64,000 nucleotides of DNA, taken from NCBI GenBank assembly GCA_003001975.1, contig PVUG01000014.1, forward strand, positions 1-64,000, read 5' to 3'. The stretch is from Martelella mediterranea (GTDB lineage Bacteria; Pseudomonadota; Alphaproteobacteria; Rhizobiales; Rhizobiaceae). Position numbers and translations under genes: made by a program. A model generated the notes under the pieces. It had not been told where the DNA came from and did no database searches. It saw only the letters and a program-made list of their open reading frames with translations. Below are positions 1 through 64,000 of the stretch, in pieces; position 1 is the stretch's first letter, and every line of letters begins with the position of its first letter.

Positions 1-2
1 GC

Positions 3-344
3 GGCGTCGGCTTCCTGAGCGCGGCAAGCCTTCTGGCTCAAATTCCCGAACTGGGCTCAATGGGGCGCCGACAGGCGGCGGCTCTGGCAGGGACAGCGCC
101 CCACCCCAGCGAAAGCGGCAACGCAAACGGACGCCGACGACAACGGGGCGGAAGGCCCCAGGTCAAGACAACCCTGTTCATGCCCGCCATGTGCGCCGCA
201 CAGGGAAAGGGACAATTCGCACCCTTCTACAAACGCCTCATCCAAAATGGAAAACCACCCATCGTCGCAATCGCCGCGACAATGCGAAAAATCATCATAA
301 CCATCAACGCAAGGATAAGGGACAATCAACAACAACAGAGTTGA
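3..344 (+). CDS. IS110/IS116-type transposase, C-terminal part (cut by window edge)
   Basis: The open frame enters from the left edge and reads GVGFLSAASLLAQIPELG, then GRRQAAALAGTAP, then RGGRPQVKTTLFM, and ends with AATMRKIIITINARIRD. This is the conserved C-terminal region (Transposase_20) of IS110-family DEDD transposases, which normally runs to the end of the protein. The 5' part, including the catalytic RuvC-like domain, lies outside the window, so I cannot tell whether the element is intact. IS110 elements usually lack terminal inverted repeats, so the right end cannot be fixed from sequence alone; it should fall between the stop at 344 and the hairpin at 510. It places a mobile element just upstream of the urea transporter operon. 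Confidence 0.85.
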   Translation, partial: GVGFLSAASLLAQIPELGSMGRRQAAALAGTAPHPSESGNANGRRRQRGGRPQVKTTLFMPAMCAAQGKGQFAPFYKRLIQNGKPPIVAIAATMRKIIITINARIRDNQQQQS

Positions 345-509
345 TGACCCGACATGGGGTGGGTGGGTGTTTTTCGGCCAAAGCCGCGGAGAGAAAAGCG
401 AGTCCTGAAATCGGGGAAGTTACAAAATTCAGCGATTTCAAACCGGACAGTAATGGCGCAAGGCCGGCATGGCGAATGTGAAAGGTGAGGACCTTTTCCA
501 ACAAACTGA

Positions 510-547
510 CCCACATACGTCAAATGACGTATGTGGGGTTTTCTTTG
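510..547 (+). terminator. Rho-independent terminator-like hairpin upstream of urtA
   Basis: Bases 510-522 (CCCACATACGTCA) pair perfectly with 525-537, and a T-rich run (GTTTTCTTT) follows on the + strand. The form is that of an intrinsic terminator. No credible gene ends directly before it except the IS110 transposase 165 bp upstream. It may therefore insulate urtA from transcription out of the IS element, or act as an attenuator in a long urtA leader. The stretch 345-509 shows no supportable gene. Confidence 0.6.
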
Positions 548-635
548 CCTCAACGATAGTTGGCGCAGGCGTTCGTTTTCGGGCGCCGCGATTTCCAGAC
601 GCCATTCAGGCGATAATCCGTTGAGGGGAAATAAC

Positions 636-1931
636 ATGAAATTCAAAAAGGGACTGACCGGCGCGGCGCTTCTGGCGGCGCTGACGGTATCGACCGCAAC
701 CGCTGCTCTCGCGCAGGAAGACACGATCAAGGTCGGCATCCTGCATTCGCTGTCCGGCACGATGGCGATTTCGGAGACGACGCTGAAAGACGCCATGCTG
801 ATGCTCATCGAAGAGCAGAACGAAAAGGGCGGACTTCTGGGCAAGCAGCTTGAGCCTGTCGTCGTCGACCCGGCCTCCGACTGGCCGCTTTTTGCGGAAA
901 AGGCGCGTGAGCTGATCGAAGGTGACGGCGTTTCGGCTGTCTTCGGCTGCTGGACCTCCGTTTCGCGCAAATCGGTTCTGCCGGTGTTCGAGGAACTCGA
1001 CAACATCCTGTTCTATCCCGTCCAGTATGAGGGCGAGGAAAGCCAGCGCAACGTGTTCTACACCGGTGCCGCACCGAACCAGCAGGCCATTCCCGCCGTC
1101 GATTACCTGATGGAGAACGAAGGCGTCGAGCGCTGGGTTCTGGCCGGTACCGACTATGTCTATCCGCGCACGACCAACAAGATCCTCGAAGCCTATCTGA
1201 AGGATCACGGCGTTGCCGATGAAGACATCATGATCAACTATACGCCGTTCGGCTTCTCCGACTGGCAGACGATCGTTTCCGACATCAAGAATTTCGGCTC
1301 CGAAGGCAAGAAGACCGCCGTCGTTTCCACCATCAACGGTGATGCCAACGTGCCGTTCTACAAGGAACTGGCCAACCAGGGCATTTCGGCTTCCGATACT
1401 CCGGTCGTTGCCTTCTCCGTTGGTGAGGAAGAGCTTGCCGGTCTTGATACCGGTCCGCTTGTCGGCCATCTGGCTGCCTGGAACTACTTCGAATCGGTCG
1501 ATACCGATGCGAACTATGACTTCATCGACGCATGGCATGCCTATACCGGCGACGATGCCCGGGTGACCAACGACCCGATGGAAGCCCATTACATCGGCTT
1601 CAACATGTGGGTGAAGGCCGTTGAAAAGGCCGGCACCACCGATCCGGATGCCGTGATCGACGCCATGGTCGGCATTTCCGTTCCCAACCTTTCGGGCGGC
1701 TACTCCGCGATGATGCCGAACCACCACATCACCAAGCCGGTTCTGATCGGTGAAATCCAGGACGACGGTCAGTTCGACATCGTCTACGAAACGCCCGGCC
1801 TGGTCGCAGGTGATGCGTGGTCCGATTACCTGCCCGACTCCAAGAACCTGATTGCCGACTGGCGCGCTCCGATGTCGTGCGGCAACTTCAACACCGAGAC
1901 CGGTCAGTGCGGCGGCATGGCTGCCGAGTAA
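636..1931 (+). CDS. urtA: Urea ABC transporter, periplasmic substrate-binding protein UrtA
   Basis: 431 residues. It is the periplasmic receptor that delivers urea to the UrtBC permease and UrtDE ATPases. A signal peptide covers about residues 1-26 (MKFKKG, hydrophobic core, cut after ATAALA). The mature part begins DTIKVGILHSLSGTMAISE, the typical start of branched-chain-amino-acid-type binding proteins. Segments such as FGCWTSVSRKSVLPVFEE, FYPVQYEGEE and the C-terminal Cys pair region (MSCGNFNTETGQCGG) are characteristic of UrtA. The ATG at 636 is chosen because it gives the signal peptide and follows a GAGGGG ribosome site; an in-frame start at 531 would add an unlikely extension. It is first in the urtABCD block. 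No convincing sigma-54 site was found upstream. Confidence 0.96.
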   Translation: MKFKKGLTGAALLAALTVSTATAALAQEDTIKVGILHSLSGTMAISETTLKDAMLMLIEEQNEKGGLLGKQLEPVVVDPASDWPLFAEKARELIEGDGVSAVFGCWTSVSRKSVLPVFEELDNILFYPVQYEGEESQRNVFYTGAAPNQQAIPAVDYLMENEGVERWVLAGTDYVYPRTTNKILEAYLKDHGVADEDIMINYTPFGFSDWQTIVSDIKNFGSEGKKTAVVSTINGDANVPFYKELANQGISASDTPVVAFSVGEEELAGLDTGPLVGHLAAWNYFESVDTDANYDFIDAWHAYTGDDARVTNDPMEAHYIGFNMWVKAVEKAGTTDPDAVIDAMVGISVPNLSGGYSAMMPNHHITKPVLIGEIQDDGQFDIVYETPGLVAGDAWSDYLPDSKNLIADWRAPMSCGNFNTETGQCGGMAAE

Positions 1932-1947
1932 TCCGACGACGTCATTG

Positions 1948-1972
1948 TCAGGCGCGGTTCTGCCGCGCCTGA
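1948..1972 (+). other. Intercistronic hairpin between urtA and urtB
   Basis: TCAGGCGCGG (1948-1957) pairs perfectly over 10 bp with CCGCGCCTGA (1963-1972) around a TTCTG loop, 17 bp after the urtA stop. No T-run follows. Such hairpins behind the first gene of ABC operons often protect the binding-protein part of the mRNA, so that the receptor is made in excess of the permease. That role is inferred here. Confidence 0.55.
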
Positions 1973-2018
1973 TGAACAGGGGGGTGGCCGTTACGGGCCA
2001 CCAAAATCGGGGGCGCAC

Positions 2019-3659
2019 ATGTCATCTCTTTCTCGCATGCGCTATTTAAGAGCCTTTATTCTTTCACTTATTGTTTTTCTGACATGTGCGCCGCTTTCCC
2101 TGAAGGCCGCCGACGACCTGCAGGGCATGATTGACGGCTTTGCAACGGCGCGGAATTTTTCCGAAACGGAAGAGCAGGTCAACAAACTCGCAGCCACCGG
2201 GGATGTTGCCGTGGTGCCGGCGCTGAAATCGCTTGCCGCCGGCGATCTCTATTACCGCGAGGATGATGGCAAGGTCTTCATGACGGCCGATGCCAGTTCG
2301 CGGCGCAATCTTCTGCTGATCGACCCGCTGACCGGTGAACAGGTGGGGGAAGCCTCCAAGCGCGAACTGGAAAAGGTTGGGGTCAACAATAATCTCCGAC
2401 GCGCAATCGATGCCGCCCTTGCCGGCCTGACGCTTGGAAGCCCCGACCGCAATGTCCGGCTTTCGGCTGCACACGAACTCATGAGCGCCCCGAGCGAGGA
2501 CAATCTCGCCCTCATCGAGCAGGCGCTGGAACGGGAGGAAGACGGCGAGGTCAAATCGGCGCTTTCCCAGGCGCGTGCCGTCTCCATTCTCAATTCCAAT
2601 GCCGGGATAGAGGCGAAAACCGAGGCGATTGACGATATCGCCGCAATCGGCGGACGCGAGGCAATTTCCATTCTGCTTTCCGCGCGCGGCAGTCTGGAGC
2701 CCGAACTTCAGGCCGATATCGACGCCGCGCAGGCAAAAATCGAAAAGCGGCTTGCCTTCTGGGATGCCGGCCAGAATGTCTGGTATGGCCTGTCGCTCGG
2801 CTCCGTCCTGCTGCTTGCCGCCATCGGCCTTGCCATCACCTTCGGGGTGATGGGGGTCATCAACATGGCCCATGGCGAGATGGTGATGATCGGCGCCTAC
2901 TGCACCTTCATGGTGCAGGAGGTAATCCGCAATTCCTGGCCGGATCTCTTCGGCTGGTCGCTGGCCATCGCCCTTCCGGTCGCCTTTGTCGTCACCGGTG
3001 CCGTCGGTCTTGTCATCGAACGCGGCGTCATCCGCTTTCTCTATGGCCGTCCGCTGGAAACGCTGCTGGCCACCTGGGGCGTGTCGCTGATCCTTCAACA
3101 GACGATCCGCACCATTTTCGGCCCCACCAACCGCGAGGTCGGCAATCCGGCGTGGATGTCGGGGTCGTTCGACCTCGGCGGGCTGGTGATCACGTGGTCG
3201 CGTCTGTGGATCATCGTCTTTGCGCTTGCGGTTTTCGCCGGGCTTCTTGTTTTGATGAAACGTTCCGCCTTCGGCCTGCAGATGCGCGCCGTCACGCAGA
3301 ACCGGCGCATGGCCGCGTCCATGGGTATCCGTACGCCATGGGTTGATGCCTTCACCTTTGCGCTCGGTTCGGGCGTTGCCGGTCTGGCGGGTGTCGCGCT
3401 CTCGCAGATCGACAATGTCTCGCCCAATCTCGGCCAGTCCTACATTATCGACAGTTTCATGGTCGTGGTCTTCGGCGGTGTCGGCAATCTGTGGGGCACC
3501 TTTGTCGGCGCGTTTTCGCTCGGCATCCTCAACAAGTTTCTCGAGCCCTATGCCGGCGCCGTTCTCGGCAAGATCCTGGTGCTCGTCTTCATCATCCTGT
3601 TCATCCAGAAACGGCCGCGCGGTCTGTTCGCACTCAAGGGAAGGGCGGTTGAATCATGA
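2019..3659 (+). CDS. urtB: Urea ABC transporter, inner-membrane permease UrtB
   Basis: 546 residues. It is one of the two transmembrane subunits of the urea importer. An N-terminal hydrophobic segment (about 9-29, ending SLKAADD) leads a long periplasmic domain of about 220 residues, which is the usual UrtB extension and absent from LivH. The LivH-like permease core starts near WYGLSLGSVLLLAAIGLAI and continues through GVMGVINMAHGEMVMIGAY, the conserved first membrane block of BPD_transp_2. The length fits UrtB. The gene follows urtA by 87 bp and its TGA overlaps the urtC start (ATGA), indicating translational coupling. Confidence 0.95.
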   Translation: MSSLSRMRYLRAFILSLIVFLTCAPLSLKAADDLQGMIDGFATARNFSETEEQVNKLAATGDVAVVPALKSLAAGDLYYREDDGKVFMTADASSRRNLLLIDPLTGEQVGEASKRELEKVGVNNNLRRAIDAALAGLTLGSPDRNVRLSAAHELMSAPSEDNLALIEQALEREEDGEVKSALSQARAVSILNSNAGIEAKTEAIDDIAAIGGREAISILLSARGSLEPELQADIDAAQAKIEKRLAFWDAGQNVWYGLSLGSVLLLAAIGLAITFGVMGVINMAHGEMVMIGAYCTFMVQEVIRNSWPDLFGWSLAIALPVAFVVTGAVGLVIERGVIRFLYGRPLETLLATWGVSLILQQTIRTIFGPTNREVGNPAWMSGSFDLGGLVITWSRLWIIVFALAVFAGLLVLMKRSAFGLQMRAVTQNRRMAASMGIRTPWVDAFTFALGSGVAGLAGVALSQIDNVSPNLGQSYIIDSFMVVVFGGVGNLWGTFVGAFSLGILNKFLEPYAGAVLGKILVLVFIILFIQKRPRGLFALKGRAVES

Positions 3660-4846
3660 TTACGGCCTATCTCCTGCGCTCTCTCGACCGCAAGGTTCTC
3701 ATCGCCATCGCCGTGCTGTTCGCAGCAGCACTTCTGGTGCCCTTTCTCAATCTTTTCGTGCCGGCAGGAAGCCCGTTTCACCTGCCGACCTATATGGTCT
3801 CGCTGTTCGGCAAATATCTCTGCTATGCGCTGCTGGCGCTCTCGCTCGATCTCGTCTGGGGCTTTTGCGGCATTCTCTCGCTCGGTCACGGCGCGTTCTT
3901 CGCGCTCGGCGGCTATGCGATGGGCATGTATCTGATGCGCCAGATCGGTTCACGCGGCGTCTATGGCGACCCGGTTCTGCCGGACTTCATGGTGTTCCTG
4001 AACTATCAGCACCTGCCGTGGTTCTGGCATGGCTTCGACATGTTCTGGTTTGCCATGCTGATGGTGCTGGTCGTGCCGGGCCTGCTGGCCTTCGTCTTCG
4101 GCTGGTTTGCCTTCCGCTCGCGCGTCAACGGCGTTTATCTTTCGATCATCACCCAAGCGATGACCTATGCGCTACTGCTCGCCTTCTTCCGCAACGATAT
4201 GGGGTTTGGCGGCAATAACGGCCTGACCGATTTCAAGGATATTCTCGGCTTTTCCGTGCAGGCGGGGACAACCCGCGCTGCCCTGTTTGCGGCTTCCGCA
4301 CTGTTTCTCGCTCTCGGGCTTTTCATCGCCTCGGCCATTGTCTGCTCCAAGGCCGGCAAGGTGCTGGTCGGCGTACGCGATGCCGAAAGCCGGGTGCGCT
4401 TTCTCGGCTACCGGGTGGAAAACTACAAGCTCTTCACCTTCGTGGTTTCCGCGATGATGGCGGGCGTGGCCGGTGCGCTCTACGTGCCGCAGGTCGGCAT
4501 CATCAATCCGGGTGAATTCGCCCCGGCAAACTCCATCGAAGTCGTCATCTGGACGGCGGTCGGCGGGCGCGCGACGCTGGTCGGCCCGATCATCGGCGCC
4601 ATTCTTGTGAACGGCGGCAAGACGATCTTCACCGGGCTTTTCCCCGCCTTCTGGCTGTTCGCGCTCGGCGGCCTGTTCGTCGCCGTCACCCTGTTCCTGC
4701 CGAAGGGCATCGTCGGAACGCTGGCCGGACGGTTCTCGCGGAAAAACACATCCGGCGGCGATGATGCGCTGTCGCGCAATGAACGCGCTGAGGAGGCCGA
4801 AGCCGGTATCGACACGGCGGCAACAGAAGGGGAGGCGGCACGATGA
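3656..4846 (+). CDS. urtC: Urea ABC transporter, inner-membrane permease UrtC
   Basis: 396 residues. It is the second membrane subunit of the urea importer, LivM-like. Multiple membrane helices are visible from VLIAIAVLFAAALLVPFLN onward. The segment LSLDLVWGFCGILSLGHGAFFALGGYAMGMYL is the conserved LivM/UrtC signature, and ARTRNW-like soluble loops are replaced by VRDAESRVRFLGYRVENYK. It ends in a charged, Glu/Ala-rich tail. It overlaps both urtB and urtD by 4 bp (ATGA), so B, C and D are almost certainly one operon. Confidence 0.95.
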   Translation: MITAYLLRSLDRKVLIAIAVLFAAALLVPFLNLFVPAGSPFHLPTYMVSLFGKYLCYALLALSLDLVWGFCGILSLGHGAFFALGGYAMGMYLMRQIGSRGVYGDPVLPDFMVFLNYQHLPWFWHGFDMFWFAMLMVLVVPGLLAFVFGWFAFRSRVNGVYLSIITQAMTYALLLAFFRNDMGFGGNNGLTDFKDILGFSVQAGTTRAALFAASALFLALGLFIASAIVCSKAGKVLVGVRDAESRVRFLGYRVENYKLFTFVVSAMMAGVAGALYVPQVGIINPGEFAPANSIEVVIWTAVGGRATLVGPIIGAILVNGGKTIFTGLFPAFWLFALGGLFVAVTLFLPKGIVGTLAGRFSRKNTSGGDDALSRNERAEEAEAGIDTAATEGEAAR

Positions 4847-5601
4847 GCCCTCAGGAAAAACGCGCCAAGAGCCTTCTCTATCTCGACAACGTTTCGGTAT
4901 CGTTTGACGGGTTCAAGGCGCTCAACAGCCTGTCCTTCGTCATTGAGCCGGGAGAACTGCGCGCCGTCATCGGCCCGAACGGCGCGGGCAAGACCACGAT
5001 GATGGACATCATCACCGGCAAGACGCGGCCGGACGAAGGCGAGGTGTTCTTCTCCGACACGATCGATCTCACCCGCCGCGACGAGGCCGATATTGCCCAG
5101 CTCGGCATCGGTCGAAAATTCCAGAAACCGACCGTGTTCGAAAGCCATACGGTCTGGGACAATCTGGAACTGGCGCTCAACCGCAGGCGCGGGGTGTTTT
5201 CGACGCTGTTTTATCATCTGACCGGCGAAGACCGGGCCCGCATCGAGGAAATCCTCGAAACCATCCGCATGACCGCCCGCAGGGACGAGCTTGCCGCCAA
5301 CCTGTCGCATGGCCAGAAGCAGTGGCTGGAAATCGGCATGCTGCTGGCGCAGGAACCGAAACTGCTTCTGGTCGATGAGCCCGTTGCCGGCATGACCGAC
5401 GCCGAAACCGTCGAGACCGCAAGGCTTTTGCGCGAAATCGCCAAAACCCGCGCCGTCGTCGTGGTCGAACACGATATGGGCTTCGTCCGCGACCTCGGCG
5501 TCAAGGTTACCTGCCTCGCCGAAGGCTCCGTGCTTGCCGAAGGCTCGATCGATTTTGTGTCGAATGACCCCAAGGTCATCGAGAATTATCTGGGACGGTG
5601 A
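4843..5601 (+). CDS. urtD: Urea ABC transporter, ATP-binding protein UrtD
   Basis: 252 residues. It is a cytoplasmic ATPase of the urea importer, LivG-like. The Walker A motif is GPNGAGKTT, the Q-loop region is FQKPTVFESHTVWDNLELAL, the ABC signature is LSHGQKQWLEIGM (a UrtD-type variant of LSGGQ), Walker B is LLLVDEPVAGM and the switch His is in VVEHDMGF. It overlaps urtC by 4 bp. Its partner urtE lies 758 bp downstream; the gap holds an inserted nuclease gene and palindromic repeats, so urtE may depend on read-through or its own promoter. Confidence 0.95.
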   Translation: MSPQEKRAKSLLYLDNVSVSFDGFKALNSLSFVIEPGELRAVIGPNGAGKTTMMDIITGKTRPDEGEVFFSDTIDLTRRDEADIAQLGIGRKFQKPTVFESHTVWDNLELALNRRRGVFSTLFYHLTGEDRARIEEILETIRMTARRDELAANLSHGQKQWLEIGMLLAQEPKLLLVDEPVAGMTDAETVETARLLREIAKTRAVVVVEHDMGFVRDLGVKVTCLAEGSVLAEGSIDFVSNDPKVIENYLGR

Positions 5602-5633
5602 GGGGATGGCGGCGAGCGAGTTGAGATGCTGGA

Positions 5634-5664
5634 TGGATCCTCGGGTCAAGCCCGAGGATGACGC
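5634..5664 (+). repeat. Palindromic intergenic repeat, copy 1 (reverse orientation)
   Basis: The core is ATCCTCGGG-N5-CCCGAGGAT at 5637-5659, flanked by TGG on the left and GACGC on the right. The asymmetric loop (TCAAG against CTTGA) and flanks give each copy a direction, called reverse here. Eight copies of this core, seven exact and one with a mismatch, occur in the window, always between genes. Confidence 0.9.
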
Positions 5665-5784
5665 AAACGGGGAAGGCTGGGTGCAGCGTGCGACCTCAGA
5701 AAATGCTGAAAAATCGCTGGAATTTTTCTCAGAGCTTTCCCCGGAGAAAGCCTTTGTTAACGAAGCGCAGACCTTTCCCCACGG

Positions 5785-5813
5785 GTCATCCTCGGGCTTG
5801 ACCCGAGGATCCA
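5785..5813 (+). repeat. Palindromic intergenic repeat, copy 2 (forward orientation)
   Basis: The core at 5788-5810 reads in the forward direction with loop CTTGA. It sits 11 bp beyond the stop of the GIY-YIG gene and forms the left arm of an inverted pair with copy 3 that frames that gene. Confidence 0.9.
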
Positions 5814-5824
5814 GGCCGGATTGC

Positions 5825-6109
5825 TCAGAGAAACGTCTCGTAGAGATCGTCCCAGCCGGGATTGACGCGCTCGATCAGCGCGACCTTCCACGCGCGGCTC
5901 CAGTGTTTGAGAGCCTTTTCCCGGGTGATCGCACTGCCGATTTCGAAATGTTCCTCGTACCAGACAAGCCGGCTGCAGCCGTAGCGGCTGGTGAAGCCTT
6001 TCGTCAGTCCTTCCCTATGTTCGAAGATGCGTCGCTCGAGGTCAGACGTGACGCCGATGTAAAGCGTTCCGTGTGGCTTGTTGGTGACGATATAGACATA
6101 GCCGGTCAT
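5825..6109 (-). CDS. Small GIY-YIG nuclease family protein
   Basis: 94 residues. The GIY-YIG signature is present as GYVYIVTNKPHGTLYIGVTSD, followed by LERRIFEHREG (catalytic-region Arg and the H-R-E helix) and FTSRYGCSRLVWYEEH. This is the single-domain GIY-YIG family often labelled putative endonuclease; its substrate is not established. The gene is on the opposite strand between urtD and urtE and is closely framed by inverted palindromes (5785-5813 and 6129-6157). No good ribosome site precedes the ATG. The placement interrupts an otherwise tight operon, which suggests insertion. Confidence 0.85.
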   Translation of the reverse strand: MTGYVYIVTNKPHGTLYIGVTSDLERRIFEHREGLTKGFTSRYGCSRLVWYEEHFEIGSAITREKALKHWSRAWKVALIERVNPGWDDLYETFL

Positions 6110-6128
6110 CGCGTTTTGCCGGTCTGTA

Positions 6129-6157
6129 TGGATCCTCGGGTCAAGCCCGAGGATGAC
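6129..6157 (+). repeat. Palindromic intergenic repeat, copy 3 (reverse orientation)
   Basis: The core is at 6132-6154. It lies 19 bp before the start of the GIY-YIG gene and is the right arm of the inverted pair around it. Confidence 0.9.
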
Positions 6158-6262
6158 ACAAATGCAAGGGCACGGAAAGCAAAAGACGGATCGGGGCAGA
6201 CGAGCACATTTTTCGTGTCTGCCGACGCTGCCGGTCAGCTTTTCCCGTCACCCTCTCTTAAC

Positions 6263-6293
6263 GCGTCATCCTCGGGCTTGACCCGAGGATCCA
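6263..6293 (+). repeat. Palindromic intergenic repeat, copy 4 (forward orientation)
   Basis: The core is at 6268-6290, flanked by GCGTC and CCA. With copy 3 it makes a reverse-forward pair like copies 1 and 2. The rest of 6110-6359 shows no gene. Confidence 0.9.
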
Positions 6294-6359
6294 GGCTACA
6301 GACAGAAAGCCAATTTGACACACTGACCATTTCTACCTTTAAAACAAAGGCCCACGACC

Positions 6360-7055
6360 ATGCTGACCATTGAAAACGTCAATCTGCATTATGGCGCGGC
6401 GCAGGCATTGCGGGATGTCTCGCTTGAGGCTGAAATGAGCAAGATCACCTGTGTGCTGGGGCGTAACGGCGTCGGCAAGTCGTCGCTGCTCAGGGCGGTG
6501 ACCGGGCAGCATCCGATTTCCGGCGGCACCATTGCCTTTCAGGGCGAGAAGCTTGACGGGCTGGCGCCCTATGCCCGGGCAAAACGCGGTGTTGGCTATG
6601 TGCCGCAGGGGCGCGAAATCTTTCCGCTTTTGACGGTGAAGGAAAATCTGGAGACCGGTTTTGCGCCGCTGAAGGCCGGCGATCGCAGTATTCCCGACGA
6701 TATTTTCAGCCTGTTTCCGGTGTTGCAGACCATGCTGTCGCGCCGTGGCGGCGACTTGTCCGGCGGCCAGCAGCAGCAACTGGCCATCGGCCGGGCCATG
6801 GTGACGCGCCCGCAAATTCTGGTGCTGGACGAACCGACCGAGGGCATCCAGCCGTCGATTATCAAGGATATCGGCCGCGCCATCCGTTATCTGCGCGATT
6901 CCACCGGCATGGCCATTCTTCTGGTCGAGCAGTATCTCGATTTCTGCCGCGAGCTGGCCGACAAGGTCTATATCATGGACCGTGGCGTCATCGTTCATGA
7001 AGGTCCGGCCGAAACGCTCGATACCGAGGACGCGCGCCGGCATCTGACGGTGTGA
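6360..7055 (+). CDS. urtE: Urea ABC transporter, ATP-binding protein UrtE
   Basis: 231 residues. It is the second ATPase of the urea importer, LivF-like. Motifs in order are Walker A GRNGVGKSS, the Q-loop region YVPQGREIFPLLTVKENLETGF, signature LSGGQQQQLAIGR, Walker B ILVLDEPTEGIQPS and the switch His position as LLVEQYLDF (Gln, normal for this subfamily). The start MLTIENVNLHYG is the standard UrtE start. It is separated from urtD by the nuclease/repeat insertion. The following 190 bp carry a candidate sigma-54 promoter for the urease genes. Confidence 0.95.
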   Translation: MLTIENVNLHYGAAQALRDVSLEAEMSKITCVLGRNGVGKSSLLRAVTGQHPISGGTIAFQGEKLDGLAPYARAKRGVGYVPQGREIFPLLTVKENLETGFAPLKAGDRSIPDDIFSLFPVLQTMLSRRGGDLSGGQQQQLAIGRAMVTRPQILVLDEPTEGIQPSIIKDIGRAIRYLRDSTGMAILLVEQYLDFCRELADKVYIMDRGVIVHEGPAETLDTEDARRHLTV

Positions 7056-7187
7056 TGCTTCCGCACGCAGACTGCGAAGTTTTTGTGCGTCGGGCAGCAC
7101 TACTCTTCACGCCTGGCATTCCTGTGAATGCCGTCTTGCCTTTCGGCGTCGCAGAACGGGCATTAAAACGAACCGGCATTGTCCGTG

Positions 7188-7203
7188 CGGCATGAAACTT
7201 GCT
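7188..7203 (+). promoter_or_regulatory. Candidate sigma-54 (-24/-12) promoter of the urease operon
   Basis: CGGCATGAAACTTGCT matches the RpoN consensus TGGCACG-N4-TTGCW at 10 of the 12 defined positions, with the essential GG (7189-7190) and GC (7201-7202) exactly 10 nt apart. Transcription would start near 7213, about 30 bp before the leader ORF at 7245. RpoN/NtrC control of urease is well known in proteobacteria, so the position makes sense. No NtrC enhancer site was identified. Confidence 0.55.
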
Positions 7204-7244
7204 TTGACCCTTTTGACAGAATGATTAAAGAAAAAGGGAACGCC

Positions 7245-7307
7245 ATGAGCGGCGCAGAAAAAGACGGCAGGGTCAAAGCCGGAGCGAGGGCGGAGTGGTG
7301 CTGTTAA
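7245..7307 (+). CDS. Possible 20-residue leader peptide upstream of ureD
   Basis: An ATG at 7245 follows a purine-rich AAAGAAAAAGGGAA stretch and opens a 20-codon frame ending in EWCC. Its TAA shares a base with the ureD ATG (TAATG, 7305-7309), the classic arrangement for termination-reinitiation coupling. It is not homologous to anything I recognise. It could instead be an accidental frame, or the remains of a longer ureD N-terminus after a frameshift. Confidence 0.35.
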   Translation: MSGAEKDGRVKAGARAEWCC

Positions 7308-8122
7308 TGCCAGGCAAAACCGCGCGGCCACAGCGTACATTCGGACGGGGACAGGTGACAGCCAAGGCACTGGCCGGCCGGACCCGTCTCGATGAATTCT
7401 ATCAGGAGGGCGCGGCCAAGATCCGCATTCCCGAGAGCTTCGACGGCGCGATGGAAGCCGTTCTGATCAACACATCCGGCGGGCTGACCGGCGGCGACCG
7501 GCTGCAATGGGTGATGGATGCCGAGGCCGGAACGGCGCTGACCGTGACCACGCAGGCCTGCGAGAAAATCTACAAGTCGGATGAAGGTCCGGCGATGATC
7601 GATACCGAATTGCGGGTTGGTGACAATGCCCGGCTCGACTGGCTGCCGCAGGAAACCATTCTGTTCGACAATGCCTCGCTCAATCGCAGGCTGGATGTCG
7701 ATCTGGCGGAAAATGCCGAATTTCTGGCCATCGAGGCGGTGCTTCTGGGCCGCAAGGCGATGGGCGAGGCGGTGCAATACGGCCAGTTCCGCGACCGCTG
7801 GCGGGTGCGCCGGGAAGGCACGCTGATCCATGCCGAAGATGTGCGCATGACCGGCGATATCGAAAACCTTGTGGCGCAGACGGCGGTGCTCGGCGGCGAT
7901 GTTGCGTTTGCGACCCTGCTTTACTGCGGCCCGCGCGCAGAAGCGCTGATGCCAAAGGTGCGGGCCGCACTTGGCGAGGCCGCGGGCGGCGCCAGCGAGT
8001 GGAGCGGCAAGCTGGTCGCCCGGATTGTCGCGCCCGACGGCTATCATTTGCGAAAAAGCCTGATTCCGGCACTAAAGGTCTTGCGGGACAGCCAAAATCT
8101 GCCGAAAGTCTGGCATCTTTGA
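7307..8122 (+). CDS. ureD: Urease accessory protein UreD
   Basis: 271 residues from the ATG at 7307. UreD (UreH) binds the urease apoprotein and, with UreF and UreG, helps load nickel into the active site. Family features are GRGQVTAKALAGRTRLDEFYQEGAAKIRIP, the block EAVLINTSGGLTGGDRL, TTQACEKIYKS, LPQETILFDNASLNRRLDVDL and the C-terminal RIVAPDGYHLRKSLIPAL. In-frame GTG codons at 7295 and 7298 are alternative starts. The 7307 start is preferred because of its TAATG overlap with the leader ORF. It is followed by ureA after 35 bp. Confidence 0.93.
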   Translation: MPGKTARPQRTFGRGQVTAKALAGRTRLDEFYQEGAAKIRIPESFDGAMEAVLINTSGGLTGGDRLQWVMDAEAGTALTVTTQACEKIYKSDEGPAMIDTELRVGDNARLDWLPQETILFDNASLNRRLDVDLAENAEFLAIEAVLLGRKAMGEAVQYGQFRDRWRVRREGTLIHAEDVRMTGDIENLVAQTAVLGGDVAFATLLYCGPRAEALMPKVRAALGEAAGGASEWSGKLVARIVAPDGYHLRKSLIPALKVLRDSQNLPKVWHL

Positions 8123-8157
8123 AATACCGAGCGATAAGCAAGAAACGAGAGTGACGC

Positions 8158-8460
8158 ATGAACCTGACGCCGCGTGAAAAGGACAAACTCATGGTTTCCA
8201 TGGCCGCCATGGTGGCGCGCCGCAGGCTGGAGCGGGGCGTCAAGCTCAACTGGCCGGAAGCCATCGCGCTGATTACCGATTATGTGGTGGAAGGCGCACG
8301 CGACGGCCGCCCCGTGGCCGAACTCATGGAAGCCGGCGCCCATGTGCTGACCCGCGATCAGGTGATGGAAGGCGTGCCGGAAATGATCCACGACGTGCAG
8401 GTGGAAGCAACCTTCCCCGACGGCACCAAACTGGTGACCGTACACGAGCCGATCAGGTGA
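8158..8460 (+). CDS. ureA: Urease gamma subunit UreA
   Basis: 100 residues, exactly the usual length. It is the small structural subunit of the (UreABC)3 urease trimer that hydrolyses urea to ammonia and carbamate. It begins [27 protein letters not shown] and contains [22 protein letters not shown] and [21 protein letters not shown], all diagnostic. Its stop is 11 bp before the ureB start. Confidence 0.97.
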
Positions 8461-8471
8461 GGAGAGCGAAG

Positions 8472-8777
8472 ATGATACCCGGTGAAATGATCCCCGCCGA
8501 AGGCGAAATCGAAATCAATGCCGGTCTTGAGACCGTGACGCTGACCGTTTCCAATACCGGTGACCGTCCGGTGCAGGTGGGCAGTCACTACCATTTCTTC
8601 GAGACCAATCCCGGCCTGTCCTTCGAGCGTGAAAAGGCGCGCGGCATGCGGCTTGATATTCCCGCCGGCACGGCGGTGCGTTTCGAGCCCGGCCAGACCC
8701 GCGATGTCACGCTGGTGCCGTTTGCCGGCAACCGCAATGTCTACGGCTTCCGCCAGGAAGTCATGGGCAAGCTCTAG
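8472..8777 (+). CDS. ureB: Urease beta subunit UreB
   Basis: 101 residues. It is the second small structural subunit of urease. It starts [16 protein letters not shown] and contains [36 protein letters not shown] and the ending [18 protein letters not shown], all standard. The ATG at 8472 has a GGAGAG ribosome site 5 nt upstream and gives the usual length. An in-frame GTG at 8457, overlapping the ureA stop, would add five residues. It is followed 71 bp later by ureC. Confidence 0.97.
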
Positions 8778-8848
8778 AGCCTGAAATTGCCGGTCCCGCG
8801 CGGCTTTCGGCGCGGATCAAGTCAAATTGTGTTCATGGGGAGTGATCC

Positions 8849-10561
<1,713 letters not shown>

Positions 10562-10570
10562 CCACAAATT

Positions 10571-10630
10571 CCGGTGAAGTCGGGATAACAAGCTTTCATG
10601 AATCGGAAGGCTTTTCCGGCTTCACCTTTT
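10571..10630 (+). terminator. Possible terminator after ureC
   Basis: GGTGAAG (10573-10579) pairs with CTTCACC (10620-10626), which is followed by TTTT. An inner CGGAA/TTCCG helix lies between them. It starts 10 bp after the ureC stop. The branched form makes it a weaker call than a simple hairpin. Confidence 0.4.
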
Positions 10631-10681
10631 GGTGGGCCCTGGCCACTATGGCGCCTGGTTTTGATAGCTGGGTCGACGGTC

Positions 10682-11551
10682 ATGACAGTGAGAGCCTTGC
10701 GGGCGGAGGATGCGCCCGCGCTCGTTTCCTTCCTTTCCGACTATGCCGAAAGCAGCATGTTTCTGCTTTCCAACATGGCGCGTGCCGGGATTGGCAATCC
10801 GGATGTGCCCTATGGCGGTGAATACTGGGCTGCATTTGATGACGGGGAGAAAATCGCCGGTGTCGCTGCCCATTATTGGAACGGCAATATTATGGTGCAG
10901 GCGCCGCAAGCCGATTATTGTCAGCGTCTCGCCGGCCACCTGCGCATGAATATCAAGCGACCGGTTGCCGGCGTTCTCGGGCCTGACGAACAGGTTCTGG
11001 CGCTGCTTGAGGCGTTTCGGCTCGAGGCGGCGGAATATACGCTCAATGTTGCCGAAAACCTGTTTTCTCTGTCACGCGAAACCTATCTGCCTGCTGGCCC
11101 CTCCGACCCGCATCTGACAATGGTGCATTGGGCCGATGTCGATGCCGAAATTCTGCGGTCGTGGCTGCTGGCCTATCGCAAGGAGGCGCTCGGTCAGGAG
11201 CCGACAGAGGCGGTGGAAGCCGCCGTTTCCGGTGAACTTGCCAATGCCCGCGACTTCGACCGGTTCGTTCTTCTTCTGGATGGCGTTCCCGTCTGTCTGG
11301 CCGGGTTCAATGCGCGCTATGAGGATATGGTCCAGGTCGGGCCGGTGTGGACGCCGCCGGAGGGCCGCCGGCGCGGGTATGCCCGTTATCTTCTTGGCCG
11401 GATGCTTGAACGGGCTTTTGAAGAGGGCATGCGCAGGTCTATCCTGTTCACGGGAACCTTTCATGCCGCGCGTGCCTATCGGGCGCTGGGTTTTGCGCTG
11501 GTGGGCGACTATCGGCTGGCCATTTTGAGCGCGCCTGTGGCTGTTGGCTAA
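10682..11551 (+). CDS. GNAT family N-acetyltransferase
   Basis: 289 residues. The C-terminal half has the GNAT acetyl-CoA site: MVQVGPVWTPPEGRRRGYARYLLGRML (motif A, R-x-x-G-x-A type) followed by FTGTFHAARAYRALGF (motif B). The N-terminal half (AEDAPALVSFLSDYAESSMFLLSNM) resembles a second, degenerate acyltransferase-like domain found in similar two-domain GNATs. The substrate is unknown. The start at 10682 (MTVRALRAEDAP) is preferred to 10598, because the longer form would read through the terminator-like hairpin and add an unrelated tail. Confidence 0.75.
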   Translation: MTVRALRAEDAPALVSFLSDYAESSMFLLSNMARAGIGNPDVPYGGEYWAAFDDGEKIAGVAAHYWNGNIMVQAPQADYCQRLAGHLRMNIKRPVAGVLGPDEQVLALLEAFRLEAAEYTLNVAENLFSLSRETYLPAGPSDPHLTMVHWADVDAEILRSWLLAYRKEALGQEPTEAVEAAVSGELANARDFDRFVLLLDGVPVCLAGFNARYEDMVQVGPVWTPPEGRRRGYARYLLGRMLERAFEEGMRRSILFTGTFHAARAYRALGFALVGDYRLAILSAPVAVG

Positions 11552-11805
11552 ACATATTCATTCCGCTGTGCCGTCTATCGCCTTTGGTGCGCTCGTTTGC
11601 CGCAAACCTCTACCTTGAAATCGCTATTCGTAATCGCGACATGCCGTTCGAACGGGAGATAGGGTGAGTTATGCACTGAGCGCATAAGAGCTATTACATT
11701 AGAATTATTCTAGTGTTTTCACTTTATTCTTGATTGAAAATTGTTAGAATTCGCCAACAGTTTTTCGAAGAAATCCTCCCGGATTTGAACCAAGGAGATG
11801 TAGAG

Positions 11806-12345
11806 ATGAACGGTCGCACAGTTCCGAACGTTACCTTTCACACGCGTGTTCGCGATGAAAGCATTGAAGGCCCGAACCCCTTCCGTTGGGAAGACAAGAC
11901 CTCGGATGATTATTTCAAGGGCAAACGCGTTGTTCTGTTCTCGCTGCCGGGCGCTTTCACGCCGACCTGCTCGACCTATCAGCTTCCCGATTTTGAAAAA
12001 CTGTTCCCCGAGTTTCAGGCTCAGGGCATTGACGACATCTACTGCATGTCGGTCAATGATGCGTTTGTCATGAACGCGTGGGCCAAGGGCCAGAACCTGC
12101 AGCACGTCAAGGTCATTCCGGACGGCTCGGGTGAGTTCACCCGCAAGATGGGCATGCTGGTCAACAAGGATAATCTCGGCTTCGGCATGCGCTCCTGGCG
12201 CTATGCCGCCATCATCAACGATGGCGTTGTCGAAAAGTGGTTCGAGGAAGAAGGCTTCTCCGACCTGTGCGAAACGGACCCCTACGGTGTTTCCGCGCCG
12301 CAGAACATCCTGGAAAGCCTCAAGGGCGAAGCCAAGGCTGCCTGA
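11806..12345 (+). CDS. Peroxiredoxin (Prx5-like, AhpC/TSA redoxin)
   Basis: 179 residues. It is a cytoplasmic thiol peroxidase that reduces hydroperoxides. The peroxidatic cysteine is Cys55 in SLPGAFTPTCSTYQLP, the typical Prx5-type context. The segments DIYCMSVNDAFVMNAWAK, VIPDGSGEFTRKMGM and the ending EKWFEEEG-DLCETDPYGVSAPQ agree with the bacterial Prx5 subfamily. The ATG at 11806 has an AAGGAG site 8-10 nt upstream. It appears monocistronic, with a terminator at 12379-12412. The region 11552-11805 has no gene and is locally AT-rich, consistent with a promoter. Confidence 0.93.
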   Translation: MNGRTVPNVTFHTRVRDESIEGPNPFRWEDKTSDDYFKGKRVVLFSLPGAFTPTCSTYQLPDFEKLFPEFQAQGIDDIYCMSVNDAFVMNAWAKGQNLQHVKVIPDGSGEFTRKMGMLVNKDNLGFGMRSWRYAAIINDGVVEKWFEEEGFSDLCETDPYGVSAPQNILESLKGEAKAA

Positions 12346-12378
12346 GGTTCCTGCCTGCAATTGATCGGACTACTGCCG

Positions 12379-12412
12379 GTGGCGATGACTTTTGAGTTGT
12401 CGCCACTTTTTT
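12379..12412 (+). terminator. Rho-independent terminator of the peroxiredoxin gene
   Basis: GTGGCGA (12379-12385) pairs with TCGCCAC (12400-12406), extended inward by five pairs including two G-T wobbles, and is followed by six T residues. It lies 34 bp after the stop codon. Confidence 0.85.
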
Positions 12413-12421
12413 GTATCGGCA

Positions 12422-12449
12422 AAAAAATACCGGATATTTTCTATCCGGT
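12422..12449 (-). terminator. Rho-independent terminator of the ArsR-type gene
   Basis: ACCGGATA (12429-12436) pairs perfectly with TATCCGGT (12442-12449). Read on the minus strand, it is followed by A and then seven T residues. It closes the leftward ArsR-type gene and stands back to back with the peroxiredoxin terminator. Confidence 0.8.
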
Positions 12450-12512
12450 GATGTTTTCTGGAAAAAGCATGTTGTTTCCCCGAGGGGGAATAGCGCCCGC
12501 ACGCAGTAATTT

Positions 12513-12854
12513 CTAAAGCCTGGACGGGGGCGTATCGTGCCAGTTGTGACGGATACCGGCGCGCCAGGGCTCGCCGTAAAAATCGTCAAGCGTCTGTAGT
12601 ATCTGATTTACCAGATCGGACCGTATGCTGTAGTAGATAGTCTGTGCTTCGCGCCTTGTGTTCACGATCTTTTCTTGACGGAGCCTTGAAAGATGCTGTG
12701 AAATAGCGGACTGACTCAATCCGATCTTCCGAACGAGTAGCCCGACAGGCATTTCATGCTCTGCCAGAAGACACAGGATCTGAAGTCTTTTCGGATTGGC
12801 CATGGCAGAAAGCAGATTGGCCGGGGCGGGTAGGGGTTCCAAAACAGTTTCCAT
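12513..12854 (-). CDS. ArsR/SmtB family transcriptional regulator
   Basis: 113 residues. The winged helix-turn-helix is complete: LLSAMANPKRLQILCLLAEHEMPVGLLVRKIGLSQSAISQHLSRLRQEKIVNTRREAQTIYYSI. No CVC metal motif is seen in the recognition region, so it is closer to the NolR/BigR type than to metal-sensing ArsR. The ligand and targets are unknown. It is leftward, with its own terminator. It starts an AT-richer stretch and has no clear operon partner. Confidence 0.88.
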   Translation of the reverse strand: METVLEPLPAPANLLSAMANPKRLQILCLLAEHEMPVGLLVRKIGLSQSAISQHLSRLRQEKIVNTRREAQTIYYSIRSDLVNQILQTLDDFYGEPWRAGIRHNWHDTPPSRL

Positions 12855-13513
12855 TTTTCACCCTCATCGGCTATGTCGTGACGGAGACGATTGCTTACAG
12901 CCTGCCGTGGAGTTCAGGAGGGCCCTATCTGAGGAAAATACAAGTAGTTTCATCGATCGGTGTGCTGCCGTGAGGGGTAGGGCAAAATCCAGAACGATAT
13001 TTCGCAAAGCGTTCTTCATAGAAGATTTTCTCCCGAAATCATCTATATTTTCTACCTTTGAAGTCCGGGTAGAGATAATTGATATTGTCCAAATTCAGGT
13101 AAGCTGGAACCATCATTTACTTAAGGCAAACAGGAGAAAATCGCTCCGGATGCCATGGATGTACTGATCTATTGATCAGAATAACTGTGGTTATCGCTGT
13201 GAGCAGAATGACTCTGTATGCGATAAACACCGCGCTCAAAACCAGTGCGTTGAGCACCAGGAGAGCGCCAATACATATAAACACCGGCACCCAGTCGTTT
13301 TGACAATAACGTGACCGGATCGCCAAATGTGAGCCCTGATCGAGGGAAAGTCGCGGTTAGGGCAGATTGTGTTCTGGCCTGATACTGTTCTTTTCGGCCG
13401 ACTTTTTGGAGAATGACACCTCTGATTGTGTTTCGCATTTTGTTGCTCGAACCATAGCAAAAAAATTCCAAATGTAAAGATGTATATTTCAACAAGGTAG
13501 TGATTTTCGCCCA
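12855..13513. other. 659-bp AT-richer intergenic stretch without a confident gene
   Basis: Base composition is lower in GC than in the flanks. A minus-strand frame at 13117-13326 from a TTG codon would encode 69 residues with a long hydrophobic run (VFICIGALLVLNALVLSAVFIAYRV), but its ribosome site is weak, so it is only a possibility. No promoter, RNA or repeat was recognised with confidence. The stretch, together with the ArsR and phage-type repressor genes, looks like an acquired segment. Confidence 0.4.
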
Positions 13514-13993
13514 ATGGATACGCGAAGCTTTCACAAGCGTCTAAAAGAAGCTGCTGACGAGATTGGTGGGCTGAACCGTCTCTCAACTGAAATCGGCGTT
13601 TCCCGCCGGACAGTCGGCGGCTGGGTCAGCGGAGAGACGGAGCCGAAGGTAAGCGCATGTATTGCGATATCGGATCTGACCGGCGTTTCTGTCGAGTGGC
13701 TTTTACGCGGCAAGGGGCAGAAATTTGAACATGAGAACGACAAGAAGTCCTATAAAATAAACAAGCCAGTTCAGTGGCTTATAGATGAAACGGCGTTTGT
13801 TTTGTTGAGTATGCGTCTGCTTGGGGTCGTCGATCACGAGATCGATTCCAACACCAGGATTGTGTTGGAGGAGATATTCAGAGGCTATGGATTTTTGGCC
13901 GAAAATTGTGATCTGGGAGATCTCGATGAAGTCGAGCTGCATATCCGCATCGTTGAGCATCGACTGAAGAAGCGGCTGCGCAACGGGCTTTAG
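13514..13993 (+). CDS. Phage CI-type / XRE helix-turn-helix protein
   Basis: 159 residues. The N-terminal 60 residues form a CI-repressor-like DNA-binding domain: FHKRLKEAADEIGGLNRLSTEIGVSRRTVGGWVSGETEPKVSACIAISDLTGVSVEWLLRGKG. The C-terminal part (KPVQWLIDETAFVLLSMRLLG and a charged end) is unlike the LexA/S24 peptidase domain of true CI, so self-cleavage is not expected. Codon use is more AT-rich than in neighbouring genes. It is probably a remnant regulator from a phage or island; the target is unknown. Confidence 0.75.
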   Translation: MDTRSFHKRLKEAADEIGGLNRLSTEIGVSRRTVGGWVSGETEPKVSACIAISDLTGVSVEWLLRGKGQKFEHENDKKSYKINKPVQWLIDETAFVLLSMRLLGVVDHEIDSNTRIVLEEIFRGYGFLAENCDLGDLDEVELHIRIVEHRLKKRLRNGL

Positions 13994-14329
13994 TGCGAAA
14001 GCGGTTTTCAGATGCTTGGGACGGGCTCTGCCGGGGGTGATTCAGGTATGGTTATATAATGCCATATCTGGCAACAAAATGAAACACAACACTCTTTAAG
14101 GTTGCTTTCATCGCGGGTGGTGTGCTGAAAAATATCGGTTAAGTTGCTGAAATATTTGTGTTAAAAGTAAGTATGTACTATCACTGTTAATGCTGACCTT
14201 TCATGGTTGCATGACAAAGTCAACAATTGTTGTTGGCTGATTGGTGAAAATTGAAGGGACTGTCAGCGTTGATCCCTTTACGGGCGCCGATAACAGGAGA
14301 GCGGGGATGGTGCCTCGTGGCTTTCCGCG
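13994..14329. other. 336-bp intergenic stretch between convergent genes
   Basis: No gene was seen. It is AT-rich and contains a perfect 12-bp palindrome CAACAATTGTTG at 14221-14232 and a TATGG/CCATA dyad around 14047-14066. Either could be an operator, but neither is near the start of a recognised gene, so no function is assigned. Confidence 0.4.
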
Positions 14330-15268
14330 CTATTCAAAAACAATCCGCGGAAAATAGAACGACACCACCCAGTTTGGGGCGTCGACGATCTCGCTGATCT
14401 TCAGGTCGCCGCAGACCGAGCACAGCATGTAGGCGTCGGCGGGGTTAAGGTTGCGGGTTTTTGCCAGAAGCTCGATCATGTTGGACACGGCAGCGCGAGC
14501 TGCTTCTATCAGGTCAGGGCCGATGCCGGTCGTCACCTCGTAGCCCGCACCGTCGAGGTGGCGCGCGATCGGGCCGGGCGTGGTGAAATACGGCGTCTTC
14601 GGTGCAGCTTCACGCACCACCTCGACCGTGACGGAGACATCCATAGCGCTTTCGATTGCGGTGCCGCAGACCTCGCCATCGCCCTGGGCGGCGTGTGTGT
14701 CGCCGATGGACAGCAGCGCCCCCTCGACCTCGACCGGAAGATAGAGCGTGGTGCCGGCGGCGATGTCGCGGATATCCATATTGCCGCCGACCCGGCGCGG
14801 CGGGATGACCGAATGATGGCCGGGGTCGGCCATGGCCACACCGATGGTCCCGATGAAGGGGCGCAGCGGAATGCGCGCCAGAGGGCTGAAAACGGCGGGT
14901 GTGGCAATGTCGGTTTCATAGTCCCAGAGCTTCAGCCTCGGCTCGGAAAACTGGTCGGCAAGCAGACCAAAGCCGGGAATGATCGCCGTCCAGCCGAAAC
15001 CGGAGGGGGCGAATTCGTTAATGGTCACCTTCAGCGCATCGCCGGGCTTTGCGCCTTCCACATAAAGCGGCCCTGTCAGCGGGTTGGCCTTGCCGGGTTC
15101 GGCTGTCAGGATGTCGGCTGCCGTGCTCGCCGGACCATAATGCCCGTTGCCGGCATCCCGGCAGGAAAATGCGATGGTTTCGCCGGAGCGGGCGACGAGA
15201 ACAGGTTCGATAGACCGGTCCCAGCCGAGATGGCCCTGGTGGTCATGGATCGTATGTGCGCATTTCAT
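14330..15268 (-). CDS. Acetamidase/formamidase family protein
   Basis: 312 residues. Enzymes of this family (FmdA/AmdA) hydrolyse short-chain amides to carboxylate and ammonia. Conserved segments include IEPVLVARSGETIAFSCRDAGNGHYG, NPLTGPLYVEGAKPGDALKV, PPRRVGGNMDIRDIAAGTTLYLPV and the block LLSIGDTHAAQGDGEVCGTAIE. The ending with ADAYMLCSVCGDLKISEIVDAPN is also typical. It is the last gene of the leftward ABC-transporter operon, 23 bp after the GntR gene. The context suggests that the imported compound is an amide or yields one, but the substrate is not shown by sequence. Confidence 0.88.
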   Translation of the reverse strand: MKCAHTIHDHQGHLGWDRSIEPVLVARSGETIAFSCRDAGNGHYGPASTAADILTAEPGKANPLTGPLYVEGAKPGDALKVTINEFAPSGFGWTAIIPGFGLLADQFSEPRLKLWDYETDIATPAVFSPLARIPLRPFIGTIGVAMADPGHHSVIPPRRVGGNMDIRDIAAGTTLYLPVEVEGALLSIGDTHAAQGDGEVCGTAIESAMDVSVTVEVVREAAPKTPYFTTPGPIARHLDGAGYEVTTGIGPDLIEAARAAVSNMIELLAKTRNLNPADAYMLCSVCGDLKISEIVDAPNWVVSFYFPRIVFE

Positions 15269-15291
15269 GCTTGTTCCCCTTTCGGGACGGT

Positions 15292-16080
15292 TTATGGCTC
15301 GATACCGGAGCGCACCGCATTGAGGCGTGCGCGCTCAAGCATGTAAGCCTCAGCCTCCACCATATGTTCCGCCATGATGGTACGAGCCGCTTCGCTGTCT
15401 TTCGCACGGATCGCCTTGATCAGCTCGATCTGATAGAAAATGCCGGTTTCGCGCAGGCCCGGATTGGGTTCCTCATAGATCGCGCGGCAGGCGGGCAGAT
15501 CGCGCAGGAGGTTCAGGAGCAGGCCGCAGGTAAAGCCCAGAACCGGGTTTTGCGCGTGGCGGGCCAGTTCGGCGTGAAAGTCCAGTTCGGCAAGCCGCTG
15601 GACATATTCTTCCTCGGCCGTCTCGGCCTGTCCTTCGTAAAGCCTGATCTTGTCCTGTAGGGTCTTGATGGCGGTGGCGGGAAAATGACGTGCTGCGTCG
15701 GCGGCAAGCTGCGGTTCCAGCGTCTTGCGCAAGGCATAGATATCGGCAATCGAGGGCGGCGCCTGCAAAAACAGGCTGGTCACCGTCTGGATCGCTTCGG
15801 CCGGCTGCACGGCGCGGATGAAGATGCCGCCGCCCGGTCCTGTCTTTGAGGCGATCAGTCCCTGGAATTCGAGGATTTTCAGGGCCTCACGCACCGTGCC
15901 GCGGGAAGCGCGCAAGGCATCCGGCCCGAGCCATTCGGCCGGCATGCGATCGCCGGGTTTCAGGTCCGCATCGATCATGCGTTCGCGCAGCATGTCGGCG
16001 ATCATGTCGGGGCGTTTGCGCTTCTTCTCCGCAAAGGGCGGACCGAAGGCCTGCCGGCTTTCAAGACTTGTGTTGCTCAT
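15292..16080 (-). CDS. GntR (FadR/FCD) family transcriptional regulator
   Basis: 262 residues. The N-terminal winged helix is seen in RERMIDADLKPGDRMPAEWLGPDALRASRGTVREALKILEFQGLIASKTGPGGGIFI. An all-helical FCD ligand-binding domain follows, with RKTLEPQLAADAARHF, LDFHAELARHAQNPVL and the HMVEAE end supplying the expected Asp and His metal/ligand positions. Its start overlaps the end of the ATPase gene by 4 bp, so it is co-transcribed with the transporter and probably controls it by feedback. A motif shared by two promoters (21914-21926 and 22845-22857) is a candidate target. Confidence 0.9.
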   Translation of the reverse strand: MSNTSLESRQAFGPPFAEKKRKRPDMIADMLRERMIDADLKPGDRMPAEWLGPDALRASRGTVREALKILEFQGLIASKTGPGGGIFIRAVQPAEAIQTVTSLFLQAPPSIADIYALRKTLEPQLAADAARHFPATAIKTLQDKIRLYEGQAETAEEEYVQRLAELDFHAELARHAQNPVLGFTCGLLLNLLRDLPACRAIYEEPNPGLRETGIFYQIELIKAIRAKDSEAARTIMAEHMVEAEAYMLERARLNAVRSGIEP

Positions 16081-17072
16081 GCCGTTCTTTTCGTCATCGG
16101 GTGGAAACAGGCGGCTTTGTGGCCTGCTTTCCCCATCGCCTCGTCAATCGGCGGAACGGAGCGCTGACATTGCTCCGTTCCGTTCTGACATCGGGCGAAA
16201 AACGCGCAGCCCGGCGGCGGATTATAGGGATCGGGCAGTTCTGCCTCCCGATCCCCGCCGGAAACGGCCTTTCTGCCGGGGGCAGGGGCGGAATTCAACA
16301 ACAGATGGGTATAGGGATGGAGCGCGCCGGAAAACACCTGATCGCGTGTGCCGAGCTCGACAATGCGCCCGAAATACATCACCGCCACCCGGTCGGAAAT
16401 CGACTCGACCACCGAAAGATCGTGGGAGATGAACAGATAGGTGAGGCCGAAACGGGCCTTGAGATCGTCGAGAATATTCAGCACCTGCGCCTGCACCGAG
16501 ACATCGAGCGCGGAAACCGGCTCGTCGAGCACGATCACTTCCGGGTTCGCGGCAAGCGCCCGGGCAATGCCGATGCGCTGCGCCTGACCGCCGGAGAATT
16601 CGTGCGGGTAGCGGTCGAGAAATTCCGGCGCCAGATTGACCGCGTTCATCAGTTCTTCAAGCCGTTTTGCCCGCTCGGCCTTGTTCAGTTTCAGCAGGTG
16701 GATGAGCGGCGCTTCCAGAATGGTGCGGATTTTTTTCCTGGGATTGAGCGAGGAGACCGGATCCTGAAACACATATTGCACCTGGCGGGCCAGTTGCCGC
16801 GGGTTCTTGCGCGCTTCTTCCGCAAGGTCTCTGCCCTCGAATGTGATCGTGCCGCCCGTCGGCACATCAAGGCCGGAGAGGATGCGGGCGAGCGTCGACT
16901 TGCCGCAGCCCGATTCGCCGACAATGCCGAGCGTTTCGCCCTTCTTAACATCGATGGTGACGTCCTGCACCGCATGGACGGCGGGAAGTTGCCTGCCGAA
17001 CAGCGTCTTGCCGCCGCCAAATGTCCGCTCTGCGCGATCGACGGCGATCAATACATCCTCAGCCATCGGCAT
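16077..17072 (-). CDS. Peptide/amide-type ABC transporter ATP-binding protein (DppF/OppF-like)
   Basis: 331 residues. It is the second ATPase of the importer. It has Walker A GIVGESGCGKST, a Q-loop in YVFQDPVSSLNPRKKI, signature FSGGQAQRIGIARALA, Walker B VIVLDEPVSALD and the switch His in ISHDLSVVESI. The C-terminal oligopeptide-transporter domain ends with PPPGCAFFARCQNGTEQCQ, a four-cysteine motif typical of Dpp/Opp ATPases that can hold an iron-sulfur cluster. It overlaps the fused permease-ATPase gene by 14 bp and the GntR gene by 4 bp. Confidence 0.92.
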   Translation of the reverse strand: MPMAEDVLIAVDRAERTFGGGKTLFGRQLPAVHAVQDVTIDVKKGETLGIVGESGCGKSTLARILSGLDVPTGGTITFEGRDLAEEARKNPRQLARQVQYVFQDPVSSLNPRKKIRTILEAPLIHLLKLNKAERAKRLEELMNAVNLAPEFLDRYPHEFSGGQAQRIGIARALAANPEVIVLDEPVSALDVSVQAQVLNILDDLKARFGLTYLFISHDLSVVESISDRVAVMYFGRIVELGTRDQVFSGALHPYTHLLLNSAPAPGRKAVSGGDREAELPDPYNPPPGCAFFARCQNGTEQCQRSVPPIDEAMGKAGHKAACFHPMTKRTA

Positions 17073-18999
17073 TCTCCCTGTTCAGCGGATGCAGACAGCG
17101 CACGCCGCGTTCCTCGCCAAGTTCGGTCATGGCGATATCGCCGCTGCGACAGTCGTCCTGAACGAAGGGACAGCGGTCGGCAAAGGCGCAGCCTTCCGGC
17201 AAATTGTTGACCACCGGCGGTCGGCCCTCGATGGCGTCAAGCCGGCGGTCCGGTTCGCCGAGCACGGGCACGCACTCGATCAGCTTGGCCGTATAGGGAT
17301 GGGCGGGGCGTTCGAGGATTTCCTCGGTCGTCCCGGTTTCGACGATCCGTCCGGCATACATCACCGCCACCCGGTCGCAGATGGCCGACACTACGCCGAA
17401 ATCATGGGTGATGAACAGGATCGCGGTGTTGCGCTCCTTGCGCAGCCCGTTCATCAGTTCGAGGATCTGCGCCTGCACGGTCACGTCAAGCGCGGTTGTC
17501 GGCTCGTCGGCGACGATCACCTTGGCATCGTTGGCCAGTGCCATGGCAATCGAGATGCGCTGCCGCATGCCGCCGGAAAGCTCATGCGGAAAGGCCTTCA
17601 GCCGCTCTGCCGCATTGGGAATGCGCACCGATTCCAGAAGGTCCGCCGCCTTTTCGCGCGCCTTCTGTTTCGAGAGCGGCTGGTGGGATTGAATGGCCTC
17701 GATCAGCTGATCGCCGACGGTAAAAAGCGGGTGCAGGGTGGACAGCGGGTCCTGAAACACGTGGGAGACATCGCCGCCGCGCAATTGCCGGATGCGTTCA
17801 TCGCTTGCGGCAAACAGGTCCTCGTTGTCGAGCCATGCCGCACCGCCGGCAATGCGTCCGGGCGGAGTCGGCACCAGCCCCATCAGCGACATGGCGGTGA
17901 CCGATTTTCCGGAGCCGGATTCGCCGACCAAGCCCACACATTCGCCCTGGCGCATGTGCAGGTCGACCCCGCCGACCGCCTTGTAGATGCTGCCACCGAC
18001 ATGGAACTCCGTGCGCATGGCCTGAATGTCCAGCACTGTTTCCGGCCTCTGGCCCCGATCCGGCACGCTTTCGCGCTTCACCGCCGTGCGGGCGCCGGGA
18101 CGTGCCAGCGCGCCGGATTTCAGCCGGGGGTCGAGCACATCGCGAATGCCGTCGCCGAGAAGATTGATGCTCATGACGAGGGCAAAGATCATCAGGCCCG
18201 GCACCATGGAGACATAGGCATCGGTGAACAGCACCTTGCGGCCGTCGCCGAGCATCGAACCAAGATCGGCCTGCGGCGGTTGGGCGCCGAGACCGAGGAA
18301 GGAAAGGCCGGCCGTTTCCAGGATCATCCAGCCGATTGTGGTCGACATGGTGATGATGATCACCGGCAGCACATTCGGCAGCACCTCGCCGAACAGAATG
18401 GCAAAATGCGATTTGCCGGAAAGCCGTGCGGCATCGACAAACTCACGGCGTGAAAGCCCGAGCGTCATGCCGCGAATGTTCCGCGCGAAGAAGGGGATAT
18501 TGACGATGGCGATGGCATAAAGCGCGTTCAACAGGCCAGGGCCAAGCACGGCGACAATGGCAAGCGCCAGCAGAATATAGGGAAAGGCCATCACCATATC
18601 GATGCCGCGCATCAGGATGTTGTCGGTGCGCCCGCCCGCATACCCCGCCACAAGCCCGATCAGCGAGCCGAAAAAGGCGGCGATCAACGTCGCCGAAACG
18701 CCGACGGCGAGGCTGACGCGGGTGCCCCAGATCAGGCGTGACAGCAGGTCGCGGCCAAGTGAATCCGTGCCGAGCAGATGGCCTTCGGTGAGCGGCGGCG
18801 ACAGGCGCACGGACGGGTCCGTCACATTCGGCGGCTGCAGCGGCAGGGTGGGGGCCGCCAGCGCGATGACGATGATGACGGCAAGAATGATCAGCCCGCC
18901 GGTCGCCAGCGTGTTGTTGAACAGAAGCTTGAGGGTGCTCGGGCGGCCGCTCTTCTTTGCCGGTCTGGCCGGGACGGTGCTTGCAGTGGCATCGGTCAT
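17059..18999 (-). CDS. Fused ABC permease (DppC-like) and ATPase (DppD-like)
   Basis: 646 residues, two full proteins in one frame. Residues about 1-305 are a DppC-type permease: an N-terminal membrane helix (NTLATGGLIILAVIIVIALAAPTL), HLLGTDSLGRDLLSRLIWGTRVSL, and the EAA loop REFVDAARLSGKSHFAILFGEVLPN. Residues about 330-646 are a DppD-type ATPase: GLVGESGSGKSVT, FQDPLSTLHPLF, LSGGMRQRISIAMAL, VIVADEPTTALD, ITHDFGVV and a C-terminal Cys motif (CAFADRCPFVQDDC). No stop or frameshift separates the halves; a polar linker (RPGARTAVKRESVPDRGQRPE) joins them. Four gene products thus supply the membrane and ATPase functions usually made from five with the receptor. Confidence 0.93.
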   Translation of the reverse strand: MTDATASTVPARPAKKSGRPSTLKLLFNNTLATGGLIILAVIIVIALAAPTLPLQPPNVTDPSVRLSPPLTEGHLLGTDSLGRDLLSRLIWGTRVSLAVGVSATLIAAFFGSLIGLVAGYAGGRTDNILMRGIDMVMAFPYILLALAIVAVLGPGLLNALYAIAIVNIPFFARNIRGMTLGLSRREFVDAARLSGKSHFAILFGEVLPNVLPVIIITMSTTIGWMILETAGLSFLGLGAQPPQADLGSMLGDGRKVLFTDAYVSMVPGLMIFALVMSINLLGDGIRDVLDPRLKSGALARPGARTAVKRESVPDRGQRPETVLDIQAMRTEFHVGGSIYKAVGGVDLHMRQGECVGLVGESGSGKSVTAMSLMGLVPTPPGRIAGGAAWLDNEDLFAASDERIRQLRGGDVSHVFQDPLSTLHPLFTVGDQLIEAIQSHQPLSKQKAREKAADLLESVRIPNAAERLKAFPHELSGGMRQRISIAMALANDAKVIVADEPTTALDVTVQAQILELMNGLRKERNTAILFITHDFGVVSAICDRVAVMYAGRIVETGTTEEILERPAHPYTAKLIECVPVLGEPDRRLDAIEGRPPVVNNLPEGCAFADRCPFVQDDCRSGDIAMTELGEERGVRCLHPLNRENADG

Positions 19000-19943
19000 C
19001 AGCGCAACCTCGGGTCAAGCATGGTCTGGACGACATCGGCGACCAGATTGAACAGCACATAGGCGGCTGCGACGATCAGAACCCCGCCCTGAACCGTCAG
19101 CAGGTCACGGGTGGAAATGGCGGTCACCAGCATCGAGCCGATGCCCGGCCATTGAAACACGGTTTCGATATAGACCGCGCCGCCGAGCACAAAGCCGGCC
19201 TGAATGCCGAGCACGGGAATGACGGAGACGAGTGCGGCCTTGAAAGCATGGCGCATGATCACGCGGCGCTCCTTCAGGCCCTTGGCGCGGGCGGTGCGGA
19301 TATAATCCTGCCGCAGCACTTCCAGCATGGAGGTGCGCGTCAGCCGCGCGACCACGCCGGTGGCGACCACGGAAAGGGTGAAGGCTGGCAGGATCAAATG
19401 CTTGAGCAGGTCAAGCGGTCCGCCACCGCCATAGATCGCATACATGCCGCTGGCCGGCAGCCATTGCAGCTTGACGGCAAACAGCAGGATCAGCAGCAGG
19501 CCCAGCCAGAAGGAAGGCACCGAAATGCCGATCAGCACGAAAAAAGTCACCAGCTTGTCGGTGGCGCCATACTGGCGCACGGCGGAAACGATGCCGGCCA
19601 GAAGGCCGAGGATGGAACAGAGCACCAGCGAGGTGCCGGCAAGGATCAGCGTGTTGCCGAAACGCTCGGTAATGATGTCGATGACCGGCCGGTTCTGGGT
19701 GTAGGACCGACCGAAATCGCCGTGGAGAATATTGCCGAGCCAGATGAAATATTGCTGCACCAGCGGTTTGTCGAGACCAAGCGCCTTGTTGATGCGTTCG
19801 ACATTTTCCGGCGTGGCATAGGAGCCGAGGATTGCCGTTGCCGGATCGCCGGGGATCATCGCCATGATGGCGAAGACAATCACGGTCAGGCCCAGAAGGA
19901 CCGGAATGACGGTCAGGAGCCGCCGCAGGATATAATGGGCCAT
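18999..19943 (-). CDS. ABC transporter permease (DppB-like)
   Basis: 314 residues. It is an inner-membrane permease of the peptide/nickel importer class. It starts MAHYILRRLLTVIPVLLGLTVIVFAIM, the standard DppB/OppB beginning, and has PLVQQYFIWLGNILHGDFGRS followed by the EAA loop DYIRTARAKGLKERRVIMRHAFKAAL. The ending LFNLVADVVQTMLDPRLR is also typical. Its last base overlaps the first base of the fused permease-ATPase gene. Confidence 0.93.
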   Translation of the reverse strand: MAHYILRRLLTVIPVLLGLTVIVFAIMAMIPGDPATAILGSYATPENVERINKALGLDKPLVQQYFIWLGNILHGDFGRSYTQNRPVIDIITERFGNTLILAGTSLVLCSILGLLAGIVSAVRQYGATDKLVTFFVLIGISVPSFWLGLLLILLFAVKLQWLPASGMYAIYGGGGPLDLLKHLILPAFTLSVVATGVVARLTRTSMLEVLRQDYIRTARAKGLKERRVIMRHAFKAALVSVIPVLGIQAGFVLGGAVYIETVFQWPGIGSMLVTAISTRDLLTVQGGVLIVAAAYVLFNLVADVVQTMLDPRLR

Positions 19944-20043
19944 GACGTGTTCTCCGTGGAATAGGGGCCGTGCGAAAATGCAGGATATACGGGCGGATCA
20001 GAAACGTTGCCCGGCTCTCTGGGTCGTTTTTTCGCCTCTCCCT

Positions 20044-20072
20044 GCGTCATCCTCGGGCTTGACCCGAGGATC
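20044..20072 (+). repeat. Palindromic intergenic repeat, copy 5 (forward)
   Basis: The core at 20049-20071 is identical to the urt-region copies. It pairs with copy 6 to make a forward-reverse pair, the same orientation as the pair that frames the GIY-YIG gene, but with only about 120 bp of non-coding DNA between. The surrounding gap 19944-20287 (344 bp) holds nothing else recognisable. Confidence 0.9.
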
Positions 20073-20190
20073 TAATCACATCTGTCGCGAAAGGAATGCG
20101 TCAGGTTCAAAAACTGCGCGACAACCGTTTTTCTTTTCCGCTTGATCGTTTTGTGGACATTCGTCCACGCCAGTCGCGGGGAAGGGCGCC

Positions 20191-20221
20191 TGGATCCTCG
20201 GGTCAAGCCCGAGGATGACGC
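20191..20221 (+). repeat. Palindromic intergenic repeat, copy 6 (reverse)
   Basis: The core is at 20194-20216 with TGG and GACGC flanks. It is the partner of copy 5. Confidence 0.9.
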
Positions 20222-20287
20222 AGAATGATGCGGGGTGGTCGAAAAAGGAAGCATGCGCTGATGCCAAAACGACCACCCCAGCATCGT

Positions 20288-21847
20288 TCAATTCGGCTTC
20301 GCCACCTTCTGCAGCAGCAGGAAGAACGATGGCTGCAGCTTGAAGTTTTCGACGCTTGCCTTGGTCACAGCGTTCTGCTTCCAGTTGGCGACGAACACCC
20401 AGGGAGCGTCGTCATGGACGATGCCCTGCATCTGTTTGTAGAGTTCGGCGCGCTCGTCCTGATCCGTGGAGGTGCGGGCCTGCTCAAGCAGCTTGTCGAC
20501 CTCCGGGTTGGAATAGTAGCCGGAGTTGAAGCCGCCCTTGTCGGGGAAGGCTTCGGAACGCAGCGCCAGGAAGGGCAGGGTGTCCGGGTCGTTGGTCATC
20601 CATGCCATTTCGGCCATGTCGGCTTCGCCCGCAAGACCGGGGTTCACCTTGCCGAGGAAGGTGTTCCACTCATAGGTTTCGATCTTGACCGGCATGCCCA
20701 CAGCTTCGAGATCGGCCTGGATCTGGGTGGCCATGGCCTGCGGCTCCAGCATGCCCGAACCGCCTTCGGTGACATAGAAGGTCAGCTCCGAACCGTCATA
20801 GCCGGCTTCCTCGAGAAGCGATTTGGCCTTTTCCGGGTCGTAGGGATAGGGTGAAAGGCTGTCGTCATAGGCCCAGGCGAAAGCCGGCGGCGTCGGGCCT
20901 GCGGCGACTTCGGCCGTGCCCTGCAGGATGTCGTTGACGATCGCTTCCTTGTTGATCGCGTAATTGACGGCCTGGCGAACCTTCTTGTCGGTGAACACGC
21001 CGTCCTTCAGGTTGAGGATCAGGAACCAGAGATGGGGGCCGGCCTGTTCGTAGACCGTGTAATTGTCATTGCCGGTAAACTGCGAGAGCGAATCCGGGGG
21101 AACCTCCACCATCACATCAAGGCCGCCGGACATCATTTCGGCAACGCGGGTGTTGGCATCGGTGACGGGACGGAAGACCACGGCTTCAAGCGGCGGCGCG
21201 CCGTCCCAGTAATCGGCGTTTTTGGAGACAACCACCTTGGCGTTCGGATCCCACTCCTCGAACTTGAAGGCGCCGGTGCCGGAGGGATGGCGGCCGAAAT
21301 CGGCGCCGTATTCCTTCACCGCTTCCGGCGAGACGATCAGGCCGATCGGATAGGCGAGGTTGGACAGGAACGGCGCATAGGGTTCAGACAGCGTGAATTT
21401 CACCGTCAGGTCATCGACGACTTCGATACTGTCCACCGCGGAGAAATTGAAGGACAGCGGAAACGGACCGGTGTCGTAATAGGGGTGGTTTTCGTCCAGC
21501 ATGCGCTCGAAGTTGAACTTCACCGCTTCGGCGTTGAAGGGCGAGCCGTCGTGAAAGGTGACGCCCTCGCGCAGCTTGAACGTATAGGTCTTGCCGTCTT
21601 CGGAAATGTCCCAGCTTGTGGCAAGCGCCGGCTCGACCTCAAGCGTGCCGTCCTTGTAGCGCACCAGACCGTCATACATGTTCACCAGAATGCGGAAATC
21701 ATTGACGGCGGTGTCGACGGCGGGATCGAGCGATTTTGGCTCGGCAATCTGGCCGACGATCAGAACATTGGGCGGTGTTTGGGCAACGACCGGGGCCGCG
21801 AAAGCCAGCGATGCGGCGGCAAGGGCCGCGGCGAGAAGGCGTTTCAT
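20288..21847 (-). CDS. ABC transporter substrate-binding protein (family 5, peptide/amide type)
   Basis: 519 residues. It is the periplasmic receptor of the leftward operon. The signal peptide covers about residues 1-22 (MKRLLAAALAAASLAFAAPVVAQ). The mature protein has EPKSLDPAVDTAVNDFRILVNMYDGLVRYK and the SBP_bac_5 signature region LATSWDISEDGKTYTFKLREGVTFHDGSPFNAEAVKFNFERM. Ligand specificity in this family cannot be read from sequence; neighbours (amidase, amidohydrolase) point to a peptide-, amide- or ureide-like compound. It is separated from the permease gene by 344 bp holding two palindromic repeats, so coupling to the rest of the operon is plausible but not tight. Confidence 0.93.
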   Translation of the reverse strand: MKRLLAAALAAASLAFAAPVVAQTPPNVLIVGQIAEPKSLDPAVDTAVNDFRILVNMYDGLVRYKDGTLEVEPALATSWDISEDGKTYTFKLREGVTFHDGSPFNAEAVKFNFERMLDENHPYYDTGPFPLSFNFSAVDSIEVVDDLTVKFTLSEPYAPFLSNLAYPIGLIVSPEAVKEYGADFGRHPSGTGAFKFEEWDPNAKVVVSKNADYWDGAPPLEAVVFRPVTDANTRVAEMMSGGLDVMVEVPPDSLSQFTGNDNYTVYEQAGPHLWFLILNLKDGVFTDKKVRQAVNYAINKEAIVNDILQGTAEVAAGPTPPAFAWAYDDSLSPYPYDPEKAKSLLEEAGYDGSELTFYVTEGGSGMLEPQAMATQIQADLEAVGMPVKIETYEWNTFLGKVNPGLAGEADMAEMAWMTNDPDTLPFLALRSEAFPDKGGFNSGYYSNPEVDKLLEQARTSTDQDERAELYKQMQGIVHDDAPWVFVANWKQNAVTKASVENFKLQPSFFLLLQKVAKPN

Positions 21848-21894
21848 CTGTCGGTTCTCCTCTGTTGTTATTTGGTTAATTAATCATGAAGATT

Positions 21895-21930
21895 TTGTAA
21901 TTGACAAGGATTGATCATAATAAATTACAA
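21895..21930. promoter_or_regulatory. Inverted repeat upstream of the substrate-binding protein gene
   Basis: TTGTAATT (21895-21902) is repeated in inverted form as AATTACAA (21923-21930). Inside lies ATCATAATAAATT (21914-21926), a 13-mer that recurs at 22845-22857 before the amidohydrolase gene. It lies about 50-80 bp before the leftward start at 21847, where an operator for the co-encoded GntR regulator would be expected. The assignment is an inference. Confidence 0.4.
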
Positions 21931-22130
21931 CCCGCACAACCGATTTCTGGAAATAGATATTTCAGATCAGTCGCTTACGGGGTGTGAGGCAACCAAGCCG
22001 ATTTTGATGAGAGCAGAGAAGTGGCGATTTGTTCGCCTTAGAATTGTCCATAATCAGGATTTTCTACCGTCCGTCATAACGTCGTGCCCGCAATCGCGAG
22101 CATGGGGTTGTTTAGAGAAACGGAAGGCAG

Positions 22131-22652
22131 ATGAACATGACCACGACAGATCTCAACCGTCGCCGGGTATTGATCGGCAGCGCCATGGCCGCGGCCTTTA
22201 CCGGGCTCGCGCCGGTGATCGCCAATGCCAATATCGTGACATCCGACTATGCCGACAAAACGCTGACGATCGGCCTGTTCTCCGGCGACATTTCCACACT
22301 GGCGAGCAAAAAGGCTGTTCACCCGATGGTGCAGCAGTTCGCCAGGCTGGAGGAAGGAGAGGCCACCGCTGTCGGCGGCCTGCTGCTGGGCGCTGGCGCC
22401 GCCAAGCCCGAACGCCCGAAAGAGTTTGCCCATACACTGGCCGAACTGAAGAAGATGGACCCCGGAACCAAGTTCGACCTGCTGTATGTCAAAAGCGAAA
22501 TCGACGGCCATGAAGCCCTGCTGAAAATTCAAAAACAGCGTGTCAAGGAAGGCAAGACCGGAATGGATACGACGATTGCAACCATTCTCGTGCCCTTCAT
22601 TGAATCGCACCTTGTCATGCTGCAGGCCGTGCGCAACAGCATGGCGACCTGA
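22131..22652 (+). CDS. DUF4142 family exported protein
   Basis: 173 residues. The N-terminus (NRRRVLIGSAMAAAFTGLAPVIANA) is a signal peptide with a twin-arginine-like NRRRVL motif. The mature helical part resembles DUF4142/ferritin-like proteins: ASKKAVHPMVQQFARLEEGEATAVGGLL, then FDLLYVKSEIDGHEALLKIQKQRVK, then FIESHLVMLQAVRNSM. DUF4142 proteins are periplasmic and of unknown function. The gene stands alone between the leftward ABC operon and the amidohydrolase. Confidence 0.7.
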   Translation: MNMTTTDLNRRRVLIGSAMAAAFTGLAPVIANANIVTSDYADKTLTIGLFSGDISTLASKKAVHPMVQQFARLEEGEATAVGGLLLGAGAAKPERPKEFAHTLAELKKMDPGTKFDLLYVKSEIDGHEALLKIQKQRVKEGKTGMDTTIATILVPFIESHLVMLQAVRNSMAT

Positions 22653-22841
22653 TACCGAAGACCCGCGCGCATCATATTGGGCCTGATCGCTGGTCCCTGG
22701 TATCAGTATTGACGTCTTCTGGGAGCGGAGCCGTGTCCGCCCTGCCGCCTGCATGTCACCGGAAGAGGAACCGTGACAACCAACGCATGGACGGCGGGGC
22801 GGGCATCTGTTTTTCAGCACTCTGTTTGCGGCTGACCGGAA

Positions 22842-22857
22842 ATTATCATAATAAATT
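22842..22857. promoter_or_regulatory. Candidate operator before the M20 amidohydrolase gene
   Basis: ATTATCATAAT (22842-22852) is a perfect odd palindrome, and the overlapping 13-mer ATCATAATAAATT is identical to one in the promoter region of the ABC receptor gene at 21914-21926. The two sites lie on either side of the DUF4142 gene and may bind the same regulator. Confidence 0.35.
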
Positions 22858-22904
22858 CCCGAAAGAGGAAGCCGTCATGCGGCGCAAAAGGGAGGCCGAC
22901 TGCC

Positions 22905-24143
22905 ATGAGCTGCAAACCGAAAATCAATTCCGACCGGCTCAGGGCACTCCTTGACGGCATCAACCGCTTCGGTGCGGGCGGGCCGGGCGAAGGCTACAAC
23001 CGGCCCGGATTTTCCGGTGCCGATATGGCGGTCCGCGACTGGTTTGCAAGCGAGATGGAAAAGGACGGCCTTGCGGTGACCCGCGATGGCGCCAATTCGG
23101 TGTTCGGGCGTTTCGGCGATGCCGGCGCACCGTCGGTGATGGTCGGATCGCATCTCGATACCGTTGTCGATGGCGGTGCATTCGACGGTTCGCTCGGCGT
23201 CGTCGTCGCGCTTGAATGCGTGCGGGCAATGAAGGAGGCGGGCATTCAGCCTGCCGTGCCTGTCGAGGTCGTGGCAACCTCGGAGGAAGAGGGCCGGTTT
23301 GGCGGCATGCTCGGGTCTCAGGCCATGGCCGGGCTGGTGACGCCGGAATGGCTGGCGAATGCCACGGATGCCGACGGTGTGCTGCTGGTCGATGCCATGC
23401 GCGCGCAGGGCCTCGATCCGGAAGCCGTTCCGGGCGCTTCCCGACCGAAAGGTTCGGTCCGGGCTTTTCTGGAGCTGCACATCGAGCAGGGGCCGGTGCT
23501 GGAGCGCGAGGGCATTGCCATCGGCCTGCCGGAGGGGGCGACCGGGATCGTCAATTTGCAGGTGACGCTCAAGGGCACGGCCAATCATTCCGGCACCACG
23601 CCGATGGATATGCGCGCCGATGCCTTTGCCGGCCTTGCGGAGATCGCCACGCAAATCCCGGGGATGATCGACAGCGCGCCGTCCGATATCGCGCGGATTA
23701 CCATCGGAAAAGTGGAGCTTTTGCCCAATCATCCGCATACCGTGCCCGGCGAAGCGATCTTCTCGGTCATCATCCGGGATGCGTCGGAGGCCGTCATGCG
23801 TGGTCTTCAGAGGCTGTTTTATCGCGCAACGGCGGCGGTCGCGGCAAAGCACGGTCTCACCCATGAAATCGAGGAAAAGAGTTTTATCCCGCCCGTCGCC
23901 TTCGATGCCGGTCTCGTCGATCTTCTGTCTGAAGCGGCAGAGGGGCTGGGCCTTCTGGCCAAACGGATGATCTCGGGGGCCGGCCATGACGCGCAGACGA
24001 TGATGACGCTCTGCCCCTCGGCGATGATCTTCGTGCCCAGTCGCAACGGGATATCACACGCGCCGGAGGAATATTCCGAATGGTCGGATATTGAAAAGGG
24101 TGCGGAACTGATGCTGGCCGCATTGCTGCGGCTTACGGCGTGA
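22905..24143 (+). CDS. M20-family amidohydrolase (N-carbamoyl-L-amino acid hydrolase / allantoate amidohydrolase type)
   Basis: 412 residues. It is a metal-dependent hydrolase that releases ammonia and carbon dioxide from a carbamoyl or ureido group. Metal-site motifs are GSHLDTVVDGGAFDGSLGVVVALE and EVVATSEEEGRFGGMLGSQAM; the dimer domain shows LELHIEQGPVLEREGIAIG and GTANHSGTTPMDMRADA. The C-terminal MISGAGHDAQTM and FVPSRNGISHAPEEYSE complete the AllC/HyuC pattern. The start at 22905 has a GGGAGG site. Motifs alone do not separate beta-ureidopropionase, allantoate amidohydrolase and hydantoinase-pathway enzymes. Confidence 0.9.
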   Translation: MSCKPKINSDRLRALLDGINRFGAGGPGEGYNRPGFSGADMAVRDWFASEMEKDGLAVTRDGANSVFGRFGDAGAPSVMVGSHLDTVVDGGAFDGSLGVVVALECVRAMKEAGIQPAVPVEVVATSEEEGRFGGMLGSQAMAGLVTPEWLANATDADGVLLVDAMRAQGLDPEAVPGASRPKGSVRAFLELHIEQGPVLEREGIAIGLPEGATGIVNLQVTLKGTANHSGTTPMDMRADAFAGLAEIATQIPGMIDSAPSDIARITIGKVELLPNHPHTVPGEAIFSVIIRDASEAVMRGLQRLFYRATAAVAAKHGLTHEIEEKSFIPPVAFDAGLVDLLSEAAEGLGLLAKRMISGAGHDAQTMMTLCPSAMIFVPSRNGISHAPEEYSEWSDIEKGAELMLAALLRLTA

Positions 24144-24149
24144 ACCGCC

Positions 24150-24320
24150 TCAACTGACAGCGTAAAGCCGGAAAGCGGCGAAAATCACCAGTGCTGTTGC
24201 CGCCAGAAGAACGCCGGCGATCAGCGCCAGTTCGCTTGCCTGGTTCCCGGCCTGGTCTTTTCGGCTGCTTCTTTCGGGCATGACAGTAATCGCCTTGATG
24301 GTGTCCGTGACTGTCAGCAT
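24150..24320 (-). CDS. Small single-span membrane protein, 56 residues
   Basis: A leftward frame from the ATG at 24318-24320 has a purine-rich AGGAAGG site about 10 nt upstream. It encodes a polar N-terminus (TIKAITVMPERSSRKDQAGNQ) followed by one clear membrane helix, ELALIAGVLLAATALVIFAAFRLY, and stops 7 bp beyond the convergent amidohydrolase gene. I do not recognise a family. The composition is that of a real membrane peptide rather than an antisense shadow, and no other gene covers the stretch. Confidence 0.45.
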   Translation of the reverse strand: MLTVTDTIKAITVMPERSSRKDQAGNQASELALIAGVLLAATALVIFAAFRLYAVS

Positions 24321-24475
24321 GACCTGCCTGCCTTCCTGCGGCGTTAAGAAACATGGTTATCATGTTCTAAATGCACGAGTTGCCGCATCGGTTCCGGTGT
24401 CGTTGGTGCTGTTTGCCTTGCGGCCGGGCAGAAGATAGAAGAAAGACATGATTTGTATTTCAGGATTGAGCGCCG

Positions 24476-25696
24476 ATGGCCCGTGCCTTTCTTTATGTTC
24501 TTGATTCCTTCGGCATCGGCGGCGCGCCGGATGCCCGCGCCTATGGCGACCTCGGCGCCGATACGCTCGGCCATATTGCCGAATTCTGCGCCGCAGGGCT
24601 TGGCGACCGTGAGGGGCTTCGCGCCGGTCCGCTGAAACTGCCCAACCTTTCCGCACTTGGTCTTCTGGAAGCTGCAAAGCTTGCCACCCGGCACTATCCC
24701 GCAGGCATGGAAGGGGCAGGCCGCCTTTTCGGGCGCTATGGCGCGGCAAGCGAGGTTTCGCGCGGCAAGGACACCCCGTCGGGCCACTGGGAAATTGCGG
24801 CCACGCCGGTAATGTTCGACTGGGGCTATTTCCCCGATCAGAAAGACTGTTTTCCTGCCGAGCTTCTGGAGGCGATCTATCGCGAGGCGGATATTCCCGG
24901 CAGTCTCGGCAATTGCCATGCCTCGGGCACGGAAATCATCAAACGCTTCGGCCAGGAACATGTCTGGACCCGCCGCCCGATCTTCTACACCTCGGCCGAC
25001 AGCGTGTTCCAGATTGCCGCCCACGAATATCATTTCGGTCTCGACCGGCTGATGAAGCTCTGCACGGTGGTGCGGGAGCTGACCTATGATCTGAATATCG
25101 GCCGGGTGATTGCCCGTCCCTTCATCGGGGAGACGGCCGAAACCTTCAAACGCACCGGCAACCGTCGTGATTTCTCGATTGCGCCGCCGGAAGAAACGTT
25201 GCTCGACCGGGTGACGGCGGCCGGGGGGGACGTGCTGGCCGTCGGCAAGATTTCCGACATTTTCGCGGGCAAGGGCGTGTCGCGCGTGTTCAAGGCCGAT
25301 GGCAATGACGCGCTGGTGGATGCCAGCCTGGAGGCGATGGATGCAGCGGCCGAAGGCGATCTGGTGTTTACCAATCTTGTCGATTTCGACATGGTCTACG
25401 GCCACCGCCGCGATGTGCCGGGCTATGCTGCAGCGCTTGAAGCGTTCGATGCCCGCGTCGGCGATATCGCGGAGCGGATGAAGCCCGGCGATATTGCCGT
25501 TCTGACCGCCGATCATGGCTGCGACCCGACATGGCGGGGATCGGACCACACCCGCGAACGGGTGCCGGTTCTGGTGTTCGGGCCGGGGCTTCAGCCGGGC
25601 TCGCTCGGCGTTCGCGAGACCTATGCCGATATTGGCGAAAGCATTGCCCGCCATCTCGGCCTTGCCCCCGGCAAATACGGAGCATCTTTCCTGTGA
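24476..25696 (+). CDS. deoB: Phosphopentomutase DeoB
   Basis: 406 residues. It interconverts (deoxy)ribose 1-phosphate and 5-phosphate in nucleoside salvage. It has the alkaline-phosphatase-fold motifs: [12 protein letters not shown] (metal Asp), [10 protein letters not shown] (the phosphorylated Thr region), [14 protein letters not shown], and the C-terminal [18 protein letters not shown]. It is the first gene of a deoB-add-upp block. Its TGA overlaps the GTG start of add. Confidence 0.96.
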
Positions 25697-26661
25697 CGAC
25701 ACCGAAAGCCGAGCTCCATTGCCATATAGAAGGGGCGACCCCGCCCGCTCTTGCCGCCCGGCTTGCCGATAAATACGGGGTCGACCTTTCGTCCTGGCTG
25801 CATGAAGGCCGTTATGTCTGGCACGATTTTTCAAGCTTCATCGCCTGTTACGCGGCAATCGCGAGCGTCTTTCGCTCGGAGGAGGATTTTGCGGCTTTGG
25901 CGGAAGCCTATCTCGATGAGCTTGCCGCAGCGGGCGCGATCTATTCGGAGCTGTTTGTCTCTCCCGAGCAGGGGCTTGCTGCGGGTCTTTCCCGCGACGG
26001 CTATATGCGGGCGATCTCGGCGGGCATCGAGGCGGCCAAAAACAGGACCGGCATTGAGTGCCGGATGGTGATGATCGGCGAGCGGCATATGGGGCCGGAG
26101 CAGGTCGAGGGTGCTGCGCGCTACGCCGTTTCCTGCGGTTTTCCATTGCTGACGGGCTTCAACATGGCTGGCGATGAACGCGTGGGCCGCGTGGCCGATT
26201 ATGCCCGCGCCTTCGACATCGCCCGCGACGGCGGGCTGAAACTGACCATCCACGCCGGTGAAGTCTGCGGACCGGGTTCGGTGCGCGATGCGCTGGATCT
26301 GGTGCGCCCGGACCGGATCGGCCACGGTGTGCGGGCGGTCGAAGACCCCGGCCTTGTCCGTCGGCTTGCCGATGAGGGCGTGGTGCTCGAGGTCTGCCCG
26401 GGTTCCAATATCGCGCTGTCGGTCTATCCCGATTTCCGCTCCCATCCGTTGCGCCAGCTTTTTGATGCCGGTGTCCGGGTCACGCTCAATTCCGACGATC
26501 CGCCGTTCTTCGACACCTCGCTTGCGCGTGAATATGCGGTGGCACAAAGCGAAATGGGCCTTTCTGCCGCGGCGATTGCCGCCATGACGCGCCAGGCGAT
26601 TGCGGCGGCATTCGTCGATGAGCCGACGCGCGCGCGACTTTACGCCCGGCTTGACGGCTGA
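25693..26661 (+). CDS. add: Adenosine deaminase
   Basis: 322 residues from a GTG start that overlaps the deoB stop (GTGA). It converts adenosine or deoxyadenosine to the inosine form. Catalytic features: His9 and His11 in ELHCHIEG, the zinc/general-acid block [29 protein letters not shown] and [16 protein letters not shown]. An ATG-like start further upstream (25531) would lie inside deoB and precede the conserved [11 protein letters not shown], so the GTG is preferred. It is shorter than eukaryotic ADA, as is usual for alphaproteobacterial forms. Confidence 0.94.
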
Positions 26662-26769
26662 AACGGTGGAAAATGCCGGGATATGTGTGCAAAGCCTGCG
26701 TGATGCTTGCTGCATTGCTGTCTTTTGCGCCATAACGGGGCCAGTGCACAAAAAGACGGGAAGACCTCC

Positions 26770-27399
26770 ATGAACGGCGCAACGGTCATCGACCATCCTC
26801 TGGTTCAACACAAGCTGACGAAGATGCGTCAGAAAGATACGTCGACGGCCGGTTTTCGCAGGCTGCTCAGGGAAATCTCGACCCTGCTCTGTTACGAGGT
26901 CACGCGCGATCTTGAACTGACCATGGAGACGATCGAGACCCCGCTGACGACGATGGAAGCGCCGGTTCTCGAAGGCAAGAAACTGGTGTTTGCCTCGATC
27001 CTGCGCGCCGGCAACGGTCTTCTGGAAGGCATGCTCGATCTGGTGCCGTCTGCCCGCGTTTCTCATATCGGGGTTTACCGCGATCACGAAACGCTTGAGG
27101 CGATCGAATATTTCTTCAAGGCACCGGAAGATATCGGCGAACGGCTGGTGATTGTCGTCGATCCGATGCTGGCGACCGGCAATTCGTCGATCGCCGCCGT
27201 TGACCGGCTGAAGGAACGCGGCGTGACCAATCTGCGGTTCCTGTGCCTGTTGGCCGCGCCCGAGGGCATCGAGCACTTTCACAAAAGCCATCCCGACGTG
27301 CCGATCTACACGGCCGCCATCGACAGCCATCTGAACGAGAAAGGCTATATCGTTCCGGGGCTGGGGGACGCCGGCGACCGGATGTACGGCACCAAGTAA
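26770..27399 (+). CDS. upp: Uracil phosphoribosyltransferase
   Basis: 209 residues, the family length. It makes UMP from uracil and PRPP. It has [31 protein letters not shown] near the start, the flexible loop [16 protein letters not shown], the PRPP-binding [14 protein letters not shown] and the C-terminal [18 protein letters not shown]. It follows add by 108 bp and completes a pyrimidine/purine salvage set. Confidence 0.97.
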
Positions 27400-27406
27400 G
27401 CCACCG

Positions 27407-27862
27407 TCACGGTGTCAACGGCAGGCGATACCGCACGAAATTATCGGCCTTGTCGTACCGATCGTAGAGCCGGCGCGCGGTTTCGTTGTCTTTGTTGGTG
27501 TGCCAGTAGAGATTCGTCCAGCCATCGCGCCGGCCCATCGCGATCAGGTCATCAATCAGCCGTTTACCGATGCCGCGCCCGCGCTGGTTTTCGTCCACGA
27601 ACAGATCTTCCAGATAACAAGCGGGTTCGACCGCCCAGGTGCGCGGGTGGAGAATGCAGGTCGCAAAACCCACTGGCCTGTCATCGATAACCGCAAGCCG
27701 CGTGAACACAGGGGCAATCGGATCAATGATCCGCGACCATGTCATTTCCGTCACATCCGGGGCGATGTCGGAGCCATAAAAGGTCAGATACCCCTGCCAG
27801 AGTGTAAGCCATGCGGGTTTGTCTTCGGCTTTCGCTGTACGAATACTGATATTTTCGCTCAT
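27407..27862 (-). CDS. GNAT family N-acetyltransferase
   Basis: 151 residues. Motif A is in ACYLEDLFVDENQRGRGIGKRLIDDLIAMGR, with the Q-R-G-R-G-I-G acetyl-CoA loop, and motif B is in WHTNKDNETARRLYDRYDK. It resembles small-molecule acetyltransferases of the diamine/aminoglycoside-like group; the substrate is unknown. Its start overlaps the end of the aldo/keto reductase gene by 4 bp, so the two are co-transcribed leftward. Confidence 0.88.
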   Translation of the reverse strand: MSENISIRTAKAEDKPAWLTLWQGYLTFYGSDIAPDVTEMTWSRIIDPIAPVFTRLAVIDDRPVGFATCILHPRTWAVEPACYLEDLFVDENQRGRGIGKRLIDDLIAMGRRDGWTNLYWHTNKDNETARRLYDRYDKADNFVRYRLPLTP

Positions 27863-28809
27863 TCTCCGGCTTCCTGAAGCATTTGCAGGGCTTCCTGGGT
27901 GAGGTCGATGTCGGGTGCGCGCAGCAGCGTGTCCATCTGTTCAGGGCGTGAAGCGCTGGCAATCGGCGCCGTCACGCCGCGCCGCGTCATCAGCCACGCA
28001 AGCGCTATTGCCGCAGGATGTTCACCGGTCTGCGATGCGACGGTTTCAAGCGCGGCGAGAATGCGTCTTCCCCGGTCGTCGAAATATTTCTCGACATGTC
28101 TTGCTCGCGCCGTTGACGCGGCGTCGTCGAAAGACCTGTATTTTCCGGTCAGGAAGCCTGCTGCAAGGCTGAAATAGGTGATGACGCCGATATCATGCTC
28201 GACACAGAGTTCGGCCAGCGCGCCCTCAAAGCCGGAGCGGTCATAAAGATTGTACAGCGGCTGCAACACATCATAGCGCGCCCGGCCGGTGTGCTCGGCA
28301 ACCGTCAGTGCCTCCTCAAGCTGCCGGGCATCGAGATTGGATGCACCGATCGCCCTGACCTTTCCCTGTTCGCGCAGTCGTGTGAAAGCGCCGATCGTCT
28401 CATCATAGTCGGTATCGGGGTCCGGCCAGTGGGCCAGATAGACATCGAGATAATCGGTCTGCAGACGTTTGAGCGAATCCTCCACCGCGCGCATGATCCA
28501 GTCTTCTCCGAGGCCTTTCCTGCCGGGTCCCATTTCCGAGCCGACCTTGGTGATGATGACGACGTCCTCGCGCGCTACGCCCCCGCGCTTCAGCCAGTTG
28601 CCAATGATCGTTTCCGATTCGCCGCCGGCGTTTCCATCAACCCAGGCGGAATAGACATCCGCCGTATCGATCGCATTGAAGCCGGCGCCGACAAAGCGGT
28701 CAAGCAGCGCAAAGGACGTCTGCTCATCCGCTGTCCAGCCGAACACATTGCCGCCGAAGACAACGGGCGATATTTCTATATCCGTTCTGCCAAGTCTTCG
28801 TCTGTGCAT
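27859..28809 (-). CDS. Aldo/keto reductase
   Basis: 316 residues. It is an NADP(H)-dependent carbonyl reductase with the TIM-barrel tetrad: Asp and Tyr in AIDTADVYSAW, Lys in VVIITKVGSEMG and His in DVYLAHWPDPDTDYDET. The nucleotide-binding end PIASASRPEQMDTLL is present. It resembles the YajO/tas-like oxidoreductase group. It is divergent from the Gfo/Idh/MocA gene at 28978 and heads a two-gene leftward unit with the acetyltransferase. Confidence 0.93.
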   Translation of the reverse strand: MHRRRLGRTDIEISPVVFGGNVFGWTADEQTSFALLDRFVGAGFNAIDTADVYSAWVDGNAGGESETIIGNWLKRGGVAREDVVIITKVGSEMGPGRKGLGEDWIMRAVEDSLKRLQTDYLDVYLAHWPDPDTDYDETIGAFTRLREQGKVRAIGASNLDARQLEEALTVAEHTGRARYDVLQPLYNLYDRSGFEGALAELCVEHDIGVITYFSLAAGFLTGKYRSFDDAASTARARHVEKYFDDRGRRILAALETVASQTGEHPAAIALAWLMTRRGVTAPIASASRPEQMDTLLRAPDIDLTQEALQMLQEAGE

Positions 28810-28977
28810 TGTTTCCTCCCGGGTGCTGACCCTTTTCCATCCTTAACGTAGGTTGCCTGCGGCTGCATGGCAATGGAACCGACGTCGAAGCGAAAGCGAC
28901 AAAACGCCCGATTTGCCGGTTGCACACGTGCCGGCCGATTTCTATGCTGGCCGCGGAATAACAGGTGAGGAAATCCC

Positions 28978-29967
28978 ATGTTGCGTTTTGGAATTGTTTC
29001 GACCGCCAAAATCGGTCGTGAAGCCGTCGTGCCGGCAATCGTCGATGCGGACAATGCCGTGCTGTCGGCTGTCGCCAGCCGCGATCTCGAGCGGGCGCAG
29101 GCCATGGCGACCCGCTTCGGCGCGCCGCACGCTTTCGCCTCTTACGAGGAAATGCTGGCGAGCGATGTGATCGACGCGGTCTATATTCCGCTGCCGACCT
29201 CACAGCATGTGGAATGGGCCATCAAGGCCGCGGATGCCGGAAAGCATGTTCTGGTCGAAAAGCCGCTGGCACTGAAGGCGGAGGATATCGAACCGGTCAT
29301 CGCGGCGCGTGATCGCAACAATGTACTGATCAGCGAAGCCTTCATGGTTACCTACGCGCCGGTCTGGCACAAGATACGCGCGCTTCTTGCCGATGGCGCG
29401 ATTGGCACGCTGCAGCAGGTTCAGGGCTCCTTTACCTATTTTCTGCGCGATGCCACCAATATGCGCAACATTCCCGCGCTCGGTGGTGGCGGACTGCCCG
29501 ATATCGGCGTCTATCCGACCGTGACCACGCGGTTTGCCACCGGTGCGGAGCCCACGCGGCTTCAGGCAACGGTGCGCTATGACAGCGAATTCGGCACGGA
29601 TATCTATGCCTCTGTACGTGCGGAATTCCCGGGCTTCGAGGCAAGCTTTTACATCTCCACGCAGCTTGCCCACCGGCAGTCGATGACCTTCCACGGCACC
29701 GAGGGCATGATTGAGGTGCTCTCCCCCTTCAATGGCGAGCGCTGGGGTGAGGAAACCTTGCTGCTTTCCAACCAGAACCATAGCGAGACCCAGGCCTTCC
29801 GCTTTCAGGACAGCCGCCAGTATGTTCGTGAGGTCGAGGCGTTTTCCGAAGCAGCGAGCGGCGGCAAGGCCGAGGTGTTCACGCTCGAAAATTCGGTGAA
29901 GAACCAGCGGGTGATCGATGCGATCTACCGTGCCGGCAAGCTCGACGGCGGCTGGGAAACCGTGTGA
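28978..29967 (+). CDS. Gfo/Idh/MocA family NAD(P)-dependent oxidoreductase
   Basis: 329 residues. The Rossmann start is [20 protein letters not shown]; the conserved [23 protein letters not shown] carries the catalytic EKP lysine; and the substrate domain includes [21 protein letters not shown] with the usual D-x-G-x-Y signature. These enzymes oxidise or reduce sugars and polyols; the substrate is not identifiable. It is monocistronic, divergent from the aldo/keto reductase. Confidence 0.93.
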
Positions 29968-29995
29968 CTGCCGACAGGCAGGTCATTTCTCTCTC

Positions 29996-30024
29996 GTCAC
30001 CCCGGCCTTGAGCCGGGGTCCATG
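29996..30024 (+). repeat. Variant palindromic repeat, left copy
   Basis: CCCCGGCCTTGAGCCGGGG with GTCA before and TCCATGG after has the same GTCA...CTTGA...TCCA layout as the main repeat family, but a different arm sequence. It pairs with the inverted copy at 30093-30122. Confidence 0.65.
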
Positions 30025-30092
30025 GCCATACGGTGGAACGTATCGAAGTCGTCGTTGCGCGCGCGTCTTGCGAAGGCCGTGCCGCGTCGCTT

Positions 30093-30122
30093 TGGATGCC
30101 GGCTCAGGGCCGGCATGACGGA
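30093..30122 (+). repeat. Variant palindromic repeat, right copy (inverted)
   Basis: TGGATGCCGGC-N5-GCCGGCATGACGG has the TGGAT and ATGACG ends of the main family in reverse orientation. It forms a forward-reverse pair with the copy at 29996, in the gap between the oxidoreductase and the ArsC-like gene. Confidence 0.65.
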
Positions 30123-30201
30123 GAAGCCGGGGGAAACGACGGCATATTGCTTGATCGGATGTGGCCTTTAACGACGCTCGAACTTTGGAAGGACAAGGGG
30201 C

Positions 30202-30555
30202 ATGGCGGTAACGCTTTACGGAATTCGAAACTGCGACACCATGAAGAAGGCGTGGACCTGGCTGGACAATCACGGGGTCGGCTACGAACTCCATGATTAC
30301 AAGAAAGCCGGCATCGACCGCGCGCATCTGGAGCGCTGGTGTGATGACGCCGGGTGGGAAAAGGTGCTGAACCGCGCCGGCATGACCTTCCGCAAGCTCC
30401 CCGATGCCGAAAAACAGGACCTCGATCGGGAAAAGGCCATCGGTCTGATGCTTTCCAATCCTTCCATGATCAAGCGTCCGGTGCTGGAGGACGGCGACCG
30501 GCTGATCGTCGGCTTCAAGCCGGAAACCTATGCGGACTTTTTCGACAAGGCGTGA
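30202..30555 (+). CDS. ArsC/Spx-family reductase-like protein (YffB type)
   Basis: 117 residues. It has a thioredoxin fold of the ArsC family: VTLYGIRNCDTMKKAWTWLDNHGVGYELHDYKKAG, with the single Cys of the C-D-T motif, and later the MLSNPSMIKRPVLEDGDRLIVGFKPETY segment. True arsenate reductases have R-x-x-K and more cysteines, so this is more likely the uncharacterised YffB group. It is followed after 3 bp by the YbaK gene, so the two form an operon. Confidence 0.9.
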   Translation: MAVTLYGIRNCDTMKKAWTWLDNHGVGYELHDYKKAGIDRAHLERWCDDAGWEKVLNRAGMTFRKLPDAEKQDLDREKAIGLMLSNPSMIKRPVLEDGDRLIVGFKPETYADFFDKA

Positions 30556-30558
30556 ACG

Positions 30559-31032
30559 ATGGCGAAGACCACTCAGGCAACCCGGTTTCTCGACAAGGCC
30601 GGTGTTTCCTACACCATCCAGCAATATGATTATGACCCCAATGCCTTCAAGGTCGGGCTGCAGGCCGCCGAAGCCATCGGGGAACCGGCCGAGCGGGTGC
30701 TGAAGACGCTGATGGCGGAAGTCGATGGCAAGCCGGTCTGCGCCGTTTTGCCGTCGAATGCCGAAGCGTCGATGAAAAAGCTGGCTGCCGCCTTTTCGGG
30801 CAAGCATGCCCATATGCTGGAAGTGCCCGCCGCCGAACGCCTGTCCGGCTATCACGTCGGCGGTATCTCGCCTTTTGGTCAGAGAAAGCGTGTGCCTGTG
30901 GTCTTCGAAATCGCCGCCCTTGACCATCCCTATGTGATCATGAATGGCGGTCAGCGCGGCCTTCAGGTGAAGCTTGCCCCGGCAGATGCGGTAAAGGCTC
31001 TGGGCGCGGCGACCGCGGGCTTTATCGCATAA
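30559..31032 (+). CDS. ybaK: Cys-tRNA(Pro)/Cys-tRNA(Cys) deacylase YbaK
   Basis: 157 residues. It is a trans-editing enzyme that clears mischarged Cys-tRNA(Pro). The YbaK fold is recognisable in TQATRFLDKAGVSYTIQQYDYDP, then PAERVLKTLMAEVDGKPVCAVLPSN, then the signature VGGISPFGQRKRVPVVFEIAAL and MNGGQRGLQVKLAP. The conserved Lys in VLKTLM is present. It is the second gene of a pair with the ArsC-like gene. Confidence 0.93.
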   Translation: MAKTTQATRFLDKAGVSYTIQQYDYDPNAFKVGLQAAEAIGEPAERVLKTLMAEVDGKPVCAVLPSNAEASMKKLAAAFSGKHAHMLEVPAAERLSGYHVGGISPFGQRKRVPVVFEIAALDHPYVIMNGGQRGLQVKLAPADAVKALGAATAGFIA

Positions 31033-31100
31033 CGCCGATTCCATTTCAGTCTGAAACGCTTTAGATAGGTCTCAACAGAAACCATCAGCGTGAGGCAATC

Positions 31101-32357
31101 ATGACCGGCGAAACAAAGCTTCCCCATCCCGTAGACCTGAAAGCGCTGGAAAAACTGGCGGAAGTGGCCGTGCATGTCGGCCTCAACCTGGCCGAGGGGC
31201 AGGACCTGGTGATGACCGCGCCGATCGAAGCGCAGCCGCTGACCCGGCTGATCACCCGCCATGCCTACAAGGCCGGCGCGGGCGTGGTGACGACGATCTT
31301 TTCCGATCCGCAGGCAACCCTCGAACGTTTCGAAAATGCCCATGATGCCAGCTTCGACAAGGCCGCCGGCTGGCTTTACGAGGGCATGGGGCTGGCTTAC
31401 GAGCGCGGTGCCGCCCGGCTTGCGATTGCTGGCGACGACCCGATGCTGCTGGCCGCGCAGGACCCGGAAAAGGTTTCACGCGCCAACCGGGCGAATTCGA
31501 CGGCCTACAAACCCGCACTGGAAAAGATCGCAGGTTTCGACATCAACTGGAATATCGTCTCCTACCCTTCGCTTGCCTGGGCCAAGACCGTGTTTCCCGA
31601 GGATCCCGACGCCATGGCTGTTGCCAAGCTGGCAAGGGCGATCTTCGCCGCCTCGCGGGTCAATCAGCCTGACCCGATCGCGGCCTGGCGCGAGCATAAC
31701 GACCAGCTTCACAGCCGCTCTGCGTGGCTGAACGGCAAGCGCTTTTCGGCACTGCACTACACCGGGCCGGGGACCGATCTGACCATCGGACTTGCCGATG
31801 ACCATGAATGGAGCGGCGGCGCTTCGATGGCCAAGAACGGCATTGTCTGCAATCCCAATATCCCGACAGAAGAAGTGTTCACCACGCCGCACCGGCTGCG
31901 GGTTGAAGGCCATGTCTCCTCGACCAAGCCGCTGTCCCATCAGGGAACGCTGATCGACGATATCCGCGTCCAGTTCGAAAATGGCCGGATCGTACATGCC
32001 GCCGCCGCAAAGGGTGGCGACGTGCTCAACAAGGTTCTGGATACCGACGAGGGGGCGAGCCGTCTCGGCGAAGTCGCGCTGGTGCCGCATTCCTCACCGA
32101 TCTCGGCAAGCGGAATCCTGTTCTACAACACCCTGTTTGATGAAAACGCCTCCTGCCATATCGCGCTCGGGCAGTGCTATTCGAAATGCTTCATCGATGG
32201 CGACAAGCTTTCCTCCGATGAAATTGCGGCCAAGGGCGGCAATTCCTCGCTGATCCATATCGACTGGATGATCGGTTCGGACAAGATCGATATCGACGGC
32301 ATCGATGCGAACGGCAATGCCACGCCGGTGATGCGTGGCGGCGAATGGGCCGATTGA
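31101..32357 (+). CDS. Aminopeptidase, M29 (AmpS/PepS thermophilic type)
   Basis: 418 residues. It is a cobalt/zinc-dependent aminopeptidase. Family metal ligands appear in order: Glu in NPNIPTEEVFTTPH, Glu in LGEVALVPHSSPIS, His in NASCHIALGQCYS, and His and Asp in SSLIHIDWMIGSDKI. The N-terminal domain begins LEKLAEVAVHVGLNLAEGQDLVMTAPIEA. It is downstream of ybaK by 68 bp and convergent with xseA. Confidence 0.93.
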   Translation: MTGETKLPHPVDLKALEKLAEVAVHVGLNLAEGQDLVMTAPIEAQPLTRLITRHAYKAGAGVVTTIFSDPQATLERFENAHDASFDKAAGWLYEGMGLAYERGAARLAIAGDDPMLLAAQDPEKVSRANRANSTAYKPALEKIAGFDINWNIVSYPSLAWAKTVFPEDPDAMAVAKLARAIFAASRVNQPDPIAAWREHNDQLHSRSAWLNGKRFSALHYTGPGTDLTIGLADDHEWSGGASMAKNGIVCNPNIPTEEVFTTPHRLRVEGHVSSTKPLSHQGTLIDDIRVQFENGRIVHAAAAKGGDVLNKVLDTDEGASRLGEVALVPHSSPISASGILFYNTLFDENASCHIALGQCYSKCFIDGDKLSSDEIAAKGGNSSLIHIDWMIGSDKIDIDGIDANGNATPVMRGGEWAD

Positions 32358-32438
32358 AACACTGTTTTGCAATAGAAAATTATCCCTTCCCGGAACCGGG
32401 GCGGGAGGCATTGGTGCCGGCCGCAAAGGGCAAAGGCT

Positions 32439-33929
32439 CTAAAACAGGCTGCCCTGTTCGGGCGGTTTTGCCTTCGAGGCGGGCTTCTTGCGGGCCGGTT
32501 TCGGCTTTGCCGCCTTTGGCTTTTCCGTATTGGTCTCTGCCGGCGACGGGCCGGGCGCACTGTCGCCTGTGACAGCGCTGATACGGCCATCGGCAAACTC
32601 GATTTCGATACCGGTGGCAGGGCCAAGACCTTCGGCCCGGGAGACGGGCCGGTTTTCCCCATCGCGGATCACCGCAAAGCCGCGGGCCAGCACATTCTTG
32701 TAGGACAGTGAGTTCAAGACCCGATGCTGGCTGGCCAGGGCGGCACGGTGGGTTTTCATGTTGGCCGCGATCGCCGTGTCGGCACGTGCGGTGAGAACCT
32801 GGATCTGCTCGCGGTCTCGCGCCACCATCATCGAAAGCCGCTGCGGCATGCCCGAAAGCCCGGAGACGCTGCGCTCGAACGTCCGCCGCTTGTTGATGGT
32901 GTTGAGTTCCAGCGCCCGGCCCAGACGCAGACCGGCTTCGTCGAAACGGCGGCGCGGCAGCGCCAGCAACTGGTCGAGCGATGGCAGGCCGCGGGCAAGA
33001 CCGGTCAGCGTCTGGCGGCGGAAATCCATCAGCCTAGTCATTGCCGAGGCAAGCCTTGCGGATGTGCGCGCCTGATCTGCGACAAGCTCCGCCTTGACCG
33101 GAACGGCGCGTTCGGCGGCCCCCGTCGGCGTCGGTGCGCGATAATCGGCGGCGTGGTCGATCAGGGTCCAGTCGGTCTCGTGCCCCACAGCGGAAATCAG
33201 CGGGATTTCACTCTCGTAAGCCGCCCGCACCACGGCCTCGTCGTTGAAGCCCCAGAGGTCTTCCAGCGAACCGCCGCCGCGCGCGACGATCAGCACGTCC
33301 GGCCGCTTGACCGGCCCATCGGGCGCGCAGGCATTGAAGCCGCGTATAGCCGCCGCCACGGCATCGCCGGAACCTTCGCCCTGGACCTTGACCGGCCAGA
33401 CCACGACGTGAACGGGGAAGCGATCGGTGATGCGGTGCAGAATATCGCGGATGACCGCGCCGGTGGGCGACGTCACGACACCGACGACCCGGGGCATGAA
33501 CGGGATCGGCTTCTTGGCTTCGGCGTCAAAAAGCCCCTCGGCGGCAAGCTTCTTGCGCCGCTCTTCCAGAAGCGCCATCAGCGCGCCGGCGCCCGCCGGC
33601 TCCAGCGATTCCACCACGATCTGGTATTTCGAGGCGCCGGGGAAGGTGGTGACCTTGCCGGTGGCAATCACCTCCATGCCTTCTTCCGGCTTGATCTTCA
33701 GCCCCGAAAAAACGCCCCGCCAGATGACGGCGTCAATGCGCGCCCGCTCATCCTTCAGCGAGAAATAGGCATGGCCGGACGAATGCTGCCCGCGAAAGCC
33801 CGAGATTTCGCCACGCAGGCGTATCCGGTCGAAACGGTCTTCGACCGTGCGCTTGATGGAGCCGGAAAGCTCCGAAACGGTGAACTCGGTCAGATTGCCG
33901 GCTGATTCGGTGTCAAACAGATTGCTCAT
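32439..33929 (-). CDS. xseA: Exodeoxyribonuclease VII large subunit XseA
   Basis: 496 residues. It is the catalytic and DNA-binding subunit of exonuclease VII. It has the N-terminal OB fold ([45 protein letters not shown]) and then the nuclease domain with [38 protein letters not shown] and [29 protein letters not shown] coiled-coil region and a Lys/Pro/Ala-rich tail follow, ending in QGSLF, which resembles a sliding-clamp binding pentapeptide. It lies downstream of dnaA on the same strand, 86 bp apart. Confidence 0.95.
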
Positions 33930-33963
33930 GGCGCCAGTCTAACCGATCTGCCCACGTCTTTCA

Positions 33964-33996
33964 CCGGTGACCGCCTTTGGTTTTGGCGATCACCGG
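33964..33996 (-). terminator. Hairpin after dnaA
   Basis: CCGGTGACCGCC (33964-33975) pairs with GGCGATCACCGG (33985-33996) at 11 of 12 positions around a 9-nt loop, about 20 bp after the dnaA stop. On the minus strand no U-tract follows, so it may be a weak terminator or an RNA-stabilising hairpin. Confidence 0.4.
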
Positions 33997-34015
33997 GTGA
34001 GAGCGTTTGCCGTGT

Positions 34016-35563
34016 TTACTCGTTGATCAGCCGCTTCAAAAGCTCGACTTCCTGAGAAAGTTTCTGATCCTGTTCCAGAAGATCCTCGATCTTGCGCACG
34101 GCATGCAAAACCGTGGTGTGATCGCGGCCGCCGAACCGTCTTCCGATTTCGGGGAAGGAGCGCGGGGTCATGGTCTTGGCAAGGAACATAGCGATCTGGC
34201 GCGGCTTCACGATCACCCGCGTGCGGCGGTTGGAAACGAGTTCCTGCCGCGTCACGCAGTAATGACGGGCGACAACGCGCTGGATATCCTCGATCCGGAC
34301 CCGCCGGGGCTCGCCCGTGCCGACCAGATGGACCAGCAGTTCGTCAACGCGCTCGATCGAAAGGTCGGGTTCGAAGGACCGGCGGAAAAGCAGCTGGTTG
34401 AAGGCGCCTTCCAGTTCGCGGCCGCTTGCCGTCACCTTGCCGGCGACATGCTCGAGTACGCTTGCGGGAATGTCGATGGACGGATCTTCCTGCTGGGCCA
34501 GAAACAGCCGGCGCTTCAGCATTTCGAGCCGCATGGCATAGTCGGGCGCTTCGATTTCAAGCGAGACGCCGCCGGTCAGGCGCGAACGCACGCGCGGATC
34601 GAGCGATTCCAGCTCCCAGGGCGCGCGGTCGGCGGCAACGACGACCTGCTTGGCGCTGTCGAGCAGCGTATTGAGGAGATGGCAGAATTCGTGCTGGATC
34701 ATCTTGCCCTGCAGGAACTGCATGTCATCGATCACCAGAAGGTCGATATTGCGCAGTGAGTCCTTCAGCGTCAGCGCGTCGTTGTCGCGGATGGCTGTGG
34801 CAAATTTCCACATGAAATATTCGGCTGTCAGATAGACTACGCGCTGCTTGTCCGGCGAGGCCAGTGCGGCGTTGGCGATGGCCTGCAGCAGATGGGTCTT
34901 GCCCAGTCCGACCGAGGAATGGATGAACAGCGGATTGAAGCGCACGGCTGCCATGCCCGATTCCGCAATCGTCTTGGCGGCCGCAAAGGCAACGCGGTTG
35001 GACGACCCTTCGACAAAGCTGTCAAAGGTGAAAAAAGGGTCGAGCGGAGAACCGAATACGGTCTTCGCGCCACTGTTTACGCCGCGGGCCGGGGTGTTGT
35101 CGGGCTCGGGCATCAGCGGCTGGTCGTTCATCGCACGCGGGATCGGCCGAGTGACCGCTGCCTGCTGTACCGGCGCGGATTTCGGCTTTTCCTGCGAAGG
35201 CTGAGGCCGCTGCGGGCGCGTTGCCGAACGCACAAGGACCTCGACCTTGAGCACCTGCGGGCGCTCGTTGCGGACCAGCTCGCCGAGCAGGTCGATATAA
35301 TGGTTGTTGATCCATGATTTCAGAAACGCTGTCGGAACCGAAAAACGAATGACGCTCTTGGAGGACGATTGCAGCTTCAGCCGGCCGAACCAGCTTGCAT
35401 AGACATCGGCACCCACATGGGCCTTGAGCGCTGTGCAGAAGCGCTCGAAAAACTGATTGTCGGTGTTCAAGTCCGCGTCCGGTGTTTCATCATGCTCCCC
35501 GTTATAGACCTCCGAAATGCCCGCATCATGCCCATTGCCCGGAGCTCCCGTTCTCGTTCTCAT
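34016..35563 (-). CDS. dnaA: Chromosomal replication initiator protein DnaA
   Basis: 515 residues from the ATG at 35563. Domain I is seen in [29 protein letters not shown] proline- and glutamine-rich linker follows, then the AAA+ domain III ([21 protein letters not shown], Walker [17 protein letters not shown], Walker [14 protein letters not shown], arginine-finger region [12 protein letters not shown]). Domain IV ends with the DNA-binding signature [25 protein letters not shown] at 35599 would add 12 residues, but the 35563 ATG has a better AAGGCGGCAAGGA leader. An 804-bp non-coding region precedes it, with clustered methylation sites. Confidence 0.95.
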
Positions 35564-35595
35564 TCCTTGCCGCCTTTCAAACTCATCACCCTGGC

Positions 35596-35651
35596 GCAAG
35601 CGAGAAATGCGCTTGCAGCCTTTTTCCCTGGGGCCTTTTTTAAAAAAGGCC
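35596..35651 (-). promoter_or_regulatory. Two dyads in the dnaA 5' leader
   Basis: GCAAGCG (35596-35602) pairs with CGCTTGC (35610-35616), and 35632-35651 is a perfect 20-bp palindrome of form GGCC-T6-A6-GGCC. They lie 33-88 bp before the dnaA start and would be in its mRNA leader if transcription begins further upstream. A role in dnaA expression is inferred only. Confidence 0.4.
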
Positions 35652-36022
35652 TTTCGTTGAATTCCCGGTCATTGCCGGGTTTGGGACAGCCCTCACCAAC
35701 AGCGTCACCTCCTCGTAAAAGATGATGCCGGCGGTAAAGTGTCCGGTCAGTCGATTGTATTTGCCCCCGTGTACCCTCGTTCGCTTTACTGCCTTCAGAA
35801 AAAAGACATAGAATATCCAGCCCGGATCTCGTGAAGAAAACCAGGATGCAACCTGAAATTGTTGGAAAGACGAAGTCGAAACGACTACGCTTCCAGCTTC
35901 GGGAAGACAACACGCCCATTGAGAGCGCGCCCCTCCCGATAGGCTCGGGAGCTCAATCCGTCCGCTGATGTGAGACGCATTTAGGCAAGAACGCCGGGTA
36001 ATTTCAACAGGGATTTTTCACC

Positions 36023-36140
36023 GAATCGGCGCTGCCAGCATTGACTCGTAGTGGCGATTTTGACTCACGCGCCAAGGCTCAAAAAGAATCGCTGTTGAAT
36101 CAATTAGATTCAGAAATGGCTCATTTTTTGAGGCTGATTC
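36023..36140. promoter_or_regulatory. Cluster of seven GANTC (CcrM) methylation sites upstream of dnaA
   Basis: GANTC occurs at 36023, 36043, 36062, 36086, 36097, 36107 and 36136. Chance expectation is about one per 256 bp. The pair at 36097-36111 forms GAATC-AATTA-GATTC. In Caulobacter, dnaA transcription responds to GANTC methylation by CcrM, and CcrM is conserved in this order. The cluster is about 460-580 bp before dnaA. Confidence 0.6.
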
Positions 36141-36311
36141 TGGCCCGAAAAAATAAATTGGCTTGACGCGTTTTGGCGTCGTGATTTCCGGCTGAAAATG
36201 GTTGAAATGTGGCGTACCTTCTGCAACCGATTGATATCACATGAAAAAAGCGGTCATTTTTTTGACATCTGTCTGAAACGCAATCGTCACGAAGGGCAAG
36301 CCTATGAAGAA

Positions 36312-36341
36312 AAACAAAAAACCCGGCACATGGCCGGGTTC
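36312..36341 (-). terminator. Rho-independent terminator of rpsT
   Basis: Read on the minus strand, AACCCGGC pairs with GCCGGGTT (36333-36340 with 36320-36327) and is followed by TTTTTTGTTTT. It lies about 30 bp after the rpsT stop. Confidence 0.9.
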
Positions 36342-36367
36342 TAATATTAGATGATGCTGTTTCGCTG

Positions 36368-36634
36368 TTATGCGGACAGCGTCTTCACGCGCTGGGTCAG
36401 GCGCGAAACTTTCCGCGAGGCCGTGTTGCGGTGCAGGACACCCTTGCTGGCGGCGCGTGCGATTTCCGGCTCGGCTGCCTTCAGCGCTTCCTTTGCCTGG
36501 TCGACATTGCCGGCTGCGAGCGCCTCTTCAACCTTGCGGACGAAGCCGCGAACACGCGAGCGGCGGGACTTGTTGATGGCGGTACGGCGGGCCATTTTGC
36601 GCGTCGCCTTTTTCGCCGAAGTTGTATTGGCCAT
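36368..36634 (-). CDS. rpsT: 30S ribosomal protein S20
   Basis: 88 residues. It is a primary 16S rRNA-binding protein of the small subunit. The sequence is typical throughout: [38 protein letters not shown], then [39 protein letters not shown] in outline. It is monocistronic with a strong terminator. It is located between the dnaA leader and ldhA, as commonly seen near dnaA in this order. The upstream gap 36635-36947 (313 bp) shows no other gene and presumably holds its promoter. Confidence 0.98.
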
Positions 36635-36947
36635 TTAAAGTCTCTCTTCGAATTTGGTCGCAAGCTCCGACATCGGCGGCGCGCCGTAAGGCTCAGATCG
36701 CTTTTTTGCCGGAAGCAATTGATGAAGCTGTCATCAGCTTTCAACTCTGTGGGCGGGCATATAAAGGCAAACGGACTGTCCGTCAATGTACAATTGTTGA
36801 AAAGTCCCGCCGAAAACCGCGTATACCCGTGCTACACGGCGCATTGCGACGTGTCGCGCCATTGCCATTATGCCGGCGCGTTCTAGAATTCAAGTCGGAG
36901 ATAATGTCATCCGGCGCCTGTTCCGGCCGGCGCCAGCACAACGGGTA

Positions 36948-37946
36948 ATGAATATGCGTGTCACAGTCTTTTCGGCAAAACCCTATGACGAGGAATTCCT
37001 GAAGGCCGCCAATGAGGGGCGCCACGATCTGATCTTCACCGAGGCGGCACTGCATGCGCCGACGGCGAAGATTGCGGCCGGCACCAAGGCGGTCTGCGCC
37101 TTTGTCAACGACGATCTCGGCGCTTCGACACTGTCGGAGCTGAAAAAGGCCGGAGTGAAACTCGTGGCGCTTCGATGTGCCGGCTTCAACCGGCTCGACC
37201 TGACGGCGGCGGATCATCTTCATATGGCCACCGCCCGTGTGCCGTCTTATTCGCCCTATGCCATTGCCGAACATACGCTGGCGCTGGTGATGACGCTGAA
37301 CCGCAAGATTCACCGCGCCTATAACCGGGTGCGCGAGGGCAATTTCGCCTTGAACGGGCTTCTCGGTTTCGATCTGCATGGCAAGACGGTCGGGGTGGTC
37401 GGTACCGGGGGGATAGGCCGCAATGTGATGCGCGCTTTCAGCGGATTCGGCTGCGAGATTCTTGCCTTCGATCCCTATCCCAACGAGGAGGCCGTGGCGC
37501 TCGGTGCGCGGTATGTGGACAAGGACGAGCTTCTCGAGCGCTCCGAAATCATTACGCTGCACTGCCCGCTGACACCGGAAACCCGGCATTTCATCGATGA
37601 GGCGGCGATCAGCGCCATGCAGCGCTGCCGTATGCTGGTCAACACCAGCCGCGGCGGGGTCGTCGATACGCTTGCCGTCATCGACGGGCTGAAGTCGGGG
37701 AAAATCGGCGCGCTGGCGCTGGATGTCTATGAAGAAGAGGAAGACCTGTTTTTCCGCGACCTGTCCTCGACCGTGATCCGCGACGATATTTTTGCCCGGC
37801 TGCTGACATTTCCCAATGTGCTGATCACCGGTCACCAGGGGTTCTTCACCGAGGAGGCTCTTTATAATATCGCCCACACCACCATCGCCAATATCACCGC
37901 CTTTGAGGAAAAGGGCACGGCGCTCCATCCGATCGAGCGGCGCTGA
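36948..37946 (+). CDS. ldhA: D-lactate dehydrogenase (LdhA-type 2-hydroxyacid dehydrogenase)
   Basis: 332 residues. It reduces pyruvate to D-lactate with NADH. It is close to fermentative LdhA along its length: VTVFSAKPYDEEFL, KAVCAFVNDDLG, LVALRCAGFNRLDL, AEHTLALVMTLNRKIHRAYNRVREGNF, the NAD loop GVVGTGGIGRNV, the active Arg in VNTSRGGVVDT, and GHQGFFTEEAL with the catalytic His. The second ATG (36954) is an equally possible start; 36870 would add an unlike extension. It occupies a position between rpsT and mutM where relatives often have an enoyl-CoA hydratase. Confidence 0.92.
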   Translation: MNMRVTVFSAKPYDEEFLKAANEGRHDLIFTEAALHAPTAKIAAGTKAVCAFVNDDLGASTLSELKKAGVKLVALRCAGFNRLDLTAADHLHMATARVPSYSPYAIAEHTLALVMTLNRKIHRAYNRVREGNFALNGLLGFDLHGKTVGVVGTGGIGRNVMRAFSGFGCEILAFDPYPNEEAVALGARYVDKDELLERSEIITLHCPLTPETRHFIDEAAISAMQRCRMLVNTSRGGVVDTLAVIDGLKSGKIGALALDVYEEEEDLFFRDLSSTVIRDDIFARLLTFPNVLITGHQGFFTEEALYNIAHTTIANITAFEEKGTALHPIERR

Positions 37947-37952
37947 GCGTCG

Positions 37953-38843
37953 TTAGCCTTTCTGGCAGGCCGGGCAATAGAAGGTCGAGCGGCCGGACTG
38001 GACGGCACGGGCTATCGTGCCGTTGCAGTCTTCATGCGGGCAAGGCGCGCCGGTGCGGTCGTAGACGGAAAAGGAATGCTGGAAATAGCCCAGCGTTCCG
38101 TCGGTCTTGCGGTGGTCGCGCAATGTCGAGCCGCCGGCCTCGATCGCCTCGGCGATCACGTCGCGGATGGCCGGCACAAGCCGTTTCAGCCCTTCGCGCG
38201 GTTTGCCCGACGGCGTGACGAGATGACCGGCGGCGCGAAACGGCGAAAGCCGCGCCCGCCACAGCGCCTCACAGACATAGATATTGCCGAGGCCGGCAAT
38301 ATTGCGCTGATCGAGCAGGGCGGATTTGATCGCCTGGGATTTGCCGGCAAAACGGCGGGCGAGAAAGTCTGCATCGAGACTGTTGCCGGTCGGTTCCGGC
38401 CCGAGGCCGGCAAAGCTCGGATCGGCTTCGAGCATGGTTTTGGGGGCCAGTTTGATGAAGCCGAAGCGGCGCGGGTCATTATAGATAATGCGCCGTGGCG
38501 GTAATCCACCCAGCTGGAACACCACATGATCATGCAGCGTGTTGACATTGCGGGGCGTGTGAAACCGGCCCGGCACGTGTTCCTCGTCATGCTCTTCGAC
38601 CCGGTAGGACCCCGACATGCCGAGATGGGCAATGATCGTCATGTCGTTGTCGAGGTCGATCAGCAGATATTTCGCGCGCCGTCCAAGGGCGATGATCGTC
38701 CTGTTTTCCACAGTCTCGACAAGGTTTTCGGGGAAGGGAAAGCGCAGGTCTGCGCGGTTCAGCACAAGCTTTTCGATCCGGCGGCCCTCCATGGCAGGCG
38801 CCAGTCCGCGGCGGACGGTTTCGACTTCGGGCAGTTCCGGCAT
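37953..38843 (-). CDS. mutM: Formamidopyrimidine-DNA glycosylase (Fpg/MutM)
   Basis: 296 residues. It is a base-excision repair glycosylase/AP lyase for 8-oxoguanine. The catalytic N-terminus is [14 protein letters not shown] (Pro2 and Glu3 after Met). Also present are [27 protein letters not shown]-like [10 protein letters not shown] and [26 protein letters not shown]. The C-terminal zinc finger has Cys ligands in CPHEDC and FYCPACQKG, with a C-x4-C first half as is common in alphaproteobacteria. It is divergent from ubiE. Confidence 0.96.
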
Positions 38844-38983
38844 GTTATTTTAAGCCTTTGGCGTTTCGCTTTTTTCCGTTTCGGTTTATAGCCGCACTGT
38901 CGGCAGGCGGCAGCAATAGCGCAAGGTTTCAGGTTTCGCTATGGTCGCCTGAAATTTCAATCGGGTAACAGATAGGTGCGAAC

Positions 38984-39760
38984 ATGGCGCAAAGCCGGAC
39001 CGGTTCGAACGGCGGTATGGAAACCTCCTTCGGCTTCAAGGATGTCGCCGACGGTGAAAAGCAGCCGCTCGTCAACGACGTGTTTCACAAGGTCGCCAAG
39101 CGCTACGACATCATGAACGACCTGATGTCGATGGGCCTGCATCGCGCCTGGAAAGACGGCGTGGTGAGCGCGCTCAACCCACCGCCGGACCCGGATTATC
39201 GCGTGCTCGACGTTGCCGGCGGCACCGGCGATATCGCCTTCCGCATCGTCAAGGCATCGCGCGGCATGGCCAAAGCGACCGTGCTCGACATCAACGGCTC
39301 GATGCTCACCGTTGGCGAGGAGCGGGCGAAGAAGAAGGGGATTTCCGACAATCTCACCTTTGTTGAAGCCAATGCCGAGGACCTGCCCTTCGATGACAAG
39401 AGCTTTGACGCCTATACGATCGCTTTCGGCATTCGCAATGTGCCGCATATCGACAAGGCGCTGTCGGAGGCCTACCGCGTTCTGAAGCGGGGCGGGCGGC
39501 TTCTGGTGCTGGAATTTTCCGAGGTCGAGGCCCCGATCCTCGACAAGGTTTACGATCTCTGGTCCTTCCATGCCATTCCGGTGGTCGGCAAGGTGGCTGC
39601 GGGCGACGGTGAACCCTATCGCTATCTGGTCGAATCGATCCGCAAATTCCCGAGCCAGCAGGATTTTGCTTCCATGATCGAGCGCGCCGGTTTCTCGCGC
39701 GTCAAATTCACCAATTATTCGGGCGGCATTGCCGCACTTCATTCAGGCTGGAAGCTTTAG
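38984..39760 (+). CDS. ubiE: Ubiquinone/menaquinone biosynthesis C-methyltransferase UbiE
   Basis: 258 residues. It is the SAM-dependent C-methylation step of quinone synthesis. It contains [29 protein letters not shown], the SAM site [61 protein letters not shown] and the closing [17 protein letters not shown], all UbiE signatures. ubiB follows after 9 bp, so they form an operon. Confidence 0.96.
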
Positions 39761-39769
39761 GCACGGCTC

Positions 39770-41362
39770 ATGAGCGCGTTTCGATCCTATTTCAATCTCC
39801 TCGGCGTGGGCTGGGTGCTCGCCCGCGAAGGCGTGATCAATGCGCTTCCGTCGGACGGGCTGCCGGCTTATGTGCGGCTGGTCAAGGCGCTGCTCGTGCC
39901 CTTTGCCCGACCAAGCGCGCGCAAGAAGGACCGCTCGGACCGGCTCGGCAAGGCGATTTCGCGGCTTGGCCCCTCCTATGTGAAGATGGGCCAGTTTCTG
40001 GCAACCCGGCCCGATGTGGTCGGCGATGGCTTCGCCAACGATCTGGCGCAGTTGCAGGACCGGATGCCGTTCTTCTCGGTCGAGGCCTCGAAAGCCACCA
40101 TCCGCAATTCCCTCGGCCGCCCGGTGGATGACCTTTACACCGCCTTCGGTGATCCGATTGCCGCCGCCTCGATTGCCCAGGTGCATCCCGCCGAAGTGAC
40201 CGACCGGGAAGGGCGCCGGCAGAAGGTCGCCGTCAAGGTGATCCGCCCCGGCATCCGCCAGCGGTTTCAGGAAGACCTCGGCGCGATGTATCTGGTCTCG
40301 CGCATGCAGGAGCGTTTCGTCCGCTCCAGCCGCCGTCTGCGCCCGGTCGATATCACCCGCACGTTGGAACAGACCACCAGGATCGAGATGGACCTGCGCC
40401 TTGAGGCCGCAGCCATTTCCGAGATGACGGAAAACACCGCCGACGATCCGGGGTTCCGCCTGCCGAAAGTGGACTGGGAGCGCACCGGCCGCGACGTCGT
40501 CACCATGGAATGGATCGACGGCGTCAAGATGTCGGACCTTGAGGGGCTGAAGGCGGCCGGCCACAATCTGGAGGAACTGGCCGTCACCCTGATCCAGTCC
40601 TTCCTGCGCCATACGCTGCGCGACGGCTTCTTTCATGCCGACATGCACCCCGGCAATCTGTTCGTCGACAATGACGGCATGATTGTCGCCGTCGATATGG
40701 GCATTGTCGGCCGGCTCGGAAAGAAGGAAAAGCGGGTTCTTGCCGAAATCCTCTACGGCTTCATCACCCGCGATTATATGCGCGTTGCCGAAGCGCATTT
40801 CGAGGCAGGCTATGTGCCGGCACATCATAACAAGGCTTCGTTCGCGCAGGCTGTGCGCGCCATCGGTGAGCCGATCCACGGCCAGTCGGCGGAAACCATT
40901 TCGATGGGCAAGCTTCTGACGCTGCTGTTCGAGATCACCGAAATATTCGACATGTCGACCCAGACCCAGCTGATCAACCTGCAGAAGACCATGGTGGTGG
41001 TGGAGGGCGTGTCACGCATGCTCGATCCGCATTTCAACATGTGGAAGGCCTCTGAACCGGTGGTCGGCAAGTGGATCGAGGACAATCTCGGGCCGAAGCG
41101 CGTGCTCTCCGATATGCGCGATGGTTTTCACGCGGCGTTGAAACTGGCCGAAGCCATACCGGAAATCGCCGACAAGACGGAGAAATTCCACAACGAGGTC
41201 ATCGCCATGAGCGAGAAGGGCCTGCGTTTCGACGAAAGCACCGCCGAGGCGATTGGTAAGGCGGAGGCGCGGCATACGCGTTCGGGCCGGGTCGCGCTGT
41301 GGCTGATTGCGCTGGTGATGATCTATCTGGCTGGCGTGGCGTCGTTCATGTGGCTGGGGTAG
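39770..41362 (+). CDS. ubiB: Ubiquinone biosynthesis kinase-like protein UbiB
   Basis: 530 residues. It is a membrane-anchored atypical kinase/ATPase needed for ubiquinone synthesis. UbiB features are the KxGQ motif in LGPSYVKMGQFLATRPD, the Ala-rich loop DPIAAASIAQVHPAEV, VAVKVIRPG, and HADMHPGNLFVDNDGMIVAVDMGIVGRL with the metal-binding Asp. The C-terminus is a hydrophobic anchor (GRVALWLIALVMIYLAGVASFMWLG). In relatives coaBC usually follows; here a repeat pair and an rsmB-like gene follow instead. Confidence 0.95.
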   Translation: MSAFRSYFNLLGVGWVLAREGVINALPSDGLPAYVRLVKALLVPFARPSARKKDRSDRLGKAISRLGPSYVKMGQFLATRPDVVGDGFANDLAQLQDRMPFFSVEASKATIRNSLGRPVDDLYTAFGDPIAAASIAQVHPAEVTDREGRRQKVAVKVIRPGIRQRFQEDLGAMYLVSRMQERFVRSSRRLRPVDITRTLEQTTRIEMDLRLEAAAISEMTENTADDPGFRLPKVDWERTGRDVVTMEWIDGVKMSDLEGLKAAGHNLEELAVTLIQSFLRHTLRDGFFHADMHPGNLFVDNDGMIVAVDMGIVGRLGKKEKRVLAEILYGFITRDYMRVAEAHFEAGYVPAHHNKASFAQAVRAIGEPIHGQSAETISMGKLLTLLFEITEIFDMSTQTQLINLQKTMVVVEGVSRMLDPHFNMWKASEPVVGKWIEDNLGPKRVLSDMRDGFHAALKLAEAIPEIADKTEKFHNEVIAMSEKGLRFDESTAEAIGKAEARHTRSGRVALWLIALVMIYLAGVASFMWLG

Positions 41363-41425
41363 GGCGCAATGACCGCAATTTCTCTGAGAGAGTTGCATTG
41401 CCATCGCCGTTTTCCTCTCTCACAG

Positions 41426-41456
41426 GCGTCATCCTCGGGCTTGACCCGAGGATCCA
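41426..41456 (+). repeat. Palindromic intergenic repeat, copy 7 (forward)
   Basis: The core is at 41431-41453 with GCGTC and CCA flanks. It is paired with copy 8, about 85 bp away, in the gap between ubiB and the rsmB-like gene (41363-41670), which has no gene. Confidence 0.9.
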
Positions 41457-41540
41457 ATCCCGTTGCAACACGAGCGGAGATGCGGGCTGAACGGCAGAGC
41501 GCGAACAAACCAGCGCCATCCTTGTGGCAGTCGTGGATAG

Positions 41541-41568
41541 ATCCTCGGGTCAAGCCCGAGAATGACGC
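41541..41568 (+). repeat. Palindromic intergenic repeat, copy 8 (reverse, one mismatch)
   Basis: The core at 41541-41563 carries one change in the right arm (CCCGAGAAT), followed by GACGC. It is the partner of copy 7 in a forward-reverse pair. Confidence 0.85.
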
Positions 41569-41670
41569 AAGTGGGGACGAGTGGGAGACCGCTTCGAACC
41601 TGTCGCGTGCAGCCAATGCTGACCGTTGCTGTCGGTGGCATTTCCCCTCTTATTCCATGGAGCAAAGCTG

Positions 41671-42966
41671 ATGCGCATCGGCGGGCGCCTTGCAGGCGCA
41701 ATTGAGATTCTGGCAGACGTTGAAGAGCGGCGGCGGCCGATTGCCAGTGCGCTGAAGGACTGGGGCACGGCACATCGGTTTGCCGGTTCCGGCGACCGCG
41801 CGGCCATCGGCAACATTGTCTATGACGCGCTGCGGCTGAAGCTCTCCCATGCCTTCATGATGGATGATGACAGCCCGGCCGCACGTGCCCATGCGGTGCT
41901 GTTTCGCCAGTGGGGGATTGCGCCGGAAGCGCTTGCCGAACGGCTGGACGGCGACAGGTTCGCGCCGGAGCCTTTGCCCGAAGCCTCTCTTGCGGCCTTT
42001 GCCAGCCGTGATCTTGCCGACGCGCCGGACGCGGTTCGCGGTGATCTTCCGGAATGGATATTGCCGTCGTTCCGGGAGAATTTTGCCGAAAACTGGCTTG
42101 GAGAGGCCGAGGCGCTGAACCTGCGCCCGCCGCTGGATCTGCGCGTCAACACGCTGAAGGCCAAGCGGGAGAAGGTGCTGAAAGCGCTCAGCCGTTCAGG
42201 GGCGGCGGCTGGTGCAATCGCACCGGAGGCTATCCGCATTCCGCCGGGAAGCGGACCGGACAGGCTGCCCAATGTTACCGCCGAACTGTCCTTTCAGAAG
42301 GGCTGGTTCGAGGTTCAGGATCAGGGATCGCAGATCGTTGCCAAACTGGTCGGGGCGAAGGCCGGCGATCAGGTGCTCGATTTCTGTGCCGGCGGCGGCG
42401 GCAAGACGCTGGCGCTTGCAGCCGCGATGGACAATGCCGGGCAGGTCCATGCCTATGATGCCGACCGCACGCGGCTTGCGCCGATTATCGAGCGGCTGAA
42501 ACGGGCCGGCACGCGCAATGTTCAGGTGCATGATGCGCTTGAGGGGCTTTCCGGGCTTGAAGAGCGCTTCGACCGCGTTCTGGTTGATGCGCCGTGCACG
42601 GGGACCGGCACATGGCGGCGGCGGCCGGATATCAAATGGCGGCTTTCGGAAAAGAACCTGGAAGAGCGCATGGCCCAGCAGGCCGAGGTGCTGGCGGAAG
42701 CCTCGCGGTTCGTCAAACCGGGCGGGCAGCTCGTCTATGTGACATGCTCGCTTCTGCCGGAGGAAAACCAGAATCAGATCGCCGGTTTTCTGGCCAGCGA
42801 CGCCGGCAGCGCATTCGAACCTGTCGATATGGAAACGATGTGGTCCACGACCTTTCCCGGTATCGAAGCCAGACCGTATTTTCCCGCCCGCGGCGCTGTC
42901 ACGCTGACACCTGCTGCAACCGGAACCGATGGTTTCTTTTGCGCAATACTGGATCGTAAGGCTTAA
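41671..42966 (+). CDS. RNA (cytosine-5) methyltransferase, RsmB/NOP2 family
   Basis: 431 residues. It probably methylates a cytosine in 16S rRNA. It has an N-terminal NusB-like helical region (ADVEERRRPIASALKDWGTAHRFAGSGDRAAIGNIVYDALR) and then the methyltransferase domain: LRVNTLKAKREKVL, FEVQDQGSQIVAKL, SAM site VLDFCAGGGGKTLALAAAM, the catalytic Cys pair in VDAPCTGTGTWRRRPDIKW and VTCSLLPEENQNQI. The ATG at 41671 (MRIGGRLAG) is preferred to an upstream frame start at 41626. It is downstream of ubiB and the repeat pair. Confidence 0.92.
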   Translation: MRIGGRLAGAIEILADVEERRRPIASALKDWGTAHRFAGSGDRAAIGNIVYDALRLKLSHAFMMDDDSPAARAHAVLFRQWGIAPEALAERLDGDRFAPEPLPEASLAAFASRDLADAPDAVRGDLPEWILPSFRENFAENWLGEAEALNLRPPLDLRVNTLKAKREKVLKALSRSGAAAGAIAPEAIRIPPGSGPDRLPNVTAELSFQKGWFEVQDQGSQIVAKLVGAKAGDQVLDFCAGGGGKTLALAAAMDNAGQVHAYDADRTRLAPIIERLKRAGTRNVQVHDALEGLSGLEERFDRVLVDAPCTGTGTWRRRPDIKWRLSEKNLEERMAQQAEVLAEASRFVKPGGQLVYVTCSLLPEENQNQIAGFLASDAGSAFEPVDMETMWSTTFPGIEARPYFPARGAVTLTPAATGTDGFFCAILDRKA

Positions 42967-42971
42967 ATTAC

Positions 42972-42993
42972 ATTATTCTTCTGCGACAATAAT
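42972..42993. promoter_or_regulatory. Inverted repeat upstream of the imelysin operon
   Basis: ATTATT (42972-42977) and AATAAT (42988-42993) form a perfect 6-bp inverted repeat with a 10-bp spacer, 125 bp before the imelysin start. The operon is of an iron-related type, so an iron regulator (RirA, Irr or Fur) could act here, but the sequence does not match a consensus I can state with confidence. Confidence 0.3.
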
Positions 42994-43117
42994 CAGGTTA
43001 AACTGGCGTCGTATATTATCTATTTGTGTCGATAACTGGATTGTTTGACACAAGTTTGGTTTTCCTTCATGTAGACCCGATCTATCAAGTGTGAACTCAT
43101 TGAAGGAGAGGGATTTC

Positions 43118-44404
43118 ATGAAACGCACGACCCAACTGCGCCTTGCGCTGTCCGCATTTGCGGCTTCGACCGCATTTGTGGCCATGCCGGCGCTTTCGGC
43201 AGATGTGACCCCGGAGGACGTCGTCAAGCATTATGCCGACGTGGCGCATGCCAAATATCAGGATTCCCTGACGACGGCGAAGGAACTCGACGCGGCAATC
43301 CAGGCCTTTCTCGAAAGCCCGAGCGAAGAAACGCAGGCCGCTGCCAAGGATGCCTGGCTTGCTGCCCGCGTTCCCTATCAGCAGACCGAGGTTTACCGTT
43401 TCGGCAACCCGGCCGTCGATGACTGGGAAGGCAAGGTCAATGCCTGGCCGCTGGACGAGGGACTGATCGACTATGTCGATGCTTCCTACGGTATGGAGAG
43501 CGACGAGAACACGCTTTACACCGCCAATGTCATCGCCAATCCGGAAATCGAGATCAATGGCGAGGCCGTCGATGCGACCGAGATCACGCCGGACCTGCTG
43601 GCCAACACGCTGCATGAGGCCGGCGGGATCGAAGCCAATGTCGCGACCGGTTATCACGCCATCGAATTCCTGCTGTGGGGCCAGGACCTGAATGGCACGG
43701 ATGAAGGCGCGGGCCAGCGCTCCTACACGGATTACCTGACGGGCGATGATTGCACCAACGGCAATTGCGACCGCCGCGCCGCCTATCTTTCGGCTGCATC
43801 CGAACTGCTGATCTCCGATCTGGAAGACATCGTGGCGGCCTGGGAACAGGGTAGCGAAGCTTATGCCTATGTCACCGAGGACCCGACCGTCGGCGTTTCC
43901 GCGATCCTGACGGGCATGGGCTCGCTTTCCTATGGTGAGCTTGCCGGCGAGCGCATGAAGCTTGGCCTTTTGCTGCACGATCCGGAAGAAGAGCATGATT
44001 GCTTTTCCGACAATACCCATGCCTCGCATCTGAACGATGCCATCGGCATCCTGCAGGCCTATACCGGCGATTATGTACGCGTTGACGGCACGGAAATGAG
44101 CGGCGCTTCGGTTTCCGATCTCGTTGCCGCCAATGATCCGGCGCTGGACGAGGAAATCAAGGCAAAGCTGGTCGAAACGGTCGACGCCATGGAAGCCATG
44201 GCGGCGCGTGCGCAGAATGTCGAAGCCTATGACCAGATGATCGGTGAAGGCAATGACGAGGGCAACGCCACCGTTCAGGCCGCAATCGACGGCCTGATTG
44301 CCCAGACCCCGTCGATCGAGCGGGCGATTGCAGCACTGGAGCTTGGCCAGATCGAGCTGGAAGGCTCCGACAGCCTGGACAATCCGGACGCTGTCTTCCA
44401 GTAA
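43118..44404 (+). CDS. Imelysin family (M75-like) periplasmic protein
   Basis: 428 residues. The signal peptide is about residues 1-27 (MKRTTQLRLALSAFAASTAFVAMPALSA). The imelysin fold is seen in VVKHYADVAHAKYQDSLTTAKELDAAIQAFLESPS, WLAARVPYQQTEVYRFGNPAVDDWEG, and the family motif G-x-H-x-x-E as GYHAIEFLLWGQDLNG (Gly, His, Glu all present). Related proteins are IrpA and algal iron-assimilation proteins, and many are iron-regulated and in the periplasm; peptidase activity is doubtful. The ATG at 43118 has a GGAGAGGG site. It heads the imelysin / di-heme / imelysin / DUF1513 operon. Confidence 0.93.
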   Translation: MKRTTQLRLALSAFAASTAFVAMPALSADVTPEDVVKHYADVAHAKYQDSLTTAKELDAAIQAFLESPSEETQAAAKDAWLAARVPYQQTEVYRFGNPAVDDWEGKVNAWPLDEGLIDYVDASYGMESDENTLYTANVIANPEIEINGEAVDATEITPDLLANTLHEAGGIEANVATGYHAIEFLLWGQDLNGTDEGAGQRSYTDYLTGDDCTNGNCDRRAAYLSAASELLISDLEDIVAAWEQGSEAYAYVTEDPTVGVSAILTGMGSLSYGELAGERMKLGLLLHDPEEEHDCFSDNTHASHLNDAIGILQAYTGDYVRVDGTEMSGASVSDLVAANDPALDEEIKAKLVETVDAMEAMAARAQNVEAYDQMIGEGNDEGNATVQAAIDGLIAQTPSIERAIAALELGQIELEGSDSLDNPDAVFQ

Positions 44405-44415
44405 GAACGGATTGA

Positions 44416-44460
44416 GGGCGTTGGTCTCTGTCATTTGAGTGGCCGGGGCCGACGCCCCTT
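44416..44460 (+). other. Hairpin after the first imelysin gene
   Basis: GGGCGTTGG (44416-44424) pairs with CCGACGCCC (44449-44457) at 8 of 9 positions, followed by CCTTT. It may be an mRNA-processing hairpin or partial terminator between the first and second genes. A degenerate half of the palindromic repeat (GCGTCATCCTCGGG) lies just after at 44471-44484. Confidence 0.4.
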
Positions 44461-44542
44461 TGCGAACTCCGCGTCATCCTCGGGGATAACGCGGATGGGC
44501 AGCAGTTTGAACGTATGGAAGGCTGGAGCGGTCGGGGGTGAG

Positions 44543-46069
44543 ATGACAGCAGCGAAACGGTATCTTCTGGTGGTTCTCGCCACCGCTCTTTGTCCCGTGG
44601 TGGCGTTTGCAGACGACTGGACGCCACCCGCCGAACGCACCGATCTTACGCCTAAGGACATGAAGCGGGTGGAAAGCGTTACCCGCCCGACGACGGATTT
44701 TTCCAAACCCGAACGGTTCGAGACCATGCAGGGCGGGGCGGCAACAACAAAGGCCACCGTCAACCGCGATGTGTTCTCGCAGTCATCGGACAACATCACC
44801 TTTGCCGAAGAAGAAACCTTCAAGCTCGGCAATGCCCTGTTTCGCAAGTTCTGGGTATCCTCACCGTCATCCACGCAGGCTTCCGACGGGCTTGGCCCGC
44901 TTTTCAACGCGCGCTCCTGTCAAAGCTGTCACCTGAAGGACGGGCGCGGTCATCCGCCGGAAGGCGACAGCGACGCGACCTCGATGTTCCTGCGACTGGC
45001 GCGGCCCGCCCGCACGCCGGAAGAGCAGGCGCGCATCGACAGCTACGAGACCATCAATTTTCCCGACGAGGTCTATGGCGGCCAGTTTCAGGACTTTGCC
45101 GTGCCCGGCCTTGCCGCCGAAGGTCATATGAAGATCGATTATACGGAAAAGCCGTTCACGCTGGGCGATGGCACGGTCGTTTCCCTGCGCGAGCCGACCT
45201 ACAGCGTGACCGATCTTGCCTATGGCCCCATGGGCGAAGACACGACGCTTTCGCCGCGCATCGCCAACCAGATGATCGGCATGGGGCTGATCCAGGCGAT
45301 CCATCCCGCCGATATTCTGGCCAGGGCCGATCCCGATGACGCAGATGGCGACGGCATTTCCGGCCGTCCGGCGATCGTCAGCGATCACCGCACCGGCGAC
45401 GTCAAGCTCGGCCGGTTCGGCTGGAAGGCGCAGAACGCATCCGTCCGCGACCAGTCTTCCGGCGCCTTTTCCGGCGATATCGGCATTTCCTCGCCCGATG
45501 CGCCCAATCACTGGGGCGACTGCTCCGAAACCGAGGCCGACTGTCTGGCGATGCCGCATGGCGCCCAGCCCCGTCTCGGCGAAACGGAAGCGCCCGATCC
45601 GGTGATGGAGCTGGTGACGTTTTATTCCGAAAATCTGGCCGTTCCCGCGCGTCGCGATGTTGACGACCCCGAGGTGCTGCGCGGTAAACAGGTATTTTAC
45701 GAGGCCGGCTGCACATCCTGCCACACCCCGAAATACGTCACCAGCCGCGATGCGGAAAACGCCGCCCACCGCTTCCAGCTGATCTGGCCCTATTCCGATT
45801 TCCTGCTGCATGATATGGGCGAGGGGCTTGCCGATCATCAGCAGGTGGGCGTTGCCGATGGCTATGAATGGCGCACCGCGCCGCTCTGGGGCACGGGGCT
45901 GACCGAGGTTGTCAGCGGCCATTCCTTCTTCCTGCATGATGGCCGGGCGCGCAACCGCACCGAGGCAATCCTCTGGCATGGCGGCGAAGCGGAAGACGCC
46001 CGCGACAATTTCGCCAATGCCTCGAAAGAGGATAGAGACGCACTGATCAAATTCCTGGAATCACTGTGA
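44543..46069 (+). CDS. Di-heme oxidoreductase family protein (DUF1111)
   Basis: 508 residues. It is exported: the signal peptide is KRYLLVVLATALCPVVAFA. Two heme-c motifs are present, CQSCH in LFNARSCQSCHLKDGRGH and CTSCH in VFYEAGCTSCHTPKYVT. The domain pattern (DGLGPLFNARSC, QFQDFAVPGLAAEG, DADGDGISGRPAIV, FGWKAQNASVRDQSSGAF) is that of the family once called thiol oxidoreductases. It probably handles electrons or iron redox in the periplasm together with the imelysins. The ATG at 44543 follows GGGGGTGAG. It overlaps the next gene by 4 bp (GTGA). Confidence 0.93.
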   Translation: MTAAKRYLLVVLATALCPVVAFADDWTPPAERTDLTPKDMKRVESVTRPTTDFSKPERFETMQGGAATTKATVNRDVFSQSSDNITFAEEETFKLGNALFRKFWVSSPSSTQASDGLGPLFNARSCQSCHLKDGRGHPPEGDSDATSMFLRLARPARTPEEQARIDSYETINFPDEVYGGQFQDFAVPGLAAEGHMKIDYTEKPFTLGDGTVVSLREPTYSVTDLAYGPMGEDTTLSPRIANQMIGMGLIQAIHPADILARADPDDADGDGISGRPAIVSDHRTGDVKLGRFGWKAQNASVRDQSSGAFSGDIGISSPDAPNHWGDCSETEADCLAMPHGAQPRLGETEAPDPVMELVTFYSENLAVPARRDVDDPEVLRGKQVFYEAGCTSCHTPKYVTSRDAENAAHRFQLIWPYSDFLLHDMGEGLADHQQVGVADGYEWRTAPLWGTGLTEVVSGHSFFLHDGRARNRTEAILWHGGEAEDARDNFANASKEDRDALIKFLESL

Positions 46070-47172
46070 GACATGAGGTCGCTGTGAGACATCTTGCCGG
46101 AACCGCCTTTGCCGTCCTTGTTGCGCTGCCGCTGGGCGCAGGCTCCGCCCGGGCCATGAACGAGGAGGCCGTGCCGATGGTGCTGGAAAACGCCGTCGAC
46201 GGCTTCATCCGCCCCGGCTACCATGCCTTCGAACAGGCCTCCGGCACCATGGCTTCGGCCATGAACGCCTTCTGCGCTACGCCCGACGAGGCGACCTATG
46301 GCGAGGCGACGGCAAACTTTGACGCGCTGGTTGGCGCATGGTCGCATATCGAGATCGTGCGCACAGGCCCGGTGATCGACGATCATCGCTTCGAGCGCAT
46401 CCTGTTTTATCCCGACCGCAAGAGCATCGGTCTGAAACAGGTGCAGGCGGCGATCATCGAGAAGGACCAAACCGCTACCGATCCCGGTTATCTGCCGGAA
46501 AAGAGCGTTGCCATGCAGGGGCTGCTGGCGCTCGAATTCGTGCTGTTCGGCACGCAATACGAGACCATGTTCGATGAGGCAGAAACCTATCGCTGCCGCT
46601 ACGGCGCGGCGATTGCGGAGAATATCGACACGATTGCCGGCGAACTGGCGGCAGAATGGGACGCGCCCGATGGCGTTGCCGCCCACTGGAAGAACCCCGG
46701 TCCGGACAATCCGCTGTTTCGCACCAATGACGAGGCGCTGACGGCGCTGCTCGGCGTGCTGGTGCACGGCATGGAGACCGTGCGCGACTACCGTATCGAA
46801 TATTTCTATCGCGGCGAGGAAGGCCCGAATATTCCCACTCGCGCGATCTACTGGCGCTCGGAAAATACCTGGCCCTCGATTCTGGCCAATCTTGAGGGAC
46901 TTCAGACCCTGCTCAACGAGTCGGACATGGTCGACCTTCTGGATGAAGACGTGCGCTCCATCGTCTCCTCCATCAACTTCCTGTTTGCCTCGGTCGAAGG
47001 CGTGGTTGGCGACATGAACCCGGATATCGAGGTCGTGCTTTCCGATCCCGACCAGATTGCCAAGCTCGACTACCTGCTGATCAACACCAAGGACCTGATC
47101 CTCAGGCTCAACGACCGCTATGGCGGCGCGATCGGCCTTGGCGCGGGCTTTTCCTTTTCCGACGGAGACTGA
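46066..47172 (+). CDS. Second imelysin family periplasmic protein
   Basis: 368 residues from the GTG at 46066, which overlaps the previous stop. Another GTG 18 bp later (46084) would start directly at the signal peptide MRHLAGTAFAVLVALPLGAGSARA; the two starts lie in a short direct duplication (GTGAGACAT). The body is imelysin-like: VDGFIRPGYHAFEQASGTMASAMNAFCATPDE and NFDALVGAWSHIEIVRTGPV. The family motif position reads GLLALEFVLFGTQ, so the His of G-x-H-x-x-E is replaced by Leu. It may be the partner subunit rather than a copy with the same role. Confidence 0.9.
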   Translation: MRHEVAVRHLAGTAFAVLVALPLGAGSARAMNEEAVPMVLENAVDGFIRPGYHAFEQASGTMASAMNAFCATPDEATYGEATANFDALVGAWSHIEIVRTGPVIDDHRFERILFYPDRKSIGLKQVQAAIIEKDQTATDPGYLPEKSVAMQGLLALEFVLFGTQYETMFDEAETYRCRYGAAIAENIDTIAGELAAEWDAPDGVAAHWKNPGPDNPLFRTNDEALTALLGVLVHGMETVRDYRIEYFYRGEEGPNIPTRAIYWRSENTWPSILANLEGLQTLLNESDMVDLLDEDVRSIVSSINFLFASVEGVVGDMNPDIEVVLSDPDQIAKLDYLLINTKDLILRLNDRYGGAIGLGAGFSFSDGD

Positions 47173-47176
47173 CGCC

Positions 47177-48280
47177 ATGCGTTCGGGGCTCGTGGATCGT
47201 CGCAGCTTCGTGAAGGCCGCCGGCGCGGCTTTCCTGGCGGGACTTGCCCCATCGGCCGCCTTTGCGCTGTCGCGCGCCGATGCAGTCTATGCCACCGGCA
47301 TTCGCAAACCCGACCGCAGCTTTGCGCTTGCGCTGATGAGCGAGGGCGGTGACTTCATCGCCGAAATCGTACTGCCGGACCGCATTCACGGCCTTGCAGC
47401 CTCACCGGCGACGGGGCAGGTGGCGGCTTTCGCGCGCCGTCCCGGCACGTTCATTCTGGTGTTTTCGCCGGATGGGCGCGGCAGCCGGGCCATCATCCAC
47501 GCGGCCGACGACCGGCATTTTTACGGTCACGGCACCTTTTCGCCGGATGGACGGTTTCTCTACGCCAGTGAAAACGATTTCGAGACCCGCCGTGGCGTGA
47601 TCGGCATTTATGACGGCCGCAACGGCTTCGTGCGGATCGGGGAATATCCGACCTATGGCATCGGCCCACATGATCTGGCGGTCTCGCCGGACGGGCGTTT
47701 TCTGGTCGCGGCCAATGGCGGCATCGAGACCCATCCCGATTTTGGCCGCACGAAACTCAATCTCGACCATATGGAGCCGTTGCTGGCGCTGATCGATGCG
47801 GCTTCGGGCGCGCTTGTCGAAAGGCATGAGCTGCCGGCCGGCCTCAGCCAGCTGTCGACGCGGCATCTGGCCGTGGGAGAGGCCGGGCGCGTCTGGTTTG
47901 CCTGCCAGTATGAAGGCCCGCGCAATGCGCTGCCGCCGCTTGCAGGCCGGTTTTCGCCGGGCGAGGCGCTTTCCTTTGCCGCATTGCCGGAAGAGGTGAC
48001 GATCGGCCTTGGCAACTATGTCGGCGCCATTGCCTACAATCCGCGTGACGGACTGATCGGCCTGTCGTCGCCGAAAGGCGCGGGCATGGTGGTAACGCTT
48101 GATGAAGCCTCCGGCAAACTGCTGTCCTCGCGCACGCTTGCCGATGCGGCGGGCATTGCGCCGGCGCTTCATGGCTTTGCCGTCGGCACCTATGGCGGAT
48201 CGTTCAAGGGACGCCATCATGACGTCGCTTTCGACCAGCATATCCAGCGGCTGACTGGACAACCTCCTGAAGGGCGCTAG
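47177..48280 (+). CDS. DUF1513 family Tat-exported protein
   Basis: 367 residues. The N-terminus is a twin-arginine signal, VDRRSFVKAAGAAFLAGLAPSAAFA. The rest is a beta-propeller-like domain with repeating F-S-P-D-G-R-x-L blocks (FSPDGRFLYASENDFETRRGVIGIYD, VSPDGRFLVAANGGIETHPD) and the ending GFAVGTYGGSFKGRHHDVAFDQH. The function is unknown, but the gene is regularly the last member of imelysin/DUF1111 operons, implying a shared periplasmic process linked to iron. It starts 4 bp after the second imelysin. Confidence 0.92.
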   Translation: MRSGLVDRRSFVKAAGAAFLAGLAPSAAFALSRADAVYATGIRKPDRSFALALMSEGGDFIAEIVLPDRIHGLAASPATGQVAAFARRPGTFILVFSPDGRGSRAIIHAADDRHFYGHGTFSPDGRFLYASENDFETRRGVIGIYDGRNGFVRIGEYPTYGIGPHDLAVSPDGRFLVAANGGIETHPDFGRTKLNLDHMEPLLALIDAASGALVERHELPAGLSQLSTRHLAVGEAGRVWFACQYEGPRNALPPLAGRFSPGEALSFAALPEEVTIGLGNYVGAIAYNPRDGLIGLSSPKGAGMVVTLDEASGKLLSSRTLADAAGIAPALHGFAVGTYGGSFKGRHHDVAFDQHIQRLTGQPPEGR

Positions 48281-48292
48281 ATCAGTTTCGCC

Positions 48293-48748
48293 ATGAAAAA
48301 CATTCTTATCCATGCTGCTTTCATTGTCGGCGTCGTTGTCGCCGGCTTCATCGTCGGCATCGTCAATATCCCGGGCGAATGGTACCAGTCGCTGGCCAAG
48401 CCGCCCTTCAACCCGCCGAACTGGGTGTTCGCGCCCGCCTGGAGCCTGCTTTACGTGCTGATCGGCTGGGCCGGCGCCCGGCTTTTCATTGCCCGGCGCG
48501 AAACATCGGGCGCGCTGACGCTGTGGACCGCGCTTCTGGTGCTCAACCTTGCCTGGTCGCCGCTGTTCTTCGGCATGGAAATGCCGGCGGCGGCTTTTGT
48601 CGTGGTGGTGGCGCTTCTGGCCGGGATCCTGCTGTTTGTCGCCCGCACCTGGAACAAGGACCGGCTTTCAGCCGCTCTGTTCCTGCCCTATGCGGCCTGG
48701 GTTGCCTTCGCAACACTGCTCAATGGCGCGATCGTTTACCTCAATTGA
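48293..48748 (+). CDS. tspO: TspO/MBR family tryptophan-rich sensory protein
   Basis: 151 residues with five membrane helices. The signature PGEWYQSLAKPPFNPPNWVFAPAWSLLYVLIGWAGARLF is typical, as are NLAWSPLFFGMEMPAAAF and LPYAAWVAFATLLNGAIVYLN. TspO binds porphyrins and, in Rhodobacter and Sinorhizobium, modulates tetrapyrrole or nutrient responses. It follows DUF1513 by 12 bp, so it may belong to the heme/iron operon. Confidence 0.94.
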   Translation: MKNILIHAAFIVGVVVAGFIVGIVNIPGEWYQSLAKPPFNPPNWVFAPAWSLLYVLIGWAGARLFIARRETSGALTLWTALLVLNLAWSPLFFGMEMPAAAFVVVVALLAGILLFVARTWNKDRLSAALFLPYAAWVAFATLLNGAIVYLN

Positions 48749-48809
48749 TGTTTCCGGCTTGCTGGGACAACCCGGCCGTGCCACTCTCGCGCCTGCGACG
48801 AGGTAACGC

Positions 48810-49259
48810 ATGACAAATTTCGAGCGCGGCGATTTTCACGCCCGGATCATGAACAGTTTTGCAAGTCAGGGCGCGATGGAGATGCTCGGGGCCGAGCTTA
48901 CCCGCATCAGCCATGGCGTGGTCGAGATCGAACTGCCGTTCGACCCGAAGCTGACCCAGCAGCACGGCATTCTCCATGCCGGCGTGATTGCGACGGGGCT
49001 GGAGACCGCCTGCACCTATGCGTCCTACACGCTGATCGATACCGATGCCTCGCTGCTCACCATCGAATTCAAGGTCAATCTGCTGTCGCCGGGGCGGGCC
49101 GGGCGGTTTCTGTTTCGCGGCGAGGTCACCAAGCCGGGCAGCAACATCATCGTCACCGACGGGCGCGGTTATGCGATGGGAGATGGCCCGGCCAAGCTGA
49201 TCGCCTCGATGACCGGCACATGCATGGTCGTGCGCGACCGGGAAGGGTTTCAGGGCTAG
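48810..49259 (+). CDS. PaaI-type hotdog-fold thioesterase
   Basis: 149 residues. It has the hotdog fold of acyl-CoA thioesterases: RISHGVVEIELPFDPKLTQQHGILHAGVIATGLETACTYAS, in which HGILHAGV is the catalytic-loop signature, then LLTIEFKVNLLSPGRAGRFLFRGEV. The substrate is unknown. The stop is immediately followed by the ATG of the nucleosidase gene. Confidence 0.9.
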   Translation: MTNFERGDFHARIMNSFASQGAMEMLGAELTRISHGVVEIELPFDPKLTQQHGILHAGVIATGLETACTYASYTLIDTDASLLTIEFKVNLLSPGRAGRFLFRGEVTKPGSNIIVTDGRGYAMGDGPAKLIASMTGTCMVVRDREGFQG

Positions 49260-49892
49260 ATGCGGATCGAGACGATTGCGGGAAAGACGGTTCTTTTCGT
49301 GATGGCGGCCGATGCCGAATATGGAGAGAAGCTGCGCGCCCGCATCGATCCGCTGATGACGGGTGTCGGGCCGGTGGAAGCGGCAATCGCGCTGACGAAG
49401 GCGCTCACCGTTGCGACTGCTGCCAACAGGCCGCCGGCGCTGGTCGTGTCGCTCGGTTCGGCCGGTTCCGCCACGCTGGAACAGACCGAAATCTATCAGG
49501 CCGCCTCTGTTTCCTATCGCGACATGGATGCTTCGCCGCTCGGCTTCGAAAAGGGACGGACGCCGTTTCTGGACCTTCCGGCCGAAGTCATCCTGCCGTT
49601 TTCAATACCCGGCCTGCCGACGGCACGCCTGTCGAGCGGCGCCAATATCGTCTCCGGCGCGGCCTATCAATCAATCGATGCGGATATGGTCGATATGGAA
49701 ACCTTCGCGCTTCTGCGTGCCTGCCAGCTGTTTGGCGTGCCGCTGATCGGGCTGCGCGGTATTTCCGATGGCAGGGACGAACTCAAACACGTCACTGACT
49801 GGACCCAATATCTGCATATCATCGATGAAAAACTCAGCCATGCCGTCGATCAACTCGAAAGCGCCATTGAAACCGGCGCGATTCCGCTCTAA
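49260..49892 (+). CDS. 5'-methylthioadenosine/S-adenosylhomocysteine nucleosidase-like protein
   Basis: 210 residues. It is PNP/UDP-phosphorylase superfamily: a short N-terminus (VLFVMAADAEYGEKL), TGVGPVEAAIALTKAL, VVSLGSAGS, and the substrate-binding ADMVDMETFALLRACQLFGVPLIGLRGISDG, where the M-E pair and catalytic Asp region match MtnN-type nucleosidases. It is shorter than MtnN and may be specific for another nucleoside. It is likely co-transcribed with the thioesterase and lies 45 bp before guaA. Confidence 0.85.
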   Translation: MRIETIAGKTVLFVMAADAEYGEKLRARIDPLMTGVGPVEAAIALTKALTVATAANRPPALVVSLGSAGSATLEQTEIYQAASVSYRDMDASPLGFEKGRTPFLDLPAEVILPFSIPGLPTARLSSGANIVSGAAYQSIDADMVDMETFALLRACQLFGVPLIGLRGISDGRDELKHVTDWTQYLHIIDEKLSHAVDQLESAIETGAIPL

Positions 49893-49937
49893 AGGCAGCG
49901 CTTAGCCCTTCCTTTCGTCGGCAAGAAGGCCCCAGCC

Positions 49938-51500
49938 ATGACAGAGATTACGCATCCCGATTCCGTTCTCATCATTGATTTCGGCAGCCAGGTGACGCAG
50001 TTGATTGCGCGCCGCGTGCGCGAAACCGGCGTGTTCTGCGAAATCGTGCCGTTTCAGAAAGCTGAGGAAGGGTTCGAAAGGCTGAAGCCGAAGGGCGTGA
50101 TCTTTTCCGGCGGACCGGATTCGGTCACCCGTGAAGGCTCGCCCCGCGCCCCGCAGGCGGTGTTTGACAGCGGTGTGCCGATCCTTGCGATCTGTTACGG
50201 CCAGCAGACGCTGGCGCTGCAGCTTGGCGGCGAGGTCGAGGGCGGTCATGCGGCCGAGTTCGGCCGTGCGGATGTGGAAATCCTGAAACCTTCGCCGCTG
50301 TTCGAAGGCATCTGGGACGTCGGACAGAAATATCCGGTGTGGATGAGCCATGGCGACCGTGTGACCCACGCGCCGGAGGGGTTTGAAGTGATCGGCACTT
50401 CGCCGCATGCCCCGTTTGCCATCTGCGTCAACGAGGAAAAGCGCTATTACACCACCATGTTTCACCCGGAGGTGGTGCACACGCCTGATGGCGGCAAGCT
50501 GCTTTCCAACTTCGTGCACAAGATCGTCGGGCTGAAATCCGACTGGTCGATGGCCGCCTACCGCGCCGAAATGGTGCAGAAGATCCGCGATCAGGTCGGC
50601 GATAAACGCGTGATCTGTGCGCTGTCCGGCGGCGTCGACAGCTCCGTTGCGGCCCTGCTTATTCATGAAGCCGTCGGCGATCAGCTGACCTGCATCCTCG
50701 TCGACCACGGGCTGATGCGCAAGAACGAGGCGGCTGAAGTCGTCGCCATGTTCCGCGAGCACTACAATCTGCATCTTATTCATGTGGATGCCGTGGACCG
50801 GTTCGTCGGCGAACTGGAAGGCGTCGCTGATCCGGAAACCAAGCGCAAGATCATCGGCCGTCTGTTCATCGAAACTTTCGAGGACGAGGCGAAGAAGCTT
50901 GGCGGCGCCGATTTCCTGGGGCAGGGGACGCTTTATCCGGACGTCATCGAAAGTGTGTCCTTCTCCGGTGGTCCCTCGGTCACGATCAAGTCGCACCACA
51001 ATGTCGGCGGTCTGCCCGAGCGGATGAACATGCAGCTGGTCGAACCCTTGCGCGAATTGTTCAAGGACGAGGTTCGCGTGCTCGGCAAGGAACTCGGCCT
51101 GCCCGACAGCTTCATCGGCCGCCATCCCTTCCCGGGGCCGGGCCTTGCGATCCGCTGCCCCGGCGGCGTGACCCGCGAAAAGCTCGATATCCTGCGCGAG
51201 GCCGATGCCATCTATCTCGACGAAATCCGCAAGAACGGCCTCTATGACGTCATCTGGCAGGCCTTCGCCGTGCTGCTGCCGGTGCAGACCGTCGGCGTCA
51301 TGGGCGACGGCCGCACCTATGAATTCGTCTGCGCGCTGCGCGCCGTCACCTCGGTCGACGGCATGACCGCCGATTTCTACCAGTTCGACATGAACTTCCT
51401 CGGCAAGGCCGCGACCCGCATCATCAACGAAGTCCGCGGCATCAACCGCGTCGTCTACGACGTGACGTCGAAGCCGCCGGGCACGATCGAGTGGGAATGA
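49938..51500 (+). CDS. guaA: GMP synthase (glutamine-hydrolysing)
   Basis: 520 residues. It converts XMP to GMP with glutamine and ATP. The class I amidotransferase domain has the nucleophile in [18 protein letters not shown] and the His/Glu of the triad in [13 protein letters not shown]. The ATP-pyrophosphatase domain has the P-loop [13 protein letters not shown]. The C-terminal dimer domain ends with [25 protein letters not shown], the universal GuaA end. All motifs are intact. Confidence 0.98.
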
Positions 51501-51551
51501 TATCGGGTCTCGACTCGTAATAAAGGGCGAGGCCAGACTTTACGGCTCAGG

Positions 51552-51577
51552 GGGGAGTGTGCATCTCCCCTGGCTTT
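51552..51577 (+). terminator. Possible terminator after guaA
   Basis: GGGGAG (51552-51557) pairs with CTCCCC (51565-51570), followed by TGGCTTTT. It lies between the convergent ends of guaA and the IclR-type gene. The stem is short, so this is a modest call. Confidence 0.45.
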
Positions 51578-51627
51578 TGAGCTATGTCTGCTCGGCGCCG
51601 CACCTCTCACGCCTTTTTGTCTCCAGA

Positions 51628-52404
51628 TCACAGCACGCGGCGAAGGCCTGACTGGACGCTGAGCAGTTTTGGCAGGAAGCGTTCGGCAAGCGTAGCTGCG
51701 TCTGCGGAGGTTGCGGACAGGCCGATATTGAGTGCGGCGACGGTTCTGCCGTGCTTGTCGAAAAGGGGGATGGCGATGGAGCAAAGGCCGAGTTCCACCT
51801 CCTGGTCGATGACGGCGAAGCCGTTTTCGCGGGCCTGTTCGACGCGTCTGATGATCTCTGCCGGATCGGTCACCGAAAAGGGCGTGCGGGGCGTGAGATC
51901 GGATTTTTCGATCAGGGCGATGGCCTGTTCGCGCGGCAGTGATGCCAGCAGGATACGGCCCATCGATGTGCAAAAGGCCGGCAGGCGCGAGCCGGGCATT
52001 AGGCCGATGGACATCACGCGCTTTTGCGCGGCGCGGGCCACATAGACGATTTCCGTTTCATCCAGAAGCGCGACAGAACAGCTTTCGCCGATCTGCTCGG
52101 AAAGCTGATCCAGCCATGGCTGGACAAGCTGCGGCAGCGGCAGGGAGGCCAGTGCCGATACGCCCAGACGCAGGACGCGCGGCGTCAGCGTGAAGAATTT
52201 TCCGTCATAATCGGCATAGCCCTCACGCGCCAGCGTCAGCAGCACGCGCCGTGCCGTGGCGCGGTCAAGGCCGGTTGCCGATGCCGCTTCGGCGATCGAA
52301 AGCCGCGGTGTGTCCGCGCCGAACGCCTCGATCACCCTGAGGCCTTTCGCGAGCGAGGCGATGTAATCCGTCGGTTTGTTCAGCATGCGCACGCCACTAT
52401 TCAT
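51628..52404 (-). CDS. pcaR: IclR family regulator, probably PcaR of the pcaIJF operon
   Basis: 258 residues from the ATG at 52404. The N-terminal winged helix is KPTDYIASLAKGLRVIEAFGADTPRLSIAEAASATGLDRATARRVLLTLAREGYADYDGKFFTLTPRVL. The effector domain shows SCSVALLDETEIVYVARA and GLCSIAIPLFD. It is divergent from pcaIJF, the normal place for the IclR-type activator PcaR, which responds to beta-ketoadipate. Alternative starts are ATG at 52446, which would put the direct-repeat operator inside the gene, and ATG at 52386. Confidence 0.88.
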   Translation of the reverse strand: MNSGVRMLNKPTDYIASLAKGLRVIEAFGADTPRLSIAEAASATGLDRATARRVLLTLAREGYADYDGKFFTLTPRVLRLGVSALASLPLPQLVQPWLDQLSEQIGESCSVALLDETEIVYVARAAQKRVMSIGLMPGSRLPAFCTSMGRILLASLPREQAIALIEKSDLTPRTPFSVTDPAEIIRRVEQARENGFAVIDQEVELGLCSIAIPLFDKHGRTVAALNIGLSATSADAATLAERFLPKLLSVQSGLRRVL

Positions 52405-52408
52405 TAAT

Positions 52409-52435
52409 TGAACAAATCTCAATATATGAACAAAT
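52409..52435. promoter_or_regulatory. Direct-repeat operator candidate between pcaR and pcaI
   Basis: TGAACAAAT occurs twice, at 52409-52417 and 52427-52435, 18 bp apart start to start. IclR-type pca regulators (PcaU and PcaR of other bacteria) bind repeated 10-bp half-sites in the same intergenic position. The pair sits directly before the pcaR start and 60-90 bp before pcaI. Confidence 0.45.
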
Positions 52436-52495
52436 AGACTGGTCATGCAAGCGATTGACGCCTTATTTGTCTTTTAGGAAAATGAGGAGAACATC

Positions 52496-53215
52496 ATGAA
52501 AAAGGTCATGTCATCGGTCGCCGAGGCGGTTGCCGACATCCATGACGGCGCTTGCGTGATGATTGGCGGGTTCGGCGGTTCCGGCGCGCCGATCGAGCTG
52601 GTCCATGCGCTTGTCGACCGGTTTCGCGCCACCGGCAGCCCCGCCAATTTGACCATCATCAACAACAATGCCGGCAATGGCGCGGTCGGTATCGCCGCGA
52701 TGATCAGGGCCGGCATGGTGGCGAAGATGATCTGTTCGTTTCCGCGCTCCTCCAATGCGGAGGCCTTCAACGCGAAATACGGCGCCGGCGAGATCGCGCT
52801 GGAGCTTGTTCCCCAGGGCACGCTTGCCGAGCGCATCCGTGCTGCCGGTGCAGGTATTCCGGCCTTCTTCACGCCGTCGGGCTACGGCACGGAGCTGGCG
52901 GAAGGCAAGCCGGTCGAGGAATTCGACGGCAAGATGTATGTGCGCGAGCGCTGGCTGAAAGCCGATTTCGCCCTCATCAAGGGCCAAAAGGGCGATCACG
53001 CCGGCAACCTCACCTATCGGTTGGCGGCACGCAATTTCGCGCCGCTGATGGCCATGGCCGCGGACAGGACGATCGCGCAGGTCTCGGAACTCGGCGCACC
53101 CGGTTCGATCGATCCCGAACAGGTGATCACGCCCGGTATCTTTGTCGATGTCGTCGTCGCGGTGCCCGAGCCGCAACAGGAAGAAGCGCTGGTGCGCGCG
53201 GGAGAGGTCTACTGA
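52496..53215 (+). CDS. pcaI: 3-oxoadipate CoA-transferase subunit A
   Basis: 239 residues. With PcaJ it moves CoA from succinyl-CoA to beta-ketoadipate. It begins KKVMSSVAEAVADIHDGACVMIGGFGGSGAPIELVHALVDRF, with the GGFG-x-x-G-x-P loop of family I CoA transferases, and includes ITIINNNAGNG-like TIINNNAGNGAVGIAAMI and GIPAFFTPSGYGTELAEGK. A GAGGAGAA ribosome site precedes the ATG. It overlaps pcaJ (TGATG). Confidence 0.96.
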   Translation: MKKVMSSVAEAVADIHDGACVMIGGFGGSGAPIELVHALVDRFRATGSPANLTIINNNAGNGAVGIAAMIRAGMVAKMICSFPRSSNAEAFNAKYGAGEIALELVPQGTLAERIRAAGAGIPAFFTPSGYGTELAEGKPVEEFDGKMYVRERWLKADFALIKGQKGDHAGNLTYRLAARNFAPLMAMAADRTIAQVSELGAPGSIDPEQVITPGIFVDVVVAVPEPQQEEALVRAGEVY

Positions 53216-53907
53216 TGAGTGATTTCAACATCAATGACGTCAAGCTTTCCAATGCGCAGATCGCATGGCGCGTCGCTCAGGATATCGAGGACGGTTCCTA
53301 TGTGAACCTCGGCATCGGTTTTCCGGAGATGATCGCGACCTTTCAGCCCGAGGGGCGTGAGGTGACCTATCACACCGAAAACGGCGTGCTGGGCTTTGGC
53401 CGGGCGCCGAAACCCGGTGAGGAGGACTGGGACCTGATCAATGCCGGCAAAAAGGCGATCACGCTCAAGCCCGGCGCATCCTTCTTTCATCATGCCGACA
53501 GCTTTGCCATGGTGCGTGGCGGTCATCTCGATCTTGCCGTGCTCGGCGCCTATCAGGTAGCCGAAAATGGCGACCTTGCGAACTGGCGGGTCGGCTCGAA
53601 GGGCGTTCCCGCCGTCGGCGGCGCGATGGACCTCGTGCATGGCGCCGGGCGCGTTGCGGTGATCACCGACCACGTCGCCAAGGATGGTTCGCCCAAACTG
53701 GTCAAGGCCTGCACTTTCCCCTTGACCGGCGTTGGCTGCGTCGACCGCGTCTACACATCGCTTGCCGTCATCGATATCGTGGATGGCCATTTCGTGCTGC
53801 GCGAAAAACTGGCGGCTGTCTCCATGGACGCGCTCCAGTCCGTCACCGGCGCACCGATCCACCTTGATGGCGATGTCGCCGAGCTTGCCGTACCGGAGGA
53901 TATCTGA
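53215..53907 (+). CDS. pcaJ: 3-oxoadipate CoA-transferase subunit B
   Basis: 230 residues. It is the catalytic subunit that carries the CoA thioester on the Glu of the E-N-G motif, here in VTYHTENGVLGFG. It has SYVNLGIGFPEMIA, ITLKPGASFFHHADSFAMVRGGHLDLAVLGAYQV and VITDHVAKDGSPKLVKACTFPLTGVGCVDRVYTSLAVI. The ATG at 53215 shares its A with the pcaI stop, and its own stop overlaps pcaF in the same way, so I, J and F are translationally coupled. Confidence 0.96.
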   Translation: MSDFNINDVKLSNAQIAWRVAQDIEDGSYVNLGIGFPEMIATFQPEGREVTYHTENGVLGFGRAPKPGEEDWDLINAGKKAITLKPGASFFHHADSFAMVRGGHLDLAVLGAYQVAENGDLANWRVGSKGVPAVGGAMDLVHGAGRVAVITDHVAKDGSPKLVKACTFPLTGVGCVDRVYTSLAVIDIVDGHFVLREKLAAVSMDALQSVTGAPIHLDGDVAELAVPEDI

Positions 53908-55106
53908 TGGCTGAGGTCTTTATCTGCGACTATATCCGCACGCCGATCGGCCGTTATGGCGGCGCGTTGTCGGCCGTTCGGCCTGATGATCTCGCGGCCA
54001 TTCCGCTTCGCGAAATTGTGGCGCGCAATCCGGGCATGGACCTTGCCGCAATTGACGAGGTGATCCTCGGCTGTGCCAATCAGGCCGGCGAAGACAACCG
54101 CAATGTGGGGCGAATGTCACTTCTGCTTGCGGGCTTCCCGGAAAGCGTGCCGGGCTCGACGGTGAACCGCCTCTGCGGTTCCGGCATGGATGCGGTCATC
54201 ACCGCAGCCCGCGCGATCAGGGCAGGCGAGGCCGAGCTTGTCATCGCGGGCGGTGTGGAAAGCATGTCGCGCGCGCCCTTCGTCATGCCGAAGGCCGAGA
54301 CGGCGTTTTCGCGGGCCAATGCGATCGAAGACACCACCATCGGCTGGCGGCTGATCAATCCGTTGATGAAGGCGCAATATGGCGTCGATTCCATGCCTGA
54401 AACCGCTGAAAACGTGGCGGAGGATTTTTCCGTCTCCCGCGCCGATCAGGACGCATTCGCTCTTCGCTCGCAGCAGAAAACGGCGCAGGCCATGAACAGC
54501 GGACGTCTTGCGCAGGAAATTGTTCCTGTCGCGGTGCCGCAGCGCAAGGGCGATCCGGTCATTGTCGATACCGATGAACATCCGCGTCCGTCGACCGATC
54601 TTGCCGGTTTGCAGCGGCTGAAAACCTTCGTCAAGGCGGATGGCACGGTTACCGCCGGCAACGCATCCGGCGTCAATGATGGCGCTGCGGCACTGGTGCT
54701 GGCGACCATGGATGCGGCCCGCAAACACGGCCTGACGCCGATTGCCAGGGTTCTGGGCGGCGCAAGCGCCGGCGTGCCGCCGCGCATCATGGGCTTCGGT
54801 CCCGCGCCGGCATCGGCAAGGCTGATGGAGCGTCTCGGGCTGCGGACGGATGATTTCTCCGTGATGGAGTTCAACGAGGCTTTCGCATCGCAGGCACTCG
54901 CCACCCTTCGCCATCTCGGCGTCGCCGACGACGACCCTCGGGTCAATCCCAATGGCGGCGCGATTGCGCTTGGCCATCCGCTCGGCATGTCCGGCGCGCG
55001 GATTACCGGCACGGCCATGCGCGAGCTGAAGTCCGGCGAGAAATCGCTTTCGGCCATGTGCATCGGCGTTGGTCAGGGCATCGCGATCGCGCTGGAGGCT
55101 CTGTAG
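53907..55106 (+). CDS. pcaF: 3-oxoadipyl-CoA thiolase
   Basis: 399 residues. It makes the final cleavage of beta-ketoadipyl-CoA to succinyl-CoA and acetyl-CoA. The thiolase residues are Cys90 in STVNRLCGSGMDAV, the His in NPNGGAIALGHPLGMSGAR and the second Cys in LSAMCIGVGQGIAIALE. The segment AEVFICDYIRTPIGRYGGALS at the start is typical of PcaF. It is the last gene of pcaIJF and convergent with pcaQ, whose stop is 8 bp away. Confidence 0.96.
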   Translation: MAEVFICDYIRTPIGRYGGALSAVRPDDLAAIPLREIVARNPGMDLAAIDEVILGCANQAGEDNRNVGRMSLLLAGFPESVPGSTVNRLCGSGMDAVITAARAIRAGEAELVIAGGVESMSRAPFVMPKAETAFSRANAIEDTTIGWRLINPLMKAQYGVDSMPETAENVAEDFSVSRADQDAFALRSQQKTAQAMNSGRLAQEIVPVAVPQRKGDPVIVDTDEHPRPSTDLAGLQRLKTFVKADGTVTAGNASGVNDGAAALVLATMDAARKHGLTPIARVLGGASAGVPPRIMGFGPAPASARLMERLGLRTDDFSVMEFNEAFASQALATLRHLGVADDDPRVNPNGGAIALGHPLGMSGARITGTAMRELKSGEKSLSAMCIGVGQGIAIALEAL

Positions 55107-55113
55107 TCTCGGT

Positions 55114-56022
55114 CTATTGCCGGCCTGCGGCTTCGACGAGTGCTGAGAGCAGGGAGCGTTGTTCGTCGGTCATCACCGCATTGTTGCGCATCGCGACGCC
55201 GACCGGGCCGCCCAGCAGATCGTCGTTCAGGCGAATGCCGGAAAGAAGGCCGGTTTCAAGCTCGTCGTGAACCACGCCGGCAGAGATAAACCAGATCGTG
55301 TCGGATGACAGCACCACCTTGCGCCCGAAGGCAAGGCCGACATTTTCGAAGGCTGGCTGCGGATCGAAAAGCCCGATCCCGTGCAGATAGGCCTGCACCA
55401 GAGGGGCGATGACCGCGCCCGGCGGCGGCAGCATCAGCGGGAAGCGGTCAAGCGTGGCGCCATCCGCCTCCTTGCTGTCGAGAGGGTGGCCGGGGCGCAC
55501 GACCGCCATGATCGGCTCGGAATAAAGCTGGCGAAAGGAAAGCCCTTCCATCAGCTGGGCCGCGGCCATGCGCCCGACCACCATGTCGAGTGTGCCTTCG
55601 CGCAATTGCGATAAAAGCAGCCAGTTCGGCCCGGTCGTCACCCTCAGCAGGCATTCCGGCGCGGATTGCCTAAGCGAAAGGGCGGCCTGCGGCAAAAGCA
55701 CGGTGGATGCCGTCGGCAGCGCGCCGACGGCGATGCGTGAGCGCCGTGCCGGCCGTTCGCGGACCAGTTCCTGCGCGCGGCCTAGTTCGACAAGGGCGGA
55801 CCCGACATAGCGCTGAAAGGTCTTGCCGGCCTGTGTCAGCGCCAGCCTGCGGCCCGACCGGTCGAAAAGCGCGACCTCGAGAATATCCTCAAGCTCCCGG
55901 ATCGTCTTCGATGCGGCGGGCTGGCTGACATTCAGTGTTTGGGCGGCGGCACTCAGCGAGCCGCGGCGTGCGGTCTCGACAAAGCAGTGCAGGTGCCGCA
56001 TGCGAATACGGGGATCGAACAT
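55114..56022 (-). CDS. pcaQ: LysR-type activator PcaQ
   Basis: 302 residues from the ATG at 56022. The HTH is RMRHLHCFVETARRGSLSAAAQTLNVSQPAASKTIRELEDILEVALFDRSGRRLALTQAG. The effector domain follows (RIAVGALPTASTVLLPQA, TLDMVVGRMAAAQLMEGLSF). PcaQ in Agrobacterium and Sinorhizobium activates the divergent pcaDCHGB operon with beta-carboxymuconate and carboxymuconolactone as signals. A perfect candidate PcaQ box lies 5 bp upstream of the start. Longer starts (up to 56235) would run across this box and into pcaD. Confidence 0.94.
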   Translation of the reverse strand: MFDPRIRMRHLHCFVETARRGSLSAAAQTLNVSQPAASKTIRELEDILEVALFDRSGRRLALTQAGKTFQRYVGSALVELGRAQELVRERPARRSRIAVGALPTASTVLLPQAALSLRQSAPECLLRVTTGPNWLLLSQLREGTLDMVVGRMAAAQLMEGLSFRQLYSEPIMAVVRPGHPLDSKEADGATLDRFPLMLPPPGAVIAPLVQAYLHGIGLFDPQPAFENVGLAFGRKVVLSSDTIWFISAGVVHDELETGLLSGIRLNDDLLGGPVGVAMRNNAVMTDEQRSLLSALVEAAGRQ

Positions 56023-56026
56023 AGGT

Positions 56027-56042
56027 ATAACCCTGAGGTTAT
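56027..56042. promoter_or_regulatory. PcaQ binding site
   Basis: ATAACC-CTGA-GGTTAT is a perfect inverted repeat that matches the ATAACC-N4-GGTTAA site reported for rhizobial PcaQ. It lies between divergent pcaQ and pcaD, 70 bp before pcaD, where an activator would bind. Confidence 0.85.
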
Positions 56043-56111
56043 GAATTTTTCCGGAAAATATAATTTTTAATGCCGGTTGGCTATGGCAAAAAGAAATCAG
56101 GAGGAACGAGC

Positions 56112-56894
56112 ATGATGATCCGTTCGGGTGATGCTGCACTTCATGTGCGTGACCAGGGGCCGCGTGACGGCCCTGTGGTTCTGTTCGCCAACTCGCTTGG
56201 CACCGATCTTCGGGTTTTCGATGCGCTTGTTGCACAGCTGCCGCCGGATCTGCGGATCGTGCGCTACGACAAGCGTGGTCACGGCCTTTCCGACCTCACG
56301 CCCGGGCCCTACACGATCGACATGCTGAGCGACGATGCAATCGCCATATGTGAGACGCTCGATCTTCGCAACGTAACCTTTGTCGGCCTGTCCATCGGCG
56401 GGCTGATTGCCCAGTCTTTCGCAATCAAGCGTCCCGACCTGACGCAGGCGCTGGTGCTGATGGATACGGCGGCGAAGATCGGCACGGCGGAAAGCTGGGG
56501 CGAGCGCATCGCAGCCCTCAGCGAAGGCGGCATTGCCGCGATTTCCGATGGCATTCTGCCGCGCTGGTTTTCCCCTGCGTTTCTTGGCAGCCCCGAGGCA
56601 TCGCAGTGGCGCAACATGCTCGAGCGCACGACGCTTGAGGGCTATATCGCCTGCTGTCACGCTCTGGCAGCGGCTGACCTTACGGAAGGCTGCACGCAGA
56701 TTACCTGTCCGGCAATGGCGATTGCCGGTGCGCTAGACGGCTCGACGCCGCCTGAACTGGTGGCTGAAACCGCAAAGCTCTGCAATGCGACATTCCATAT
56801 CGTTGACGATGCCGGGCATCTGCCCTGTGTCGAAAAGCCGGAGGCCGTCGCCGCATTGATTAGAGATTTTCTGGAGAAGACCCGCCATGACTGA
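56112..56894 (+). CDS. pcaD: 3-oxoadipate enol-lactonase
   Basis: 260 residues. It is an alpha/beta hydrolase that opens beta-ketoadipate enol-lactone. The triad is Ser94 in FVGLSIGGLIAQS, Asp in AGALDGSTPPEL and His in DDAGHLPCVEKPE. RYDKRGHGLSD is also typical. The ATG at 56112 (or the next ATG at 56115) follows CAGGAGGAACGAG. It is the first gene of pcaDCHGB and overlaps pcaC by 8 bp. Unlike the TetR-fused hydrolase downstream, its nucleophile is intact. Confidence 0.95.
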   Translation: MMIRSGDAALHVRDQGPRDGPVVLFANSLGTDLRVFDALVAQLPPDLRIVRYDKRGHGLSDLTPGPYTIDMLSDDAIAICETLDLRNVTFVGLSIGGLIAQSFAIKRPDLTQALVLMDTAAKIGTAESWGERIAALSEGGIAAISDGILPRWFSPAFLGSPEASQWRNMLERTTLEGYIACCHALAAADLTEGCTQITCPAMAIAGALDGSTPPELVAETAKLCNATFHIVDDAGHLPCVEKPEAVAALIRDFLEKTRHD

Positions 56895-57273
56895 GCGTTA
56901 TGCAGAAGGCATGAAAACCCGCCGCGCCGTGCTTGGCGATGCCCATGTCGACCGGGCCGAGGCGGCAAAGACCGGGCTGGACGAGGCCTTTCAGACGCTG
57001 ATTACCGAAAGCGCCTGGGGCACGGTCTGGGCGTCGGATGCCATTTCCCGGCGCGAGCGGTCCATGCTGACGCTGGCGCTTCTGGCGGCGACCGGAAATT
57101 TTGAGGAAATACCCATGCATATCCGCGCCACCCGGCGCACCGGCGCCAGCAGGCAGGATGTCATCGAGGCATTCCAGCATGTGGCGATCTATGCGGGCGT
57201 GCCGCGCGCCAACCATGCCCTGAAGCTGGCAAAGGCAACTTATGCCGAAATGGAGGAGAATGACGATGACTGA
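56887..57273 (+). CDS. pcaC: 4-carboxymuconolactone decarboxylase
   Basis: 128 residues. It decarboxylates gamma-carboxymuconolactone to the enol-lactone. CMD-family features are [77 protein letters not shown] and the C-terminal [26 protein letters not shown]. It overlaps pcaD and pcaH, consistent with tight operon coupling. Confidence 0.95.
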
Positions 57274-57994
57274 TCTCGGGCCTTTGATCCCGCGAAACCG
57301 CACGGTTCATCCACCGGCCTATGCGCCGGACTACAAGACGTCGGTCGCGCGTTCGCCGACGCTGCCGCTGCTCTCTCTTGAAAGCGGCCCGTCGGAGGAG
57401 ACCGGGCCGATGTTCGGCCACGGCATGTTCGGTGCGCTCGACAACAATCTGATCCTGAACTGGACCAAGGGCGCGGCACCTGCCATCGGCGAGCGCATCC
57501 TCGTATTCGGTCATGTGCTGGATGAGCGCGGCAAGCCGGTTCCCGAAACGCTGGTGGAAATCTGGCAGGCCAATGCCGGTGGCCGCTATCGCCACAAGAA
57601 GGACAGCTATCTGGCGCCGCTCGATCCGAATTTCGGCGGCTGCGGGCGCACGCTCACCGATGAGAACGGCTATTACGAGTTTCTGACCATTCGCCCCGGT
57701 GCCTATCCCTGGCCCAATCGCGGCAATGACTGGCGGCCGATGCATATCCATGTTTCGGTTTACGGCCACAGCTTCGGCCAGAGGCTGATCACCCAGCTCT
57801 ATTTCGAAGGCGACCCGTTGATCGATCTCTGTCCCATCGCCAACACCATCAAGGAACGCAGCAATCTCGACCGGCTGGTCGCGCCGCTGGACATGTCGAT
57901 GGCCCGGCCGCTCGATTTCCTGGCCTACCGGTTCGATATCGTCCTGCGCGGCCGCCGTCAGACCATGTTCGAAAACAGACTGGAGGGGTTGTGA
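57266..57994 (+). CDS. pcaH: Protocatechuate 3,4-dioxygenase beta subunit
   Basis: 242 residues. It is the iron(III)-bearing subunit of the intradiol ring-cleavage enzyme. The ligands are recognisable: Tyr in [23 protein letters not shown] and the two His of its HIH, plus Tyr in [33 protein letters not shown] is the intradiol signature. The second of two ATGs (57266) is preferred because GGAGGAG is 8 nt upstream; 57260 is the alternative. It is followed by pcaG after 1 bp. Confidence 0.96.
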
Positions 57995-57995
57995 G

Positions 57996-58595
57996 ATGAT
58001 CAAGAGACCCGAAATTCTGGCCGAAACGCCGTCGCAGACTGCCGGCCCCTACGTTCATATCGGCTGCATGCCGACCTATGCCGGCAATCCGGGCAGCTAC
58101 GACGAGGAGATCGGCGAACACGCGATTGCCGATGGCGCGAAAGGCGCGGTCATCGAAATTCGCGGCTGCGTCCTCGATGGAACCGGTTATGCCATCCGCG
58201 ATGCGATGCTCGAAAGCTGGCAGACCGATGCTGCCGGTATCTTCCCCGGCCAGCCGGGTGCCGATCCCGCCGTTTCGGGCCATTGCCGCTTTGCCGCCGA
58301 TGCCGATAGCGGTGAGTTCGTGCTGCGCACCGTCAAGCCGGGTGCCTTCAGGGGCCGTGGCGGATCGCATAATGCGCCGCATATCTCGATCTGGATCGTG
58401 GCGCGCGGCATCAATATCGGCCTCAACACCCGCATCTATTTCGACGATGAGGACAATAGCGGCGACCGGCTGCTGAATGCCGTCGAACTGAAGCACCGGG
58501 TGCCGACGCTGATCGCGAAGAAGACGGGCGAGGGGCAATATCGTTTCGATATCCGCTTGCAGGGCGAGGGCGAAACGGTTTTCCTCGACATCTGA
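57996..58595 (+). CDS. pcaG: Protocatechuate 3,4-dioxygenase alpha subunit
   Basis: 199 residues. It is the non-iron partner of PcaH. It begins ETPSQTAGPYVHIGCMPTYAG, the standard PcaG opening, with IEIRGCVLDGTGYAIRDAMLESWQTDAAG as the degenerate intradiol signature and NAPHISIWIVARGINIGLNTRIYF. It lacks the full iron ligand set, as expected. It is likely translated with pcaH as a coupled pair. Confidence 0.96.
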   Translation: MIKRPEILAETPSQTAGPYVHIGCMPTYAGNPGSYDEEIGEHAIADGAKGAVIEIRGCVLDGTGYAIRDAMLESWQTDAAGIFPGQPGADPAVSGHCRFAADADSGEFVLRTVKPGAFRGRGGSHNAPHISIWIVARGINIGLNTRIYFDDEDNSGDRLLNAVELKHRVPTLIAKKTGEGQYRFDIRLQGEGETVFLDI

Positions 58596-58646
58596 TCAGT
58601 CGCGCCGGCATGGGAATACTGTGCCGGCGCTCTTGGAGCATAATGC

Positions 58647-59699
58647 GTGAACACTTCAGTCTTCGATCATCCCTGGCTTGGCGGCCTTTTCGGCGATAGC
58701 GAAACGGCGGCGATCTGGTCGCCTGAAAGCCAGTTGCAGCACATGCTGGCCTTCGAGGCGGCGTGGAGCCGGGCGCTGGGCGCCTGCGGGATTTTCGACG
58801 CGGCGCAGGCTGAAAGCGCGGCCAGCGCCATCGAGCAGGCGGACGTGCCGCCGTCAACGCTTGCGGCAGGCACGGGTTCTGACGGCGTGCCGATTCCGGC
58901 GCTTGTCGAAATGCTCCGCCGGGTCGCGCCTGCCGAGGCCGTGCACAAGGGCGCGACATCGCAGGACGTGATCGATACGGCGCTGGCGCTGACCCTGCGC
59001 GAGACGACTGTGCTTTTCCTCGCCCGCCTTGATCAGCTGATGGCGGCGATGACCGCGCTGGAACGGCGTTTCGGCGATAACCGGCTGACCGGGCGAACAC
59101 GCATGCAGGCCGCCGTGCCGATTACGGTCGGCGACCGTCTGCTGTCCTGGCGTCTGCCGCTTGACGATCATGTCGCGCGTCTCAAGGCGTTGCGCCCGCG
59201 CGTCGAAAAGGTGCAGGTCGGCGGGGCGGCGGGAAACCGTTCCGCATTGGGGGACAAGGCGGATGCCGTGGTTGCCGATGTCGCTCGCAGGCTGGACCTG
59301 CAGCCGACACAAAAAGCCTGGCATGCCATGCGCGACGGGATCGGCGAATATGCCGCAGTGCTGTCGCTGATTTCCGGCACGCTGGGCAAGATGGGGCAGG
59401 ATATCGCGCTGATGGCGCAGCAGGGCGTCGATGAAATCGCGCTTTCGGGCGGCGGCGGATCATCGGCCATGCCGCACAAGAGCAATCCGGTTCTGGCCGA
59501 GCTTCTGGTCACCCTTGCCCGCTTCAATGCCGCCCAGCTTTCCGGCCTGCATCAGGCGCTGGTCCACGAACAGGAGCGCTCGGGCGCGGCCTGGTCTCTG
59601 GAATGGATGATCCTGCCGCAGATGGCGCTGGCCACCGGCCGCGGGCTCGGTGCCGCCATCGATCTTTGCGGAAAGATCGAGCGGATGGGGTCGGACTGA
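58647..59699 (+). CDS. pcaB: 3-carboxy-cis,cis-muconate cycloisomerase
   Basis: 350 residues from a GTG start, with GGAG 8 nt upstream. It is a fumarase/aspartase superfamily enzyme that lactonises carboxymuconate. Superfamily motifs are AVHKGATSQDVIDTALALTLRE and the signature GGGGSSAMPHKSNPVLAE. It is about 100 residues shorter than the pseudomonad enzyme, which is usual for rhizobial PcaB. It ends pcaDCHGB, and its stop is 7 bp from the convergent TetR-hydrolase gene. Confidence 0.94.
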   Translation: MNTSVFDHPWLGGLFGDSETAAIWSPESQLQHMLAFEAAWSRALGACGIFDAAQAESAASAIEQADVPPSTLAAGTGSDGVPIPALVEMLRRVAPAEAVHKGATSQDVIDTALALTLRETTVLFLARLDQLMAAMTALERRFGDNRLTGRTRMQAAVPITVGDRLLSWRLPLDDHVARLKALRPRVEKVQVGGAAGNRSALGDKADAVVADVARRLDLQPTQKAWHAMRDGIGEYAAVLSLISGTLGKMGQDIALMAQQGVDEIALSGGGGSSAMPHKSNPVLAELLVTLARFNAAQLSGLHQALVHEQERSGAAWSLEWMILPQMALATGRGLGAAIDLCGKIERMGSD

Positions 59700-59706
59700 A
59701 ACCGTG

Positions 59707-61398
59707 TCAGGCACCGTCACCGGCAAACCGGAAGACCTCATAAAGCCAGTCGCTCATGATCCTGAGCTTGTCTTCGGCAAGCGGGCAGTGGCTCAGGGTT
59801 CGCAGATAATCGTGGGCGAGGCCCTCGCCCTCGTCGATGCTCACCGCAACGCCAGCCTTTTTCAGGGCATCCGCATAGGCCGCGCCGCTGTCGTGCATCG
59901 GGTCGTTAGCGGCAAGCGCGATGAAGGCGGGCGGCAGGTCCGCATGCGTCGGCGCCGAGAGCGGCGTGATCATCGGGTCGGACATCAACCGTTTTTTGTC
60001 CGGACAGTAGCGGGCGCCCATGTCGGCCACGTCATCCGGGCGCAGCAAGGGGCCTTCGGCATTCTGCCTGCAGGACGTTCGGGTCAGGTCGAAATCGCAG
60101 ATCGGATAGATCAGCAGCTGGGCGCAAAGCGGCATTTTCCTGTCCCGGCAGGTCATCGCCGTGACGGCGGCGAGATTGCCGCCCGCGCCGTCGCCGCCGA
60201 TAGCGATTCGCTCCGCGTCGATACCGAGCGTCTCCGCCTGATCGCGCGCCCAGGCAATGACCGAAAGCGTCTGTTCCAGCGCCGTCGGACAGGGATGCTC
60301 GGGCGCCAGCGCATAATCCACGGAAATCACCGTCTGCCGTGTCCACGAGGCAAGGCGGGCCGTTGTGTCCCAGTGCGATTCGGGGCTGCCGCGCCAGAAA
60401 CCGCCGCCGTGCAGATAGATCAGGGCCGGTTGCGGGCCGCTGCTCATGTGCCGGAAGATGCGCACGCGCACGGGCCCGCCGTCACTGTCGATCCAGTGTT
60501 CGGTATCGGTCTCGATATTGGGCGGCGTGGGCAGTCGCAGGTTTCGGGCAATCGAATTGTAGAGCACGCGCCGCGCCTCGAGCGTCGTGCCGGCGGGAAG
60601 GCTGGCCTGTTGTGCTTCCAGAACCTCGATAAAGCGGTAGATTCCGGGATCGATCTTGCGCGGTTTCGTCTGCGGGCGCTGCTCGACATCCTCGGGCGAA
60701 AGCCCCGGTTTCATCACGAAGCGCAGCACCATGTCGCCGGTGTGCCGGCGCAGCATGTCCTGCCCCTTGGGTTCGAACAGCTCTGTGCCGAAAATGTTCG
60801 AGAAGGTGGCGCGGTTGGAAACGTTGAAGATGGCAAGCGCGGAGATGTGCCAGTGCAGCTCAAGCGCCGTCAGGCCGGAACGGAACAGGCCCTCGTCGCA
60901 GCCGCGCCTGTAGATCTCCTCCAGCAGCCGGATGGCCGAACTGTTCTGTCCCGCAATCATCTCGGATTTCGACATGTGACGGCCCTGGTGGATGTTCTCG
61001 ACCATCACCAGCCGCACGAAATCGCGCTCCCGGCTGTGGTGGTCGAATGTGAACTCCGTCAGCTGCCGCAAGGCCTCCACCGGATGAAGGCTTTCAAGTT
61101 CGAGATCGTCTTCCGCGCGGCGCATGCGGGCATAGGCATCTTCCAGAACGGCGCGGTAAAGGCCTTCCTTGTCGCCGAAATAATAATAGATCATGCGCTT
61201 CGAGGTGCGGGTGCGCGCCGCGATTTCGTCCATCTTGGCGCCGGAAAGCCCGTGGGCGACAAACACGGCGCGGGCCGTCTGCAGGATATTTTCGCGTACG
61301 GCCTCCGGATCCTGCTTCCAGCTTCGCCGCGCGGTCACATCCGCCTCGTCCCTGATTTCGCCCTTCGCCAAGTTCTCTCCTCCCGAACGTGTCCCCAT
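59707..61398 (-). CDS. TetR-type regulator fused to an HSL-family alpha/beta hydrolase domain lacking the nucleophile Ser
   Basis: 563 residues in one uninterrupted frame. Residues about 25-235 are a TetR regulator: ENILQTARAVFVAHGLSGAKMDEIAARTRTSKRMIYYYFGDKEGLYRAV and a helical core ending RRHTGDMVLRFVMKPG. Residues about 250-563 are an HSL-type hydrolase: oxyanion HGGGFWRG (330-337), Asp499 in AANDPMHD and His529 in GLAHDYL. The nucleophile elbow, normally G-D-S-A-G-G, reads GDGAGGN, so Ser404 is Gly and hydrolysis by the usual mechanism is not expected. The domain may serve as a ligand sensor. The gene is divergent from quinate/shikimate dehydrogenase and convergent with pcaB. The start is uncertain: a GTG at 61338 is also possible. 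Confidence 0.9.
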   Translation of the reverse strand: MGTRSGGENLAKGEIRDEADVTARRSWKQDPEAVRENILQTARAVFVAHGLSGAKMDEIAARTRTSKRMIYYYFGDKEGLYRAVLEDAYARMRRAEDDLELESLHPVEALRQLTEFTFDHHSRERDFVRLVMVENIHQGRHMSKSEMIAGQNSSAIRLLEEIYRRGCDEGLFRSGLTALELHWHISALAIFNVSNRATFSNIFGTELFEPKGQDMLRRHTGDMVLRFVMKPGLSPEDVEQRPQTKPRKIDPGIYRFIEVLEAQQASLPAGTTLEARRVLYNSIARNLRLPTPPNIETDTEHWIDSDGGPVRVRIFRHMSSGPQPALIYLHGGGFWRGSPESHWDTTARLASWTRQTVISVDYALAPEHPCPTALEQTLSVIAWARDQAETLGIDAERIAIGGDGAGGNLAAVTAMTCRDRKMPLCAQLLIYPICDFDLTRTSCRQNAEGPLLRPDDVADMGARYCPDKKRLMSDPMITPLSAPTHADLPPAFIALAANDPMHDSGAAYADALKKAGVAVSIDEGEGLAHDYLRTLSHCPLAEDKLRIMSDWLYEVFRFAGDGA

Positions 61399-61445
61399 GC
61401 GCGTCTACTACATAATAAACAGCAATTTCACGACCCACAAAACAA

Positions 61446-61497
61446 AACTAACCGTGCCGAACATTCCCTTGACATAATTAACCGAATTGAACAAAAT
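61446..61497 (+). promoter_or_regulatory. Promoter with paired 17-bp direct repeats before the quinate/shikimate genes
   Basis: AAYTAACCG-N4-GAAC occurs at 61446-61462 and 61476-61492, exactly 30 bp apart, which is about three helical turns. A perfect -35 TTGACA lies at 61469-61474, and a 17-bp spacer leads to CAAAAT at 61492-61497 as -10. The second repeat fills the spacer, so a bound protein would block or remodel RNA polymerase. The best candidate protein is the divergent TetR-hydrolase. Confidence 0.5.
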
Positions 61498-61532
61498 CAA
61501 GAACAGGAGATTATTTGGGAGGTTGTTTCTGC

Positions 61533-62429
61533 ATGGTCGTCACACAGGCGCGTTCGGCGCGGGCCGGCTCGGGTCAGGTCTTCAAGGCCGGTCTCCTGGG
61601 GCAGGGAATCGGTGGTTCGCGGACGCCGGGCATGCATATGGCCGCCGCGAAGGCGCTGGGCCTCGACTACCAGTACGACTTTATCGACGTGCTGGAACGC
61701 GACCTGCCTTCCGACGTCGGCGCGATCCTCGACCTGCTGCAGGCCGAAGGCTATCGCGGCCTCAACGTGACCTATCCTTTCAAACAGGCGGTGATGCCGC
61801 ATCTCGATGAATTGTCGCAGGACGCGCAAATGGTCGGTGCGGTGAATACGGTCGTTTTCGAGGATGGCCGGCGCATCGGCCACAACACAGATTGCTGGGG
61901 CTTTGCCCAGAGCCTGCGCCGCGGGCTGGCCGAAGACGCCGCGCGCGACCGGGCCTTGCTGCTGGGCGCTGGCGGCGCCGGTGGGGCCGTCGCGCATGCG
62001 CTTCTCGATGAAGGCATTGGCCGGCTGTTCGTTTTCGATCCCGACCGGAAAAAGGCTGACGCGCTGGTCGCGGTTCTTGCGCAGCACTTCAGCGCGGACC
62101 GGGTTCAGGCCGTTGAAAATACGGAGATTGCTGCCGATGTCGACGGCATCGTCAACGCCTCGCCCGTGGGCATGGAAAAGCTGCCGGGCTGTCCGCTTCC
62201 AAAACATCTGATCGCGCCGCGTCACTGGGTGGCCGATATCGTCTATTTCCCGCCGGAGACGGAACTGATCAAGGCTGCCACCGAAAAGGGATGCGCGGTT
62301 TTGCCGGGCACCGGCATGGCGCTCTGGCAGGCTGTGCGCGCCTTTGAACTGTTTACCGGAAAAGAACCCGATATTGCCGAAATGAAGCCGGTTCTGCTTG
62401 CGAAAGCGACACCGGAAAAGGGAGCGTGA
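61533..62429 (+). CDS. Shikimate/quinate dehydrogenase (AroE family, catabolic type)
   Basis: 298 residues. It oxidises shikimate or quinate with an NAD(P) cofactor. The substrate domain has GQGIGGSRTPGMHM in place of the biosynthetic S-R-S-P form, similar to catabolic quinate dehydrogenases. Catalytic Lys and Asp are in LNVTYPFKQ and GHNTDCWGFAQ. The nucleotide loop is LLGAGGAGGAVAHALL. The end GMALWQAVRAFELFTG is typical. The ATG at 61533 has GGGAGG 10 nt upstream; a TTG at 61515 is less likely. The neighbouring dehydroshikimate dehydratase supports a catabolic role. Confidence 0.88.
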   Translation: MVVTQARSARAGSGQVFKAGLLGQGIGGSRTPGMHMAAAKALGLDYQYDFIDVLERDLPSDVGAILDLLQAEGYRGLNVTYPFKQAVMPHLDELSQDAQMVGAVNTVVFEDGRRIGHNTDCWGFAQSLRRGLAEDAARDRALLLGAGGAGGAVAHALLDEGIGRLFVFDPDRKKADALVAVLAQHFSADRVQAVENTEIAADVDGIVNASPVGMEKLPGCPLPKHLIAPRHWVADIVYFPPETELIKAATEKGCAVLPGTGMALWQAVRAFELFTGKEPDIAEMKPVLLAKATPEKGA

Positions 62430-62433
62430 CGGG

Positions 62434-64000
62434 ATGAAGACCTCAATCGCCACCGTTTGCATTGCCGGCGATCTGCCTGAAAAGCTGGCGGCCATTGCAG
62501 CCGCCGGTTTCGATGGCATCGAGATTTTCGAGCAGGATTTCATTGCCTTCGATGCCTCGCCGCGCGAGGTCGGGCGCATGGTGCGCGATCACGGGCTGGA
62601 AATCACGCTGTTCCAGCCGTTCCGCGATTTCGAAGGGCTGCCGGAGCCGCTGCGCGCGCGCGCCTTCGACCGCATGGAGCGCAAGTTCGACCTGATGCAG
62701 GAACTGGGCACCGATCTGGTGCTGGTCTGCTCATCGACCCACCCGGAAGCGCTTGGCGGGATCGACCGCATGGCGAATGATTTCGCCGCGCTCGGTGAAC
62801 GGGCGGCAAAGCGGGGCCTGCGCGTCGGTTTCGAGGCGCTTGCATGGGGCAAGCATGTCTGGGACCATCGCGACGCCTGGGAAGTCGTGCGCCGCGCCGA
62901 TCATCCGAATATCGGGCTCATTCTCGACAGTTTTCACACGCTCGGCCGCGGCATCGATCCCGACACCATCCGCCGCATTCCCGGCGACCGGATTTTCTTT
63001 GTTCAGCTTGCCGATGCGCCGATCATCGAGATGGACCTGCTCTACTGGTCCCGCCACTTCCGCAACATGCCGGGCGAGGGCGATCTCGATGTGGTCTCCT
63101 TCATGCGCGCGGTTGCGGCAACGGGATATGCCGGGCCGCTGAGTCTGGAAGTCTTCAACGACCAGTTCCGTGGCGGCAGTCCCGGTGCGATTGCCCGCGA
63201 CGGACATCGTTCGCTGGTCTACCTCATGGATCAGGTCCGCCGGCAGGAGCCGGACAACGCCTTCAACCTGCCCGACATGCCGCCGCGGATTTCGACGCGC
63301 GGCGTTTCCTTCGTGGAATTTGCCGCCGATGAAACGGAAGCGGCGGAACTGGCCGGCATTCTGTCGGCGCTCGGTTTCCGGCGGGCCGGGCGGCACATCT
63401 CCAAACAGGTGGAACTCTGGCAGCAGGGCGACATCCGCGTGGTCATCAATACCGAACGCGAGGGCTTTGCCCACAGTGCGCATATCGTGCACGGCCTCAA
63501 TATCTGCGATATCGGGCTGCAGGTGGAAAGCGCCGCCGACACCGTTACGCGCGCCGAGGCGCTGGGCATCACGCCGTTCCACCAGCCGGTGGGAACCGGA
63601 GAGCTGGACATTCCGGCGATTCGCGGCGTCGGCGCGGGACTGATGCATTTCATTGATGATACCAGCGGCCTTGCCGGGGTCTGGGACAAGGAATTCCGAC
63701 CGGTCTCCGACGATACGCCGACGCGTGACGCCGGGCTGAAGCGGATCGACCATATTGCCCAGACGATGAATTACGAAGAAATGCTGACATGGTCGCTGTT
63801 CTACCTATCGCTTTTCGAGACCGAGAAAACGCCGACCGTCGATGTCGTCGATCCCGGCGGACTGGTCCGCAGTCAGGCCATTCAGTCGCCCGATGGCGCG
63901 CTGCGCGTGACCCTGAACGGCGCCGAAACCCACAGAACCTTTGCCGGCCGGTTCGTTGCCGACAGTTTCGGCTCGTCGGTGCAGCATGTCGCCTTCGAGA
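62434..64000 (+). CDS. quiC: 3-dehydroshikimate dehydratase, fused type (QuiC), cut by window edge
   Basis: The first 522 residues are present; the 3' end lies outside. Residues about 1-270 are a sugar-isomerase-like TIM barrel. Its metal ligands fall at Glu134 (VGFEALAWG), Asp165 (LILDSFHT), Gln191 (FVQLADAP) and Glu239 (LSLEVFND), the positions I recall for Pseudomonas QuiC1. From about 290 on there is a vicinal-oxygen-chelate domain like 4-hydroxyphenylpyruvate dioxygenase (VSFVEFAADETEAAELAGILSALGFRRAGRH, then LKRIDHIAQTM). It converts 3-dehydroshikimate to protocatechuate, which feeds directly into the adjacent pca genes. It starts 4 bp after the dehydrogenase. Confidence 0.92.
   Translation, partial: MKTSIATVCIAGDLPEKLAAIAAAGFDGIEIFEQDFIAFDASPREVGRMVRDHGLEITLFQPFRDFEGLPEPLRARAFDRMERKFDLMQELGTDLVLVCSSTHPEALGGIDRMANDFAALGERAAKRGLRVGFEALAWGKHVWDHRDAWEVVRRADHPNIGLILDSFHTLGRGIDPDTIRRIPGDRIFFVQLADAPIIEMDLLYWSRHFRNMPGEGDLDVVSFMRAVAATGYAGPLSLEVFNDQFRGGSPGAIARDGHRSLVYLMDQVRRQEPDNAFNLPDMPPRISTRGVSFVEFAADETEAAELAGILSALGFRRAGRHISKQVELWQQGDIRVVINTEREGFAHSAHIVHGLNICDIGLQVESAADTVTRAEALGITPFHQPVGTGELDIPAIRGVGAGLMHFIDDTSGLAGVWDKEFRPVSDDTPTRDAGLKRIDHIAQTMNYEEMLTWSLFYLSLFETEKTPTVDVVDPGGLVRSQAIQSPDGALRVTLNGAETHRTFAGRFVADSFGSSVQHVAFE

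Follow-up and report, generated by a model that had tools for sequence, protein, structure and literature searches.

A TetR-type regulator carrying an esterase-type domain without its nucleophile, beside a probable shikimate/quinate operon of Martelella

Why does a TetR-type regulator carry a complete esterase-type domain whose catalytic serine has been replaced? The question is posed by a gene of Martelella mediterranea in the window, that is, the whole stretch of 64,000 nucleotides that was analysed. A sequence-only reading of this DNA had found a TetR domain and a full HSL-type hydrolase domain in one 563-residue frame, and had proposed that the fusion is a pseudoenzyme sensor, in which the hydrolase domain binds a ligand without cleaving it and signals to the TetR part. 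The two-domain frame was confirmed by Pfam and by structure comparison, and HGGG, Asp499 and His529 were found kept as claimed, together with a Gly codon in a G-D-G-A-G elbow (Table 1). We show here that the fusion is a real, conserved and unusual regulator, and we weigh what its dead domain might do.

Residues are numbered throughout in the open frame 59707-61398 on the minus strand, whose 563 codons begin with ATG at 61398. This frame of the earlier reader is nine codons longer than the version that starts with TTG at 61371. The TTG is the more likely start, since a GGAGG lies a few bases 5' of it in all three Martelella sequences (in the window the TTG is preceded by GGAGGAGAGAAC, with the motif GGAGGAG), and since an in-frame ATG upstream of the TTG occurs in the window frame and in neither of the two other Martelella frames.

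The front part of the protein contains a helix-turn-helix of the TetR family (Pfam TetR_N, 50.7 bits, curated cut-off 24) and an all-helical core (TetR_C_29, 146 bits, cut-off 26.2); helices between residues 106 and 228 of the predicted model agree with a TetR core. The rear part has the HSL family IV fold, with 200.8 bits for Abhydrolase_3 (PF07859) at residues 326-532. An AlphaFold2 model, built from 52 aligned proteins of the window and the loci, consists of two confident domains with a weak joint at 241-245 (mean pLDDT 92, pTM 0.64). In structure searches with this model, residues 245-557 matched Est8 (4ypv; VIA Z 44.6, rmsd 2.1, 308 aligned), and Escherichia coli Aes (4krx) was also a neighbour of the hydrolase domain (Z 40.8, rmsd 2.2, 307 aligned). 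The TetR half had no counterpart among the matches listed, which are occupied by the hydrolase fold, and its identity is therefore taken from Pfam and sequence. Gly404 stands where family IV esterases have the Ser of GDSAG, while the catalytic Asp and His are present as Asp499 and His529 in the window and in two other Martelella proteins. By descent and fold the Martelella domain is a relative of these esterases, and it is not expected to be a competent esterase itself. The genome of the window holds no close second esterase (Abhydrolase_3 has three further matches there, scoring 22 to 49 bits versus 204), and a search bearing on an anti-phage role matched no PADLOC family at 0.001.

Table 1. 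Positions of the fusion gene, its domains and residues, and the divergent operon in the window
Feature	Position	Strand	Remark
TetR-pseudoHSL fusion gene	59707..61371	(-)	likely start TTG at 61371, 554 aa
HSL-type alpha/beta-hydrolase domain, complete, without nucleophile	59743..60654	(-)	residues 249-552
His529 and Asp530	59809..59814	(-)	His529 kept in Martelella, Arg in Alloyangia/Salipiger
Asp499, kept	59902..59904	(-)	catalytic Asp present
Nucleophile elbow G-D-G-A-G	60181..60195	(-)	residues 402-406; Gly404 for Ser at 60187-60189
Oxyanion HGGG, kept	60400..60411	(-)	residues 330-333; family IV motif
Joint between domains	60655..60702	(-)	around residues 233-248; pLDDT <50 at 241-245
TetR_C_29 core domain	60727..61083	(-)	residues 106-224, PF17938; solved relative 3npi
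TetR_N DNA-binding domain	61147..61287	(-)	residues 38-84, PF00440
Operator-like copy 2, TGTTCGGCACGGTTAG	61448..61463	(-)	one mismatch
Promoter-like site TTGACA-17-CAAAAT facing aroE	61469..61497	(+)	sequence pattern
Operator-like copy 1, TGTTCAATTCGGTTAA	61478..61493	(-)	30 bp from copy 2
Shikimate/quinate dehydrogenase (aroE/quiB-like)	61533..62429	(+)	first gene of the divergent operon
QsuB-like 3-dehydroshikimate dehydratase, TIM barrel and HPPD-like domain	62434..64000	(+)	extends past the window; Pfam AP_endonuc_2, Glyoxalase_5

The placing of this regulator at a shikimate/quinate operon was borne out by the genes divergent from it, pca genes lying on its other side. The second gene of the operon we take to be qsuB, and the pca and qsu gene names are likewise our assumption; beyond it follow an SMP-30 lactonase, two DctP, DctQ and DctM (a transporter type called TRAP-A below) and a type II dehydroquinase. 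Gene families of this kind serve shikimate/quinate uptake and conversion towards protocatechuate, and the operon is probably one for uptake and catabolism of shikimate or quinate.

An operator had been suspected at 61446-61492, and it is there that the two operator-like copies of Table 1 came to light. Between tetR and aroE, relatives share a conserved 16-mer, TGWWCNNNNNGGTTAA. Of 99 different TetR upstream regions (126 before identical regions were merged), 90 contain it with at most one mismatch, against 0.5 in shuffles; as the regions are related, this does not amount to 99 independent tests. Two or more copies occurred in 49 of the 99 regions, and 42 of 50 neighbouring spacings were 30 or 31 bp. 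The orientation of the element is fixed (140 forward versus 3 reverse matches, counted with a stricter pattern and two mismatches). The window has two copies, and the shuffled window gives 0.28 matches. Copy 1 spans the spacer and the edge of the second hexamer of the only promoter-like site in 61360-61560, and copy 2 ends five bases before the first hexamer, so that both copies are positioned where a repressor would sit. An exact TGTTCNNNNNGGTTAA was found in the genome of the window only in the tetR-aroE intergenic region, and 29 sites with one mismatch lie elsewhere (versus 15 for a reversed control pattern); the regulator is thus probably local, with further targets possible. From this arrangement, the TetR half is very probably a local repressor of the divergent aroE-qsuB-TRAP operon. 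The same genome encodes a second TetR (G000:C23:7025-7600, locus L084), 36% identical to the TetR half and without a hydrolase match.

Sorted by class, the operator-like site was found with 44/44 TetR proteins without HSL, 22/28 with a separate HSL, 15/16 intact fusions and 8/10 fusions lacking the nucleophile, hereafter pseudo-fusions. These counts bear on the sensor proposal, according to which the TetR half receives a signal from the dead domain once an ester, lactone or acid of the pathway has bound there, so that the protein would have two effector sites. In the tree set, the same operator-like site precedes all 44 TetR orthologues that lack the domain, and nearly all of them stand beside the same kind of operon, which speaks against sensing; because these orthologues share both place and site, we rank a scaffold role of the domain above it.

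To place the loss of the serine among relatives, 80 loci were kept in a contig scan of 333 relatives, and genomes of the genus (13), the family (297), a second family (394), a second genus (20) and the class (385) were searched further; proteins identical in the last 250 residues were merged before counting, which reduced 171 open frames to 134. Sixty different proteins had a related HSL domain, 34 of them separate and 26 fused to TetR (25 assigned by script, and L150, whose fusion appears in the genome search). Ser-Asp-His is intact in 34/34 separate proteins and in 16/26 fusions, and Gly occupies the nucleophile position in 10/26 fusions. Three pseudo-fusions come from Martelella and keep His529 (the window, L085 and L001); the other seven come from Alloyangia/Salipiger (L008, L011, L013, L014, L158, L161 and L163), and in all seven His is replaced by Arg. 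Gly404 is accordingly found in two other genomes of the genus, that of Martelella radicis (L001, which coincides in contig place with G009) and G006.

Ten different fusions with Gly rule out an isolated mutation or a sequencing error at Gly404, and the loss of the nucleophile is real and common to a whole clade. The sequence-only interpretation was borne out in part. It would have been refuted by homologous fusions that carry Ser together with a Gly restricted to this gene; such Ser fusions do exist, but Gly is not confined to the window. Its view of the fusion as in itself a pseudoenzyme sensor has to be given up, as does the generalisation that all TetR-hydrolase fusions are pseudoenzymes, given the 16 that keep the triad. 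The intact-enzyme fusion is commoner in our sample, and the pseudoenzyme state is a derived end-point. Within the 13 Martelella genomes, a pseudo-fusion was present in three, an adjacent tetR and intact HSL in two, and distant relatives only in eight. Fusions are rare, occurring in 2/385 genomes of the class at E 1e-110 and, at E 1e-100, in 6/394 genomes of the family to which an Alloyangia genome belongs.

An enzyme of some other, serine-free chemistry might also result from such changes. Plant carboxylesterase-like cyclases that lost the triad His are described in excerpts of PMC10873640, and the pseudo-fusions keep HGGG and Asp499 and have a new Asp530 adjoining His529, as might suit a chemistry reached after partial loss of the triad. 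However, Arg replaces His529 in 7/10 pseudo-fusions and a His-based chemistry is thus not shared among them, nor was any new gene linked to them in both lineages within the mapped stretches. We regard this explanation as very improbable.

Gene maps, drawn with a simple gene caller and BLAST labels versus the window's genes and with Pfam support for part of the genes, showed that the same tetR next to aroE occurs in four settings: without HSL, with HSL as a gene within the operon (e.g., L042, L047, and L066), with HSL immediately following tetR on its strand (e.g., L015, L019, L022, and L027), and fused. As relatives have HSL adjoining tetR as a separate cistron, the fusion probably arose when neighbouring tetR and HSL cistrons were joined into one frame. 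Genome G532 carries two divergent intact TetR-HSL fusions (L150 and L157) outside the main fusion clade, which are perhaps a second, independent fusion event.

In trees of both domains with the active-site columns removed, the ten Gly fusions form one clade with the intact fusion L004 (support 100/99), and alone they form a clade with support 86/57, or 61/28 when only the HSL half is used. The TetR half alone groups L004 with Alloyangia/Salipiger, and trees with L004 inside the Gly group were not rejected. With such clade support and such trees, the proposal that Ser was lost exactly once was not upheld; Ser may have been lost once or twice. L004, a fusion of Pseudooceanicola sediminis, has an intact triad, a Martelella-type gene order and protein identities of up to 89%, although it belongs to a different family from Martelella, and to a different order; the module has therefore probably moved between lineages. 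The branch of L004 is long in the HSL half (0.67 versus 0.13 for its TetR), and this protein may represent a transitional state, with an intact triad in a relaxed domain.

A clue to what the intact hydrolase acted on came from the transporters. Across 54 loci, two types of DctM could be told apart, TRAP-A and TRAP-B; DctM of 300 residues or fewer (hence L009) or with less than 56% identity to that of the window, and loci from L100 upwards except three of Martelella, were left out. L183 duplicates the DNA of L010 and was left out as well. The 25 TRAP-A loci comprise 22 without HSL in view and the three Martelella pseudo-fusions, with an intact HSL in 0/25, whereas an intact HSL accompanies TRAP-B in 28/29 loci (18 separate, 10 fused), the remaining locus, L064, having no HSL in view. 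The plain table gives a Fisher p of 1.5e-14, which ignores relatedness. A sign test on the TetR tree, which left out loci with no or two TRAP types, had few independent switches to draw on: 4/5 supported pairs pointed in the same direction, none in the opposite one and one showed no difference (p 0.125), and the link with TRAP-B was thus not upheld as statistically independent. Among 18 whole genomes, TRAP-B DctM (73-91% identity) was found in 9/9 with an intact HSL and in 0/9 whose only close HSL is a pseudo-fusion, the best match there being 42-62%. G307 has a pseudo-fusion as well as TRAP-B, and in this genome an intact separate HSL (GDSAG, Asp, His) adjoins TRAP-B. In L004, neither a TRAP-B beside aroE nor a DctM was found in the sequenced stretch examined. 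G305 and G306 also contain a partial DctM match of 42-43% inside a much longer frame.

The coupling of the intact hydrolase to one TRAP type is a new observation. Since intact HSL accompanies TRAP-B and is absent with TRAP-A, the intact hydrolase probably acted on the TRAP-B solute, and catalysis was probably lost with TRAP-B. TRAP-B thus becomes a candidate substrate link for an esterase so far without an assigned role. The absence of this companion of the intact hydrolase from the nine pseudo-fusion-only genomes examined weighs further against a dead domain that senses the pathway.

If catalysis has gone, the domain might simply be useless and decaying, persisting merely until the frame breaks. 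This would agree with the Martelella proteins, in which dN of the HSL half is 4.8-7.4 times that of the TetR half versus 1.1-4.2 in intact fusions. However, the same ratio is just 1.06-2.09 in Alloyangia/Salipiger, and the frame is open across the whole HSL domain in 10/10 pseudo-fusions despite an HSL identity of only about 56% between the two groups. The HSL omega (NG86), computed for three groups, is also well below 1, at 0.16-0.27 in Martelella (3 pairs) and 0.13-0.40 in Alloyangia/Salipiger (21 pairs), compared with 0.06-0.14 in intact fusions (10 pairs). Among 50 intact sequences, 88 columns are conserved to at least 95%; 70 of these show no change in any of the three Martelella proteins, and 66 show none in any of the seven from Alloyangia/Salipiger. 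The pseudo-domains also still vary less where intact relatives are conserved (10-16%) than at variable columns (55-66%). We consider mere decay improbable. The dead domain keeps a fold-level constraint that is weaker than in the enzyme.

Ten positions have a residue that at least nine of the ten pseudo-domains share and that intact domains seldom have. Two changes, Ser404Gly and Gly530Asp, were each found in 10/10 pseudo-fusions and 0/50 intact sequences, across two far-diverged lineages. Together with the full fold, its HGGG and the persisting fold-level constraint, this joint change argues for a sensor, and precedents exist in the same fold family with GID1 (excerpts of PMC3531792) and Aes acting on MalT (excerpts of PMC10427625). 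The constraint is, however, weaker than in intact fusions, and the three Martelella proteins have lost two N-terminal tryptophans of the HSL domain, W260 and W264 (50/50 and 49/50 in intact sequences), which the seven from Alloyangia/Salipiger retain. Adding the HSL-less orthologues and the missing TRAP-B, we judge a pseudoenzyme sensor possible and rather unlikely, yet a rival to be taken seriously. The conservation pattern as such would fit either a catalysis-free scaffold or a remodelled pocket.

The Alloyangia/Salipiger pseudo-fusions stand in another neighbourhood. In 7/7 loci (L008, L011, L013, L014, L158, L161/L167, and L163/L166) a POT-family transporter gene lies upstream on the same strand, its product being 83-100% identical to that of L008, for which there is Pfam support, and no aroE operon was found in the mapped stretches. 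Upstream lies a single diverged operator-like copy, within one mismatch in 5/7 loci and with two mismatches in L013; L161 had no convincing copy upstream. The Alloyangia genome G305 has an ordinary tetR-aroE operon elsewhere (L182), with three operator-like copies. Given the POT gene upstream, the absence of aroE in view and this ordinary operon, the Alloyangia/Salipiger pseudo-fusion has probably changed its target. At L182:10109-10183, near-palindromic sites TGAACC-N4-GGTTAA recur at steps of 29-30 bp, and the TRAP transporter of L182 is unlike TRAP-A and TRAP-B, its DctM being 42% identical to that of the window. It is tempting to speculate that the domesticated esterase has become a second, non-catalytic effector site, whose emptied pocket (Gly404, Asp530) would bind a shikimate/quinate derivative and set repression, and that the same regulator was retargeted beside the POT transporter in Alloyangia/Salipiger; we think this rather unlikely.

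The account that we favour, and hold to be reasonably probable, is a predicted local repressor of the aroE-qsuB-SMP30-TRAP-aroQ operon with a retained, catalytically dead esterase domain. What can be read directly from the sequences is the two-domain frame, intact relatives in three arrangements, the loss of Ser404 in a clade, and fold-like conservation; the steps that follow are predictions. A TetR dimer would occupy the two 16-bp sites at the aroE promoter and block transcription, and a small pathway acid binding to the TetR core would lift repression. The esterase domain would have been gained by the joining of a neighbouring hydrolase cistron, the ancestral hydrolase working on the TRAP-B solute, for which a shikimate or quinate ester or lactone is plausible. 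With TRAP-B gone, catalysis would no longer have been selected and Ser would have been lost. The folded domain would be retained in the regulator, its most likely use being stability or the geometry of the dimer, and its remodelled pocket (Gly404, Asp530) may have residual or new ligand binding. L064, with TRAP-B and without HSL in view, and L004, with an intact triad and without TRAP-B beside aroE, count against this account, and the joint occurrence of Gly404 and Asp530 in 10/10 pseudo-fusions would be unexplained if the domain were a mere passenger.

Living relatives show every step from a separate enzyme through an adjoining cistron and an intact fusion to a dead domain in a regulator, and how a pseudoenzyme domain is born within a regulator can therefore be tested directly. 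They also carry a warning for annotation, because a hydrolase label conceals the regulator: five of six plasmid records covering at least 80% of the protein (H1, H3, H4, H5, and H6) give just "alpha/beta hydrolase fold domain-containing protein", and the features of the remaining record (H2) are carboxylesterase NlhH and a hypothetical protein. With such names, the regulator half is hidden from annotation searches. Listings from literature searches in open-licence PMC showed neither a published TetR-esterase fusion or TetR regulator of quinate/shikimate genes nor a published description of the operator-like 16-mer.

Among known systems, one-component repressors with a TetR_C_29 core (3npi) resemble the fusion in the helix-turn-helix and core, in the divergent gene and in imperfect palindromic 16-bp sites at a promoter-like site; the fusion differs by its extra 300-residue hydrolase domain and by paired sites 30-31 bp apart. 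With the family IV esterases Est8, Est2, and Aes it shares the whole fold, HGGG, Asp and His, but has Gly for the nucleophile Ser and carries the hydrolase behind a DNA-binding regulator. According to excerpts of PMC10427625, the activator MalT is inhibited on direct contact with the acetyl esterase Aes of E. coli. Aes is thus likewise a protein of this fold with a regulatory contact to a transcription factor; it is, however, a separate and active esterase, whereas the domain of the fusion is covalently attached and lacks Ser. The parallel that had been drawn with the plant receptor GID1 is loose. GID1 is a non-catalytic gibberellin receptor of presumed HSL descent (excerpts of PMC3531792), but it lost His and keeps Ser and Asp (excerpts of PMC10873640 and PMC3531792), whereas the fusion lost Ser and, in Martelella, kept His.
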